From NCBI GenBank assembly GCA_022616275.1, contig JAKEFB010000224.1, forward strand, positions 1-44,127: a DNA stretch of 44,127 nucleotides, given 5' to 3'. Shown here piece by piece: positions 1 to 44,127 of this stretch. Each line of letters begins with the position of its first letter. Within the stretch, counting starts at the first letter, position 1. Under the pieces are notes generated by a model, which was given only the letters and a program-made list of their open reading frames with translations, ran no database searches and was not told the origin of the DNA. A program made the position numbers and the translations under genes. The stretch is from Chloroflexota bacterium (GTDB taxonomy: Bacteria; Chloroflexota; Anaerolineae; Promineifilales; Promineifilaceae).

Positions 1-506
1 ACGAAGCGCACCGCCGGGCATTGCCGGACCAGCTCGATGACCGCCGCCAGTTGGTTGTGGCGAATGCAGATGTCAAAGCTGAAGTCGAAATCGGCCCCGA
101 AATCGGCCACTTGCTGCACGCCCCGCACAAAATCCGGCCGGGCGGCAAAGAGGGGCGATTCGTCCTGGATCAGCCGGCGCACCCCTTTGACCAATGGATA
201 GCGGCCGAGTTGGGCCAGGTAGCCGGCCGCTCCTTCCTGTTCCAGCGGGGCAAAGGCGACGATGCCCTGGATGCGCGGCTCAGCCTCGGCCAGCCCGGAG
301 ACCCAGGCCACCTCGCGCAGGCCGTCGGCCGGCACGCAATCGGCCTGGACAAAGACGAGCTTTTCCAGGGGCACGGCCGCCGCGGCCTGGGCCAGGTCGG
401 CCGGCAGGTACGGCCGGTTAAGCGCCGGCAGCCCGGCCAGCCACTCGTAGCGCAACAACTCCGGCTGCCAGAAGTGAATGTGGCTATCTATAAGTCGTCT
501 GATCAT
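1..506 (-). CDS. Amidohydrolase-2 family lactonase, probable L-fuconolactonase (partial, C-terminus missing)
   Basis: The reading frame opens at an ATG (504-506) and runs off the window edge after 168 codons. The N-terminus contains DSHIHFW, the metal-binding HxH signature of the amidohydrolase-2 family (a TIM-barrel hydrolase). This family includes L-fucono-1,5-lactonase and L-rhamnono-lactonase. Family members are about 280 residues, so a little over half is visible. It is the last visible gene of the fucose operon, 40 bases after fucU. In that setting it should hydrolyse the lactone made by the sugar dehydrogenase to L-fuconate. The family call is firm; the substrate is inferred from the fuconate dehydratase and mutarotase neighbours. 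Confidence 0.8.
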   Translation of the reverse strand, partial: MIRRLIDSHIHFWQPELLRYEWLAGLPALNRPYLPADLAQAAAAVPLEKLVFVQADCVPADGLREVAWVSGLAEAEPRIQGIVAFAPLEQEGAAGYLAQLGRYPLVKGVRRLIQDESPLFAARPDFVRGVQQVADFGADFDFSFDICIRHNQLAAVIELVRQCPAVRF

Positions 507-519
507 TCGTTCAATCAAT

Positions 520-552
520 AGGTGACAGTCACTTCTGAAGTGACTGTCACCT
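520..552. repeat. Perfect 16-bp palindrome with 1-base centre
   Basis: Two perfect 16-base arms (520-535 and 537-552) flank a single T. The TGA stop of fucU (547-549) lies inside the right arm, so the palindrome supplies the end of that gene. It has no T-run, so it is more likely an intercistronic processing or attenuation hairpin than a terminator. Confidence 0.8.
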
Positions 553-981
553 GAGTGGTGTTACGCCCTTTTTCAGAATCACATTGGCATACTTGCGGGT
601 GTCGCCGGTCATAACCACCGCAAAAGCGACCCTGGCCCGCTCGTAAAAGGCAAAGCGCTCGACAAAGCTGATTTCCGGCGCGCCGGGGCTGTGGGCCTCA
701 ATGATTGCCCGGTAGCCGGCGGCCACGGCCGGATCGGCCGTGTCGCCCGGCACAGGGGCCATCATGACCACCGGGTCGGCCACGTAGCTATCCAGGACAA
801 AGAGGGGCAAAATGGCCTCCAAAAGCTGATCAATCCCCAGGCCGTCGGCCCGAATGACGGACATATTGACCGAATGCCCCGGAAAGTGGGCGTCGGCCAG
901 GACAATCTCGTCGCCGTGCCCCATCCGGTACAGCGTGGCCAGCAGCTCCGGGCTGAATAAGGGGGAAATACCTTTCAACAC
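547..981 (-). CDS. fucU: L-fucose mutarotase (RbsD/FucU family)
   Basis: This 144-residue cytoplasmic protein matches the RbsD/FucU family in length and sequence: the [14 protein letters not shown] start, the [14 protein letters not shown] segment and the FYERARVAF segment near the C-terminus. The enzyme interconverts the anomers of L-fucose, supplying the form that the dehydrogenase or isomerase uses. The start is GTG at 979-981. A strong Shine-Dalgarno (AAGGAG) sits inside the end of the upstream dehydratase gene, whose stop is only 4 bases away, so the two are translationally coupled. It lies between fuconate dehydratase and the lactonase. RbsD-type pyranase activity cannot be excluded, but the context strongly favours fucose. 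Confidence 0.88.
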
Positions 982-985
982 AGCC

Positions 986-2284
986 TTATGCTCCTTGCCA
1001 GGCCGCGCCGTCCGGGTATTCGTAGCGGTCCAGGCTCTCCGGGAACATGGTAATGCTGTAGCCAGGCGCGGTGGGGGGCAGGTAGCGGCCGTTACGGATC
1101 ACCACCGGGTCTACAAAATGCTCGTGCAAATGGTCCACGTACTCGACAATGCGGTCCTCCAGCGAGGCGCCGATGCAAATGTAGTCAATCATGGCCAGGT
1201 GTTGGACGTATTCGCACAGCCCGACGCCGCCGGCGTGGGGGCAGACCGGAACGCCGAATTTGGCCGCCATGAGCATAACGGCCAGGACTTCGTTGACGCC
1301 GCCCAGGCGGCAGCTATCAATCTGGCAGAAGCGAATGGCCTTGGCCTGCAGCAATTGCTTAAACAAGACCCGGTTCTGGCCATGCTCGCCGGTGGCCACG
1401 CCGATGGGCGCGACGGCTTGAGCAATACGGGCGTGGCCCAGCACGTCGTCCGGGCTGGTCGGCTCCTCAATCCACCACGGCTGGAACTCGGCCAGGTGGG
1501 CCATCCATTCAATGGCCTCGTCCACCTCCCAGACCTGGTTGGCGTCTAACATGAGCTTGCGCTCGTAGCCGATTTCCTCGCGGATCAGCCGGGCGCGGCG
1601 CACGTCGTCGGCCCTGTCCCGGCCGACCTTGATTTTGAAGTGGTTCCAGCCCTGGGCCACGCCCTCGCGGCACAGTTGCCGGATTTTGTCGTCGGAGTAA
1701 CCAAGCCAGCCGGCCGAGGTGGTGTAGGCCGGGTAGCCTTCCGCCTCCAGGTGGGCGATGCGGGCGGCGCGGCTCGGCGCGTTGGCCTGCAAAATCTCCA
1801 GGGCTTCGGCCGGGGTCAGGGCGTCGCTGATGTAGCGAAAGTCGAGGCAGCGGACCACTTCTTCCGGGGACATGTCGGCCACGAGTCGCCACAGCGGCTG
1901 GCCCTGGGCTTTGGCGTACAGGTCCCAAACGGCGTTGACGACGGCCGCCGTGGCCAGGTGGATCACGCCCTTTTCCGGGCCGACCCAGCGCAACTGGCTG
2001 TCGCCGGTGATCATCCGCCAGAAGGCGCCCATGTTGGCGGTAAACGATTCCAGCGTTTTGCCGACCACCAGCGGGGCCAGCGCCCGGCAGGCGGCGACGC
2101 ACAACTCGTTGCCCCGGCCGATGGTAAAGGTCAGGCCGTGCCCTTCCAGGCCGCTATCCGTGTGCAGGACGACGTAGGCGGCCGAGTAATCGGGGTCGGG
2201 GTGCATGGCATCCGACCCGTCCAGGGCGCGGGAGGTTGGAAAGCGGATGTCGCGGGCGGTCAGGTGGGTGATGGTAATAGCCAT
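986..2284 (-). CDS. fucD: L-fuconate dehydratase (enolase superfamily)
   Basis: The protein has 432 residues and belongs to the mandelate-racemase branch of the enolase superfamily. It dehydrates L-fuconate to 2-keto-3-deoxy-L-fuconate in the cytoplasm, using Mg2+. The N-terminal capping domain carries RFPTSRxLDGSDAM and [10 protein letters not shown], which are typical of characterised fuconate dehydratases. The barrel shows the catalytic set in order: KIK (K217, K219), D247 and N249 in LDANQ, E273 in WIEEP, E300 in GVATGEH and H350 in CPHAGG. Each is offset by one from the positions I recall for the Xanthomonas enzyme. An SD (GGAAAG) precedes the ATG. It follows the FAH-family hydrolase gene by 9 bases and is coupled to fucU. 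This is the best substrate-defining gene of the operon. Confidence 0.93.
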
Positions 2285-2293
2285 AGTGCTTTC

Positions 2294-3100
2294 CTATATT
2301 ACCCTACAGCGGTTCTCCAGGCGGCCGATACCCTCAATTTCTATTACGATCACGTCGCCGTCTTGCATGTAGACCCGCGGGTTGCGGCCGAGGCCGACGC
2401 CGTGCGGTGTGCCGGTCAGGATCACGTCGCCGGGCTCCAGCGTGAAGGCCTGGGAGCAAAAGGCGATCAGGCTGGCCACGGAGAAAATCATTTCGCCGGT
2501 GTGGCTGTTTTGCATGACTGCGCCGTTGAGGATACTGCGAATGGCCAGACGCTGCGGGTCGGGAATCTCCTCGGCCGTCACAAAAGCCGGACCAAGCGGG
2601 CAAAAGGTGTCCAGGCTCTTGCCGCGCACCCACTGGCCGTCGCCCATCTGCAGGTCGCGGGCGCTGACGTCGTTGGCGGCCGTGTACCCGGCCACGTAGG
2701 CCAGGGCTTCTGCCTCGCGGGCCTGGCGGCAGCGCCGGCCGATAATAACGGCCAGTTCTGCCTCGAAATCCACTTCGGTGGTCAACTCCCTCGACCAGAC
2801 GATGTCGCCGCTGGGGTCGTTGACCGACGTGGTGAACTTCGCAAAGAGCAATGGCCGCTCCGGTGGCGGGGTGTTCGTCTCGCGGCAGTGGTCGAGGTAA
2901 TTCAACCCGACGCAGACAATTTTACCGGGCCGGCCGATGGGGTTGAGCAGGGCCACACCGTCCGGCTCAATTTCTCCCTCAATAACGGCCGCCTGGCCGG
3001 ACAGAATGTCCGGCCAGGTGTGGCCGGTCAGTTGGATGGCAGCGCCGCTCAAAAGGCCGTATGTTGGCCGGCCCTGGTAGCTGAAGTGAACCCATTTCAT
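2294..3100 (-). CDS. Fumarylacetoacetate-hydrolase family protein, probable 2,4-diketo-3-deoxy-L-fuconate hydrolase
   Basis: This 268-residue protein has the FAH C-terminal fold. It shows KIVCVGLNYLDHCRET, the metal-binding acidic cluster in EVDFEAELAVIIG, AANDVSARDLQ and the closing GDVILTGTPHGVG. Family members cleave C-C bonds of diketo acids or act on related keto acids with a divalent metal. In the non-phosphorylating fucose pathway the matching step cleaves 2,4-diketo-3-deoxy-L-fuconate to pyruvate and L-lactate, and I infer that role here. The start ATG overlaps the stop of the upstream SDR by 4 bases (ATGA), with a GGGAGG Shine-Dalgarno 9 bases before it. It differs from the true fumarylacetoacetase at 26591-27874, which is longer and has the tyrosine-pathway N-terminal domain. 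Confidence 0.82.
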   Translation of the reverse strand: MKWVHFSYQGRPTYGLLSGAAIQLTGHTWPDILSGQAAVIEGEIEPDGVALLNPIGRPGKIVCVGLNYLDHCRETNTPPPERPLLFAKFTTSVNDPSGDIVWSRELTTEVDFEAELAVIIGRRCRQAREAEALAYVAGYTAANDVSARDLQMGDGQWVRGKSLDTFCPLGPAFVTAEEIPDPQRLAIRSILNGAVMQNSHTGEMIFSVASLIAFCSQAFTLEPGDVILTGTPHGVGLGRNPRVYMQDGDVIVIEIEGIGRLENRCRVI

Positions 3101-4077
3101 GTTGCCGGTCCTCCCTGTGGCAGGCGGCCGTCGGCCAGAGCCTGCTTAAAATGCGCGATGGTCTGGGCCACTCCTTCCTGGAGGGGCGTATCGGGAATCT
3201 CGCCCAGGAAAGCTCGCAGGGCCTCGTCCGCCAGGCCTTCGGGGAAGACCAGCGGCCTGTCTTCGTAGGTGATCTGCCCCTTGACGCCAGGTTCGGCCGC
3301 CTCGATGGCGGCCACAACCTCGCTCATGTGGGCGACCGCGCCTTTGACGTTGAATACGGCCGCCCCCTGGATGGGCGTGCGAGCGGCCTGGATGAATAGC
3401 TTGGCCACGTCGTCGGCGTACTGGAAGCCGTTGTAGCCGCCGTAAGAAATGTGATAACCCTCACCCTGCGCCGCAGCCAGCATGGCCTGGGTCGGGGTAG
3501 AAGTCATCCCCTGGTCACGCCCGGGACCGTAGATGGTGTACGGCCGCAAACCAACGCTGGCCAGGCCGTCGTCTTGCCAGTAAATGCGGGCTGTCCCTTC
3601 GTTGGCCTGTTTGTAGACGCCATAGTGGGTGTGGGGGCGCAAGGGGGCGTCGTTGGGCAACAAGGAGGTGTTGTACTCCTCTTTACGGCCGTAGACGGCC
3701 ACGCTGCTGGCATAGACGACCTGGGCAATGCCCGCTTTTTTAGCGGCTTCAAACACATTCACCGTGCCGGTCACGTTGACGGCCGCGCCCAGGGGCGGGT
3801 TGGCCTTGCAGAAGGGGACCTGCAGCGCGGCCAGGTGAACGAGGTGCCTGGCCCCGGAATCAACCACCGCCTGGCCAACGGCGACCGTGTCGGTGATGTC
3901 GCCGTGAATGAAGGTGGCGCGGGCGATCTCCACCTGGGTCATGATCAGTTCCAGGCGGCGCTGGTCGCTGCTCAGGTCAAAGACGGTGACCGGGATGCCG
4001 GCCTGGACCAGGTTCCGGATGACCCAGGCGCCGATGCAGCCCATTCCCCCAGTGACAAAAAACTGTTCTTGCGGCAT
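3097..4077 (-). CDS. Extended short-chain dehydrogenase (NAD-dependent epimerase/dehydratase fold)
   Basis: The 326-residue protein has the extended SDR layout: the nucleotide-binding glycine motif GGMGCIG (10-16), an acidic D60 in GDITD, S124/S125 in YASSVAVYG and the catalytic pair Y152/K156 in YGVYK. Annotation by fold alone would say sugar epimerase. The operon has no other dehydrogenase in view, yet the pathway needs one at C1 of fucose (and, in one variant, one at C4 of the ketodeoxy acid). Uronate dehydrogenase is a known extended SDR that oxidises a sugar at C1 to a lactone, so I infer that this protein may be the L-fucose dehydrogenase. It starts 10 bases after the permease gene and overlaps the hydrolase gene by 4 bases. 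Confidence 0.75.
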   Translation of the reverse strand: MPQEQFFVTGGMGCIGAWVIRNLVQAGIPVTVFDLSSDQRRLELIMTQVEIARATFIHGDITDTVAVGQAVVDSGARHLVHLAALQVPFCKANPPLGAAVNVTGTVNVFEAAKKAGIAQVVYASSVAVYGRKEEYNTSLLPNDAPLRPHTHYGVYKQANEGTARIYWQDDGLASVGLRPYTIYGPGRDQGMTSTPTQAMLAAAQGEGYHISYGGYNGFQYADDVAKLFIQAARTPIQGAAVFNVKGAVAHMSEVVAAIEAAEPGVKGQITYEDRPLVFPEGLADEALRAFLGEIPDTPLQEGVAQTIAHFKQALADGRLPQGGPAT

Positions 4078-4087
4078 CTTTTCTTCT

Positions 4088-5116
4088 TTACCCTTTCACG
4101 GCGCCGATGAGGAGGCCTCGGGCAATAAAGCGCTCCAGGGCGATGGCCATGGCGATCACCGGGACGATCATAATCATAATCAAGACCGACATCGTCCACC
4201 ACTGCGGGCCGCGGGTGGCGTTTTGGGCGGCAACCATCAGGGGCATGGTCTGGGCCTGGGCGCTGGAGAGAAAGAGGGCCAGTAAATATTCGTTCCAGGC
4301 AAAGACCAGAATGAAGAGGAAGGTCGCCACCAGGCCCGGAACGGACAGCGGCAAGACGATCAGGTGGAAAATTTGCAGGCGAGAAGCGCCGTCTATGGCC
4401 GCCGATTCTTCGAGCGAGACCGGCAGGCTGAGAAAGTAATCGCGCATGAGCCAGATGACAATGGGTAAATTGATAATAACGTAGGTGATGATCAGCGAGA
4501 TGAGGGTGTCGAGCAATTTTAACTGTTGAAACAAGACGTAAATGGGGATGACGACGGCCACCGGCGGCAACATGCGCTGCGAGATGAGCCAGAAGGCAAT
4601 GTCGCTGTTAGCCAGTGATCGCTTGAACCGTTTACCAATCGTCTGGAGGACGACGATGAATAACACTATCCCGGCCAGGACGGCCGCCGGCCAGGGCAGG
4701 CCCAGGACGACGGCGACGACTACCAGGGCCAGGCAGCCAATGAAGGCGAGAATGGCCCCGACGCGCGGCCGGTATTTGAAGCGGGCCAGGGCATAGGCCG
4801 CCGCCGATCCCAGGAAAATGGCCAGGGTCGTGCTGGCCAGCCCGGTAGAGACGGTATTCACAAACGGCCGGACCGTCTCGCTGCGAATTTCGCCAAAGAC
4901 GTAACCCCAGGCGTGAAGAGAGGGCCGAAAGTCCACAAACGGCAGGTAAAACGGGCCGCTGTTGACGTCAATGGGCAACTTAAACCCGGTGATGAATAGC
5001 CAGTACAGCGGGAAGAGAACGATAACGGCCCAGAAGATTAACAAGCTGTATACCAGCAACTTATCGGCCGGCGATAATTCAAAAATAGAGTTCCTGGTAA
5101 AGAGTTTCTTGATCAT
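4088..5116 (-). CDS. CUT1-type sugar ABC transporter permease (MalG-like) with two extra membrane segments
   Basis: This 342-residue inner-membrane permease ends in the MalG-type core with the EAA loop ESAAIDGASRLQIFHLIVLP, which contacts the ATPase. It pairs with the permease upstream (ATGA overlap at 5113-5116) and the binding lipoprotein to import the sugar. Family members are usually about 275-290 residues. The surplus is a hydrophobic insert after AYALARFKYRPR (about residues 125-165) that looks like two added membrane helices before the usual RMLPPVAVVIPIY segment. No ATPase gene is present in the operon, so a shared MsiK/UgpC-type ATPase encoded elsewhere is likely. Confidence 0.88.
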   Translation of the reverse strand: MIKKLFTRNSIFELSPADKLLVYSLLIFWAVIVLFPLYWLFITGFKLPIDVNSGPFYLPFVDFRPSLHAWGYVFGEIRSETVRPFVNTVSTGLASTTLAIFLGSAAAYALARFKYRPRVGAILAFIGCLALVVVAVVLGLPWPAAVLAGIVLFIVVLQTIGKRFKRSLANSDIAFWLISQRMLPPVAVVIPIYVLFQQLKLLDTLISLIITYVIINLPIVIWLMRDYFLSLPVSLEESAAIDGASRLQIFHLIVLPLSVPGLVATFLFILVFAWNEYLLALFLSSAQAQTMPLMVAAQNATRGPQWWTMSVLIMIMIVPVIAMAIALERFIARGLLIGAVKG

Positions 5117-6276
5117 GCTTCGTCTACCGCACGGTTATGGCCGAGATTGACAAAGGACAGGGCGATGATGGTCACGACGAATAACAGCATGTAGGCCACG
5201 GCCGCCGAGCCACCTAGGTCCAGGGAGCGCCACAGCAGGAAAGAGTGGAGGGTCAGCGATTCGGTGGCGATGCCCGGCCCGCCGCGCGTCATCACCTGCG
5301 GCAGGTCTATGATCTTGAACGCTTCTATCACCCGGATGAGGATAAGGGTGAGACTGATGGGCAGGATTTGCGGCCAGGTAACGTAGCGGAAAATCGCCCG
5401 GCGTGAAGCGCCATCCACCAGAGCGGCCTCGTATTGATCGCGGGACTGGCTTTCCAGCGCAGCTAACAGGACGATAAACATAAAAGGCGTCCACTGCCAG
5501 ATGTCGCCGATCATCACCGCCGCCCGCGCGCCCCAGCCCGTATCTACCCAGGAAAAATTCCCCCAGCCGATGGCCAGCCAGAAGGGCTTAAACGGCCCCT
5601 TGCTGGTGTCGGTCAACATGCGAAACATGTAGGCCACCCCCACCGGGGTAATCATCATGGGCAGGAGGTAGACCACCCGGAAAAAGCGGCGGCCGCGCAC
5701 CGGCTGGGTGGCCAGCAGCGCCAGCCCCAGGCCCATCAAGTATTCCAGGCTGACGCCGGTAAAGACGTAAAAGAGGGTGACGAATAAAGTCCCCGGCAAC
5801 CCTTCGCCGCTCATGGTGTGGGCCGCTGTCCAGGCCCCGCCAAGGGCGAAGAGGGTCGCCAGGCTACGGCCGAGCAGCCCGGCGGCCCTCTGGCGGCCGG
5901 TGCGGAGATAGCGCCACCAGCCGTAGCCCAACAGCAGGACGGCCAGGGCAAAAAACGCCCAGCCCCAGCCGGTCGGCGCGGCAAATTTTCCCAGGAAGTG
6001 GCGCTGGCCGCTGCCCAGCAAGAGCTTTTCGTAATTGCGCCAGCCGACAAAATTAATCTCAAAGCCGCCCCTGACAAACTTCAGTTGGGCCAGCGACAGG
6101 TAAAGTGACACCAACAGCGGGAAAACCGTCAGGAAAAGGATCAGGAGAACGGCCGGCATGAGAAAGAGCTGGCTGGCAAAGCGGTCGCTCCAGCCCTGCA
6201 AGGCCAACACGGTCCGGTGGCCCAAAGGAACGTTATTCCTGGGTTGGCTATAAATGGCAGCTTCCTTCATCGTCAT
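5113..6276 (-). CDS. CUT1-type sugar ABC transporter permease (MalF-like) with two extra membrane segments
   Basis: This 387-residue permease has the MalF-type core. A first helix (LFLMPAVLLILFLTVFPLLV) is followed by a periplasmic-side segment and the EAA loop YEAALVDGASRRAIFRYVTW. Related proteins are about 290-310 residues. Here roughly residues 100-165 add two further hydrophobic stretches, one beginning WGWAFFALAVLLLG, between the first loop and the normal second helix. The partner permease carries a comparable insert. It is separated from the binding-protein gene by a strong hairpin (6282-6317), so the permeases are probably expressed below the binding protein. The first ATG is used here; a second lies two codons on, and neither has a clear Shine-Dalgarno. 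Confidence 0.87.
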   Translation of the reverse strand: MTMKEAAIYSQPRNNVPLGHRTVLALQGWSDRFASQLFLMPAVLLILFLTVFPLLVSLYLSLAQLKFVRGGFEINFVGWRNYEKLLLGSGQRHFLGKFAAPTGWGWAFFALAVLLLGYGWWRYLRTGRQRAAGLLGRSLATLFALGGAWTAAHTMSGEGLPGTLFVTLFYVFTGVSLEYLMGLGLALLATQPVRGRRFFRVVYLLPMMITPVGVAYMFRMLTDTSKGPFKPFWLAIGWGNFSWVDTGWGARAAVMIGDIWQWTPFMFIVLLAALESQSRDQYEAALVDGASRRAIFRYVTWPQILPISLTLILIRVIEAFKIIDLPQVMTRGGPGIATESLTLHSFLLWRSLDLGGSAAVAYMLLFVVTIIALSFVNLGHNRAVDEA

Positions 6277-6281
6277 AGTGA

Positions 6282-6317
6282 GGGGAGATTAAGCGGCGCA
6301 GGCCGCTTAATCTCCCC
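6282..6317. terminator. Intercistronic 16-bp hairpin between binding-protein and permease genes
   Basis: Perfect 16-base arms (6282-6297 and 6302-6317) flank a GCAG loop. It lies between the stop of the binding-protein gene (6324) and the start of the first permease (6276). It has no T-run on the transcribed strand. This is a typical position for a hairpin that stabilises the upstream message or attenuates read-through, giving excess binding protein. Confidence 0.75.
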
Positions 6318-6323
6318 CTTCTA

Positions 6324-7949
6324 CTAATTATCGGCGCCGATGGTGGAAAGGTAGGCGGCAAGCTGATCCTCGCGGCCCAGCTCCTCGGTGATCTCTTCCC
6401 ACTGGTCGTAGATGGCCTGGGCGGCTTCTTCGGCCGTCAACTCGCCGGCCAGGAACTGGCTAAGCACGGTGTCCAGGACCACCTGCTCGTACCGTTGGTT
6501 CTGCGGAATTCGCAGGTCAAGGACCATGTTGGGGCTGTTCAAGCTATTTTCAATCGCCCCCAGGTAGTCGGCCGCCGCCGCCGGACTCATGCCCGCTTCG
6601 ACCCAGTCCTGGCGGTTGAGGAACTGGGAAGTGCGGTACGGGTTGAAGCCGGTCCGGCCGATGGTGACGTCTATGTTGGACTGCGCCGGCTGGTTGAGGT
6701 AGGAGAAGAAGGCGTAGGCGGCGTCCTTCACCTCGTCAGGAGAAGCAGCGTTAATGCCGCCCGCCCAGCCACCAAACGAGGCAAAGGGCGCGTGGTTAAC
6801 CCCATCCACCGCATGGGGGCAGGTGGTCTCGTCGCAGGGAACCAGTTCGCCGGTGGCGCGGTCAACGACTTCAGTCGCCCCGGGCAGAACAACCGACCCG
6901 ACTTTGTCCTGGACTACCGATTGCTCCGGGTCAATGGCCAGCGTGCCAATGTCACCCCAATCCAGGGTCAGGGCGCAACGGCCGGAGGTGAACAGGGCGC
7001 GGGTATCGCCGACGCCGATATTCAGCTCATCCGGCGGGCCGTAATTGGTGGTCTCTTTGTAAATTTCCAGCGCCCGGATGAAGCCCGCGTTGTTAACCAG
7101 CGGCGCCATCGTCTCGGTGTCGAAGAAGAGGCCCTGGGACGTGCCCTGGCTCTGCAAGTAGCCGGAGGCCACGGAGATAATCCACCAGTAACCCTGTTCG
7201 CCGCGCGCTTTGGCAATGCAGGAGCCATAGTCCGCTTCGCCATCCCCGTTCATATCCTGGCCGTGCAGCGCCGCCGCGGCCGTCAGGTATTCGTCCCAGG
7301 TTCGCGGCGGTTCCAGCCCGGCCGCCTCAAAGACGTCGGTCCGGTAATAAACCATGTGGAAGTCGCCGTCCAGGGGAATGGTGTAGATGCGGCCGTTAAA
7401 GGTGGAGCTAAAATCGCGGAAGAAGGGGGCAATGTCTTCCCATTCGATAGCCTCGTCGGCCTCCACACGCTCGGTAATGTCTTCCATATATCCCGGCACA
7501 ATATAATCTACCATCCATTGGGGAGCAAAGACGAAGGCGTCATAGCTGTTGGTGCCGGTGGCCAGGTCCGTCAAAATACTCTGGTACAGTTCGGCAAACG
7601 GCACGGTGATGACGTTGATTCTTGCCCCGGTCAGGGCCTCAAACTCCGGGCCGCGCCGCTGCAATGGTTCGGCAATCTGTGGCCCGGTGAACGTCACCAC
7701 GTTCACTTCCACCCCTTCAAACGGCCGGCTCTCCTCAGGGGCGACCTCCACAATGCGGGTGACCTCAATTTGCTCGGTCACTACTTGTTGCTCGCCCTCA
7801 ACCTCGATCACGCGAGTGACCTCGACTTGCTCGGTCACCACTTCTGTTTGCGTTACCACGCGCGTTACTTCCACTTGTTGGGGAGCGCAGGCAATTAACG
7901 CGGCGCTCAAGAGAAGCGCCAATATAATTAAATTCCTCACGCGGGTCAT
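6324..7949 (-). CDS. Extracellular sugar-binding lipoprotein of the ABC importer
   Basis: The 541-residue protein begins with a lipoprotein signal peptide ending LIAC (Cys21), so it should be anchored outside the membrane. The mature N-terminus is a low-complexity linker that repeats the motif EVTR (residues 27-30, 43-46, 62-65) among Val/Glu/Thr residues. The body resembles family-1 solute-binding proteins, for example PFEGVEVNVVTFTGPQIAEP, TWDEYLTAAAALHG and GGWAGGINAASPDEVKDAAY. It is longer than the usual 420-450 residues. A strong Shine-Dalgarno (AGGAGG) stands 9 bases before the ATG. It is the first transport gene after gntR (57-base gap). The ligand is inferred from the operon to be L-fucose or a fucose-containing glycan fragment. 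Confidence 0.9.
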   Translation of the reverse strand: MTRVRNLIILALLLSAALIACAPQQVEVTRVVTQTEVVTEQVEVTRVIEVEGEQQVVTEQIEVTRIVEVAPEESRPFEGVEVNVVTFTGPQIAEPLQRRGPEFEALTGARINVITVPFAELYQSILTDLATGTNSYDAFVFAPQWMVDYIVPGYMEDITERVEADEAIEWEDIAPFFRDFSSTFNGRIYTIPLDGDFHMVYYRTDVFEAAGLEPPRTWDEYLTAAAALHGQDMNGDGEADYGSCIAKARGEQGYWWIISVASGYLQSQGTSQGLFFDTETMAPLVNNAGFIRALEIYKETTNYGPPDELNIGVGDTRALFTSGRCALTLDWGDIGTLAIDPEQSVVQDKVGSVVLPGATEVVDRATGELVPCDETTCPHAVDGVNHAPFASFGGWAGGINAASPDEVKDAAYAFFSYLNQPAQSNIDVTIGRTGFNPYRTSQFLNRQDWVEAGMSPAAAADYLGAIENSLNSPNMVLDLRIPQNQRYEQVVLDTVLSQFLAGELTAEEAAQAIYDQWEEITEELGREDQLAAYLSTIGADN

Positions 7950-8006
7950 CTCAGTTTCCTCCTCAAGATTATAGGTGGCTGATAAAAAATTTGACGACAG
8001 CAGTTT

Positions 8007-8744
8007 CTATTCTTCCTTCTCCGATTTTTCACCTCCTTCTACCAGCCGTTTTAGTTTTTCCTCCACGTTCCCCAAATGGGAAAGCATGGCTTCCCGCGCT
8101 GCTTGTGGGTCTCGCGCTTTCAGGGCTTCGACGATGTGATGGTGATCTATGATGCTTTGTTCGATAACCCCGCCGAGGCGGCCGGTGCGGCGGCGGCTGG
8201 CCAGTCCCAGTTGGTGAATAGATTCGATAAAGCGGCGGAGGATGGGGTTGCGGGCAATGGTGGCGATGAGGGTGTGCAGTTCCAGGTCGGCCTGCAAAAA
8301 CAGTTCCGGATCGTGGGCGGACTCGATTGATTTTTGCAGGCACTGCTCCAGCCTGGCGATCTCTTCGTCGGTAATGCGTTGCGCCGCCAGCTCAATGATG
8401 CCCACTTCGACAATCTTTCGCGCGTCAAAAAGGTCAAGGATGGCGGCATCGCCCAGGGCGAAGACGAAATCGAGGTGCTGGACCAGTTGGGCGGTGTCCA
8501 GCTCGGTCACGTAAGCGCCTGCCCCCTGCCTGACTTCGATGACGTTCATGAGCGCCAGGGCGCGCAGGGCTTCGCGCAGGGCGGGCCGGCCGACGCCCAT
8601 CGTGGCGGCCAGGTCCCTTTCCGGCGGCAGTTTGTCGCCCGGCTTCAACTGCCTGTCTTTGATCATTTGCAAAATGCGCCCGGCGATCTGGTCGGGCAAG
8701 GCCGCCCGTTCAACTGTGCCAAAATCGGTTGGTAGGTTTGTCAT
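8007..8744 (-). CDS. GntR family regulator, FadR subfamily (FCD domain)
   Basis: The protein has 245 residues from the ATG at 8742-8744. An N-terminal winged helix-turn-helix contains GDKLPPERDLAATMGVGR and ends with the wing VIEVRQGAGAYV. The FCD effector domain follows, with the expected metal or ligand histidines in LELHTLI, DHHHIVEAL and LSHLGNVE. Members sense sugar acids and usually repress the operon they lead. The frame stays open upstream to a TTG at 8814-8816, but that would lie within the predicted promoter and operator region, so the shorter form is preferred. A palindrome fitting the FadR-type operator pattern lies just downstream of the predicted promoter, which supports autoregulation of the whole fucose operon. 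Confidence 0.88.
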   Translation of the reverse strand: MTNLPTDFGTVERAALPDQIAGRILQMIKDRQLKPGDKLPPERDLAATMGVGRPALREALRALALMNVIEVRQGAGAYVTELDTAQLVQHLDFVFALGDAAILDLFDARKIVEVGIIELAAQRITDEEIARLEQCLQKSIESAHDPELFLQADLELHTLIATIARNPILRRFIESIHQLGLASRRRTGRLGGVIEQSIIDHHHIVEALKARDPQAAREAMLSHLGNVEEKLKRLVEGGEKSEKEE

Positions 8745-8795
8745 AGGCCAATAAAATGGGTACTGGTAATGTGATAAAGCGGTAAGTTGGCAAGG

Positions 8796-8806
8796 TGGTA
8801 AGACCA
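8796..8806 (-). promoter_or_regulatory. Candidate FadR/GntR-type operator
   Basis: Read on the minus strand the site is TGGTCTTACCA. This fits the FadR-subfamily pattern TNGTNNNACNA with perfect two-fold symmetry. It lies about 10 bases downstream of the predicted -10 of the gntR promoter and 52 bases upstream of the gntR ATG. That is the right place for roadblock-type autorepression. Confidence 0.55.
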
Positions 8807-8816
8807 ATTTGGCCAA

Positions 8817-8845
8817 AGAATAACATAGGAGGATTATTTTGTCAA
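8817..8845 (-). promoter_or_regulatory. Predicted housekeeping promoter of gntR and the fucose operon
   Basis: On the minus strand a perfect -35 TTGACA (8840-8845) is followed after 17 bases by TATTCT (8817-8822), a good -10. Transcription would start near 8810 and cover gntR and the import/catabolic genes. The TetR-type operator at 8864-8881 lies just upstream of the -35. Confidence 0.65.
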
Positions 8846-8863
8846 CTATACAATCTAAATATA

Positions 8864-8881
8864 TAGACCAGTCTCTATAAT
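8864..8881 (-). promoter_or_regulatory. Candidate operator for the TetR (LmrA/YxaF-like) regulator, downstream copy
   Basis: Read on the minus strand the site is ATTATAGAGACTGGTCTA. It shares AGACTGGTCT with the site in the tetR promoter (9591-9608). As I recall it, the LmrA/YxaF box described in Bacillus subtilis fits this at 17 of 18 positions. It sits just upstream of the gntR promoter, so the TetR protein may also influence the fucose operon. Confidence 0.55.
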
Positions 8882-8894
8882 TAAGCTAAAAAAT

Positions 8895-9467
8895 TTAAGC
8901 CGCGCTTTCTGCTGCCAGGAGACGCTCTAGCTCGTCGGCCACCAGTCGTAGGGGATCGCCACTGTGTTGGGTCCGGCTGAGAATGATCGCGCCTTCGATG
9001 GCGGCGGTGATGAAGGTAGCCAGTTGGGCGGCCCGCTGGGGGGGAAAACCGCTGGCGGCCAGCTTTTCCTCAAAAGCCTGCTGGAGCTGCCGGTACGCTT
9101 CCCGGCAGGCCAGGTTGATCCGCTCGCTGGAGGTGGCTGTCTCCAGCGCCACCGTCGTCAGGGGACCGCCGCCCTGGAAACCGGAGCTTTCCACTGCCTG
9201 GGCAATGCGTTGGACGAAGTCGGAGACGGCTCCGGCCGCCTCGTGGTGTTGGGCCAGGCCGTTCCCGATGCGTTGGGAGAGCGTCCGGCCGGCGCGGTGA
9301 ATGGCCTCGGCCGTCAGCTCTTCTTTGCCGTCGGGGAAGTAATAGTAGAGCGACCCTTTAGGGGCGCCGCTTTGGGCAATGATCTGGTTCAGCCCGGTGG
9401 CGTGGTAGCCCTGGATCTCCAGTAGTTGGCAGGTGGTTTCAAGGATGTCGTCCCGTTTTGAGCCCAT
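8895..9467 (-). CDS. TetR family repressor, LmrA/YxaF type
   Basis: The 190-residue protein has an N-terminal TetR helix-turn-helix (about residues 8-53, with GYHATGLNQIIAQSGAPKGSLYYYF). Its C-terminal domain contains GGPLTTVALETA, resembling the LmrA/YxaF-type ligand-binding domain. That group controls drug exporters and flavonoid-responsive genes in Bacillus. Here no exporter is adjacent: the gene stands alone between the large secreted protein and gntR. Its own promoter contains a matching operator between -35 and -10, so autorepression is very likely, and a second operator lies 14 bases past its stop codon, ahead of gntR. The inducer is unknown. Confidence 0.85.
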   Translation of the reverse strand: MGSKRDDILETTCQLLEIQGYHATGLNQIIAQSGAPKGSLYYYFPDGKEELTAEAIHRAGRTLSQRIGNGLAQHHEAAGAVSDFVQRIAQAVESSGFQGGGPLTTVALETATSSERINLACREAYRQLQQAFEEKLAASGFPPQRAAQLATFITAAIEGAIILSRTQHSGDPLRLVADELERLLAAESAA

Positions 9468-9590
9468 TTCTGTCTCTCAAAGCGATGGTCCAACAAACGT
9501 TCAGGCCGGTCTCCGGTTCGGGCCTGGAAGAACCAGTACGGCCGGAGACCGGCCACAGCCCGCGAGGCAGCGGTAGCTATCCCCTATCAT

Positions 9591-9620
9591 ATTATATAGA
9601 CTGGTCTGTTTGGTTGTCAA
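9591..9620 (-). promoter_or_regulatory. tetR promoter with embedded TetR operator
   Basis: On the minus strand a perfect -35 TTGACA (9615-9620) and a perfect -10 TATAAT (9591-9596) are separated by 18 bases. The plus-strand sequence ATTATATAGACTGGTCTG (9591-9608) fills the -10 and spacer and matches the LmrA/YxaF-type box at 17 of 18 positions, as I recall that consensus. Bound repressor would block RNA polymerase directly. Confidence 0.7.
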
Positions 9621-9636
9621 GAGGGAAAATTCTTAA

Positions 9637-9673
9637 GCCCGTAGAGACGTCCCAACGGGACGTCTCTACGGGC
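9637..9673 (-). terminator. 17-bp palindrome, probable terminator of the large secreted-protein gene
   Basis: Perfect 17-base arms (9637-9653 and 9657-9673) flank an AAC triplet. The hairpin starts 19 bases beyond the stop codon of the gene at 9692-13606. On the minus strand it is followed by TTAAGAATTTT, a weak T-rich tail, so it can act as an intrinsic terminator in front of the tetR promoter. Confidence 0.7.
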
Positions 9674-9691
9674 AGCGGTCCCTTCCCAGCT

Positions 9692-12600
9692 TTAATTTCT
9701 GAAAATGAGCGGCAGGTAGATCCGGCGGCTGGCAAAGACGATCACCGCGACCGAGTTGTTAGCCGTTTCCAGCTCCGGCCCGGCCTGGCCGATGGTGAAG
9801 GGGATGGTCAGGTTGGTGAAGGGCGGCACGCTGGCGTTGACCATCACGGTCACGGCGATGGTCAACGGCCCGCTGCCGGCCGGCAGGTTGCCGACGTTCC
9901 AGACCAGGTTGGGCGAGGTGGCCACCGGCGGCGGGCTGGCGCTGACGAAGGTCAGCCCGGCCGGCAACGTGCCGGTAATGAGCGTCCCGCCGGCGGCCGC
10001 GCCGCCCCGGTTGCCGTAGGTGAGGAGGAACGTTACCTGTTCGCCCGGCAGAGCGGCTGCATTTGCACCTTGTACCCACAGGTCCGGATAAGTAGAGCCC
10101 AGCGACACTTCGTCCAGGTAGGCCCAGGCCAGCGGGGCGTTGGCGGCCTGCTCCAGGCGGAAGGTCAGGGTAACGCTTTGCCCGGACCAGGATGAGAGGT
10201 CGGCCCGGCCGTGGGCCCAGCCGGTGCCGGTGGAACCGGTGAGAGAGAGGAGCGAAGTGGTCGTGTTGCCATCGTCTACTTCAGCGACCAGTTGCGAGCC
10301 ATTGTTGCTCAGTGTGCCGCCTAATTGATAAAGGAAGGAAAGTGACGGGCTGGTTATAGTTAGGGGAATGGTTACCACCTGAGTCAGTATCGAATCGCCG
10401 CTTACACTGGTTACGGCCGGCCCTCGATAATAGAGATCGCCATCACCTGTCGAATCATCGAGCCAGGCGATATGAACCGAGCCACTATAGTCAATTGCTA
10501 TCCTGGGCAGGTAGGAATTGTCGCTGTTGTTCGATAGGTTTTGCACGGCTGACCAGCTCCCGTCACTCAACATATAGGTGTAGGATACATCTTCGTAGAA
10601 TGCGGCGTAGATACTTCCTCCCCAGGCTACGTGAGGAAAACCGCTTTGGTCCAGGGCTAATACAGGGTAAGAGAAGAAACCCGTATTGCCAGAGAGATTA
10701 GTTGTGTCAGCCCAGGCTCCGTTATTCAACCGTTGGTTGTAGACAATTTGCTCGCCGCTTGACCAGACAATGTGAAGTGTTCCGTCAGCCGCCACAGCCA
10801 ATTCACTGGAGCCGCCAAGGCCGGCCACTTTTTGAGCGACCAACCAATCACCACTACTGTTCCGTTGCCGGTAGTGTAACCCTCCATCTGGTGGATCGTA
10901 GTTGGTCCACAAAACGTGTACTTCCCCAACGGGACCGACGGCCAGTGATGGATCGTAATCATTGGTCGAATTGTTAGAAAGGTTAAGGGGTAAAGACCAA
11001 GAACCACCGATTGGGCGGTGGGTGTAGAAAATTTCAGAGTCTCCCGATAAAGGAGATTGCCAGTAAACCAAATGGACGCTTCCACTATTATCTACTCTGA
11101 AATCTCCAGGGAAAGGATCGTTGCCGTTTCCAGATACAAGTTCTGGCTGGGTCCAACCCCCATTTGGGTTGCGCTGGCTGTAGAATAGGTGTCTGTCAGA
11201 AAGATAAGTTTCCTTCCAGATAACATGCACTATCCCGTTGTTCCCGACTGCTACATATGCTTCCCGGGCATAAGAGCTACCACTGCTTACGGTCTCTGGA
11301 TTCGACCAATTACCATTTTGTAACCGGGCATAGCGGACGAATTCACTTCCTGTGTAACTGGACCAGACAGCATGGATGACGCCGTTTGACCCTATGACTA
11401 CATTTGGCTCACCACCACCCATACTATCCAGTAACTGAACGCTCAACCATGTCCCGTTATTGTTGCGCCGGGCGTAATGTATACCAGTTTCTCCCCAAAG
11501 GACGTGAAGTTTATTCTGCGAGTCAACAACGAGAGCGGGTCTGTAAGCAGAATAAACTGGAATGTTCGAGAGGTTTTGGAGTGGGCCGAAAGTAAACGGG
11601 GGCTGGCCAAAGAAGGTAGAATACTGGCCGGTGTGGCGGATGGCGTTGGTGATGACAGGCGTAAACGCCCCGTCGGTGTTCCACTCCGGCTCCAGGCTGC
11701 CGCTTTCAAAGCCCCAGTTGCCAACGACGTTATCGGCCGGAGGCAGGATGGCGTTGAAGCGCAGATCATAACCGGCCGGCGCAATGACGGCCGGTAAATC
11801 GCCATAGCCGGCCTTGCTTAGATCCAGACTGTAGGTTGAAGAAGTGGTAGCCACGTAGCCGCCATAGGCGCCGTTGCTATCGCCAGAAATCGTGCCCACG
11901 GCCGCCGGGTTAGTCGTAACGGTAGCTCCTACCACAGGCGCATTGCCGTTATCTTGCACCAGGCCACTGGCGCCCCAGGTGTAGAAGGTTGTCTGGGTAT
12001 CGCCGTTGCCGGCCGGCCAGGCTTCGACGTTTTGTGCTCCATCTATAGCTCGCTCTCGGAAGGCCACTGTCTGGCCGCTGGCGGCGCCGCTAAAGACGGC
12101 CGAATTGGCGGTCGTACCAGTTTGCCAGTTCGTCCAACTGCCGTTGCCAATGCGGTACTGAGCATCATATCTGGCAATGCCGGAGCCGCCTGGGTCCCAA
12201 CCGGACCAATAGAGGAGCAAATTGCCGCCAAAGCGGAAGAAAGGTGATACTGGGGCTATGGCCGAGACAGGAGGAAGGTTTTCGACGGTGGTTACAGCAT
12301 CCGGCCCGGCCGGCCAGGGCTCCAAATTATAGGCATTGTCCCGAGCCCGGCTGCGGAAAGAGTAGGTCTGGCCACCAACGCCAGGATGTGAGCCAGAGGT
12401 GGCCGTCGTGTTCACCAGCCAATCGGTCCAGGGGTCGCTACCCTGCCGTACCTGGACGTCGTAACTCCGCAGGCCCGACCCACCACTATCACTGCCGGTC
12501 CAGCGGACTGGAATTGGGCCAGCGGATTGTATTGGCAACGGGTTGACACTGGAGGTAGGCGCTTGAATCTCAACTGTTTGCCAGTCGGGATTCCAATCCC

Positions 12601-13606
12601 GGTCGTTGGCGCTTAGGCCAATAGCATTCCAATAGGTGGTATTCAAGGCATTCAGATAGGCTTGTGTCCAGTACCAGGTGCCGCCCTGCTGGATAAAAGA
12701 AATGTGAGTGAAGGCAATGTATTGGCCGTCAGGTGACCAGCTCCGTACCCAGGCATCAGTCTGGTACTGGTACGAATCGTAAACCTGTTGTTGGTTAGAA
12801 CCACTGGCGTTCATCAACCATACCTCTTGCCAGCCATCGTTGTCGCCGTCCGAGTCGTAGGCGATTTTGCTGCCATCCGGCGACCAGGCCGGGTTGTTAC
12901 TGTAAGCCTGGTTGGAGAGTTGTATCTGGTTAGAGCCGTTGGCATTCATGGTGTAGATGCGGTAGCCGCCGGTGCGACGAGAGACGAAGGCGATTTTGCT
13001 GCCGTCCGGCGACCATACCGGCGAAGCGTCGTAATCGCCGTCAAACGTCAGGCGGGTCTGGCCGGAGCCGTCGGCGTTCATGACGTAAATCTCCGGCTGG
13101 CCGTCGCGGTAGGACTGGAAGGCAATTCGAGCGCCGTCCGGCGACCAGGCTGGGTTGACGTTGTCAAATCCGGTGAAGGTCAACCGGACCTGGTTGCTGC
13201 TGTCGGCGTTCATGGTGAAGATTTCGTAGGTGCCGGAACGTTTGGAAGAAAAGACGATGCGTGTCGCGCCGCGATTGAAACGGGGATGGATATCGGCGGC
13301 AACGATTTGCGTCAGGCGGGCCTGGCCGGAGCCATCGTCGTTGCCATTGTAGATTTCCCATTGGTTGTCGCGATAGGACTGGAAGACGAGCTTGCTCCAG
13401 GGGATTATTTGGGGATTGGTAGGTTGGGGTGGGGATTCCGGCCGCGGGTCCCGCAAGAGGCGTTCGGCCGTATAGTTGTAGAGCGGCCGGGCCGGCGGGT
13501 TTTCTTCCGCAGCCGGCGTCGCCTGGCCGGCCAGGACGGTGGCAAAGGTACTCAGGCCCAGGACGACCAGGGCCGTGGCCATGAGGGCCAAGATTCTTTT
13601 ATTCAT
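9692..13606 (-). CDS. Large secreted multi-domain protein: TolB-like propeller, sialidase-like propeller, DUF11 and YLPLI tail
   Basis: The protein has 1304 residues and begins with a signal peptide (about 1-27). Residues about 70-340 are WD40-like PD40/TolB repeats, each with WSPDG and I(Y/F)xMNxxGSN. About 345-555 are two Ig/FN3-like modules with W(T/S)GxDxGGSG and ending in EPWP/EAWP. About 560-620 resemble a carboxypeptidase-regulatory-like domain. About 690-1065 hold eight repeats of the form (D/G)xxGxxHVxW...Y.(R/Q)R...G.W, a BNR/sialidase-like propeller. A jelly-roll-like domain (about 1070-1170) and a DUF11 domain (about 1180-1290) follow, and the chain ends RRIYLPLIFRN. No catalytic residues are evident, so binding or surface display is more likely than catalysis. 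AAGGAA precedes the ATG. The coding sequence for the sialidase-like part is visibly poorer in GC than its flanks. Confidence 0.85.
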   Translation of the reverse strand: MNKRILALMATALVVLGLSTFATVLAGQATPAAEENPPARPLYNYTAERLLRDPRPESPPQPTNPQIIPWSKLVFQSYRDNQWEIYNGNDDGSGQARLTQIVAADIHPRFNRGATRIVFSSKRSGTYEIFTMNADSSNQVRLTFTGFDNVNPAWSPDGARIAFQSYRDGQPEIYVMNADGSGQTRLTFDGDYDASPVWSPDGSKIAFVSRRTGGYRIYTMNANGSNQIQLSNQAYSNNPAWSPDGSKIAYDSDGDNDGWQEVWLMNASGSNQQQVYDSYQYQTDAWVRSWSPDGQYIAFTHISFIQQGGTWYWTQAYLNALNTTYWNAIGLSANDRDWNPDWQTVEIQAPTSSVNPLPIQSAGPIPVRWTGSDSGGSGLRSYDVQVRQGSDPWTDWLVNTTATSGSHPGVGGQTYSFRSRARDNAYNLEPWPAGPDAVTTVENLPPVSAIAPVSPFFRFGGNLLLYWSGWDPGGSGIARYDAQYRIGNGSWTNWQTGTTANSAVFSGAASGQTVAFRERAIDGAQNVEAWPAGNGDTQTTFYTWGASGLVQDNGNAPVVGATVTTNPAAVGTISGDSNGAYGGYVATTSSTYSLDLSKAGYGDLPAVIAPAGYDLRFNAILPPADNVVGNWGFESGSLEPEWNTDGAFTPVITNAIRHTGQYSTFFGQPPFTFGPLQNLSNIPVYSAYRPALVVDSQNKLHVLWGETGIHYARRNNNGTWLSVQLLDSMGGGEPNVVIGSNGVIHAVWSSYTGSEFVRYARLQNGNWSNPETVSSGSSYAREAYVAVGNNGIVHVIWKETYLSDRHLFYSQRNPNGGWTQPELVSGNGNDPFPGDFRVDNSGSVHLVYWQSPLSGDSEIFYTHRPIGGSWSLPLNLSNNSTNDYDPSLAVGPVGEVHVLWTNYDPPDGGLHYRQRNSSGDWLVAQKVAGLGGSSELAVAADGTLHIVWSSGEQIVYNQRLNNGAWADTTNLSGNTGFFSYPVLALDQSGFPHVAWGGSIYAAFYEDVSYTYMLSDGSWSAVQNLSNNSDNSYLPRIAIDYSGSVHIAWLDDSTGDGDLYYRGPAVTSVSGDSILTQVVTIPLTITSPSLSFLYQLGGTLSNNGSQLVAEVDDGNTTTSLLSLTGSTGTGWAHGRADLSSWSGQSVTLTFRLEQAANAPLAWAYLDEVSLGSTYPDLWVQGANAAALPGEQVTFLLTYGNRGGAAAGGTLITGTLPAGLTFVSASPPPVATSPNLVWNVGNLPAGSGPLTIAVTVMVNASVPPFTNLTIPFTIGQAGPELETANNSVAVIVFASRRIYLPLIFRN

Positions 13607-13761
13607 TTTTCCTTACTCTTACACATGGGAAGCCGGCGCGGCTCCCTCCACTGGTTAAAAATTTATCCCGGATCAGCAGGGCGATGGATGACCATCACCA
13701 GACTCTAATTATCCCCCTCTCTTTTGCCTTTAGCAACTCTTTTCGTAAAAATCAGGACATA

Positions 13762-14298
13762 TTACCCCTGGGAAAACAGGGCCAGCAGTTCACGTTGTTG
13801 CTCCGACAGGACCAGGAGTTGGCATCGCTGAGTGGGATAAATCTCGGCCGCATCCCACAAGGCCGGCCGCACGGTGGTCGGGATGCCTATTTTCACGCCG
13901 CGCCGGCGCAAGGCCTGGATCAGTTCGCGCACGTCGAAAAGATAAACGTACTCAATGACCCACGGCCGGGGACCGCCGCGCGGCGCGGCCGGTCCCGATT
14001 TCGGCCCCGTCAGGGCCAGGTAAAAATCGGGCAGGGTGTTGGAAGGGACGTCCAGCAGCCCTTCTTGCCGGCCGTACCACTTCACGTTGACCGGCCGGCC
14101 GGCCAACGGGCCTCCGGCGAAAAAGCCATCAACACTTTTCCGCCCGGCCGGCGTCTCCAGGCTAATGCCAAAAATACGAGCAGCAATGTACTCGCCGACG
14201 TAATCGAACAGGGCCAGGCGGCCGATGAGGGCCGAGACCTCCTGGGTCACTGTGTTCTGCGTTTTGATGAGTTGCGCCAGCCGGACCAGATCTTCCAT
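13762..14298 (-). CDS. Small conserved protein with a PD-(D/E)XK-like core (DUF6998-like)
   Basis: I do not recognise a named protein. The 178-residue chain has no signal peptide or membrane segment. Residues 34-76 show VGEYIAARIFGISL, then SVDG and VNVKWYG. The E36, D57, (V)xVK73 spacing is that of restriction-endonuclease-like folds and resembles the DUF6998 family. The C-terminal half contains EYVYLFDVRELIQALRRRG and a closing segment rich in Gln and Leu. Good start context is the ATG at 14296-14298 with CCAGGAGG just upstream. It is divergent from the phosphate operon, sharing the 14299-14662 spacer. A role in DNA cleavage or substrate recognition is only a structural guess. Confidence 0.55.
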   Translation of the reverse strand: MEDLVRLAQLIKTQNTVTQEVSALIGRLALFDYVGEYIAARIFGISLETPAGRKSVDGFFAGGPLAGRPVNVKWYGRQEGLLDVPSNTLPDFYLALTGPKSGPAAPRGGPRPWVIEYVYLFDVRELIQALRRRGVKIGIPTTVRPALWDAAEIYPTQRCQLLVLSEQQRELLALFSQG

Positions 14299-14662
14299 GT
14301 TACCTCCTGGTTAAATCGGCGGGGATTGAAGTTAGGTAAAACCTAACCCGGGGATTAGGGGATTGAATAAAAAGGGTTTCCTGACTTCGTCTATAGAAAA
14401 TAGTACACGGTTAGTCGTTATTTTAATTGAATCTCGTGACCTGGCTCTGGGAGTATGGCCCACTTTTAACACGCTGTTAACAAGACCATAGCCTAACGTT
14501 AACACCCTCTTGAAAAGCCGTTAAATCGGCCGTGTTATCTTTCTGATTGTGAAAAATTGAACAGCTTGCCCCGGGTGGTCTGGGGTAATTACCCCTGCCT
14601 GCTGTTAACCCGTCGGGGTAGCGGATCAAAAACTTTGATACTTATTGCGAGGAGAAGAAAGA
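14299..14662. other. Divergent intergenic region upstream of pstS
   Basis: These 364 bases separate the nuclease-like gene (minus) from pstS (plus). They hold the PhoP box at 14466-14526. Between the box and pstS there is a leader of about 120 bases with one short inverted repeat (GGGGTAATTACCCC, 14582-14595). I see no credible open reading frame here. Confidence 0.6.
14466..14526 (+). promoter_or_regulatory. PhoP box of the pst operon: six units at exact 11-base spacing
   Basis: TTAACA-like hexamers recur every 11 bases: TTAACA at 14466, TTAACA at 14477, a degenerate ATAGCC at 14488, TTAACA at 14499, TTGAAA at 14510 and TTAAAT at 14521. TTAACA repeats with 5-base gaps are the established binding pattern of the Gram-positive regulator PhoP, which activates phosphate-starvation genes. 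A weak -10 candidate (TTATCT, 14535-14540) follows. The site drives pstS and the genes after it. Confidence 0.78.
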
Positions 14663-15712
14663 ATGTATCGCCAATTATTGATTATTTTTTTGATAGTAGC
14701 TCTGGCGCTGGTCGCTTGTACGTCCGAGACCCAGCCCGAGGCCCAGGCCACACAGCCGGCGGCCAACGAAAATCAGGCCGAACCTGAGCCGACCGAAGCG
14801 GCCGAGGAGCCAGCTCCAACCGAAGAGGCCATGCCCGAGGAGACAGGTTCTGGCCTGCCGGCGGTAGACCCGCTGGCAGTGGAGGGCGACATCGTCACGG
14901 CCGGCAGCTCGACGGTCTTTCCCTTGACCGAGCGGATGGCCGAGCGGTTCGAGGATGAAGGCTACGCCGGCAACATCACCATTGACAGCATTGGTAGCGG
15001 GGCCGGGTTCGAGCGGTTCTGTGTGGCCGGAGAGACGGACATTTCTAACGCCAGCCGGCCGATCAATGAAGAAGAAATCGCCTCCTGCCAGGCGATTGGC
15101 CGGGAGGTGGTTGAGTTCCGGGTGGGGACGGACGCCCTGGCGGTGGTCGTCAACCCGGCCAACGACTTTGTGGATGACCTGACGCTGGAGCAGTTGGCCC
15201 TGGCCTTCTCTACGGCCGAGACGTGGGCCGACATTGACCCGGGCTGGCCGGCCGAGCCGATCCTGCGCTTCAGCCCCGGCACCGACAGCGGGACGTTCGA
15301 CTACTTCGTGGAAGAGGTCTTTGACGAGGACGAGGCCCCGCTTCTGAGCGCCGCCAACTTGCAGTTGAGCGAGGACGACAACATCCTGGTCCAGGGTGTG
15401 GCCGGCAGCCAGTACGCCATCGGCTATTTCGGTTACGCCTATTACCAGGAAAACCAGGAATCGCTGCGAGTCCTATCCATTGAGGGCGTGGAGCCGTCGG
15501 CCGAAAACGTGGACAACGCTTCCTACCCCTTGGCCCGGCCGCTGTTCATCTACTCGGCCACCGAGATCTTGCAGGAGAAGCCCCAGGTGGCCGCCTTCAT
15601 TAACTTCTACCTGACCTACGTCAACGAGGAGATCGTGGACGTTGGCTACTTCCCCGCCAGCGAGGACGCCTATAACCAGGCTGTCCAGAACTGGTTGGAC
15701 GCTGCGGGATAG
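14663..15712 (+). CDS. pstS: Phosphate-binding lipoprotein PstS
   Basis: The 349-residue protein has a lipoprotein signal ending LVAC (Cys19), an acidic Pro/Glu/Ala linker (20-70) and a class-II phosphate-binding domain. The ligand loops are visible: [11 protein letters not shown] (79-89), NASRP (129-133) and GTDSG (206-210). The C-terminal half carries QYAIGYFGYAYY and ARPLFIY. It captures phosphate outside the membrane and delivers it to PstC/PstA. The start at 14663 is preferred over an in-frame ATG 18 bases upstream because GAGGAG lies 8 bases before it. It is first in the operon, and a hairpin separates it from pstC. Its closest visible relative is the permuted domain inside PstA of the same operon. 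Confidence 0.95.
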   Translation: MYRQLLIIFLIVALALVACTSETQPEAQATQPAANENQAEPEPTEAAEEPAPTEEAMPEETGSGLPAVDPLAVEGDIVTAGSSTVFPLTERMAERFEDEGYAGNITIDSIGSGAGFERFCVAGETDISNASRPINEEEIASCQAIGREVVEFRVGTDALAVVVNPANDFVDDLTLEQLALAFSTAETWADIDPGWPAEPILRFSPGTDSGTFDYFVEEVFDEDEAPLLSAANLQLSEDDNILVQGVAGSQYAIGYFGYAYYQENQESLRVLSIEGVEPSAENVDNASYPLARPLFIYSATEILQEKPQVAAFINFYLTYVNEEIVDVGYFPASEDAYNQAVQNWLDAAG

Positions 15713-15724
15713 TAAAAGTAGAAG

Positions 15725-15757
15725 ACCCCGTAGGTCTTGGAGACCTACGGGGTCTGG
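15725..15757. terminator. 15-bp hairpin between pstS and pstC
   Basis: Perfect 15-base arms (15725-15739 and 15743-15757) flank TGG. It begins 12 bases after the pstS stop and has no T-run. It probably sets the excess of PstS over the membrane subunits by transcript processing or attenuation. Confidence 0.75.
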
Positions 15758-15855
15758 GATTGCGGTGATGAGGAGAAGGGCAACCCCCTTCTCCTCGTGG
15801 CGCGCCAGGATCAGGTTTGCTTATGCGCTGGGAGAGAATCGAAGAGGAGGAAGGA

Positions 15856-17040
15856 ATGGAAACCAGAGTGGTGGTTGAACCCCATCGCGGCCCGGCCGTC
15901 TTGACCCAAGCGCCCAACCTGGCCCGGCGGCGGCGCGCCGGGGAGGCGCTCATTCAGGCCTTTTTGTTTCTCTGCGGGGTGTTGTCCATCCTGACGACGA
16001 TTGGCATTGTCTACGAGCTGGGCCGGGAGTCGCTCAACTTCTTTACCCGGCAGCAGTGGGAGAACACCAACAAGCCCCTGGCCGTGGACGTGACGCCGGA
16101 AATGACCACCTTTGAAGTGGGGACGGCCGGCGGCGCGTTGCGAGAAGGAGAGACGCTTCGCGTCGGCGACGAGGTCATGCGGCTGGTGGCCATTGACGGC
16201 GCTACCGTGACCGTTGAGCGCGGCCTGCAGGGGAGTGAGGCCACGACTCATAATGCTGGCCGGCCGATTTTTCGATCCAACCGGGTCTCATTGATCGAAT
16301 TTTTCACCGGCACCAAATGGAATCCCCAATTGGGCCAGGTTGGTATCTTGCCGCTGGTGAACGCTACCCTCATGGTCAGCGCCATCGCCATGCTGGTGGC
16401 CCTGCCTTTGGGCCTGGCGGCGGCTATTTACCTCAGCGAATATGCCTCGCCCCGGATGCGGAATAGACTCAAGCCCATCCTGGAGATTTTGGCCGGGATT
16501 CCCACAGTCGTTTACGGCTATTTTGCCCTGACCTTCATGACGCCGTTGCTGCAGGCCATCTTTGGCGCGCAGCGGGTCCAAATCTTCAACGTTGCTTCCG
16601 GCGGTATTGTCGTCGGCATTTTAATCATTCCCCTGGTTTCCTCGATGAGCGAGGATGCGCTTAGCGCCGTGCCCCGCGCGCTGCGGGAAGCGGCTTATGG
16701 CCTGGGCGCGACCAAGCTGGAAACTTCGATTAAAGTTGTGCTGCCGGCCGCCCTGTCGGGCATTGCCGCCGCTTTCGTGGTGGCCATCTCCCGGGCCATT
16801 GGCGAAACGATGGTCGTGGCCATTGCCGTCGGCGCCGGGCCGGCCTTCACCTTCAACCCCTTCGCCTCGGCCGAAACGATGACCGGCCACATTGTGCGCA
16901 TTAGCGGGGGCGACCTGAGTTACGACTCGATTGACTACAACAGCATCTTTGCCATTGGCCTGCTGCTGTTTTTCATGACCCTGGCTTTGAATATTGTCAG
17001 TCGCCGGATTGTGCGGCGCTTCCGTGAGGTCTATGAGTAA
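15856..17040 (+). CDS. pstC: Phosphate ABC transporter permease PstC with an inserted external-loop domain
   Basis: The protein has 394 residues from the ATG at 15856, which has a strong AGAGGAGGAAGG Shine-Dalgarno. The first helix is about residues 31-53. The PstC core follows, with [21 protein letters not shown], the EAA-type loop [22 protein letters not shown] and [18 protein letters not shown]. PstC proteins are commonly about 300-330 residues. The surplus here is a segment at about 70-137 containing [15 protein letters not shown] and [18 protein letters not shown], a small beta-rich domain between helix 1 and the core, outside the cell. Its stop overlaps the pstA start by one base (TAATG). 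With PstA it forms the translocation channel for phosphate. Confidence 0.92.
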
Positions 17041-19259
17041 TGGCTGCTGAATACAAACAGGGCGACGGCTATCCCGAAGGGGAAGCCCTGCGGGTGCAAG
17101 TCAGGCGCCGCCACCGCGGTGGTCTATGGTGGCGATTAATTTTCCAGGTCTCAACGATTATTGGCATCATTACCCTGATGGCGCTGCTTTACAACATTAC
17201 CAACCAGGCCTTTGGGCTGGTGGCGGTGGAAAATGAGAAGGACCCGGCCAGCCTGGTCCTGGCTTACGAAGAGGGGCGCTTACTAGGGGCGTCTAATACG
17301 GTCGCCAGCGAAGATGACAACGAGCTGGCCCAGGGGATTGTCGGCAACCCCTACGCGATTGGCTTTTTCGGTTACGCCTATTACCAGCAAAACCAGGACG
17401 CTTTGCGGGCCCTGGCCGTGGATGGGCAGGAACCGACGGCCGAAACAGTCGAAAACGGCCAGTATCCGCTGGCCCGGCCGCTGTTTATCTACACCACGGC
17501 CGGCATCATGGCCGAGAAGCCCCAGGTAGCGGCTCTTGTCAATTATTACCTGGCCCACGCCAACGAAGCAGTAGCTGAGGTCGGTTATTTCCCGGCCAGC
17601 CCGGAGGAGCTTCAGGAGGCCCAAAACGCCTGGCTGGCTGCCCAGGGGCTGGAAGGAGAAACATTGCCGGTTGTGAATCCGGCCGACTACGAGGGCGAGA
17701 TCATCATTGCCGGTAGCTCCACCGTCTTTCCCCTCACCCAGCGCGTCCTGGAACGTTTCCGGGCCGACGGCTTTGCCGGGCCGGTGACGCTGGACAATAT
17801 CGGCAGCACGGCCGGCCTGCGCCGCTTCTGCGTTGAGGGCAGCAGCGACATCGCCAACGCCAGCCGGCCGATCACCCCCGACGAGTTTGCTGCCTGCCGG
17901 GCCATCGGCCGCCAGCCACTGGAGATCCGCGTTAGCACTGACGCCCTGGCCGTGGTCGCCAGCGTGCAAAACGACTTCCTCTCCGGCGTGAGCCAGGAAG
18001 AGCTGGGCCAGCTTTTCACCACGGCCGTCAACTGGTCGGACGTGAACCCGGCCTGGCCGGCCGAGCCTATTCAGCGCTTTATTCCCGGCGCCGATAGCGG
18101 GACGCTGGACTTCTTCACCGAAACAATTTTCCCCCAGGAGCTGGCCGATCTGCCCAAGGAGACGCTGCTAGACATCCTGGCGGCCAACATCTCGACCGGC
18201 CTCGGCCGCCGCCTGGAGCGGGAGCAGCGCTTCTTCGACGACTGGTTGGTCTTTGAAAACCCTGACCTTTTTGCCGAGGTCTGCGCCAGCGCCGAGCCGC
18301 CGGCCGGCTGTGTACTGCCGGCCCGTGGCCAGGACGACGTCTACCGCCTGGTGCTGGAGCGGGTGGTCGTGCCCAACGTGGTCCAGACCTGGTCGCTGGT
18401 GGATTCTCTCTTTAACCGGTCTGGGATTTTGCTGCAGGTCCAGCAAAAATACCCCAACGCCGTCCTGGAGTTTCGTTCCTGGGTAACGCCCGCTTTCATC
18501 AGCAGCCCGCAATCGAGTGAGCCGGAGTTGGCCGGCGTGCGCACGGCTATCCTGGGCTCGCTGTGGGTCATCGCCATCACCATTCTCTTTGCTTTCCCCA
18601 TTGGCGTCGGGGCGGCCGTCTACCTGGAGGAGTACGCCGGCGATAGCTGGTTCAACCGGATGATCCAGACCAACATCAACAACCTGGCCGGCGTGCCGTC
18701 CATCATTTATGGCATGTTGGGGCTGGCTATCTTTGTCCGCGTGCTGGAAGCGTTGACCAGCGGCGCAACCTTTGGCGCGATTGACGACTCGACCACCGCC
18801 AACGGCCGGACGATTCTCTCGGCCAGCCTGACGCTGGGGTTACTGATTCTGCCGCTCATTATCATCAACGCCCAGGAGGCCATTCGGGCCGTGCCGGGCT
18901 CGTTGCGCCAGGCCAGCTACGGCGTGGGGGCGACCAAGTGGCAGACGATCTGGAGTCACGTGCTGCCCAACGCCCTGCCGGGCATTCTGACCGGCACGAT
19001 CCTGGCTATGTCCCGGGCCATCGGCGAGACGGCCCCTCTGGTCGTCGTCGGCGCTTCGACCTTTATCACTGCCGACCCTGAAGGCCCGTTCTCCAAATTC
19101 ACGACGTTGCCTATCCAGATTTACCAATGGACGGCCCGGCCGCAGGCTGAATTCCGCAATATTGCCGCCGCGGCGATTATTATCTTGTTGATCTTGTTGC
19201 TATCGCTCAACGCCACCGCCATTATCCTGCGCAATAAGACCAGCAAGAAGATGGTGTAA
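17040..19259 (+). CDS. pstA: Phosphate ABC permease PstA with a circularly permuted PstS domain in its first external loop
   Basis: This is a single 739-residue frame; ordinary PstA is about 280-300. Residues 31-52 form helix 1. Residues about 84-203 match the C-terminal half of PstS ([11 protein letters not shown] at 90, [28 protein letters not shown] at 181). Residues about 218-365 match the N-terminal half ([13 protein letters not shown] at 221, NASRP, GADSG at 350). The two halves are therefore in swapped order, joined where the natural ends of PstS would meet. Both phosphate-loop motifs are intact. The normal PstA loop resumes near 366, and the transport core runs from about 497 with [31 protein letters not shown] and [16 protein letters not shown]. 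It is coupled to pstC by a one-base overlap, and pstB follows after 5 bases. Confidence 0.93.
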
Positions 19260-19264
19260 GTACA

Positions 19265-20056
19265 ATGGCCGAAACAGTTTTTTCAAGCAACGGCGACTAT
19301 GCGCTGGAAACCCGGAATATGAACGTTTATTATGGCCAGTTCCGGGCCGTTAAGGAGATTAGCTTGAAGTTCAAGCCGCGCCAGATTACGGCCCTCATTG
19401 GCCCGTCTGGCTGTGGCAAGAGCACGGTGTTGCGGGCCTTCAACCGGATGAACGATCTGGTGCCTTCGGCGCGGGTCGAGGGCCGGGTGTTGCTCCACGG
19501 TAAGAACATCTACGAAGCCGACGTAGACCCGGTAGAGGTGCGCCGGCGCATCGGCATGGTCTTCCAGAAGCCCAACCCGTTCCCCAAGAGCATTTACGAA
19601 AACGTGGCCTGGGGCGCGCGGATTAACGGTTTTAAAGGAAATATGGATGCTCTGGTCGAGCAATCACTGCGGCAGGCGGCCTTGTGGGACGAGGTCAAGG
19701 ACAAGCTGCCACAGAGCGGCCTTTCCCTCTCCGGCGGCCAGCAGCAGCGGCTGTGCATTGCCCGGGCCATTGCCATCAAACCGGAAATTATCTTGATGGA
19801 CGAGCCGGCCTCGGCTCTGGACCCGATTGCCACGCTGCGCATCGAGGAACTGATCCAGGAGCTGAAACGCAACTATACGATCATTATCGTGACCCACAAC
19901 ATGCAGCAGGCCGGCCGGGCCTCCGATTACACTGCGTTCTTCACCGTGGACGAAAACCGGGCCGGCTACCTGGTGGAGTACGGCCGGACCAGCGACATTT
20001 TTACCAATCCTAAGAACTCGCTAACCGAGCAATACATTACCGGCCGGTTTGGGTAA
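19265..20056 (+). CDS. pstB: Phosphate ABC transporter ATP-binding protein PstB
   Basis: The 263-residue ATPase shows Walker [10 protein letters not shown] (46-54), the Q-loop in [10 protein letters not shown], the ABC signature LSGGQ (155-159), Walker B IILMDE (175-180) and the switch histidine in [21 protein letters not shown] and the C-terminal [12 protein letters not shown] are characteristic of PstB. It powers phosphate import through PstC and PstA from the cytoplasmic side. The gene follows pstA by 5 bases, so the two are co-transcribed. Length and motifs are fully normal, in contrast to the two enlarged membrane subunits. Confidence 0.96.
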
Positions 20057-20064
20057 AATCATTC

Positions 20065-20097
20065 ACCCTCCCGGAGGTTCTCAACCTCCGGGAGGGT
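20065..20097. terminator. 15-bp hairpin between pstB and arsC
   Basis: Perfect 15-base arms (20065-20079 and 20083-20097) flank CTC, 8 bases after the pstB stop and 10 bases before the arsC start. No T-run follows on either strand. It is probably an intercistronic stabiliser or attenuator within the pst operon. Confidence 0.72.
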
Positions 20098-20107
20098 AAG
20101 TAAGATT

Positions 20108-20530
20108 ATGGCTAAAAAGCGCGTCTTGATTCTGTGTACCGGTAATTCGGCCCGCAGCCAGATGGCTGAAGGGCTGGTCAATCACTTCGCCGGCGACGAG
20201 TGGGCTGCCTATTCGGCCGGCACGGAACCGGCCGGCACCGTCCACCCGCTGGCTATCCAGGCCATGGCCGAGCTGGAAATTGATCTCGCCGGCCACCACT
20301 CCAAGTCGGTAGATGTTTTTCGGGATGATTCCTTCGACCTGGTGATCACTGTTTGTGACGATGCGGCCGAAAATTGTCCGGTCTGGCTGGGCAACGGCCG
20401 GGTGGTCCACCTTGGCTTCCCCGATCCGGCCCGGGCCACCGGCAGCGAAGCGGAGCGGCTGGCCGTCTTTCGCCGGGTGCGGGATGACATTCGCCGGCAG
20501 CTTCTCGATTACTTGCAGAGCAATGGCTAA
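20108..20530 (+). CDS. arsC: Thioredoxin-coupled arsenate reductase ArsC (low-molecular-weight phosphatase fold)
   Basis: The 140-residue protein opens with the phosphatase P-loop CTGNSARSQ (C10, R16). It also has the two extra redox cysteines of Staphylococcus/Bacillus-type ArsC, C83 and C90 in VCDDAAENC, and a catalytic Asp in GFPDP. It reduces arsenate to arsenite, passing the disulfide from C10 to C83/C90 for repair by thioredoxin. Placement inside the pst operon makes sense because arsenate enters through phosphate transporters. A tyrosine phosphatase role is less likely, because those lack the C83/C90 pair. Expression should rise with phosphate starvation, when arsenate leak is greatest. 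Confidence 0.88.
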   Translation: MAKKRVLILCTGNSARSQMAEGLVNHFAGDEWAAYSAGTEPAGTVHPLAIQAMAELEIDLAGHHSKSVDVFRDDSFDLVITVCDDAAENCPVWLGNGRVVHLGFPDPARATGSEAERLAVFRRVRDDIRRQLLDYLQSNG

Positions 20531-20543
20531 TCAAGACGACAGA

Positions 20544-20573
20544 CGCGTGTCCAGGGCGAAGCCTGGACACGCG
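20544..20573. repeat. 12-bp palindrome between arsC and phoU
   Basis: Perfect 12-base arms (20544-20555 and 20562-20573) flank GCGAAG. Around it GACGACAG and its complement CTGTCGTC recur several times (20535-20617), so the whole arsC-phoU spacer can fold into a larger structure. Confidence 0.55.
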
Positions 20574-20633
20574 ATGGACGACAGTGGGCCGAAGAACGTC
20601 GTCTGTCGTCTGTCGTCCACTGGAGATGATGTT

Positions 20634-21323
20634 ATGCTACGAGCAACCTTTGAAAGAGAGCTGCAGCGGCTGCAAGATCGGTTGTTGGCCCTGGGCAACG
20701 AGGTGGGGGACAACGTCGTCGAGGCAGTCGAGGTGCTCCGGCGGCGAGATATGATCGGCGCGCAGCGGCTCATTGCTGCCGACCTTTGGGTCAACGAGCG
20801 GCGGATTGGCATTATGACCGACGCCCTGTTGCTGATTGCCACCCAGCAGCCGATGGCTGGCGACATGCGCCTGATTGCCAGCATCATCGAAATCACCGGC
20901 GAGCTGGAGCGCATCAACGACTATGCCAAGGGGATTGCCAAGATTAACCTGATGATTGGCGAAGCCTCGGTTGGGGAGCTGCTGGTCGAGATGCCAGAAA
21001 TGGCCGAAAAGATGCGGGCCATGCTCTACCAGGCGCTGGAGGCCTTTAGCCGGCGGGACGCGGCCCTGGCCCGGGCCATTCCGGCGGCCGACGACGAGGT
21101 GGACGCTCTCTTCAACCAGACTTACCGGGAGCTGGTGATTGCCGTCATGGACGACCCCAGCCTGATCGAGCACGTCAACCGCCTGGAATGGGCGGCCCAC
21201 AACCTGGAGCGGGCCGCCGACCGGGTGACGAATATTTGCGAGTGGATCGTCTACGCGGCCGTGGGCGAATACGTGGAGATGGACTCAGAAATAGAAGCGC
21301 CGCCGCAGTATAGGCGAGATTAG
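20634..21323 (+). CDS. phoU: Phosphate signalling protein PhoU
   Basis: The protein has 229 residues from the ATG at 20634, which has GGAG nearby. The frame is open far upstream, but that part overlaps arsC and is not coding. The sequence is all-helical with two PhoU repeats. Each has the metal-binding E/D-rich signature: LIASIIEITGELERINDYAKGI in the first and LEWAAHNLERAADRVTNICEW in the second. PhoU restrains the Pst transporter and the sensor kinase when phosphate is plentiful. It closes the pst operon. The kinase and regulator that act with it are not identifiable here: the two-component pair at 36.2-37.8 kb is possible but unproven. Confidence 0.93.
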   Translation: MLRATFERELQRLQDRLLALGNEVGDNVVEAVEVLRRRDMIGAQRLIAADLWVNERRIGIMTDALLLIATQQPMAGDMRLIASIIEITGELERINDYAKGIAKINLMIGEASVGELLVEMPEMAEKMRAMLYQALEAFSRRDAALARAIPAADDEVDALFNQTYRELVIAVMDDPSLIEHVNRLEWAAHNLERAADRVTNICEWIVYAAVGEYVEMDSEIEAPPQYRRD

Positions 21324-21341
21324 GGATTGTAGATTGGGTAT

Positions 21342-21401
21342 CCCCTGCTGCTCGGGCCGGTCTCTGGCCGAGCACGTTGTTGACCCGCCACAACTCAGGG
21401 G
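21342..21401 (+). terminator. Branched hairpin after phoU, probable end of the pst operon
   Basis: An outer stem CCCCTG/CAGGGG (21342-21347 with 21396-21401) encloses two hairpins, GCTCGG...CCGAGC (21350-21373) and GTTGT...ACAAC (21376-21394). It starts 18 bases after the phoU stop. No T-run follows. Confidence 0.4.
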
Positions 21402-21409
21402 CTGGGGTG

Positions 21410-21491
21410 TTTACCAACCGTTAACCGAACTTTAGTCAAACCTTAACCGGCCGTTGAAAGGGCGTTAAGAGCGACGTGGTAACTTTATAAC
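21410..21491 (+). promoter_or_regulatory. Second PhoP box, six units at exact 11-base spacing, with a -10 element
   Basis: The hexamers TTTACC (21410), TTAACC (21421), TTAGTC (21432), TTAACC (21443), TTGAAA (21454) and TTAAGA (21465) are spaced exactly 11 bases apart. TATAAC (21486-21491) follows at a suitable -10 distance. Phasing is even more regular than at the pstS box, and both boxes contain TTGAAA as fifth unit. No protein-coding gene lies downstream on the plus strand for 3 kb; the neighbouring gene on the right ends here on the other strand. Confidence 0.68.
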
Positions 21492-21496
21492 AGTAT

Positions 21497-21568
21497 CCTC
21501 TTCTCTCCTCCTGACCCCATGATCTGTGCGACCGGGGCAGGGCGCCCGCCCTGCCCCGGTCGTGCTTT
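21497..21568 (+). ncRNA. Candidate phosphate-starvation small RNA
   Basis: Transcription from the -10 at 21486-21491 would begin near 21497. The first about 33 bases are unpaired and CU-rich, including CTCTCCTCCTG, which is complementary to purine-rich Shine-Dalgarno sites such as GAGGAG. A 15-bp GC-rich hairpin (21530-21561) follows and then GTGCTTTT, giving an intrinsic terminator on the plus strand. The expected RNA is about 70 bases. This architecture (CU-rich tail plus terminator) is that of several Gram-positive regulatory RNAs. No expression evidence is available, so this is a prediction. Confidence 0.42.
21530..21561 (+). terminator. GC-rich hairpin with T-run on the plus strand
   Basis: The 15-base arms (21530-21544 and 21547-21561) are perfect. 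On the plus strand GTGCTTTT follows, a short T-run; on the minus strand no T-run follows. It therefore terminates plus-strand transcription better, although it also lies just past the stop codon of the PA14 gene and may serve both. Confidence 0.65.
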
Positions 21569-23214
21569 TACGGCTTCGGCCGGAGAGCAGCCGGAACAGC
21601 TATGGGCAGCCAGGCGCCCCCGGCGGCCGGCTGATCCCAACCGGGCAGCGCCGCGCTGCTCAGTTCCTCCCACCAGACCTTGATCCGCGCGTCGAACTCG
21701 CTGTCAAAATACTCGACGACGACCAGGTACTCCCCGGCCGCCAGGGTAATGTCGCCGGTGACTTCCCGCTCCGACCCGACCTGCCACTCATTAATGACAG
21801 GGTTGTCGTCCACAAAAATGCGCACGCCGTCGTCTACCAGGGCGTGGAAGCGGTATACTCCCTGCTCAAACTCGAAGAACTCGGCCCAGCGTACGGAGAA
21901 TTCGTCATTGGGGATGCCGGTGGCCGGCGAACCCGTTCCCCAATCAAAATCAATCACCGCGTCGGTGCGCACCAGTGTGGCCGTGCCGCTCAGATCGGGA
22001 TTGTCGAAATACTCGCCCTGCCAGTTGCCGGGGGCCGTTCCGGATACCCACCAGAACTCGATCATAGCGTCGGCCGTGTTGTCGTAAAACTCAACGCGCA
22101 ATAGGTGGTTGCCGGCGGTCAAGGTGCGTTCGGCGGTATAGGTGTTGGGCGTGGCGTCGTGCCATTCGTTAATAATGAGCTGATTGTCTAGCCAGACGCG
22201 GACGCCATCGTCGGCGCGGGCATTGAAGGTGTACGCGCCGGCGGCAAAGTTGAGGGTGCGCGTCCAGCGGATGGAGAACCGGTCTACCGGGATGTTCGTG
22301 GCCGGTGGATTCTTGCCCCAATCGAAATTGACCTCGACGTCGTTGCGAATGAGGGTCGGCGCACCGTCCAGGTTCGGGTTGGAATAATACTCGGCCCGCC
22401 ACTGGGGATATTGGGTGGCGTTGTCCCACCAAAACTGGATTTGGGCCGTGCCACTGCCTTCGTAGTAGTCAATCCGCAGCGAGTGGTCGCCGGTTATGAG
22501 CGTGCGGTCTACACTGTAAGTGACGTTGCCGGCGTCGTGCCACTCGTCAATGACGAGCTGGTTGTCCAGCCAGATGCGGACGCCATCGTCGCTGCGGACG
22601 TTGAAGCGGTAAGTGCCGGCGCCAAAGGCCAGGGTGCGCGTCCAGCGCACGGAGAAGTTGTCGGCCGGCAAACCGGAGGCGGGCGCGGCCGTGCTCCAGT
22701 TAAAGTCCACGTTGTTGTCCAGGCGGGTGAGGGTGGGACTGCCGGACAGGTCGCGGTTGTTGAAATACTCGCCCTGCCAGGCGTCGGGCGGCCGGGTGGC
22801 TGTGGGCGTGGGCGACGGTGAGCGCGTGGCCGTGGGCACGACAGGCGGCTGGGTGACACGGGGTGGGGGCGGGGGGGGTGGTATGAAAGGTGTGCTGGTT
22901 GGTAGCGGTGGCAGCGTCGGCCGTGGCGTAGGCGAAGGCCGGAGCGTAGCCGTGACCGACAAGGTGCTGGTAGCTGTGGGTGTCGAAAGGTCAATGGTGC
23001 TGCTGGGTTCCGGCGTCAAGGTCGGCGGAAGCGTTCGCGTGGCCGAGGGAACGACCGCCACGGGGACCTGCGTTGGCAGGGAATCGCCGCCCGGCGGGGC
23101 GTTCACGAAGGAAATAGCGGCCCCGACGCCGAGAAGACATACCAGCGCGCCGACGCCGACGAGCAGAGCAATCAACCAGGCAGGAATTGGGGGTTGGTTA
23201 ACGTTGTCTCGCAT
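21568..23214 (-). CDS. Membrane-anchored protein with three PA14 domains
   Basis: The 548-residue protein has one N-terminal membrane helix (about 12-34) without a cleavage site. A Pro/Thr/Ser linker (about 45-144) and three PA14 domains starting at residues 146, 272 and 398, exactly 126 residues apart, follow. Each begins with a W(Q/R)xEY(F/Y)xN-like motif and has the carbohydrate-binding DDGVR(I/V)(W/F)(L/V)D core; the third has VDD in place of LDN. PA14 domains bind sugars, often with calcium. The protein probably displays sugar-binding modules on the cell surface. GGAG precedes the ATG by 9 bases. No enzyme domain is present. Its stop codon lies in the T-run of the candidate small RNA terminator. 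Confidence 0.85.
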   Translation of the reverse strand: MRDNVNQPPIPAWLIALLVGVGALVCLLGVGAAISFVNAPPGGDSLPTQVPVAVVPSATRTLPPTLTPEPSSTIDLSTPTATSTLSVTATLRPSPTPRPTLPPLPTSTPFIPPPPPPPRVTQPPVVPTATRSPSPTPTATRPPDAWQGEYFNNRDLSGSPTLTRLDNNVDFNWSTAAPASGLPADNFSVRWTRTLAFGAGTYRFNVRSDDGVRIWLDNQLVIDEWHDAGNVTYSVDRTLITGDHSLRIDYYEGSGTAQIQFWWDNATQYPQWRAEYYSNPNLDGAPTLIRNDVEVNFDWGKNPPATNIPVDRFSIRWTRTLNFAAGAYTFNARADDGVRVWLDNQLIINEWHDATPNTYTAERTLTAGNHLLRVEFYDNTADAMIEFWWVSGTAPGNWQGEYFDNPDLSGTATLVRTDAVIDFDWGTGSPATGIPNDEFSVRWAEFFEFEQGVYRFHALVDDGVRIFVDDNPVINEWQVGSEREVTGDITLAAGEYLVVVEYFDSEFDARIKVWWEELSSAALPGWDQPAAGGAWLPIAVPAALRPKP

Positions 23215-23414
23215 TGGATGTGCTCCTTACTTGTGTAACGCCTGAACTCAGCGAAGGAGTTGTCTGATCTGATAATGGACAATGCCTGAGATAATAAGAT
23301 GCGGCCGGCCGGGCAAAAGTTCCGGCAACCGGGCTGTTTTGTGGTCAATACTATCAGAAGAAAGGCGGTACTACCAGGAGGAAGTTTGGTAGTTGCCAGA
23401 CGGCTCCCTCGAAG

Positions 23415-23454
23415 AGAGATTGGAGATTAGAGCTTCAGCTAATCTCCAATCTCT
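23415..23454. repeat. 16-bp palindrome of GGAGATT type after the DMT transporter gene
   Basis: Perfect 16-base arms (23415-23430 and 23439-23454) flank AGCTTCAG. It lies 17 bases beyond the stop of the transporter gene and may end its transcript. The arm phrase (AGAGATTGGAGATTAG) recurs in other intergenic spaces, near 34600-34625 and 36097-36130. Confidence 0.65.
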
Positions 23455-23470
23455 AGTCGCCAATCTCTTT

Positions 23471-24355
23471 TTAGCGGCCGCGCTTGTTGACGACGACGAC
23501 TCCGATCACAACCAGTACGCCGCCCATGACCGACGATACGGGCGGTATCTCGCCCAGCCAGAGCCAGGCGATGAGCACGGCCACGGCCGGCACCAGGTAC
23601 AAAAAACTGCCGGCTACCGAGGCCGGCAGCCGGGAGAGGACGAACGACCAACTGGCGTAGCCAATGGCGCCGGGGAACAAGCCCATGTAGACGACGGCCA
23701 ACGTCGAACCCGGGGTGGCCGTCTTTATTTCGCGAATGAGACCGGGCAGGAAAATGAGCAGCAGAATCGTGCCGGCCCAGACAGCGTAAGCGGTGAACGG
23801 CAGAGCGCCATATCGCTTCAGGTACGGCTTTTGGCCGACCGAATAGCCGGCCTGAACCAGGGCGGCCAGCAGCACCAGCAGGGCATAGGAGTTCAGGTTA
23901 AATCCGGTATCCGTCGCCAGGCTAATCAGGCCCACGCCACTAAAGCTCAGGGCAATGCCCAGCCAGCCCAGGGAGTTCAACCGCTCTTTGAATAGGAGGA
24001 TGGCCAGGATGACCATGTAAATCGGGGCCGAAGCGACCAGGAAGCTGGCCACGCCGGCCGAAACGGCGACCTCTCCGGCGTTTAAGGCGACGTTGTAAAC
24101 GGTGAAGCCCAGAAAACCGACCAGGATAATTCCCGGCAGGTCCCGGACTCTTGGCAGTGGCATGCGGGCCACCAACGCGTAAAGCCCCAGCGCCAGGGAG
24201 GCAATTAAATAGCGCAAGAGGGCGACGCTGGCCGGCGAGTAGCTCTGCAGGCCGGCCCGAATGCCGGCAAAGGCCGAGGCCCAGAGCACAACGGTGGCGG
24301 CCGCGGCCAGGAAGGCCTTGGGGTCAATTTTGCGGGGGGGAGCAACAGTTTCCAC
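23471..24355 (-). CDS. EamA/DMT-superfamily transporter
   Basis: This is an integral membrane protein with about ten helices in two EamA repeats. Typical segments are VVLWASAFAGIRAGL near the start, VASFLVASAPIYMVILAILLFKE at the end of repeat 1 and GSFLYLVPAVAVLIAWLWLGE at the end of repeat 2. Such proteins export amino acids or other small metabolites. The start is uncertain. GTG at 24353-24355 has GAGAGGA close by, while TTG at 24365-24367 would extend it by four residues. It is divergent from a LysR regulator, a common arrangement in which the regulator controls the exporter. Substrate unknown. Confidence 0.85.
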   Translation of the reverse strand: METVAPPRKIDPKAFLAAAATVVLWASAFAGIRAGLQSYSPASVALLRYLIASLALGLYALVARMPLPRVRDLPGIILVGFLGFTVYNVALNAGEVAVSAGVASFLVASAPIYMVILAILLFKERLNSLGWLGIALSFSGVGLISLATDTGFNLNSYALLVLLAALVQAGYSVGQKPYLKRYGALPFTAYAVWAGTILLLIFLPGLIREIKTATPGSTLAVVYMGLFPGAIGYASWSFVLSRLPASVAGSFLYLVPAVAVLIAWLWLGEIPPVSSVMGGVLVVIGVVVVNKRGR

Positions 24356-24370
24356 GAATCCTCTCAATCA

Positions 24371-24421
24371 GGTTATTGGTTATTGGTTAGCCATGTCACG
24401 AATAACTAATAACCAATAACC
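24371..24421. repeat. ATTGGTT-type inverted repeat between DMT transporter and lysR
   Basis: Arms of 19 bases (24371-24389 and 24403-24421) match at 18 positions and are built from repeats of TTATTGG. The same unit forms the longer palindrome at 38618-38661. Confidence 0.65.
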
Positions 24422-24490
24422 ACCTCGACATTGACGGCTAAGAAATCAACGGATATTCTAAATAACTTCATCCATCAATATCAACGAATG

Positions 24491-24514
24491 ATTACGATTG
24501 AACGTATCGGTAAT
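24491..24514. promoter_or_regulatory. Candidate LysR operator
   Basis: ATTAC (24491-24495) and GTAAT (24510-24514), extended inwards as GAT/ATCG, form an interrupted palindrome 17 bases before the lysR ATG in the divergent spacer. LysR-type sites are dyads of this size (T-N11-A class), but the spacing fit is only approximate. Confidence 0.3.
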
Positions 24515-24530
24515 AGTGATAGGTGTTGTT

Positions 24531-25454
24531 ATGGACCTGCGCCAGTTGAAGACTTTTCGTATGGTAGCCACGACGTTGAGCTTTAGCCGGGCGGCCGTGG
24601 CCCTGGACTACGCCCAGAGCACCATTACCGCCCAAATTCAGGGCCTGGAAGGCGAGCTGGGGGTGCCGCTATTTAACCGCCTGGGGCGGCGCGTCGAGCT
24701 GACGGAGGCCGGGCTGCGGCTGCTGGCCTATAGCGAGCGGCTGCTGGACCTGGAGGAAGAAACGCGCCTGGTGGTGACTGGGCAGCAGGCGTTGTCCGGG
24801 ACGCTGACTATTGGCGCGCCAGAAACGGTTTGCACCTACCGGTTGCCCCAGGTCTTGCGCTGCTACCGGGAGGAAGTGCCCAACGTCCGGCTCATTTTCC
24901 GGCCGCTTCCCTACGCGGAGCTGTTGCGCAGCGTCAGGAACGGGACCGTTGACGTCGCTTTCCTGCTGGAGCAGCCCATCCAGGCTTCCAACTTGATTGT
25001 CGAGACGTTGACCCGCGAACCCCTGGTCGTGGTGGCCACCGCCGGCCACCCCCTGGCCCACCAGCAGACGGTTAACCCCCGCGAGCTGGAAGGAGAGCCC
25101 TTGCTACTGACCGAACGCGGCTGCGGCTACCGGAGTAGCTTTGAGCGCGCCCTGGCCACAGAAGGGGTGGTGGCGGCCACTAACATGGAGTTTGACAGCG
25201 TGGAAGCGATCAAGCAGTGTGTCATCGCCAACGTCGGCGTCGCTATCCTGCCCCTGGTGGCGGTGGAGGAAGAAGTACGAGAAGGCAAGTTGTCCATTGT
25301 TCCCTGGTCGGAGCCGGATTTTGTCGTCTACACCCAGATGATCTGGCACCGCGATAAGTGGGTCTCTCCGGCCATGGCAGCCTTTATCCGCATCAGCCGC
25401 GAAATGCTTTTAGAATCCTCGTATATTGACACACTTATGACCGAAAAAGTTTGA
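24531..25454 (+). CDS. LysR family transcriptional regulator
   Basis: The protein has 307 residues from ATG 24531; the frame is open for 11 more codons upstream, but MDLRQLKTF is the canonical LysR start. The N-terminal helix-turn-helix includes SFSRAAVALDYAQSTITAQIQGLEGELG with VPLFNRLGRR after it. The C-terminal effector domain has the two-lobe periplasmic-binding fold, with GTLTIGAPETV and VDVAFLLEQP. It is divergent from the DMT transporter, which it probably controls. The last codons and TGA lie inside a dispersed 46-base repeat (25450-25495). Effector unknown. Confidence 0.9.
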   Translation: MDLRQLKTFRMVATTLSFSRAAVALDYAQSTITAQIQGLEGELGVPLFNRLGRRVELTEAGLRLLAYSERLLDLEEETRLVVTGQQALSGTLTIGAPETVCTYRLPQVLRCYREEVPNVRLIFRPLPYAELLRSVRNGTVDVAFLLEQPIQASNLIVETLTREPLVVVATAGHPLAHQQTVNPRELEGEPLLLTERGCGYRSSFERALATEGVVAATNMEFDSVEAIKQCVIANVGVAILPLVAVEEEVREGKLSIVPWSEPDFVVYTQMIWHRDKWVSPAMAAFIRISREMLLESSYIDTLMTEKV

Positions 25455-25495
25455 CGCAAAGATGCAGACTTTGGCTTGCCAAAGTTCACGCCAAG
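25450..25495. repeat. Dispersed 46-base repeat, copy 1, containing the lysR stop codon
   Basis: This segment is repeated in inverted orientation at 39416-39461 with 42 of 46 positions identical. Its core is the hairpin ACTTTGGC-TT-GCCAAAGT. The TGA stop of lysR occupies bases 3-5 of the element, exactly as the lutB stop does in copy 2. Confidence 0.85.
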
Positions 25496-25547
25496 ATTTT
25501 CTTTAAACTTTGGTCTCTTGGCGTTAAACAGTTGAAGAAAGTGTCTT

Positions 25548-26546
25548 ATGAACACAGTGTCGTTAAAACACAACCTGCTAGAAGTGACTCCGATGGCGGC
25601 CTTGATGGGCCAGTTAATTGATTACGCCGGGCTTTTTCCCCCGGCCGCATTATCGCTGCCTGAAGCGATTGAAAATTACGCCCGCTACCGCCAGGGACCG
25701 GACCGCTGGATGCTGGCCCGTTTTATTATCCCGGCCGCCCGGCTGGCGGAGCTGACAGCCATCTGGACCGGCCGCTTCCCGCCGGACGATCCGTTCCCTT
25801 TTGCCATCTTAGGGCGGGGCGGCGCCGACGAGGCCGGGTTCCTGGCCGGCCTGGCGGCCGACCTGGCGGCGGTGACTGCTTTTCGCCAGGCGCACGGCCG
25901 CGGGGTGGTAGTGGACGTGTACGAGGGGCGCCTGCCGGCTACGGCCGTGGAGAGCGATGACGGGGCGGCCCCCGGCCGGCTGCTGGCCGGGGCGGGCGAG
26001 CGCCTGGCCGCGGCCGGGCTGCGGCCGTTTTACGAGGTTGCGCTGGGATCAGCCTGGCAGCAGAGCATGGAGACCACGATTAGCGCCATTGCCGGCTACA
26101 ACCGGGCCACCGGCCGGGCGGCCGGCTATAAGTTGCGGACCGGCGGCGTGGAAGCGGCCGCCTTTCCTGCGCCGGAACAGGTAGCCCACGCCATTGCCGC
26201 CAGCCGCGACGCCGCTGTGCCCATGAAGGCCACGGCCGGGCTGCACCACCCCTTCCGCCACTTTAGCCAGGAGGTCCAGACCCGGATGCACGGCTTCGTC
26301 AACGTTTTTGCCGCCGGTATCCTGGCCTGGGCCCGTGGATTGCCGGAAGAGGCGATTGCCATGATGGTAGCCGACGAAGAGCCGCAGGACTTCATTTTCA
26401 CCGGCGAGACCCTGGCCTGGCAGGGATATACTGCTTCCATTGAAGAGATTCGGCTGGCCCGCCAGGTATTGATGGTCTCCTTCGGGAGCTGCAGTTTTGA
26501 CGAGCCGCGAGAAGATTTGCGAGCGATCTATGGGGCCTGGAGCTAG
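25548..26546 (+). CDS. Unrecognised conserved protein paired with fumarylacetoacetase
   Basis: I do not recognise a named family. The 332-residue protein is cytoplasmic, with no signal or membrane segment. Notable conserved-looking motifs are YAGLFPPAALSLPEA near the start, GYKLRTGGVEAAAFP in the middle and VPMKATAGLHHPFRH shortly after. Alternating beta/alpha pattern and the two lysine-containing strand ends (YKLRTGG, PMKATAG) suggest a TIM-barrel aldolase-like enzyme, but no catalytic residue can be proved. It precedes fumarylacetoacetase by 44 bases on the same strand, so a role in aromatic amino acid breakdown or a related keto-acid step is plausible. Start 25548 is used; ATG 25593 is an alternative. 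Confidence 0.6.
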   Translation: MNTVSLKHNLLEVTPMAALMGQLIDYAGLFPPAALSLPEAIENYARYRQGPDRWMLARFIIPAARLAELTAIWTGRFPPDDPFPFAILGRGGADEAGFLAGLAADLAAVTAFRQAHGRGVVVDVYEGRLPATAVESDDGAAPGRLLAGAGERLAAAGLRPFYEVALGSAWQQSMETTISAIAGYNRATGRAAGYKLRTGGVEAAAFPAPEQVAHAIAASRDAAVPMKATAGLHHPFRHFSQEVQTRMHGFVNVFAAGILAWARGLPEEAIAMMVADEEPQDFIFTGETLAWQGYTASIEEIRLARQVLMVSFGSCSFDEPREDLRAIYGAWS

Positions 26547-26590
26547 AGCGAGAACTAGTGTAAGAGTTAGAGGGGAATAGAGAGGACGAG

Positions 26591-27874
26591 ATGATTAGTA
26601 GCGAGCCGTTGTTGCGCTCTTTTGTCGAGGTGCGGCCTGAGTCGCATTTTCCGATTCAAAACTTGCCCTTTGGCATCTTCACCCCCAAGGTGGGCGGCCG
26701 GGCGCGGGCCGGGGTGGCTATTGGCGAGATGGTTTTGGACCTGGCTGTGTTGGAGGCGCAGGGCTTTTTTGACGGGCCGCAATTGCGGAGCCAGCACGTC
26801 TTCAGCCAGCCGGCGCTCAATGCCTTTATGGCCCTGGGCCGGCCGGCCTGGCAAGAGGCCCGGGCCACTATCCAGCAGTTACTGCGGGCTGATAATCCCA
26901 CCTTACGCGACAACGCCGAGTTGTGCAGCCAGGCGTTGTGGCCAACGGCCGGCGTGACCATGAGCCTGCCGGCCGACATCGGCGACTACACCGACTTCTA
27001 TTCCTCTCGCGAACACGCCACCAACGTGGGGATCATGTTTCGCGGCCGGGAGAACGCGTTGATGCCCAACTGGCTGCACCTGCCTGTGGCCTATCACGGC
27101 CGGGCCAGCTCGGTTGTCACCAGCGGCACAGCCATCCACCGGCCGCAGGGCCAGACGATGGCCGAGGGAGCACCTGCGCCGCTCTTCGCCCCTAGCCGCT
27201 CCCTGGACTTTGAGCTGGAGATGGGCTTTTTCGTCGGGCTGGGCAACCAGTTGGGTGCGCCGATCCCGGCCACGGAAGCGGCCGGCCACATTTTTGGCCT
27301 GGTGCTGGTGAATGATTGGAGCGCCCGCGACATTCAACGGTGGGAATACCAGCCGCTGGGGCCGTTCCTGGCCAAGAACTTCGCCACCTCCATTTCGCCC
27401 TGGGTGGTGACGCTGGAAGCGCTGGCGCCGTTCCGCGTGCCCGGGCCAGCCCAGGAGCCGGAGCCGCTGCCCTATTTGCGCAGCCGGGAGGAGTGGGCCT
27501 ACGACATTCATTTGGAGGCACTGCTGCAGAGCGAGGCGATGAGTGAGCCGGTGGTCATTACCCGCTCTAACTTCCGCCACCTCTACTGGAATATGGCCCA
27601 GCAACTGGCCCACCACACCATTACCGGCTGCAACCTGCGCCCCGGCGACCTGTTGGCCTCGGGCACGATTAGCGGGCCAACCCCCGATTCTTATGGCTCG
27701 CTGTTAGAGCTGACCTGGCGTGGCGAACGGCCGATCCAGTTGCCCAGCGGCGAGACGCGCAAGTTCCTCCAGGACGGCGACCGGCTGACGCTGACCGGTT
27801 GGGGCCAGGGAGACGGCTACCGCATTGGCTTTGGCGAGGTCACCGGCCAGATTTTGCCGGCTCGGGCGGTGTAG
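26591..27874 (+). CDS. fahA: Fumarylacetoacetase
   Basis: The 427-residue protein matches full-length fumarylacetoacetase. The N-terminal SH3-like domain has LPFGIFTP, and the catalytic domain has DYTDFYSSREHATNVG, HLPVAYHGRASSVV, DFELEMGFFVG, LVNDWSARDIQRWEYQPLGP and LLASGTISGP. It hydrolyses 4-fumarylacetoacetate to fumarate and acetoacetate, the last step of tyrosine degradation via homogentisate. AGAGGAC precedes the ATG. No homogentisate dioxygenase lies nearby, so the rest of the pathway must be elsewhere. The stop codon lies at the edge of a palindrome that also contains the stop of the convergent UbiA gene. Confidence 0.94.
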   Translation: MISSEPLLRSFVEVRPESHFPIQNLPFGIFTPKVGGRARAGVAIGEMVLDLAVLEAQGFFDGPQLRSQHVFSQPALNAFMALGRPAWQEARATIQQLLRADNPTLRDNAELCSQALWPTAGVTMSLPADIGDYTDFYSSREHATNVGIMFRGRENALMPNWLHLPVAYHGRASSVVTSGTAIHRPQGQTMAEGAPAPLFAPSRSLDFELEMGFFVGLGNQLGAPIPATEAAGHIFGLVLVNDWSARDIQRWEYQPLGPFLAKNFATSISPWVVTLEALAPFRVPGPAQEPEPLPYLRSREEWAYDIHLEALLQSEAMSEPVVITRSNFRHLYWNMAQQLAHHTITGCNLRPGDLLASGTISGPTPDSYGSLLELTWRGERPIQLPSGETRKFLQDGDRLTLTGWGQGDGYRIGFGEVTGQILPARAV

Positions 27875-27895
27875 TTATGTGGCACGCTACATAAC
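27874..27895. terminator. Short palindrome shared by two convergent gene ends
   Basis: GTTATGT (27874-27880) pairs with ACATAAC (27889-27895). The last base of the fahA stop and the whole UbiA stop (27887-27889) lie within it. CATAACCACA-type direct repeats continue to 27915, inside the UbiA coding end. Confidence 0.45.
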
Positions 27896-28882
27896 CACAC
27901 AACCACATAACCACAGAAACGCCAGGCACTCGGCCACGGCCGTACACATGAGCAGGCCGATGCTCCAGAAGCCCAGGCTGTTCCACTGCGCCGGCCGGGC
28001 CCAGGCGCCACGGGCCATGCGTCGGCCCTGCCAGAGGGCCAGGGGGAAGCAGGCCAGGACGGCCAGCGCCACTGTGCCCGGCAATCCCAGGACAACGGAC
28101 AGTGGCAGCGTGACGTAGGGGGCCGCCAGGGCCGCCAGATAGAGGCGGATGGTCCGGCCCGGCCCCCAGCGAATGACCAGTGTTTTTTTGGCGGCGGCCG
28201 CGTCGCCGGCCGCGTCGGGAAAGTTGATGGCCAGCAGCATGGCCAGTTGCAGGCAACTGAGGGGGAAGATGGCCAGGAACGGCAGCCACTCCAGCCGGCC
28301 GGCCTGGAGGTAGAAGCCGGCCAGCACCGTCAGCCCTGGAATGAGGAATGCCCCCGTGATTTCTCCCAGGCCGCGGGCGTTAAGCTGCAAGGGGGGCGCG
28401 CTGTAGCTCCAGGCCAGGAACAGGGCCAGCAGGAGTAGGGGCAGGGCCAGCCCGCCCGGCCGGATGGCCAGTGCCAGCCAGAGGGACGCAGCCAGGGCCA
28501 CACTCCCCAGAACCACGGCCGCCACCAGGGCTACTCGAGGGGCCAGGCGGCCATCGGCCAGAACACGGCTGCCGCCGGACCAGCGGGTGGGCGTCTGATT
28601 GGCCTGGTCGGCAGCCAGGTCAAAGTAGTCGTTGCTGTAGTGAGTCATCAACTGGACGGCCGTAACCACCATCTGGCCCCAGATGAGCGCGGGCACGTTC
28701 AGCGTCGCCCCCCGGTAGAGGGCTACCAACACCCCCAGCCCGTGAAAGACCACTCCCCCAGCCAGGAACAGCGGCCGGCCCAGGCGGGCAAAGTAGTAGG
28801 TTACGCGCAAAACACGGAACGTCCGGCCGGAAACTCTATGCCTCTGCCGATAAGTTGTAGAACGATTTTGTAAATCGTTCAT
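27887..28882 (-). CDS. UbiA-family prenyltransferase, possibly MenA
   Basis: The 331-residue integral membrane protein has about nine helices and both Asp-rich prenyl-diphosphate/Mg2+ motifs: NDYFDLAADQ (84-93) and NFPDAAGDAAAAKKT. Proteins of this kind attach a polyprenyl chain to an aromatic ring. Similarity in both motifs to 1,4-dihydroxy-2-naphthoate prenyltransferase suggests menaquinone synthesis, but no other men genes are near. The C-terminal LWLCGCVVM is encoded by CCACATAACC-type repeat sequence and may be a recent extension. Codons 2-8 contain an 8-bp inverted repeat (28861-28879), so initiation may be structure-dependent. It starts 3 bases after pyrF. Confidence 0.82.
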   Translation of the reverse strand: MNDLQNRSTTYRQRHRVSGRTFRVLRVTYYFARLGRPLFLAGGVVFHGLGVLVALYRGATLNVPALIWGQMVVTAVQLMTHYSNDYFDLAADQANQTPTRWSGGSRVLADGRLAPRVALVAAVVLGSVALAASLWLALAIRPGGLALPLLLLALFLAWSYSAPPLQLNARGLGEITGAFLIPGLTVLAGFYLQAGRLEWLPFLAIFPLSCLQLAMLLAINFPDAAGDAAAAKKTLVIRWGPGRTIRLYLAALAAPYVTLPLSVVLGLPGTVALAVLACFPLALWQGRRMARGAWARPAQWNSLGFWSIGLLMCTAVAECLAFLWLCGCVVM

Positions 28883-28885
28883 GAG

Positions 28886-29704
28886 TTATGTTAACAAAAT
28901 TCGTTGCCGATTAATTTCTTCACGTAACCTTTCGGCCGCAGCCCGGGCCGCTCCGGCAAAGTCCAGCCCGGCCGAGGCGTAAATGACGCTGCGGCTGGCG
29001 TTAATGACCGGCCCGGCAACGGCGTCCGGGCCGTACTGGACGGCCGTGGCCAGATCGCCGCCCTGGGCGCCAATGCCAGGGATGAGGAAGCTGGCCTGGG
29101 GGGCCAGGCGGCGGGCGGTGGCCAGTTCCTGGGGATACGTCGCCCCCAGGACATAGCCCAGGTGGCCCTGGACCGGCCAGCTCTGGCTCTGGCGGATGAC
29201 CTCGGCCGACAACCCCTGGCCCTGGGCCAGGTCGCCCTGGAGCTGGCTGGCGCCAGGGTTGGAGGTGCGGGCCAGGACGTAGACGGCTTTGTCCGGCCGG
29301 TTGCCGATCATCGGCAGCACAGCCTCTGCACCGACAAAGGGATTAACAGTCACGGCATCCACGCCCCATTCGTCTAGCAGCCCGGCCGCCCAGGCTGCCT
29401 GGGTATGGCCGATGTCGCCGGTCTTGCAATCTATAATGATGGGAATGTCGTCGGGAATGTAGGCAATGGTCCGCTCCAGGGCAATGACCCCGGCCGCGCC
29501 CCATTGCAGGTAGAAGCCCAGGTTGGGCTTGTAGGCGCAGACCAGGTCGGCCGTGGCTTCGACGATGGCCCTGTTGAAGGGCAGCACCGGCTCGTCCCAA
29601 CGAGCGGCCGGCAGCGGCAGGTGGTTGGGCTGGGGGTCCAGGCCAATGCACAGCCAGGAGTTGTTCTTCAATTGGGCGTTTTGTAGCTTTTCCAGGTAGT
29701 TCAT
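28886..29704 (-). CDS. pyrF: Orotidine 5'-phosphate decarboxylase, type 2
   Basis: The 272-residue TIM-barrel enzyme shows CIGLDPQP near the start, YKPNLGFYLQWG and the catalytic IDCKTGDIGHT with K94. It ends with the phosphate-binding GIGAQGGD and NASRSVIYAS. Length and the INASR motif fit the longer type-2 OMP decarboxylases. It makes UMP from orotidylate, the last step of de novo pyrimidine synthesis. It is probably co-transcribed with the prenyltransferase gene 3 bases downstream. The ATG at 29702-29704 lacks a clear Shine-Dalgarno. Confidence 0.94.
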   Translation of the reverse strand: MNYLEKLQNAQLKNNSWLCIGLDPQPNHLPLPAARWDEPVLPFNRAIVEATADLVCAYKPNLGFYLQWGAAGVIALERTIAYIPDDIPIIIDCKTGDIGHTQAAWAAGLLDEWGVDAVTVNPFVGAEAVLPMIGNRPDKAVYVLARTSNPGASQLQGDLAQGQGLSAEVIRQSQSWPVQGHLGYVLGATYPQELATARRLAPQASFLIPGIGAQGGDLATAVQYGPDAVAGPVINASRSVIYASAGLDFAGAARAAAERLREEINRQRILLT

Positions 29705-29749
29705 CGGCTAACCAGGCGGTGATTGTAGCCTGACTTGCCGCTGCACACC

Positions 29750-29818
29750 AAACCCCGCAGGTTGGGGCACGAAGCGTGCCTGGGGCACTTTCCGTGCCCG
29801 AGGAAACCTGTGGGGTTT
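29750..29818. repeat. Branched (three-way junction) palindrome upstream of pyrF
   Basis: A 14-bp outer stem (29750-29763 with 29805-29818, one G-U pair) encloses two hairpins: GGCACG-AAG-CGTGCC (29766-29780) and GGGCAC-TTTCC-GTGCCC (29783-29799). Stem sequences include ACCCCGCAGG/CCTGTGGGGT, similar in style to the AGACCCCGTAGG hairpin at 15725. Confidence 0.7.
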
Positions 29819-29838
29819 TCCCTAGACCCAACAAAAAA

Positions 29839-29860
29839 GGGTGGCCCGGGTGGGCCACCC
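29839..29860. repeat. 9-bp hairpin after an A-run
   Basis: GGGTGGCCC (29839-29847) and GGGCCACCC (29852-29860) flank GGGT. AAAAAA precedes it on the plus strand, so on the minus strand it is followed by TTTTTTGTTGG. It may therefore be the intrinsic terminator of the acidic repeat protein gene (stop at 29933). Confidence 0.6.
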
Positions 29861-29903
29861 ACGGCGCCCCCAACCTCCCGAAAACTGGCGAATTTCATCG
29901 CTT

Positions 29904-29920
29904 GAACCTCCGGGAGGTTC
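29904..29920. repeat. GAACCTCC/GGAGGTTC palindrome
   Basis: Two 8-base arms flank one G, just past the stop of the acidic repeat protein gene. The arm AACCTCC recurs in the pstB-arsC hairpin (20083-20097). Confidence 0.55.
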
Positions 29921-29932
29921 TCCCTCAAAAGG

Positions 29933-30433
29933 TTAGGGTAACGGGGATCCGGCCGCCTCGACCTCTAGCTCGAGCAACGTGTCCGTTTCGGCCGCGGCTT
30001 TGACGGAGAGTTCTTGTTCGTCGTCGGTCAGTTCAAGGCCGGTATTCAGGGCGGCATCCAGACCGCCCTCAACTGCGAGTTCTTGCTTGTCGCCGGTCAC
30101 TTCAACGCTGGTCTCGACATTAGCATCCACATTGCCCTCAGTCGAGAGTTCTTGCTCGTCGCCGGTCACTTCAGTACCAGCCTCGACGTTAGCATTCACG
30201 TTGGCCCCGGCCGAGAGCTCTCGTTTGTCACCGGTGACTTCGACGTCGGCCTCCACTTCACTGCCTGCGTCGCCCTCAGCGCCAGCCTCGACCCGGTCGG
30301 CAAAGAGTGCCTGAAGTGACTTTTCAGCCTCAATCGCCAGTTCGGCCGAGGCCTCAGGATTAGCGCCTACCAAAATTCCACCGCCGATAACTGCGGCTAC
30401 CAGAAGGCCAATCAGAGTCTTTAAAGTAAGCAT
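29933..30433 (-). CDS. Secreted acidic protein with four 23-residue repeats
   Basis: I do not recognise a family. The 166-residue protein has a signal sequence or anchor (about 1-30, ending GANPEASA). The segment KSLQALFADRVEA follows, then four tandem repeats of exactly 23 residues beginning VTGDKREL, VTGDEQEL, VTGDKQEL and LTDDEQEL. It is strongly acidic and rich in Glu, Val, Ala and Asp. A strong Shine-Dalgarno (GAGGAGG) precedes the ATG. It lies downstream of the ECF sigma and its membrane partner on the same strand, after a 249-base gap that may hold its own promoter. A structural, metal-binding or sensory envelope role is possible, but nothing proves it. Confidence 0.7.
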   Translation of the reverse strand: MLTLKTLIGLLVAAVIGGGILVGANPEASAELAIEAEKSLQALFADRVEAGAEGDAGSEVEADVEVTGDKRELSAGANVNANVEAGTEVTGDEQELSTEGNVDANVETSVEVTGDKQELAVEGGLDAALNTGLELTDDEQELSVKAAAETDTLLELEVEAAGSPLP

Positions 30434-30682
30434 GGTTGTCTAACCTCCTCGTGTTTGAGTTAGCGTATCGAGTTAGCGTGTGAACCGTTCAGCGTTCTTA
30501 CTCTAACTCTTTAGACTTTACCTGTGATAACGTACATGGGGAGGCTGGTGTTACGCTGCCGGCTGGCCTGGCGGCGTTGTTGCCGCGGGAATTTAGCCTG
30601 CTTTAATGTTTGCTGGGCAGCGGGCGCGGTCAGGAGACCGGCCCGAGCAGAGAGAGGTGAGCGCGGTCGGCAAGCAACGGGG
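30434..30682. other. Spacer with phased direct repeats upstream of the acidic repeat gene
   Basis: GAGTTAGCGT occurs at 30457-30466 and 30470-30479 (13-base spacing), with an inverted CTAACTC at 30503-30509. Read on the minus strand, TGAAC and CGATA lie about 17 bases apart, which loosely resembles an ECF-type promoter. No open reading frame is credible here. Confidence 0.35.
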
Positions 30683-31567
30683 TCAAGGCAGTAGGGTGGG
30701 TGGTATTTCGATAGTGGGGATCGGGACTGGTGGCAGATCGCCAGGAAGCTCCTCTGGAATGGCCGGCGTCGCTACGCTGGTGGGCAGTGGTAAGGGTAGA
30801 TCGAGGGTGGCCTCGGCCGGCGCGGTTGCTTCCCCGGCCGGGGTTATTTCCGGCTGTGGAAGCGTTGGCGTGGCCAGGAGCGGCGGCGCTCCTTCCTGTC
30901 CTGGAGCCTGGCCCGGCCGGGGGCCGAGCAGCGCTTCCAGCGCCGGCACCGCTAGAGAAGCCTGGTCAAACTTTTCGCGCTGCGTGAGCAGGGTTTGTTG
31001 GATAGTCGCTTGCTCATCCTGGCCGGTATAAGTGGCCAGTCGCTCCAGGGCTACCTGGTAATTCTGGCGGGCCAGTGGCTCGGCGATGGGGTCGCCACTT
31101 ACCCAAATCAGTTCGTCGGCCCGGCGTTCTGTCAAAATCAAGTCGGCCGCCAGGTCGTCGGGATGGACGGCCCGCCAGAGCTGCTCGCTGGCCACTTTCC
31201 AGCCATAGAGCCTGTTGCCGGGCAGGGCCGCCTGGGCGGCCGTGGTAAAAGCGGTCAGGAAAATCAGGGCCACCATGGCCAGAGCGTAAGCCAGGCGCAG
31301 CCGGGCGGCCGGGGCGCCGCGCGGCCGGGCCTGCATGTGGGCCAGCAACCGGGCCCTGGCCTGCTGCCGGGCGGCCGGCGCCAGCCGGACCAGACGCCCG
31401 GGGGCTACCTGTTGGGCAGCCAGCAGCAGGGGGCGCAATTCCCTGGCCAGGTCGGGGTATTGCTCCAGGCATTTTTCCATACCTGAGCGCTTGTCGCCAG
31501 CCCTGCTCTGTTCCCGCACCAGGTGTTCCAGGCAATCGTCCAGCGCCCGTTCCAATTTGTTATTCAT
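30683..31567 (-). CDS. Single-pass membrane protein coupled to the ECF sigma factor (anti-sigma-like, DUF5667-like)
   Basis: The 294-residue protein has a cytoplasmic N-terminus with LDDCLEHL and KCLEQYPDLARELRPLL, then one membrane helix (about 90-112). AALPGNRLYGWKVASEQLWRA follows, resembling DUF5667, and a Pro/Thr/Glu-rich tail closes the chain. Cysteine and helix content of the N-terminus fit a sigma-binding segment, but no zinc motif (HxxxCxxC) is visible. Its start overlaps the sigma gene by 8 bases, so the two are coupled. That supports a role as membrane-bound regulator or sensor for the sigma factor, with the external part detecting envelope conditions. Confidence 0.72.
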   Translation of the reverse strand: MNNKLERALDDCLEHLVREQSRAGDKRSGMEKCLEQYPDLARELRPLLLAAQQVAPGRLVRLAPAARQQARARLLAHMQARPRGAPAARLRLAYALAMVALIFLTAFTTAAQAALPGNRLYGWKVASEQLWRAVHPDDLAADLILTERRADELIWVSGDPIAEPLARQNYQVALERLATYTGQDEQATIQQTLLTQREKFDQASLAVPALEALLGPRPGQAPGQEGAPPLLATPTLPQPEITPAGEATAPAEATLDLPLPLPTSVATPAIPEELPGDLPPVPIPTIEIPPTLLP

Positions 31568-32123
31568 GACGAATTCCCAATAACTTGCTCAACGCCTGCA
31601 ACCCACGCATCTGCAAGGCACGGATGGCCCCCGGACGCTTTCTCATCACCTGGGCCACGTCCTCGGTGCTCATTCCCTCGACAAACTTCAGCGTCAGGAC
31701 TTCGCGCTGTTCGGGCGTCAACTGGGCCAGCGCCTGAAAGGCGCGCCCGGCTGCCAGGCTGGTCTCCACCGTTTCAGCCACGTCTATAGCCGGATCCGGC
31801 CGGCTGTCCAGGGTCTTGTCAGGGGGCGACGCCCGTTTTTGCCGGCGGTAGTGGTCTACGACCAGATTCCGGGCAATGCGGAACAGCCAGGCGCCAAAAG
31901 GCAGGCCGCGCTCCTGGTAACGATCGAGGTTGTCCCAGGCTTTTAAAAATGTTTCTGAGGCCAGGTCTTCGGCCAATTGCTCGTCGCCCACGCGAAAGAA
32001 GACGAAACGGTATACAGGATCCAGGTAACGTTCATACAGGCAGGCAAAAGCGGCCGGTTGGCCGGCCCTGGCCTGCCTGACCAGGCAGGATTCCTGTTCC
32101 TGTGGCAATAATTGACCAGACAC
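31560..32123 (-). CDS. ECF-type RNA polymerase sigma factor
   Basis: The 187-residue protein has sigma region 2 (FACLYERYLDPVYRFVFFRV through AWLFRIARNLVVDHYRR), which binds core polymerase and the -10. Region 4 (LTPEQREVLTLKFVEGMSTEDVAQVMRKRPGAIR) binds the -35. It lacks regions 1 and 3, as expected for group IV sigma factors. It probably directs transcription of envelope-stress or surface genes, possibly its own neighbours. It starts 44 bases after the SLC13-type transporter gene and overlaps the membrane partner gene by 8 bases. Confidence 0.92.
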   Translation of the reverse strand: MSGQLLPQEQESCLVRQARAGQPAAFACLYERYLDPVYRFVFFRVGDEQLAEDLASETFLKAWDNLDRYQERGLPFGAWLFRIARNLVVDHYRRQKRASPPDKTLDSRPDPAIDVAETVETSLAAGRAFQALAQLTPEQREVLTLKFVEGMSTEDVAQVMRKRPGAIRALQMRGLQALSKLLGIRHE

Positions 32124-32167
32124 AGCCTGCTACTTTACCCTATTAAACGTAAATCCAGGCCTGTGTG

Positions 32168-33973
32168 TTACGCCCAAAGGATAAAAGCCAGGATGGCCAC
32201 GATCAGGGCGACGACAAAGGTCAGGGGGGTGCCCACGCGTAGGAAGTCGGTGAAGTGGTAGCGGCCGGGGCCGTAAATGAGCAGGTTGCCGTGGTGGCCC
32301 ACGGGCGTGAAGAACGAGGCGACGGCCGCCGTCGCTACAGTCACCACGAATGGCTCGGGTGGCTGCCCTAAAGCGGCAGCCAGGGCCACGGCCACCGGGG
32401 CCAGGAGGGCCGTGGTGGCCGCGTCGGACATCAGTTGGGTGACGATGGCTGTGCTCAGGAAGAGAAGCAGCAAAATCAGGATTGGGTTCCAACCGCCAAC
32501 GATCCGCTCCAGCCGGCCGGCCAGCAGCTCCGAGGTGCCGGTTTTGACCATCGCCAGCCCCAGGGGAATGGCCCCGGCAATGAAGACGTAAATGCGCGTA
32601 TCAATAGCCTGGTAGGCCTGGCGGCCGGTGACGCAGCCGGTGAGAACGACGGCCGCCGCTCCGGCTAGGAGGGCAATTTCAATCGGCAGGAGATTGAAGG
32701 CAGCCACTAGCACGGTGGCCAACACAATGCCCCCAGCCAGAGGCGCTTTATGGCGGCGCTGCGGTTCACCGTGGAAGGGGACGAGCATCAAGAAGGACAC
32801 GTTGCCAGCCAGGCGACTGAGGGCTTCCTCCTCGCCCAGCAAAACCAGCACATCGCCGACGCGAAGCCGGACGCGCGCCAGCTCAGCTCGAACCCAACCG
32901 CGCCGCCGCCACAGGCCAACGACCACGACGCCGTATTGTTGCCGGAAGTTCACCTGGCCCACGGTCCGGCCGACGAGATCGGAACCGGGAGCAACCACGG
33001 CCTGGACCAATCGGCTGGAGGCTCCGTCCTCATGGTTGTTACCTGTCGAAACCTCTTCGCCGTACTTTATTACCGGGTGCAACGCCAGGCCAGGCTCTTC
33101 CTGAATGGCGGCTATCTCGTCCGGTGTGGTCCGTACCAGTAGAACGTCGCCGGCCTGCAGCCGGCGCTGGCCGAACGGCCGGTTATGCGGCCGGCCATGC
33201 CGCAGCCAGGTAACCACCCGCAAGTGGTGGCCATCATTGGCCTCGATCTCGTCAACCGTCTGGTCAATAAAGGAGGAGTCAGGCAGGACGATGACTTCGG
33301 TGTAATATCCATCTAGCCGGAAGTGGTCCTGGCTATCGCCGCCTCCCTTGCGGTCGGGCAGCAAGAAGCGCCCAACTAGGAGCATAAACAGCGTTCCTGC
33401 AATCGAGATGGCCAGGCCAATGGGGGCAATGGAAAAGATGCTCAGCCCCGGCCGGTCGGCTTGGCGCAGGATGCTATCGGCAATGAGAAAGGCCGGCGCG
33501 CCCAGAATGGTGATAGCGGTGCCCAACGACGCGGCAAAGGACATGGGCATGAGCAGCCGGGAGGGAGTAATATTTTGTTCGCGGCTGAGTTTGAGCGTCA
33601 CTGGCAGCATGACGGCTGTGATAGTCACGTGATGGGTGAAGGCAGAGAGGGCGGCCACGGCCAGCATAATCACGGCCAACACTCGGTTATAGCCGTGGCC
33701 GGCCAGCCGGCCGATCCACCGCCCCAGCCGGTCCGACAGGCCGGTGCGGAAAAGGGCCTCGCTGAGGACAAAGATAGAGGCGACGACGATGGCCGGCTCG
33801 CTGCTGAAGCCGGAGAGTGCCTCTTCCGGCTGCAAGACTCCGGTGGCGGCCAGAGCAACGATGATGAGCACGGCCGTCAGGTCAATGCGGATGCGCTCGG
33901 TGAGTAGTAGAAGAAACGCTGCTAGCAGAATCAGCAGCAGCGTGAGTTGGGGCAAGGTCAGGCCGAGGAGCAT
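32168..33973 (-). CDS. SLC13/ArsB-type membrane transporter with two RCK_C (TrkA-C) domains
   Basis: The 601-residue protein has an N-terminal membrane half and a central soluble part with two TrkA-C domains (each closing with a (L)xxGDVL(L/V)(V/L) motif, near RRLQAGDVLLVR and VRLRVGDVLVLL). A C-terminal membrane half follows. This layout is common in bacterial SLC13-family permeases of sulfate or dicarboxylates. The paired substrate/sodium hairpin motifs, usually SNT-like, read THH (113-115) in the first half and SDA (about 516) in the second, so ion coupling may differ. AAGG precedes the ATG. A hairpin (34041-34068) separates it from the YggT gene upstream. Confidence 0.87.
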   Translation of the reverse strand: MLLGLTLPQLTLLLILLAAFLLLLTERIRIDLTAVLIIVALAATGVLQPEEALSGFSSEPAIVVASIFVLSEALFRTGLSDRLGRWIGRLAGHGYNRVLAVIMLAVAALSAFTHHVTITAVMLPVTLKLSREQNITPSRLLMPMSFAASLGTAITILGAPAFLIADSILRQADRPGLSIFSIAPIGLAISIAGTLFMLLVGRFLLPDRKGGGDSQDHFRLDGYYTEVIVLPDSSFIDQTVDEIEANDGHHLRVVTWLRHGRPHNRPFGQRRLQAGDVLLVRTTPDEIAAIQEEPGLALHPVIKYGEEVSTGNNHEDGASSRLVQAVVAPGSDLVGRTVGQVNFRQQYGVVVVGLWRRRGWVRAELARVRLRVGDVLVLLGEEEALSRLAGNVSFLMLVPFHGEPQRRHKAPLAGGIVLATVLVAAFNLLPIEIALLAGAAAVVLTGCVTGRQAYQAIDTRIYVFIAGAIPLGLAMVKTGTSELLAGRLERIVGGWNPILILLLLFLSTAIVTQLMSDAATTALLAPVAVALAAALGQPPEPFVVTVATAAVASFFTPVGHHGNLLIYGPGRYHFTDFLRVGTPLTFVVALIVAILAFILWA

Positions 33974-34040
33974 TCAACCCTTCCTAACTGCGGTTTAGCT
34001 ACGCCGGGTGGCCCGGCCTTCTGGGTAATAAGCGCGGCAG

Positions 34041-34068
34041 CAGGGACGCAGGATCTCCTGCGTCCCTG
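34041..34068. terminator. 13-bp hairpin between YggT and SLC13 genes
   Basis: Perfect 13-base arms (34041-34053 and 34056-34068) flank TC, 17 bases past the YggT stop. No minus-strand T-run follows; attenuation is likelier than full termination. Confidence 0.65.
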
Positions 34069-34084
34069 GCCGGTTTTCAATTAA

Positions 34085-34597
34085 CTAACGGCGGTCACGT
34101 TGGTAAACGGTGACGCTGCGTGAGCCGGATGGTGTGAAGATGAGATACATTAGCTTGATGAATGCCCAGGCAGCTACCGGGTAGACGAGCAGGGCGATAA
34201 ACGAGCTGATCTCCAGGACCATGCCTGTGCTGGTTGAAGGGGTTACGGTCAGCCCCAGGAACGGCCACACGAAGAGTTCGGTGATGCCGTAAACCAGTTG
34301 GGCAAAAGGGTTGCTGGGGTTAGCGGCGATCAACTTGAGGAAGATGCGCAGCGCAATCATTAGTTCCAGCAGGCCGGTGGCCAGCCAGACCAATTGCGCC
34401 ACCCGGGAAAGGATTGAGGCCCGCTCCGCGCCGACGTCTTCGATGACACGTTCGCTATATTCGTCTCCATTCGGTCCACGGACCACGCGCACGTGTTCGT
34501 GGCGTTCCACCGGGGCTATGTAATCGCCATCCCCCGGCAGGTTTTCTTCAATGATCTCCTCGCGGATCTCTGTTGAGCGTTTTTCAGATACGTCCAT
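34085..34597 (-). CDS. YggT-family membrane protein with acidic cytoplasmic N-terminus
   Basis: The protein has 170 residues from ATG 34597 (GGAG nearby; a TTG five codons upstream is also open). About 65 charged residues precede two membrane segments: LVWLATGLLELMIALRIFLKLI and ISSFIALLVYPVAAWAFIKLMYLIF. Between them lies PSNPFAQLVYGITELFVWPF, the conserved YggT/YlmG motif. Family members are linked to envelope, osmotic or division functions, without defined chemistry. It follows the emfourin-like lipoprotein gene by 26 bases and belongs with the PRC-barrel protein in one transcript. Its upstream spacer contains the AATCTCCAATCTCTAATCTC phrase that recurs elsewhere. Confidence 0.83.
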   Translation of the reverse strand: MDVSEKRSTEIREEIIEENLPGDGDYIAPVERHEHVRVVRGPNGDEYSERVIEDVGAERASILSRVAQLVWLATGLLELMIALRIFLKLIAANPSNPFAQLVYGITELFVWPFLGLTVTPSTSTGMVLEISSFIALLVYPVAAWAFIKLMYLIFTPSGSRSVTVYQRDRR

Positions 34598-34623
34598 TTC
34601 TTTAATCTCCAATCTCTAATCTC

Positions 34624-35235
34624 TTACTGAGTGGGGGTGCTGACAAACTGTTCGATGAGCCTGATGACCTGCCAGAGTGCTTCCGGCGCTTCAGGCGCAT
34701 TTTCAATGGCCGTTACCGTATGTACTTGCTCGCAATCGCGCACGGTAACGGTGTAGATGAAAAGGTCGCAGCAGGTGTTTTCGGGAACGTAGCGGCGCTC
34801 CAGGTCAAAGAAACTGGCCGCTGCGGCCGCCGCCACCGTCCCGTTGACCAGTTCCGGCGCTACCTGCCAGCTTTCGCCGGTGTCTTTGGTAATCTGGCCG
34901 TCGGCGTAGATGGTCCAGGTGTCCATTACCCCGGCAAACCCTCCTGACTTTTGAAAAAGGATGACAGCTCCTTCGGGAAGGATGGTTTCTTCCCCCTCGA
35001 CTTCGATGGGAACGGCCGGCAGTTCAGGACACTCATTCACAGCCACTTCGGTCAGCGCCGGCGCGGCCGTGGCGGCCACGTTGGTCAGAACGGGGGCGGC
35101 CGTGGCCGAGATTTCCGTAGCCGCCGATTCCACCGTTTGCTCCAGGGTAGGCACGCTTCCGGGCTCGCCGGCCGGGGTATTGCACGCCACCAGAAGGAAA
35201 ATCACTAAGAGCAGAAACAGGTGTCTTTTCGTCAT
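34624..35235 (-). CDS. Lipoprotein with an emfourin-like (metalloprotease inhibitor) domain
   Basis: The 203-residue protein has a lipoprotein signal ending LLVAC (Cys18) and an Ala/Thr linker that repeats TAAPxLT. A C-terminal domain has ILFQKSGGFAGV, followed by a DTWTIYADG strand and then LFIYTVTVRDCEQVHTV. The (F)xxSGGFAG strand and the late YTVTVxD strand resemble emfourin/protealin-type inhibitors of thermolysin-like proteases, though Cys-Cys (near ENTCCDLF) is an addition. I infer a surface protease inhibitor or a binding domain of that fold. It overlaps the PRC-barrel gene by 4 bases and leads into the YggT gene. Confidence 0.68.
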   Translation of the reverse strand: MTKRHLFLLLVIFLLVACNTPAGEPGSVPTLEQTVESAATEISATAAPVLTNVAATAAPALTEVAVNECPELPAVPIEVEGEETILPEGAVILFQKSGGFAGVMDTWTIYADGQITKDTGESWQVAPELVNGTVAAAAAASFFDLERRYVPENTCCDLFIYTVTVRDCEQVHTVTAIENAPEAPEALWQVIRLIEQFVSTPTQ

Positions 35236-35864
35236 AATGCTTTCAACTCTTCTTTGGTTGCTCTGAGATGAATCCCAGTCTCACTGATACGGTCAATCAA
35301 TGAAGCCGGGATAGCCAACTCATCGCCAGACACCAGGCCGTGGTGCGAGATCAGATGGGTGATGCGGCCGGTATCGGCATCTACCACGACGTGATCCAGC
35401 TTGCCGACAGCGCCGTTATGGTTCTTAAGGGGAGTTCCCCGCTCAATCATGATCAGGCCGGAAGCAACACCTTCATGTATTTCTTCGTGAACGAGCGGAT
35501 AATTGGACGGCAGCGGTCTCCGGCCCGGCTGCAAATTGGGGGTAACGACGTCGGCCGAGGGAACAGCGGCCGGCTTGGCCGGTTGGCGCACCCGCCCGCC
35601 AGGAGCCACAGCTACGGCAAACTCCTTGTACTCAGGATAAGTAGCCAACTCCTCACTGTTGATGGTCAGGGTGATGTCGTCGGCCGTGGTGGCTTTCACC
35701 AGGGAGGCCGGAAAGACGCGAGCGTGTTTGAGCAGGAAACCTTCTTCTACGACCAGGTCGCGTACCTGCCAGCTTTCCGGGTCTACCGATAACTTGACCA
35801 GCTTGCCACACTTGCCGTCGGTGCAGTGAACCTGGGCGCCAAAGTGATAATCAAGCCTGTTCAT
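35232..35864 (-). CDS. PRC-barrel domain protein
   Basis: The 210-residue cytoplasmic protein has two PRC-barrel-like halves. The first begins FGAQVHCTDGKCGKLVKLSVDPE, and the second has RGTPLKNHNGAVGKLDHVVVDADTGRI. A charged linker with PLVHEEIHEGV lies between them. PRC-barrels occur in RNA-processing proteins and as stand-alone envelope or stress proteins; no active site is expected. GGAGG stands 6 bases before the ATG. It is the first gene of the minus-strand envelope cluster and its stop overlaps the next start (ATGA). The role is inferred only from this company. Confidence 0.8.
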   Translation of the reverse strand: MNRLDYHFGAQVHCTDGKCGKLVKLSVDPESWQVRDLVVEEGFLLKHARVFPASLVKATTADDITLTINSEELATYPEYKEFAVAVAPGGRVRQPAKPAAVPSADVVTPNLQPGRRPLPSNYPLVHEEIHEGVASGLIMIERGTPLKNHNGAVGKLDHVVVDADTGRITHLISHHGLVSGDELAIPASLIDRISETGIHLRATKEELKAL

Positions 35865-36177
35865 ACTGTACCTCCATTCTCAATGGCCTGGTTTTAGGCC
35901 CCGGCATCCCCGGTACGTCGTTAGCTAAGGGCACTATGGCCATTTTAGGTTCAGCATAACAAAGTCAAGGCGGCCGTGTCATGTATCAGGGCATAGGAGC
36001 GAGATATGCTTTCGGTTATATCTGTCCTATAGGATTGGACGCCTGGTGGACGGCCGCCGGTTATAGCCGCTTCCACTTTATTGAGTAATCGGGTAATTGG
36101 AGATCGGAGATCAGAGATTGAAGATTGGTGATTTGGTGGGGTGGGGTAGATAATAGAGGGAGCTTGCCGGTTATTTC
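35865..36177. other. Divergent spacer between PRC-barrel gene and response regulator gene
   Basis: These 313 bases should hold both promoters. On the minus strand TTGACT (35963-35968) and TAAAAT (35942-35947) are only 15 bases apart, so that pair is weak. A GGAGATC/AGAGATT-type repeat lies at 36097-36130. I see no RNA gene or reading frame. Confidence 0.4.
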
Positions 36178-36894
36178 ATGAACGAGAACAAACGGATCCT
36201 GTTGGTAGACGACGACCCGGGGATTCAGGCCAGCCTGGCGGCATTCCTCGGCCGGGCGGGTTTTGCCGTCACCACGGCCGCGGATGGGGAACAGGCCCTG
36301 GCCCTGTTGGACAAAGGCCGCCCCGATCTGGTCATTCTGGACGTGCTCATGCCCCGGCTGGACGGCCGGGAGACGTTGCGGCGGTTGCGCCGGGCCGGTA
36401 ATTGGACGCCGGTGATTTTGCTGACCCAGGTGGGCGAAGCGGCCGAACGGGCGATGGCCCTGGAGGAAGGGGCCGACGATTACATTAACAAGCCGTTTGA
36501 GCCGCAGGAACTGGTGGCGCGGATACGGGCCGTTTTGCGCCGGGCTAACCCGGACATGCCGCCCTTAAGCGCTGCCTGGCTGCTGGTTAGCGGCGAGCTG
36601 CGCCTGGACCGCCGGGCGCGGCGGGTCAGCCTGGGCGGCCGACCGCTTGAGTTGACGCCCAAGGAGCTGCTCTTGCTGGAGTACTTGATGACCCACCCGG
36701 ACGAGCTGATCGGCCGGGAACGGTTGCTGGACGTGGTCTGGGGCTGGGAGAAGGCCGTGGCCACGCGAGCCGTGGATGCCCGCATTGCCGAGCTGCGCCG
36801 GGCGCTTGGAGACGATACCACCCACCCGCTCTATATTGAAACCGTGGCCGGCCTCGGCTACCGTTACATCCGGCCGGTGGAACGCGGGTCATGA
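36178..36894 (+). CDS. OmpR-family response regulator
   Basis: The 238-residue protein has a receiver domain (about 5-118) with the acidic pair D11/D12, phosphoacceptor D55 in VILDVLMPR, the threonine in ILLTQ and lysine in INKPFEP. A winged-helix DNA-binding domain follows (about 135-232, with LTPKELLLLEYLMTHPDELIGRERLLDVVWG). OmpR-type regulators bind direct repeats about 10-11 bases apart. It overlaps the kinase gene by 4 bases. TGTTAC-type repeats upstream of the lipoprotein gene at 37979 are a possible target. Whether it is the PhoP that reads the two PhoP boxes cannot be told from sequence alone. Confidence 0.92.
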   Translation: MNENKRILLVDDDPGIQASLAAFLGRAGFAVTTAADGEQALALLDKGRPDLVILDVLMPRLDGRETLRRLRRAGNWTPVILLTQVGEAAERAMALEEGADDYINKPFEPQELVARIRAVLRRANPDMPPLSAAWLLVSGELRLDRRARRVSLGGRPLELTPKELLLLEYLMTHPDELIGRERLLDVVWGWEKAVATRAVDARIAELRRALGDDTTHPLYIETVAGLGYRYIRPVERGS

Positions 36895-37838
36895 GTCGGC
36901 GCTGGCTGCTGGCAACCGTTCTGGCCGGGCTGCCGGCTCTGATCGGCCTGGCGTTGTGGCTGGCCCTCCGGCTGGGCTGGCTGCCGGATTACCTCATTTA
37001 CCTGCGCAGCAACCTGGGCCGCCTACTGCTGCTGGCCGGCCTGGCTTTATCGCTCCTGGCCGGGGCTGCTGTGATCCTCGCGGCCGCCCTGCAACGCCGC
37101 TCTGGCCAACAGGTGGCCCAGGTGCAGACCCAGGCCGCGCTCCAGCGCCGCCAGTTCCTGCAGCGCCTGGACCACGAATTGAAAAACCCTTTGACTGCCC
37201 TGCAGGTGGAGCTGGCCAATCTTGGTGCGGAGGGCGGGCCGCCGGCGAGTGGCGAGCCGTCTCTAGCCGGGCAGCACTCCGGCCCGCCGGAGCGGCTAAA
37301 GGAACAGATATTGCGGCTGAATGAACTGGTCATCCAATTGCGAAAATTGGGTGAGCTGGAGACGGTGGCCATTGAGCATGAGCCTGTCCGGGTAGACGAC
37401 TTGTTGAGCGAGCTGGTCGCCGAGTTCCAAACTGGCGACGCCGGCGCGCAGCGCCACATGACCCTGAGCCTGCCCCAGGTGCCGTGGCCGTTGCCGGAGG
37501 TAGCCGGCGACGCCGATCTGCTCTACCTGGCGCTGCGCAACCTCCTGGGCAACGCGGTTAAATTCACGCGCCCTGGCGACGCCATCCAGGTCAGGGCTTT
37601 TGAAGACTCGACCCAGGTCATTGTCGAGATCGCCGATAAGGGACCGGGTATTCCCCCTGATGAGGCGCCTTACGTCTGGGATGAGCTGTTCCGGGGGCAG
37701 ATGGCCCGCGGCCTGCCGGGCAGCGGGCTGGGACTGGCCCTGGTCAAGGCCATCGTCGAGCGCCACGGCGGCCAGGTCGGCCTGCGCAGCCGGCTGAACC
37801 AGGGCACGGTTGTCACCGTTCGCCTGCCCAGGGTGTAA
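36891..37838 (+). CDS. Sensor histidine kinase with minimal external loop
   Basis: The 315-residue protein has two membrane helices (about 8-28 and 43-66) separated by only some 14 residues, so there is no external sensor domain. A short coiled segment leads to the HisKA motif LDHELKNPLTAL with phosphoacceptor H95. The ATPase domain has NLLGNAVKFT (N box), DKGPGIPP (G1) and GSGLGLALVKAI (G2). Kinases of this intramembrane-sensing type usually detect envelope stress through partner membrane proteins. It is translationally coupled to the response regulator (ATGA overlap) and phosphorylates it at D55. Confidence 0.9.
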   Translation: MSRRWLLATVLAGLPALIGLALWLALRLGWLPDYLIYLRSNLGRLLLLAGLALSLLAGAAVILAAALQRRSGQQVAQVQTQAALQRRQFLQRLDHELKNPLTALQVELANLGAEGGPPASGEPSLAGQHSGPPERLKEQILRLNELVIQLRKLGELETVAIEHEPVRVDDLLSELVAEFQTGDAGAQRHMTLSLPQVPWPLPEVAGDADLLYLALRNLLGNAVKFTRPGDAIQVRAFEDSTQVIVEIADKGPGIPPDEAPYVWDELFRGQMARGLPGSGLGLALVKAIVERHGGQVGLRSRLNQGTVVTVRLPRV

Positions 37839-37872
37839 CGATCCTGTTACCAGCCGTACCTGGGCTGTTACC
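37834..37872 (+). promoter_or_regulatory. Candidate response-regulator binding repeats upstream of the lipoprotein gene
   Basis: TGTAAC (37834), TGTTAC (37845), a weaker CGTACC (37855) and TGTTAC (37866) recur every 10-11 bases. The first overlaps the end of the kinase gene. OmpR-type proteins bind repeats of this spacing. The pattern differs in sequence from the TTAACA PhoP boxes. Confidence 0.35.
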
Positions 37873-37978
37873 GGTTGAGCATACACCAGCAACGTTCTGA
37901 GTATAGGATTTAGATATTCCGCCTGGTCGAAATTCAGCCGGGCAGAACGAGAATCTTATACAGAACAAGAGGTGTCAA

Positions 37979-38611
37979 ATGTCTACCAAAACAACCCGTT
38001 TTCTGGCCCTTCTGGCCTTTTTGCTCCTGTTCGTCGCCGGCTGCGCCGCGCCAGACGAAGTTTTTGAAGTGCAGGTCGAGCCTGTGGCCGAGAGCACGCC
38101 GGCCGCGACAGTATTGGACGAGGTGCAGCCGGTCCTGGAAGCGATCCTGAGCGGCAGCATTGACGGCCGCCGCGCCCTGGTGGAGTACGTGACCACAGCC
38201 TGCACCACCGCCGACGGCCTGGGCGGGCCGCCCAAATGCGTTGAAGTGGAGACCGACGGCACACCGGTCCAGGTCTTCCCGGCCGGCGGCCCGGAGACTA
38301 GCTTTGTCCGGCCGGCCGAGATTGACAATACGCTCAACTTCACGGTCAAGGGGCTATATGCTGTCTACGAGACGGTGCCGGCAGCGGACCAGCCTGACTA
38401 TTGGCCGGCCGGCGAGTACGCCCTGTTGTTTGAGCGCGACCAGAACGATTACCCGCTGCCCATCGTCGCCATCGTCCAGGATGGCAGGCTGGTACGCCTG
38501 GAATATTACATGGGCGTGCAGGCGGCCGAGGTACTGGGCCGGGTCCCTGTGAATCAGGTCGTGATCCAGCCGCAAGAGGCGCAGGAACTGACGGCCGAGA
38601 TGCAGCCGTAG
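37979..38611 (+). CDS. Lipoprotein of unknown function
   Basis: The 210-residue protein has a lipoprotein signal ending FVAGC (Cys22). AAGAGGTG precedes the ATG. The mature part begins with an acidic segment and carries VLEAILSGSIDGRRALVEYVT, a pair of cysteines (in TTACTTADG and PPKCVEV) and a beta-rich domain with GLYAVYETVPAAD and EYALLFERDQNDYPLPIVAIVQDGRLVRLEYYM. I do not recognise the family. It lies 140 bases after the kinase gene behind TGTTAC repeats, so it may be the main target of that two-component system and act in its sensing. Confidence 0.72.
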   Translation: MSTKTTRFLALLAFLLLFVAGCAAPDEVFEVQVEPVAESTPAATVLDEVQPVLEAILSGSIDGRRALVEYVTTACTTADGLGGPPKCVEVETDGTPVQVFPAGGPETSFVRPAEIDNTLNFTVKGLYAVYETVPAADQPDYWPAGEYALLFERDQNDYPLPIVAIVQDGRLVRLEYYMGVQAAEVLGRVPVNQVVIQPQEAQELTAEMQP

Positions 38612-38617
38612 TTCGTA

Positions 38618-38661
38618 ATTGGTTATTGGTTATTGGCGAGCGCCAATAACCAATAACCAAT
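38618..38661. repeat. 21-bp perfect palindrome of ATTGGTT type
   Basis: Two perfect 21-base arms (38618-38638 and 38641-38661) flank AG. They are made of tandem ATTGGTT units. It lies between the convergent ends of the lipoprotein gene (38611) and lutC (38677) and can stop transcription from both sides. A degenerate copy is at 24371-24421. Confidence 0.85.
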
Positions 38662-38676
38662 AACTTAACAACACGT

Positions 38677-39303
38677 TTACCCAAACAGGATAGCAATAAA
38701 CCGCTTTGGCCCATGCACCCCAATGGCCATCGTCTGCTCGATGTCGGCCGTTTTGCTGGGGCCGCTGATGAGGGTCATGGCGGCCGGGAGCGAGCCCTGG
38801 CGAGTGGCAGCCCAGGTGAAGAGGTCGGTGGTCAGGCAAGCCAGGGGGACCAGGGCGACGTGGACGGGGGGCAGGAGAGGGGTCAGCCGGCTGCGGCCGG
38901 GACCGCTGGCCACCACGACCGTGCCCGTCTCGGCCAGGGCGGCCACTGCGCCGCTCACCCCCAGGTCGGCGGTGATGCAAAAGGCGCGGAACTCCTCGGC
39001 GTTATCCCCCGCTATGCGCCAGTCCACCATTGGCCAGCGGCCGGCCAGGTCTACCTCGTTGAGCGGCGGTTCGTCGTTGGCCACGGCCGTGCTTACCTCC
39101 ACCTCCCGCAAAATATCATCCAGGCAGGCCAGCGCCCCCGCCAGGTCGGCCGCCCGGCGCGCCTCCCCTTTGGCCGCCACCAGCGCCTCACAGAAGCGGC
39201 CGGCCAGGTCCTCGAAATCGCGACGCGAACGCCAGGGAGCCGGCAACTCCGCCGGCCGCGCCTGCCCCCGTAATCGCCTCAGAATCTCCTCACGAGCGTC
39301 CAT
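38677..39303 (-). CDS. lutC: LutC-type LUD-domain protein of L-lactate oxidation
   Basis: The 208-residue cytoplasmic protein has the LUD (lactate utilisation) fold. It shows FCITADLGVSGAVAALAETGTVV, a conserved segment in LutC/YkgG, followed by SRLTPLLPPVHVALVPLACL and ending ISGPSKTADIEQTMAIGVHGP. It works with LutA and LutB to oxidise L-lactate to pyruvate. It is third in the minus-strand lut set, separated from lutB by 153 bases filled with dispersed repeats. The Shine-Dalgarno is weak. Confidence 0.9.
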   Translation of the reverse strand: MDAREEILRRLRGQARPAELPAPWRSRRDFEDLAGRFCEALVAAKGEARRAADLAGALACLDDILREVEVSTAVANDEPPLNEVDLAGRWPMVDWRIAGDNAEEFRAFCITADLGVSGAVAALAETGTVVVASGPGRSRLTPLLPPVHVALVPLACLTTDLFTWAATRQGSLPAAMTLISGPSKTADIEQTMAIGVHGPKRFIAILFG

Positions 39304-39321
39304 GGGGACTCACCAGGGAAT

Positions 39322-39401
39322 CGCGAATGGCACGAATAGCCGAATGACGCGAATAAGTTTTTATAAACATTCGCGACATTCGTTCATTCGCGTTATTCGC
39401 G
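39322..39401. repeat. CGAAT-type imperfect inverted repeat between lutB and lutC
   Basis: A 35-base left arm (39322-39356) and right arm (39367-39401) are built of CGAAT units spaced about 9 bases (CGCGAAT, ACGAAT, CCGAAT, CGCGAAT). They match each other at most positions. A TTTTTATAAA-like loop lies between them. Confidence 0.75.
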
Positions 39402-39415
39402 TTTTTCTTATTGAA

Positions 39416-39461
39416 CTTGGCGTGAACTTTGGCCTGCCAAACTCTGCGTCTTTGCGTCAAA
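39416..39461. repeat. Dispersed 46-base repeat, copy 2, containing the lutB stop codon
   Basis: This is an inverted copy of 25450-25495 (42 of 46 identical). The hairpin core here reads ACTTTGGC-CT-GCCAAACT. The TGA of lutB (39457-39459) sits at bases 3-5 of the element, read on the minus strand. Confidence 0.85.
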
Positions 39462-40896
39462 TTTCCTCCTGATCTTCCAGCGCCTCACCAGTCCGCCACA
39501 GGTCGCGGAAGGGGCGGGGGGCCAGGGCGGGCAGGGAGCGGCGGCCGGTGGGGTGGAGCCGGCCGGGCAGGCGCACGCCGCCCTGGCGAACGAACGGCGT
39601 TTGCAGCAGGCGCAGCAGCCGTGCGCCCCAGACCATCAGCCGCTCGTGGGCCAGGACAAAGGCGGCGGCGCTCTCGGCCAGGCGCTCCGGCCAGGGCAGC
39701 ACGTGTTCTGCCACCTCCTCGGCCCGCAGCGCCAGCAACATGCGCGGCAAATCAATCCTCACCGGGCAGACTTCCAGGCAGGCGCCGCACAACGAGCTGG
39801 CCTGTGGTAGCGCCTCGTACTTTTCCAGCCCAAAGAGCAGCGGCGTGACCACCGCCCCAATCGGGCCGCTGTAGGGACTGCCGTAGGCGTGGCCGCCGGC
39901 CTCACGGTAGACCGGGCAGACGTTCAGGCACGCCCCGCAGCGGATGCATTGCAGCGCCTCCTCGTAGGCCGTGCCCACCTGCCGGCTGCGGTTGTTGTCC
40001 AGCAGGATGATGTGGACCTCGCGCGGGCCGTCGGCGTCCTCCGGCCGGGCGGGGCCGGTGACGACGGTGGTGTAAATGGACAGGGGCTGGCCGGTGGCGC
40101 TGCGAGCCAGCAGGGCCAGCCAGGCAGCAGCGTCGTCCCAGGTGGGGGCAATCTTCTCGATGCCCATGACGACGACGTGGACGGGAGGCAGGCTGGTGAC
40201 CATCTCGGCGTTGCCCTCGTTGGTGACGAGGACGATGCTGCCGGACTCGGCCACGCCCAGGTTAGCGCCGGTGACGCCCAGGCCGGCGGCCAGGAACTTC
40301 TGCCGCAGCATCCGCCGCGCCTCGGCCGTCAGCAAGGGAATATCGTTGGCCGCCAGGGGCCGGCCGGCTTCCCGGGTAAACAACTCGGCCACCTGGCCTT
40401 TCGTCTTGTGAATGGCCGGGGCGATGATGTGGGAGGGCGGCTCGCCGGCCAACTGGATGATCCACTCGCCCAGGTCGGTCTCGACGGCCGCAATGCCGGC
40501 CGCGGCCAGGACCTGGTTGAGATGGATTTCCTCGGTGGCCATAGATTTGCTCTTGGTGACCAGGCGGGCGCCGTGGCGGTTAGCAATCTCGGTGACGATG
40601 CCGCCGGCCTCCGCGGCGTCCCGCGCCCAGTGGACTTGTGCCCCGGCGGCGCGGGCGTTGACCTCGAACGTCTCCAGGTGCTCAGCCAGCCTGGCCAGCG
40701 TGGCCTGGCGGATGGCTTTGAAGTGGTCGCGGAGCGCGTCGGCGTCAGGGAGTTCGGCCAGGGCGTCCTGGCGGTGGGCGCGGAAACGGCCGGTTGCCCC
40801 TTCCAGCGCCCCTTGCAGGTGGACGTCCTCGATGGCAATCCGGGCCGTGCTGCGGAACTGGGAGAGTGTTGCCGATCGCTGATGCTCGGCCGTCAC
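39457..40896 (-). CDS. lutB: LutB-type iron-sulfur LUD-domain protein
   Basis: The 479-residue protein has an N-terminal LUD domain with TKSKSMATEEIHLNQVL and VAESGSIVLVTNEGNAEM. A double 4Fe-4S cluster domain follows, with CIRCGACLNVCPVYR and SLCGACLEVCPV. It passes electrons from lactate oxidation and is the central subunit of the LutABC complex. Its start overlaps the lutA stop by 4 bases. The last codon plus stop fall in a dispersed 46-base repeat. Length and motifs are normal for the family. Confidence 0.93.
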   Translation of the reverse strand: MTAEHQRSATLSQFRSTARIAIEDVHLQGALEGATGRFRAHRQDALAELPDADALRDHFKAIRQATLARLAEHLETFEVNARAAGAQVHWARDAAEAGGIVTEIANRHGARLVTKSKSMATEEIHLNQVLAAAGIAAVETDLGEWIIQLAGEPPSHIIAPAIHKTKGQVAELFTREAGRPLAANDIPLLTAEARRMLRQKFLAAGLGVTGANLGVAESGSIVLVTNEGNAEMVTSLPPVHVVVMGIEKIAPTWDDAAAWLALLARSATGQPLSIYTTVVTGPARPEDADGPREVHIILLDNNRSRQVGTAYEEALQCIRCGACLNVCPVYREAGGHAYGSPYSGPIGAVVTPLLFGLEKYEALPQASSLCGACLEVCPVRIDLPRMLLALRAEEVAEHVLPWPERLAESAAAFVLAHERLMVWGARLLRLLQTPFVRQGGVRLPGRLHPTGRRSLPALAPRPFRDLWRTGEALEDQEEI

Positions 40897-41675
40897 CGGG
40901 TGGCCTCCTCCAGGACGACGGCCAGGTGGCGGACCGGCAACCCGTCCGGGCCGGCCAGGCCGCGCATTTGCATCAGGCAGCCGGGGTCGGCCGTAACTAA
41001 AGCTTCGGCGCCGGTGCCGGCCGCCTGGCGCAGCTTTTCGGCGGTCATGGCGTTGGAAACCTCGGCCATGCGCACCGAGAAGAGGCCGCCAAAGCCACAG
41101 CAGCGGTCCGGCTCATTCATTTCGTGTAGCGAATAACCGGCCTGGGTCAGAAGCTGGCGAGGTTCCTGGCGAAGGCCCAGCAGCCGGCACATGTGGCAGG
41201 AGTCGTGGTAGGTAACGGCCGCTGGTTCAGCCAACGAGGTGGCCGGCTCGGTCGGGTCTTCGACGGCGGCCGGGGGCGGCCAGCCGGCGACCTGCACAAG
41301 GATTTGGCTCAGTTCGTACGTTTTGGCCGCCAGCCGCTCGGCCCGCTCGTGCCAGGCCGGCTCATCGGCCAGCAGGTGGGGATACTCAACCCGGATCATC
41401 GTGGCGCAGGAGCCGCTGGGCAGGACCACGGCCGGGTAAGGTTCAAAAATCTCGATCGTTCGCCGGGCCAGCCGGGCGGCCTGGGTACGGAAGCCGCTGT
41501 TGAAGAAAGGCTGGCCGCAGCAGGTCTGGCCGGCCGGGAACTCGACGCGGAAGCCGGCCCGCCGCAGCAATTTGACCGTAGCCAGGCCAACTTCGGGCAT
41601 GACCTGGTCCACCAGGCAGGTGACGCACAAGGCGACCTGCCTGTCAGCGGTGGGGGTGGGGAGAGAATCGGGCAA
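40893..41675 (-). CDS. lutA: LutA-type CCG-domain protein
   Basis: The 260-residue protein has two cysteine-rich CCG domains of the heterodisulfide-reductase type. The first has ALCVTCLVDQ, TCCGQPFFNSGF and LPSGSCATMI. The second has YHDSCHMCRLLG and RCCGFGGLFSVRM. It is the third subunit of the L-lactate oxidation complex. The start is TTG at 41673-41675, supported by GGAG 7 bases upstream. L-lactate is an expected product of the fucose pathway in the same window, so the two loci are metabolically linked although not in one operon. Confidence 0.92.
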   Translation of the reverse strand: MPDSLPTPTADRQVALCVTCLVDQVMPEVGLATVKLLRRAGFRVEFPAGQTCCGQPFFNSGFRTQAARLARRTIEIFEPYPAVVLPSGSCATMIRVEYPHLLADEPAWHERAERLAAKTYELSQILVQVAGWPPPAAVEDPTEPATSLAEPAAVTYHDSCHMCRLLGLRQEPRQLLTQAGYSLHEMNEPDRCCGFGGLFSVRMAEVSNAMTAEKLRQAAGTGAEALVTADPGCLMQMRGLAGPDGLPVRHLAVVLEEATR

Positions 41676-41707
41676 GTAAAATCTCCAGAACGGTTGCTGG
41701 AATTCTA

Positions 41708-41962
41708 TTAGCCGGCTGGCAGCAGACGCTCAATAGTGGTGACGTAACGCATCTTCACTTCCTCCTCAAACTGGGCCAATTCTACCTGAAGTTGCTGCTC
41801 TAACTCAACCGGCAAGGTCATCACCTAGTCAATAAAGCGAAATAGATTAAGCACATCCTGCCGGCCGTAGCCGCGCCGGTAGAGCAGCTTGGCCAGGTTG
41901 AGCTTGGCCGCGTACCGCTCGCCGGGCTTGCGCCGGGTGGCCTGGGTGCGCTGCGGCCGGTT
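41708..41962 (-). pseudogene. Remnant of an Rpn-family nuclease/transposase-like gene with internal stop
   Basis: Translating the minus strand gives TQATRRKPGERYAAKLNLAK, then LLYRRGYGRQDVLNLFRFID, a TAG (41825-41827), then VMTLPVELEQQ and KMRYVTTIERLL before a TAA. This is the familiar C-terminal region of Rpn-type proteins, where FIDW(L)M is usual, so the TAG has replaced a tryptophan codon. The 5' portion is missing beyond about 41962. The piece after the stop could still be read as 37 residues from the ATG at 41820-41822. Confidence 0.7.
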
Positions 41963-42018
41963 TACGTCGCCGACCCCAGGAGATTATAACAAAATTTGCC
42001 TGCCAGGCTGTACGGTTG

Positions 42019-42204
42019 ATGGCCAGTCCGCTTTCCAAAGGCGCCCCGCTGGCCGAACGGGACTGTTTTGTCCCCTCCCACTGCCACGCGGCCGGCATCC
42101 CCGTGGCCATCACGATGGCTGGCGGCTACGGCCGGCAGGTGGCCGACACGGTGGACATTCACTTTGAGACGGTGCGGATTGCGCTGGAAATGGCGCGGCA
42201 ATAG
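42019..42204 (+). pseudogene. C-terminal remnant of a histone-deacetylase-family (acetoin utilisation type) gene
   Basis: The 61-residue frame reads PLAERDCFVPSHCHAAGIPV, then TMAGGYGRQVADTVDIHFET and RIALEMA. This resembles the end of bacterial HDAC-like hydrolases (AxRD, GIPVAxTxAGGYxxDxxDxVxIH). The catalytic His/Asp part is absent. It begins at an AT-rich junction near 42000 and ends 18 bases before the RHS fragment on the other strand becomes recognisable. Confidence 0.55.
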
Positions 42205-42677
42205 TAGCCAGCGCGACTATCCGGCAAGTCGAAGGCGTCAATCAACTCGTTGGCGTCGTTGAAGCTCCGCTCCACCCGGGTGGTCTCCACGCCCACCGTC
42301 TCGGTGAAGAAAGTCATGTTGCCCACCGGGTCGTACTGGTACTGGTGGTTGGCGTTGAGCGTGCCGTTGTAGTCGGCCTCGACCAGGCGGTAGAGGGGGT
42401 CATAGGTGTAGACGATGACGGTCTGGCTCAGGGTGGAGATGTACTCAACCTTCACCTCAGTATCGGTCTCGCCGGCGGTCGTATCGGTGATGGCCAGGGT
42501 AACGGTGAAGACGCCCGGTGTGGTGTAGGCGTGGGTGGGGTGCTGGGTAGAGGCCACCCCGCCGTCGCCGAACTCCCAATGCCACAGGTCGGCCGCGCCG
42601 GTGGGCGTCGAGGTGTCGGTAAAGACCACCGTAAACGGCGCGCCGCCGCTGGTCGGGCTGGCGGTGAAATCGGCCGT
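42159..42677 (-). pseudogene. PKD plus RHS/YD-repeat fragment
   Basis: The frame is open from 42677 to a stop at 42159. It contains a PKD domain (DLWHWEFGDGGVASTQHPTH, then AYTTPGVFTVTLAI) followed by YD repeats (YTYDPLYRLVEADYNG and YQYDPVGNMTFFTE). The recognisable part ends near 42220 and the last about 20 codons are unrelated sequence. A TGA in frame (42678-42680) precedes the PKD. It looks like the interior of a large surface RHS protein left after rearrangement. Confidence 0.65.
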
Positions 42678-42767
42678 TCATTGCTAGAACAGCAGGTCTA
42701 ATATTCTCCAATAGCCACCCACCTGTACAATCGGCCTAATTAAGGAAGCTCCAGAACCTTGCCGAAA

Positions 42768-43793
42768 TCATTTACAAGAATTGTTAGTATTCCAAAAATC
42801 GCTACCTAAAGCTGTTTCGGTCTCTGCTATTAGCACACCGTCACGATTTGTATAAAACGCAATCCATTCTCCATTTGGAGATAGCGTTACAGTCCTAATG
42901 CTGTTCATTATTTGCGGATCAGGAAGCTGCTGGCAATTACCTTCCAAATCGGTTACATATAAGTGAAACCCTCCACTTGTCCCGGGTGTTGAATCCGCTA
43001 AGTACAATATCTTGCTGCTGTCAGGGGAAAAATTGAGAGAAATTATTGGTTGATTATTTGTTATCTGTTGTATGGATTCATTCTCTAAATCTAGTACATA
43101 GAGATCGGGAGAATAGGACGATCTATCCTCATCCATGATAAATGCAAGCAGCCTTCCATCTGGAGACCATACAACATTAGCAATATAGTCTGCTGTTAAT
43201 GTCTCGAAAACAATGCTTTCGCCCCCTGTAGACAAATCACGAATCTTAATTTGTAATGGTAATTGTTCAGAACGGCTAACAATGTAAGCAAAAGCTAACT
43301 GGCGGCCCTCTGGTGACCATGCTGGAAAATCACCGCGAGTAAGTTGTGAGGAGGTATCAGTGTTTATGTCGAGCAGGTATATGAATCCCGATGGTGATGG
43401 GTCGTTAGCTGGCCCACCTTGATATACCGCGATTTGGCTGCCGTCCGGTGATAAGGATAGTCCCTGATAAAGACCTTCTGAGGATATAAAGATCGGCTGG
43501 TTTGTTTGCAAGTCAATAACATACAAACGTACTATGGTTGGCGAACCAATACTTCCATATCCTCCTAAGGCGACAAATTGATTATCAGCACTAAAAGTAG
43601 GTTGAACAAAATATTCTCCCGGAACCAGACTTTCTACAGTTAGGAAACCTGGTGGTGGAGTATTGGTTGGTTCAGAAAAAGGGTTAGTAATATGCGGTGA
43701 GCAATGAGAAAGTAGTATAACCTCCAGAGTGCTTAACAATATCAGAGTAATTATAAATCTAAAATTCGAAACTTGGTGACGAGTGATTTTCAT
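42768..43793 (-). CDS. TolB-like propeller lipoprotein, AT-rich
   Basis: The 341-residue protein has a signal peptide with a lipobox-like LLSHC (Cys31). Five or six PD40/TolB-type repeats follow, including GLSLSPDGSQIAVYQGG, AWSPEGRQLAFAY, VWSPDGRLLAFIMDED, NFSPDSSKILYLAD and TLSPNGEWIAFYTNRDG. It should be a surface beta-propeller that binds protein or glycan. Base composition is clearly lower in GC than nearly all of the window, and I find no CGGCCG in it, so recent transfer is likely. The ATG at 43791-43793 has no strong Shine-Dalgarno. Confidence 0.82.
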   Translation of the reverse strand: MKITRHQVSNFRFIITLILLSTLEVILLSHCSPHITNPFSEPTNTPPPGFLTVESLVPGEYFVQPTFSADNQFVALGGYGSIGSPTIVRLYVIDLQTNQPIFISSEGLYQGLSLSPDGSQIAVYQGGPANDPSPSGFIYLLDINTDTSSQLTRGDFPAWSPEGRQLAFAYIVSRSEQLPLQIKIRDLSTGGESIVFETLTADYIANVVWSPDGRLLAFIMDEDRSSYSPDLYVLDLENESIQQITNNQPIISLNFSPDSSKILYLADSTPGTSGGFHLYVTDLEGNCQQLPDPQIMNSIRTVTLSPNGEWIAFYTNRDGVLIAETETALGSDFWNTNNSCK

Positions 43794-43812
43794 AGGGTTT
43801 TGACAAATTTGT

Positions 43813-44127
43813 TTAAGGTATACAAGGAGTTGGTGGACAAGGGCTAGGCGGGTTTGGTGGAGAAGTCGTTCCAGACGGAGGGGATGGTTTTAGTTGAGAA
43901 ATCTGACTCGACAAGGTTGGGAATAGTTGCTGAAATTGATTAATAAAAAATTCAACCAATGGATTAGGTCCTACTGAGGGATCGGCAAACTCAGAAGCTC
44001 CACCAGGTAGTAGAGGCACTATCCCATATATATCAGAATGATCGCTTCGCCATTGTTCAAGCTCTGCTAACAAATTAGTAGGATTGTTCAAGTCAACATC
44101 AATTACAGCATCGCCTTCGTATGTGCC
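43813..44127 (-). CDS. Partial protein with proline-rich C-terminus (N-terminus outside window)
   Basis: The minus-strand frame is open from the right edge to the TAA at 43813-43815, giving 104 residues. It includes DLNNPTNLLAELEQWRSDH, DIYGIVPLLPGGASEFADPS and NPLVEFFINQF, then a tail of Pro, Ser and Thr with CPPTPC. I do not recognise the family. It shares the low GC of the propeller gene 19 bases downstream and may be its operon partner, or the end of an RHS-like surface protein. Confidence 0.5.
   Translation of the reverse strand, partial: GTYEGDAVIDVDLNNPTNLLAELEQWRSDHSDIYGIVPLLPGGASEFADPSVGPNPLVEFFINQFQQLFPTLSSQISQLKPSPPSGTTSPPNPPSPCPPTPCIP

Follow-up and report, generated by a model that had tools for sequence, protein, structure and literature searches.

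A circularly permuted PstS domain nested in the first external loop of the phosphate permease subunit PstA of Chloroflexota

A phosphate-uptake operon of a Chloroflexota bacterium encodes a 739-aa PstA permease subunit in which a complete PstS domain, circularly permuted, sits within the loop between the first and second transmembrane helices (TM1 and TM2), hence not at a terminus. Binding and permease domains share one chain in a single open frame, and this insert-bearing PstA is real and conserved, extending the known fusions of substrate-binding proteins (SBPs) with permeases by a nested, permuted receptor. The operon lies in a window of 44,127 nucleotides (the whole stretch of DNA analysed here), whose contig (C137) belongs to an 8.53-Mb assembly of 309 contigs. 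The genes concerned are:

14663..15712, (+) strand: pstS, free phosphate-binding lipoprotein of 349 aa in the usual order, N-half then C-half (PF12849 across 75-317; TIGR02136 at 248.1 bits)
15856..17040, (+) strand: pstC, partner permease subunit (TIGR02138 at 261.8 bits, above the cut-off)
17040..19259, (+) strand: pstA, 739-aa permease subunit with the nested permuted PstS domain (TIGR00974 above the cut-off; PF12849 matches in two stretches, their order swapped)
19265..20056, (+) strand: pstB, ATPase, the next operon gene (by translation; it served as the pstB reference for related operons)
20108..20530: LMWPc gene, arsenate-reductase-like, between pstB and phoU
20607..21323, (+) strand: phoU (PF01895 at 106.4 bits; the coordinates are those of the stretch searched)

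The lipobox of PstS is our own reading of its sequence, and the fourth gene is taken to be pstB from its translation. The placement pstS-pstC-pstA-pstB-phoU was found for insert-bearing PstA both in the window and in related operons, and of 42 distinct operons with a full insert that were examined, ten had 2000 nt or more visible downstream, phoU lying there in all ten.

The swapped order of the PstS halves within PstA, first proposed in a sequence-only reading of the window, is borne out by BLASTP and profile searches that agree with each other. BLASTP aligned PstS 223-349 with PstA 77-203 (57%, 159 bits) and PstS 39-227 with PstA 186-371 (52%, 202 bits), so that the two matches follow each other in reverse; 500 shuffled PstS sequences scored 29.6 bits at best, which rules out chance similarity. 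The PF12849 profile, which is independent of the local PstS, matched with its positions 160-263 at nt 17289-17549 and with positions 10-152 at nt 17694-18128, and these two stretches give PstA 97.7 bits against a cut-off of 27, both halves being homologous to the family; TIGR02136 reached 197.1 bits, slightly below its cut-off of 206.6. The usual PstS order, N-half before C-half, is thus reversed in the insert, and the motifs named in the earlier reading were found at the positions it gave when PstS and PstA were compared. A recent local copy of the window's pstS was also considered and is ruled out by DNA identities of 72% and 68%; it is further contradicted by third codon positions that are 49.6% identical (C-half, 127 codons) and by the grouping of the window's insert with the insert clade and not with the window's PstS.

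The chain of PstA can be divided into the following parts:

17082..17210, (+) strand, residues 15-57: long first helix with TM1 (AlphaFold2 model; aligned in 18 insert-type proteins)
17268..17648, (+) strand, residues 77-203: insert, PstS C-half (57% against PstS 223-349; strand and helix pattern of the model)
17649..17693, (+) strand, residues 204-218: joint of the natural PstS ends (its wording resembles tandem double-PstS junctions)
17694..18140, (+) strand, residues 219-367: insert, PstS N-half (52% against PstS 39-227; ligand residues conserved)
18141..18491, (+) strand, residues 368-484: PstA's own extracellular scaffold, from the insert to TM2 (found too in the insert-less PstA of relatives)
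18492..19256, (+) strand, residues 485-739: PstA transport core (PF00528 at 520-725; TIGR00974 at 482-735; Foldseek match to the E. coli PstA chain 9k3s_A)

The first helix has an arginine-rich cytoplasmic end. The C-half begins within lobe 2 (LLGASN-SEDDN), runs through the hinge and then forms the C-terminal portion of lobe 1, and the N-half includes a hinge strand followed by lobe 2; this assignment of segments to lobes is our reading of the strands in the model together with the known fold. Membership in the PstA family follows from TIGR00974 (248.8 bits against an equivalog cut-off of 193.45), and the BPD_transp_1 core from PF00528 (69.3 bits against 26.4), whose spans place the transport core after the insert, as the sequence-only reading had it. 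Ordinary PstA proteins (TIGR00974; E. coli PstSCAB structures 9k3s, 9k3x and 9k3y) are like the window's PstA in transport core and operon place, whereas the E. coli PstA chain, with 296 aa, is too short for a binding domain.

An AlphaFold2 model of PstA based on 37 sequences (mean pLDDT 87.5, pTM 0.72) predicts that the insert folds as an ordinary two-lobed binding protein, with block-mean pLDDT values of 88-98. In this model, helix 15-57 (TM1) is followed by a strand (58-65) and by a helix (69-83) that enters the insert, while the exit consists of nine residues between helices 354-363 and 373-383, with scaffold and core after them. Since both ends of the insert lie in one lobe and the connections are short, we infer from the model that it would be rigidly mounted on PstA. 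Foldseek ranked 4h1x first (TM 0.75 by target length, with 283 columns aligned and an rmsd of 5.9 Å), before E. coli PstA and PstC, whereas the unpermuted 4jwo aligned over 168 columns only (TM 0.37). The reason is that 4h1x, the pneumococcal PstS2, itself carries the rotated order: phmmer aligned insert positions 19-254 colinearly with 4h1x 56-258 in one stretch, and PstS 74-189 of the window matched the C-terminal part of 4h1x (155-262), so that a solved structure exists for a natural protein of this rotation. Like the insert, S. pneumoniae PstS2 is a phosphate-binding protein with its halves rotated alike; unlike the insert, it is a free protein, and its break apparently lies about 28 residues upstream, as its end matches PstS at about 189 and the insert continues to about 220, an estimate that rests on alignment ends, with the first 55 residues of the 4h1x chain unaligned to the insert. 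The PstS-like two-lobed fold that had been anticipated is therefore what structure prediction returned, and sequence, distribution and predicted fold agree on a permuted domain within the first external loop that retains its ligand loops.

The sequence-only reading also held that the natural PstS ends were joined and that new ends had been opened at the hinge. The first part stands; the break, however, is located between the helix following DSGT and the segment LLxAxN-SEDDN, within lobe 2. Four reduced PstA proteins were found (L209, L210, L137 and L159), with open frames of 539-571 aa. Of the insert profile, L209 and L210 retain C-half positions 3 to about 52, followed by N-half positions about 94-159, the match in L210 beginning at 72; this corresponds to one lobe plus both hinge strands, the other lobe being absent. 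L137 and L159 show a diverged version of the same pattern, in which the N-half part alone has a significant score and the C-half part is our reading of the letters, and the DSGT loop is altered in all four. Since what these proteins retain is lobe 2 together with the hinge strands, the break of the full insert is placed inside the retained lobe and not at the hinge. The model of the lobe-2-only L159 (mean pLDDT 76.2) is weaker than that of the full insert, and Foldseek with this weak model gave transporter chains alone among the best 50 of 317 rows.

The insert is present in 31 of the 53 genomes of the window's family, in 14 of 23 genera. In 29 carriers insert and core share a single frame, which a contig end truncates in some; in one the insert is split in two frames (G034), and in one a contig end leaves only its C-half (G006). 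The remaining family genomes comprise ten with an insert-less PstA of this operon, eleven without such a PstA, in assemblies that may be incomplete, and one unclassified (G011). Of 397 genomes drawn evenly from the class, 365 lay outside the family, and 34 of these, chosen mostly for long frames, were opened; the 365 contain at least 15 full inserts, spread over five other family groups, and at least two lobe-2-only forms. When 400 genomes were drawn from the phylum, the window's own PstA was the sole insert-type match among the matches listed, and at least ten insert-type loci, one of them split, were among the 80 named loci listed. The distinct inserts found number 45; they come from many separate assemblies in six family groups of the class, and 44 are encoded in the same frame as the permease core. 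This survey of Chloroflexota genomes disposes of the caveat that the insert might be an assembly chimera, which is ruled out by its occurrence in so many separate genomes (31 of 53 in the family and at least 15 others). Other loci suspected to be of the insert type from their long open frames (L182, L187-L192 and L194) have no PstS-like insert inside. The insert has no clear link with the long extracellular region of PstC, which is present in 11 of 39 full-insert and 17 of 82 insert-less cases. Many relatives manage without the insert.

For a tree of the binding domains the halves were aligned separately, and 161 of 166 distinct domains were used, five distant paralogues (Sb) being left out. 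A branch with SH-aLRT 100 separates all 45 distinct inserts from 116 PstS domains, tandem copies included. This clade makes a single origin of the insert likely, and the entry and exit sites common to the inserts agree with one origin; we call it likely and not proven because several inserts are fast, the search was short and the tree program warned of long branches. When the search is short, SH-aLRT values may be too high for groups of fast rows; most of the long end branches flagged were inserts, the joining of L183 and L184, both long, was flagged too, and of the seven rows flagged for odd composition four were inserts.

A second tree was calculated from 137 PstA cores, insert columns excluded, in which L096_none, a paralogue, forms an aberrant long branch. 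On this tree, the insert trait changes at least 16 times, five changes being forced by starred branches, a count that cannot tell gain from loss. Nearly all full inserts (40 of 41) lie in one 65-row part (support 84), alongside 22 insert-less rows. Scars point to loss of the insert in two lineages: L060 retains residues resembling the insert start of its sister L055 (the split gene, on the same contig as L103), and L061 matches the insert start of L099 at 12 of 20 residues. No scar is seen in L058 and L059, which stand closest to the window among the insert-less proteins; they may represent clean loss, replacement or a PstA in which the insert was never present. In a nine-member group (support 99), seven full inserts are joined by two lobe-2-only forms; one full insert in this group, L180, has most ligand motifs gone, and its near relatives L209 and L210 are the lobe-2-only members, for which decay followed by removal of one lobe is the plain reading of the sequences. 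The other lobe-2-only rows, L137 and L159, stand elsewhere on the core tree, on a long branch.

Tandem double PstS proteins encoded in one frame were found at 14 loci; the neighbouring PstA is of the insert type at eight of these and lacks the insert at the other six. Similar tandem-like frames appear elsewhere in the phylum among the matches listed, by the listing alone. In its middle, such a tandem gene has the C-half, then the joint, then the N-half. At the joint of the insert, the last PstS helix is followed by a short linker and then, in many inserts including the window's, by the start of mature PstS; the linker has 4-9 residues in 36 of 45 inserts and 12-18 in the other nine (median 7). 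Tandem joints resemble the insert joint, with several tandem linkers being longer. The order of the tandem middle and the likeness of the joints suggest a tandem double pstS gene as the route to the permutation, as duplication and trimming would then have plausible intermediates in such operons. In the tree of 161 binding domains, no insert clusters with any tandem copy, which is expected if the event is old. A free permuted PstS as the source was likewise considered: none occurs among the fetched loci, in which the C-before-N frames without a core were tandem double PstS, frames cut by a contig start (L167 and L202) or the split L055/L103.

The ligand motifs are present in the window's insert and conserved clade-wide except at S256 and N273. 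Nine positions were taken as ligand positions by a presumed correspondence to E. coli PstS and by motif. R276 is retained in 45 of 45 inserts, S226, S275 and S353 in 44, S227 and R346 in 43 and T355 in 40, and the pocket has drifted at S256, which is T in 27 of 45, and at N273, which is N in only 21. Across 44 inserts, the nine ligand columns have a mean conservation of 0.93 compared with 0.59 for the other 273 columns, and random sets of nine columns were equally conserved once in 100,000. Taken whole, the insert shows lower conservation than PstS in all 435 pairwise comparisons among 30 loci, with a median identity of 44.6% versus 69.8% for PstS. The pstC gene was visible in 43 insert-type operons, 31 of which had enough sequence, at least 1300 nt past pstC, for free PstS to be judged; it is present in all 31 (reduced forms counted), so the insert supplements PstS and does not replace it. 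The ligand-dead L180 and the lobe-2-only L209 and L210 indicate that binding is dispensable in places.

We give an even chance to the reading that the insert is a second, fixed phosphate receptor mounted on the permease, ahead of a sensor or a docking platform; the conservation of the ligand columns and the free PstS that is kept speak for it. Points against it are the lower conservation of the insert compared with PstS, the drift at N273 and S256, the decayed L180 with its lobe-2-only relatives, the many relatives that have no insert, the rmsd of 5.9 Å to 4h1x and the warnings of the tree program. A permuted PstS domain would have entered the TM1-TM2 loop of PstA, probably once, in an ancestor within one Chloroflexota class (probably Anaerolineae, judging by the names of carriers), with both of its ends adjacent in lobe 2; its probable source is a segment of a tandem double pstS gene belonging to an operon of this type. 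It would since have been inherited, sometimes lost, and trimmed to lobe 2 in two groups. Two short connections would hold the domain on the outer scaffold of PstA, where its putative ligand is phosphate or a close analogue. The fixed receptor at the pore mouth may be loaded with phosphate either by the medium or by the free lipoprotein PstS, and would then pass it to the PstC-PstA channel. Phosphate binding, hand-over to the pore, rigidity and the tandem-gene route are what we infer. More tentative, and somewhat below an even chance, is the full picture of an ABC importer with two receptors in a novel arrangement, in which a free lipoprotein would be joined by a rigidly mounted permuted copy, from which ligand would reach the pore with no need for docking from solution, the copy being captured once from the middle of a tandem receptor gene and composed of separable lobes, one of which was cleanly removed in two groups.

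It is possible, although we consider it unlikely, that the insert is a regulatory sensor, which would read external phosphate and set the conformation of PstCAB, and thereby uptake rate or PhoU signalling, with free PstS alone feeding the pore. The retention of free PstS in 31 of 31 operons and the phoU gene that follows in the window and in the ten operons with sufficient downstream sequence are consistent with this, as are the extra domain of CmpC, considered a solute-binding regulatory domain (PMC11349869), and the E. coli transporter, whose conformation has been proposed as the signal (PMC5775613). On the other hand, a domain outside on the permease could also deliver ligand, the analogy with CmpC is one of architecture only, and no signalling partner came to light in this analysis. 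MalF P2, an enlarged periplasmic loop, is the model for a doubtful alternative, namely a docking platform, in which the insert would offer a surface for free PstS or shield the pore mouth and ligand binding would be incidental or ancestral. The lower conservation of the insert relative to PstS, the persistence of lobe-2-only forms in two groups and the drift of N273 and S256 suit such a platform, but the selective retention of ligand residues in full inserts (above all R276, S353 and R346) argues against it. We regard it as improbable that the insert is a receptor for another oxyanion (arsenate, phosphite or phosphonate) that widens or guards the substrate range: N273 and S256 differ between inserts and PstS, and the LMWPc gene of the window presumably has a link to arsenate, yet the core ligand residues are those of PstS. 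The split gene L055, the ligand-dead L180 and the losses among relatives would suit a functionless relic or an assembly chimera, but this reading has hardly any probability, given 45 distinct copies in separate assemblies of six family groups, all but one in frame with the core, and conserved ligand columns.

To our knowledge, receptor-importer fusions described so far sit on chain ends. The binding domains of GlnPQ and OpuA are terminal, in normal order and take the place of a free SBP, and the binding-like domain of cyanobacterial CmpC, which NrtC resembles, is in normal order as well. In contrast to GlnPQ and OpuA, the PstA insert is permuted, nested in a loop on two short connections and accompanied by a free SBP, and it lies in the permease gene pstA and is not fused to the ATPase as in CmpC and NrtC. 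Like the insert-bearing PstA, GlnPQ and OpuA combine binding and permease domains in one polypeptide, with several receptors per pore being possible (PMC8025302; see also PMC11065425), but they use flexible linkers, of 14 aa between the two GlnPQ domains (PMC8025302). The CmpC paper likewise describes a second binding-protein-like domain on a transporter subunit with the free binding protein retained, fused, unlike the insert, to the C-terminus of the ATPase and thought to be regulatory (PMC11349869). Treponema MglB-2, a permuted sugar-binding lipoprotein that binds glucose, is, like the insert, a two-lobed binding protein that is circularly permuted in nature; it differs in its Type I fold, in being a free lipoprotein and in its permutation, which its authors suggest to be linked to membrane tethering (PMC4990184). 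With 4h1x and MglB-2 as precedents, permutation by itself is no novelty among binding proteins. The titles and abstract openings searched, from a library with few subscription papers and no preprints, describe no permuted binding domain built into a permease loop.

The nested receptor shows that permutation can fit into a loop a domain whose natural ends suit it badly. Full, ligand-dead, lobe-2-only, scarred and insert-less relatives provide natural proteins for testing how a built-in receptor evolved and is used, and if the insert binds phosphate, a single protein would allow one to ask whether an importer requires a receptor that arrives and leaves. The named carriers include Promineifilum sp. 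Go_SlAct_bin_419 (L098), Caldilineales SKYG74 (L102) and Ardenticatenia MAG1 (L099), the last with masked or ambiguous stretches in its sequence.

Among the related pst loci from other genomes (L-numbers; coordinates are positions within the locus), several encode a PstA in which the insert, the permuted PstS-type domain in the outer loop between TM1 and TM2, is cut down to lobe 2, the lobe holding both insert ends:

L209:1044-2756, lobe-2-only PstA
L210:2517-4133, lobe-2-only PstA
L159:6408-8120, lobe-2-only PstA
L137:3916-5625, lobe-2-only PstA

The ligand loop is altered in each of these proteins, which were found at two separate positions of the core tree (137 PstA cores, insert columns omitted). 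Other length variants concern both permeases:

L187:2248-4431, PstA, about 330 residues separating TM1 from the core
L190:1572-4289, PstA, about 330 residues separating TM1 from the core
L068:1217-2914, PstA, about 75 additional residues within the transport core
L184:3083-4462, PstC, about 70 additional residues within the core, partly hydrophobic
window about 16060-16330 (pstC), long stretch preceding the core

A PstS domain was rejected as the identity of the stretch in the L187 and L190 proteins, which by its sequence looks like repeats (LxxLxxxEL) of the scaffold, PstA's own outer region before TM2. L068 PstA carries its extra residues in place of an outer-loop insert. The pre-core stretch of PstC is present or absent across relatives, with no clear relation to the PstA insert. 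One insert-bearing (insert-type) PstA is read as two overlapping frames:

L055:1337-3492, insert-type PstA, same contig as L103

The frame break falls inside the insert and may represent a real split, a pseudogene or a sequencing error.

A single frame encodes a tandem double PstS, about 600-700 aa long, in L041, L062, L064, L101, L113, L123 and L135, and likewise in L175, L185, L195, L197, L198, L199 and L201. The two copies are sisters in 7 of the 12 pairs present in the binding-domain tree, and the segments compared between both copies of L195 are identical; the copies thus look recent or homogenised. In several genomes, an insert-type operon has beside it another pstS-like gene that is only distantly related (37-39% across the N-half):

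L044:6938-7888, opposite strand to the operon
L046:6933-7937, opposite strand to the operon
L047:91-1071, opposite strand to the operon
L094:2120-3154, opposite strand to the operon

Further genes lie within and around the window operon:

20108-20530, low-molecular-weight phosphatase/arsenate-reductase-like gene (PF01451), between pstB and phoU
9692-13606, minus strand, protein of 1304 aa containing PD40 repeats plus a DUF11 domain
21568-23214, minus strand, 548-aa protein with three PA14 stretches

The PF01451 product may be a guard against arsenate entering along with phosphate. The PD40/DUF11 protein flanks the operon on one side and the PA14 protein on the other.
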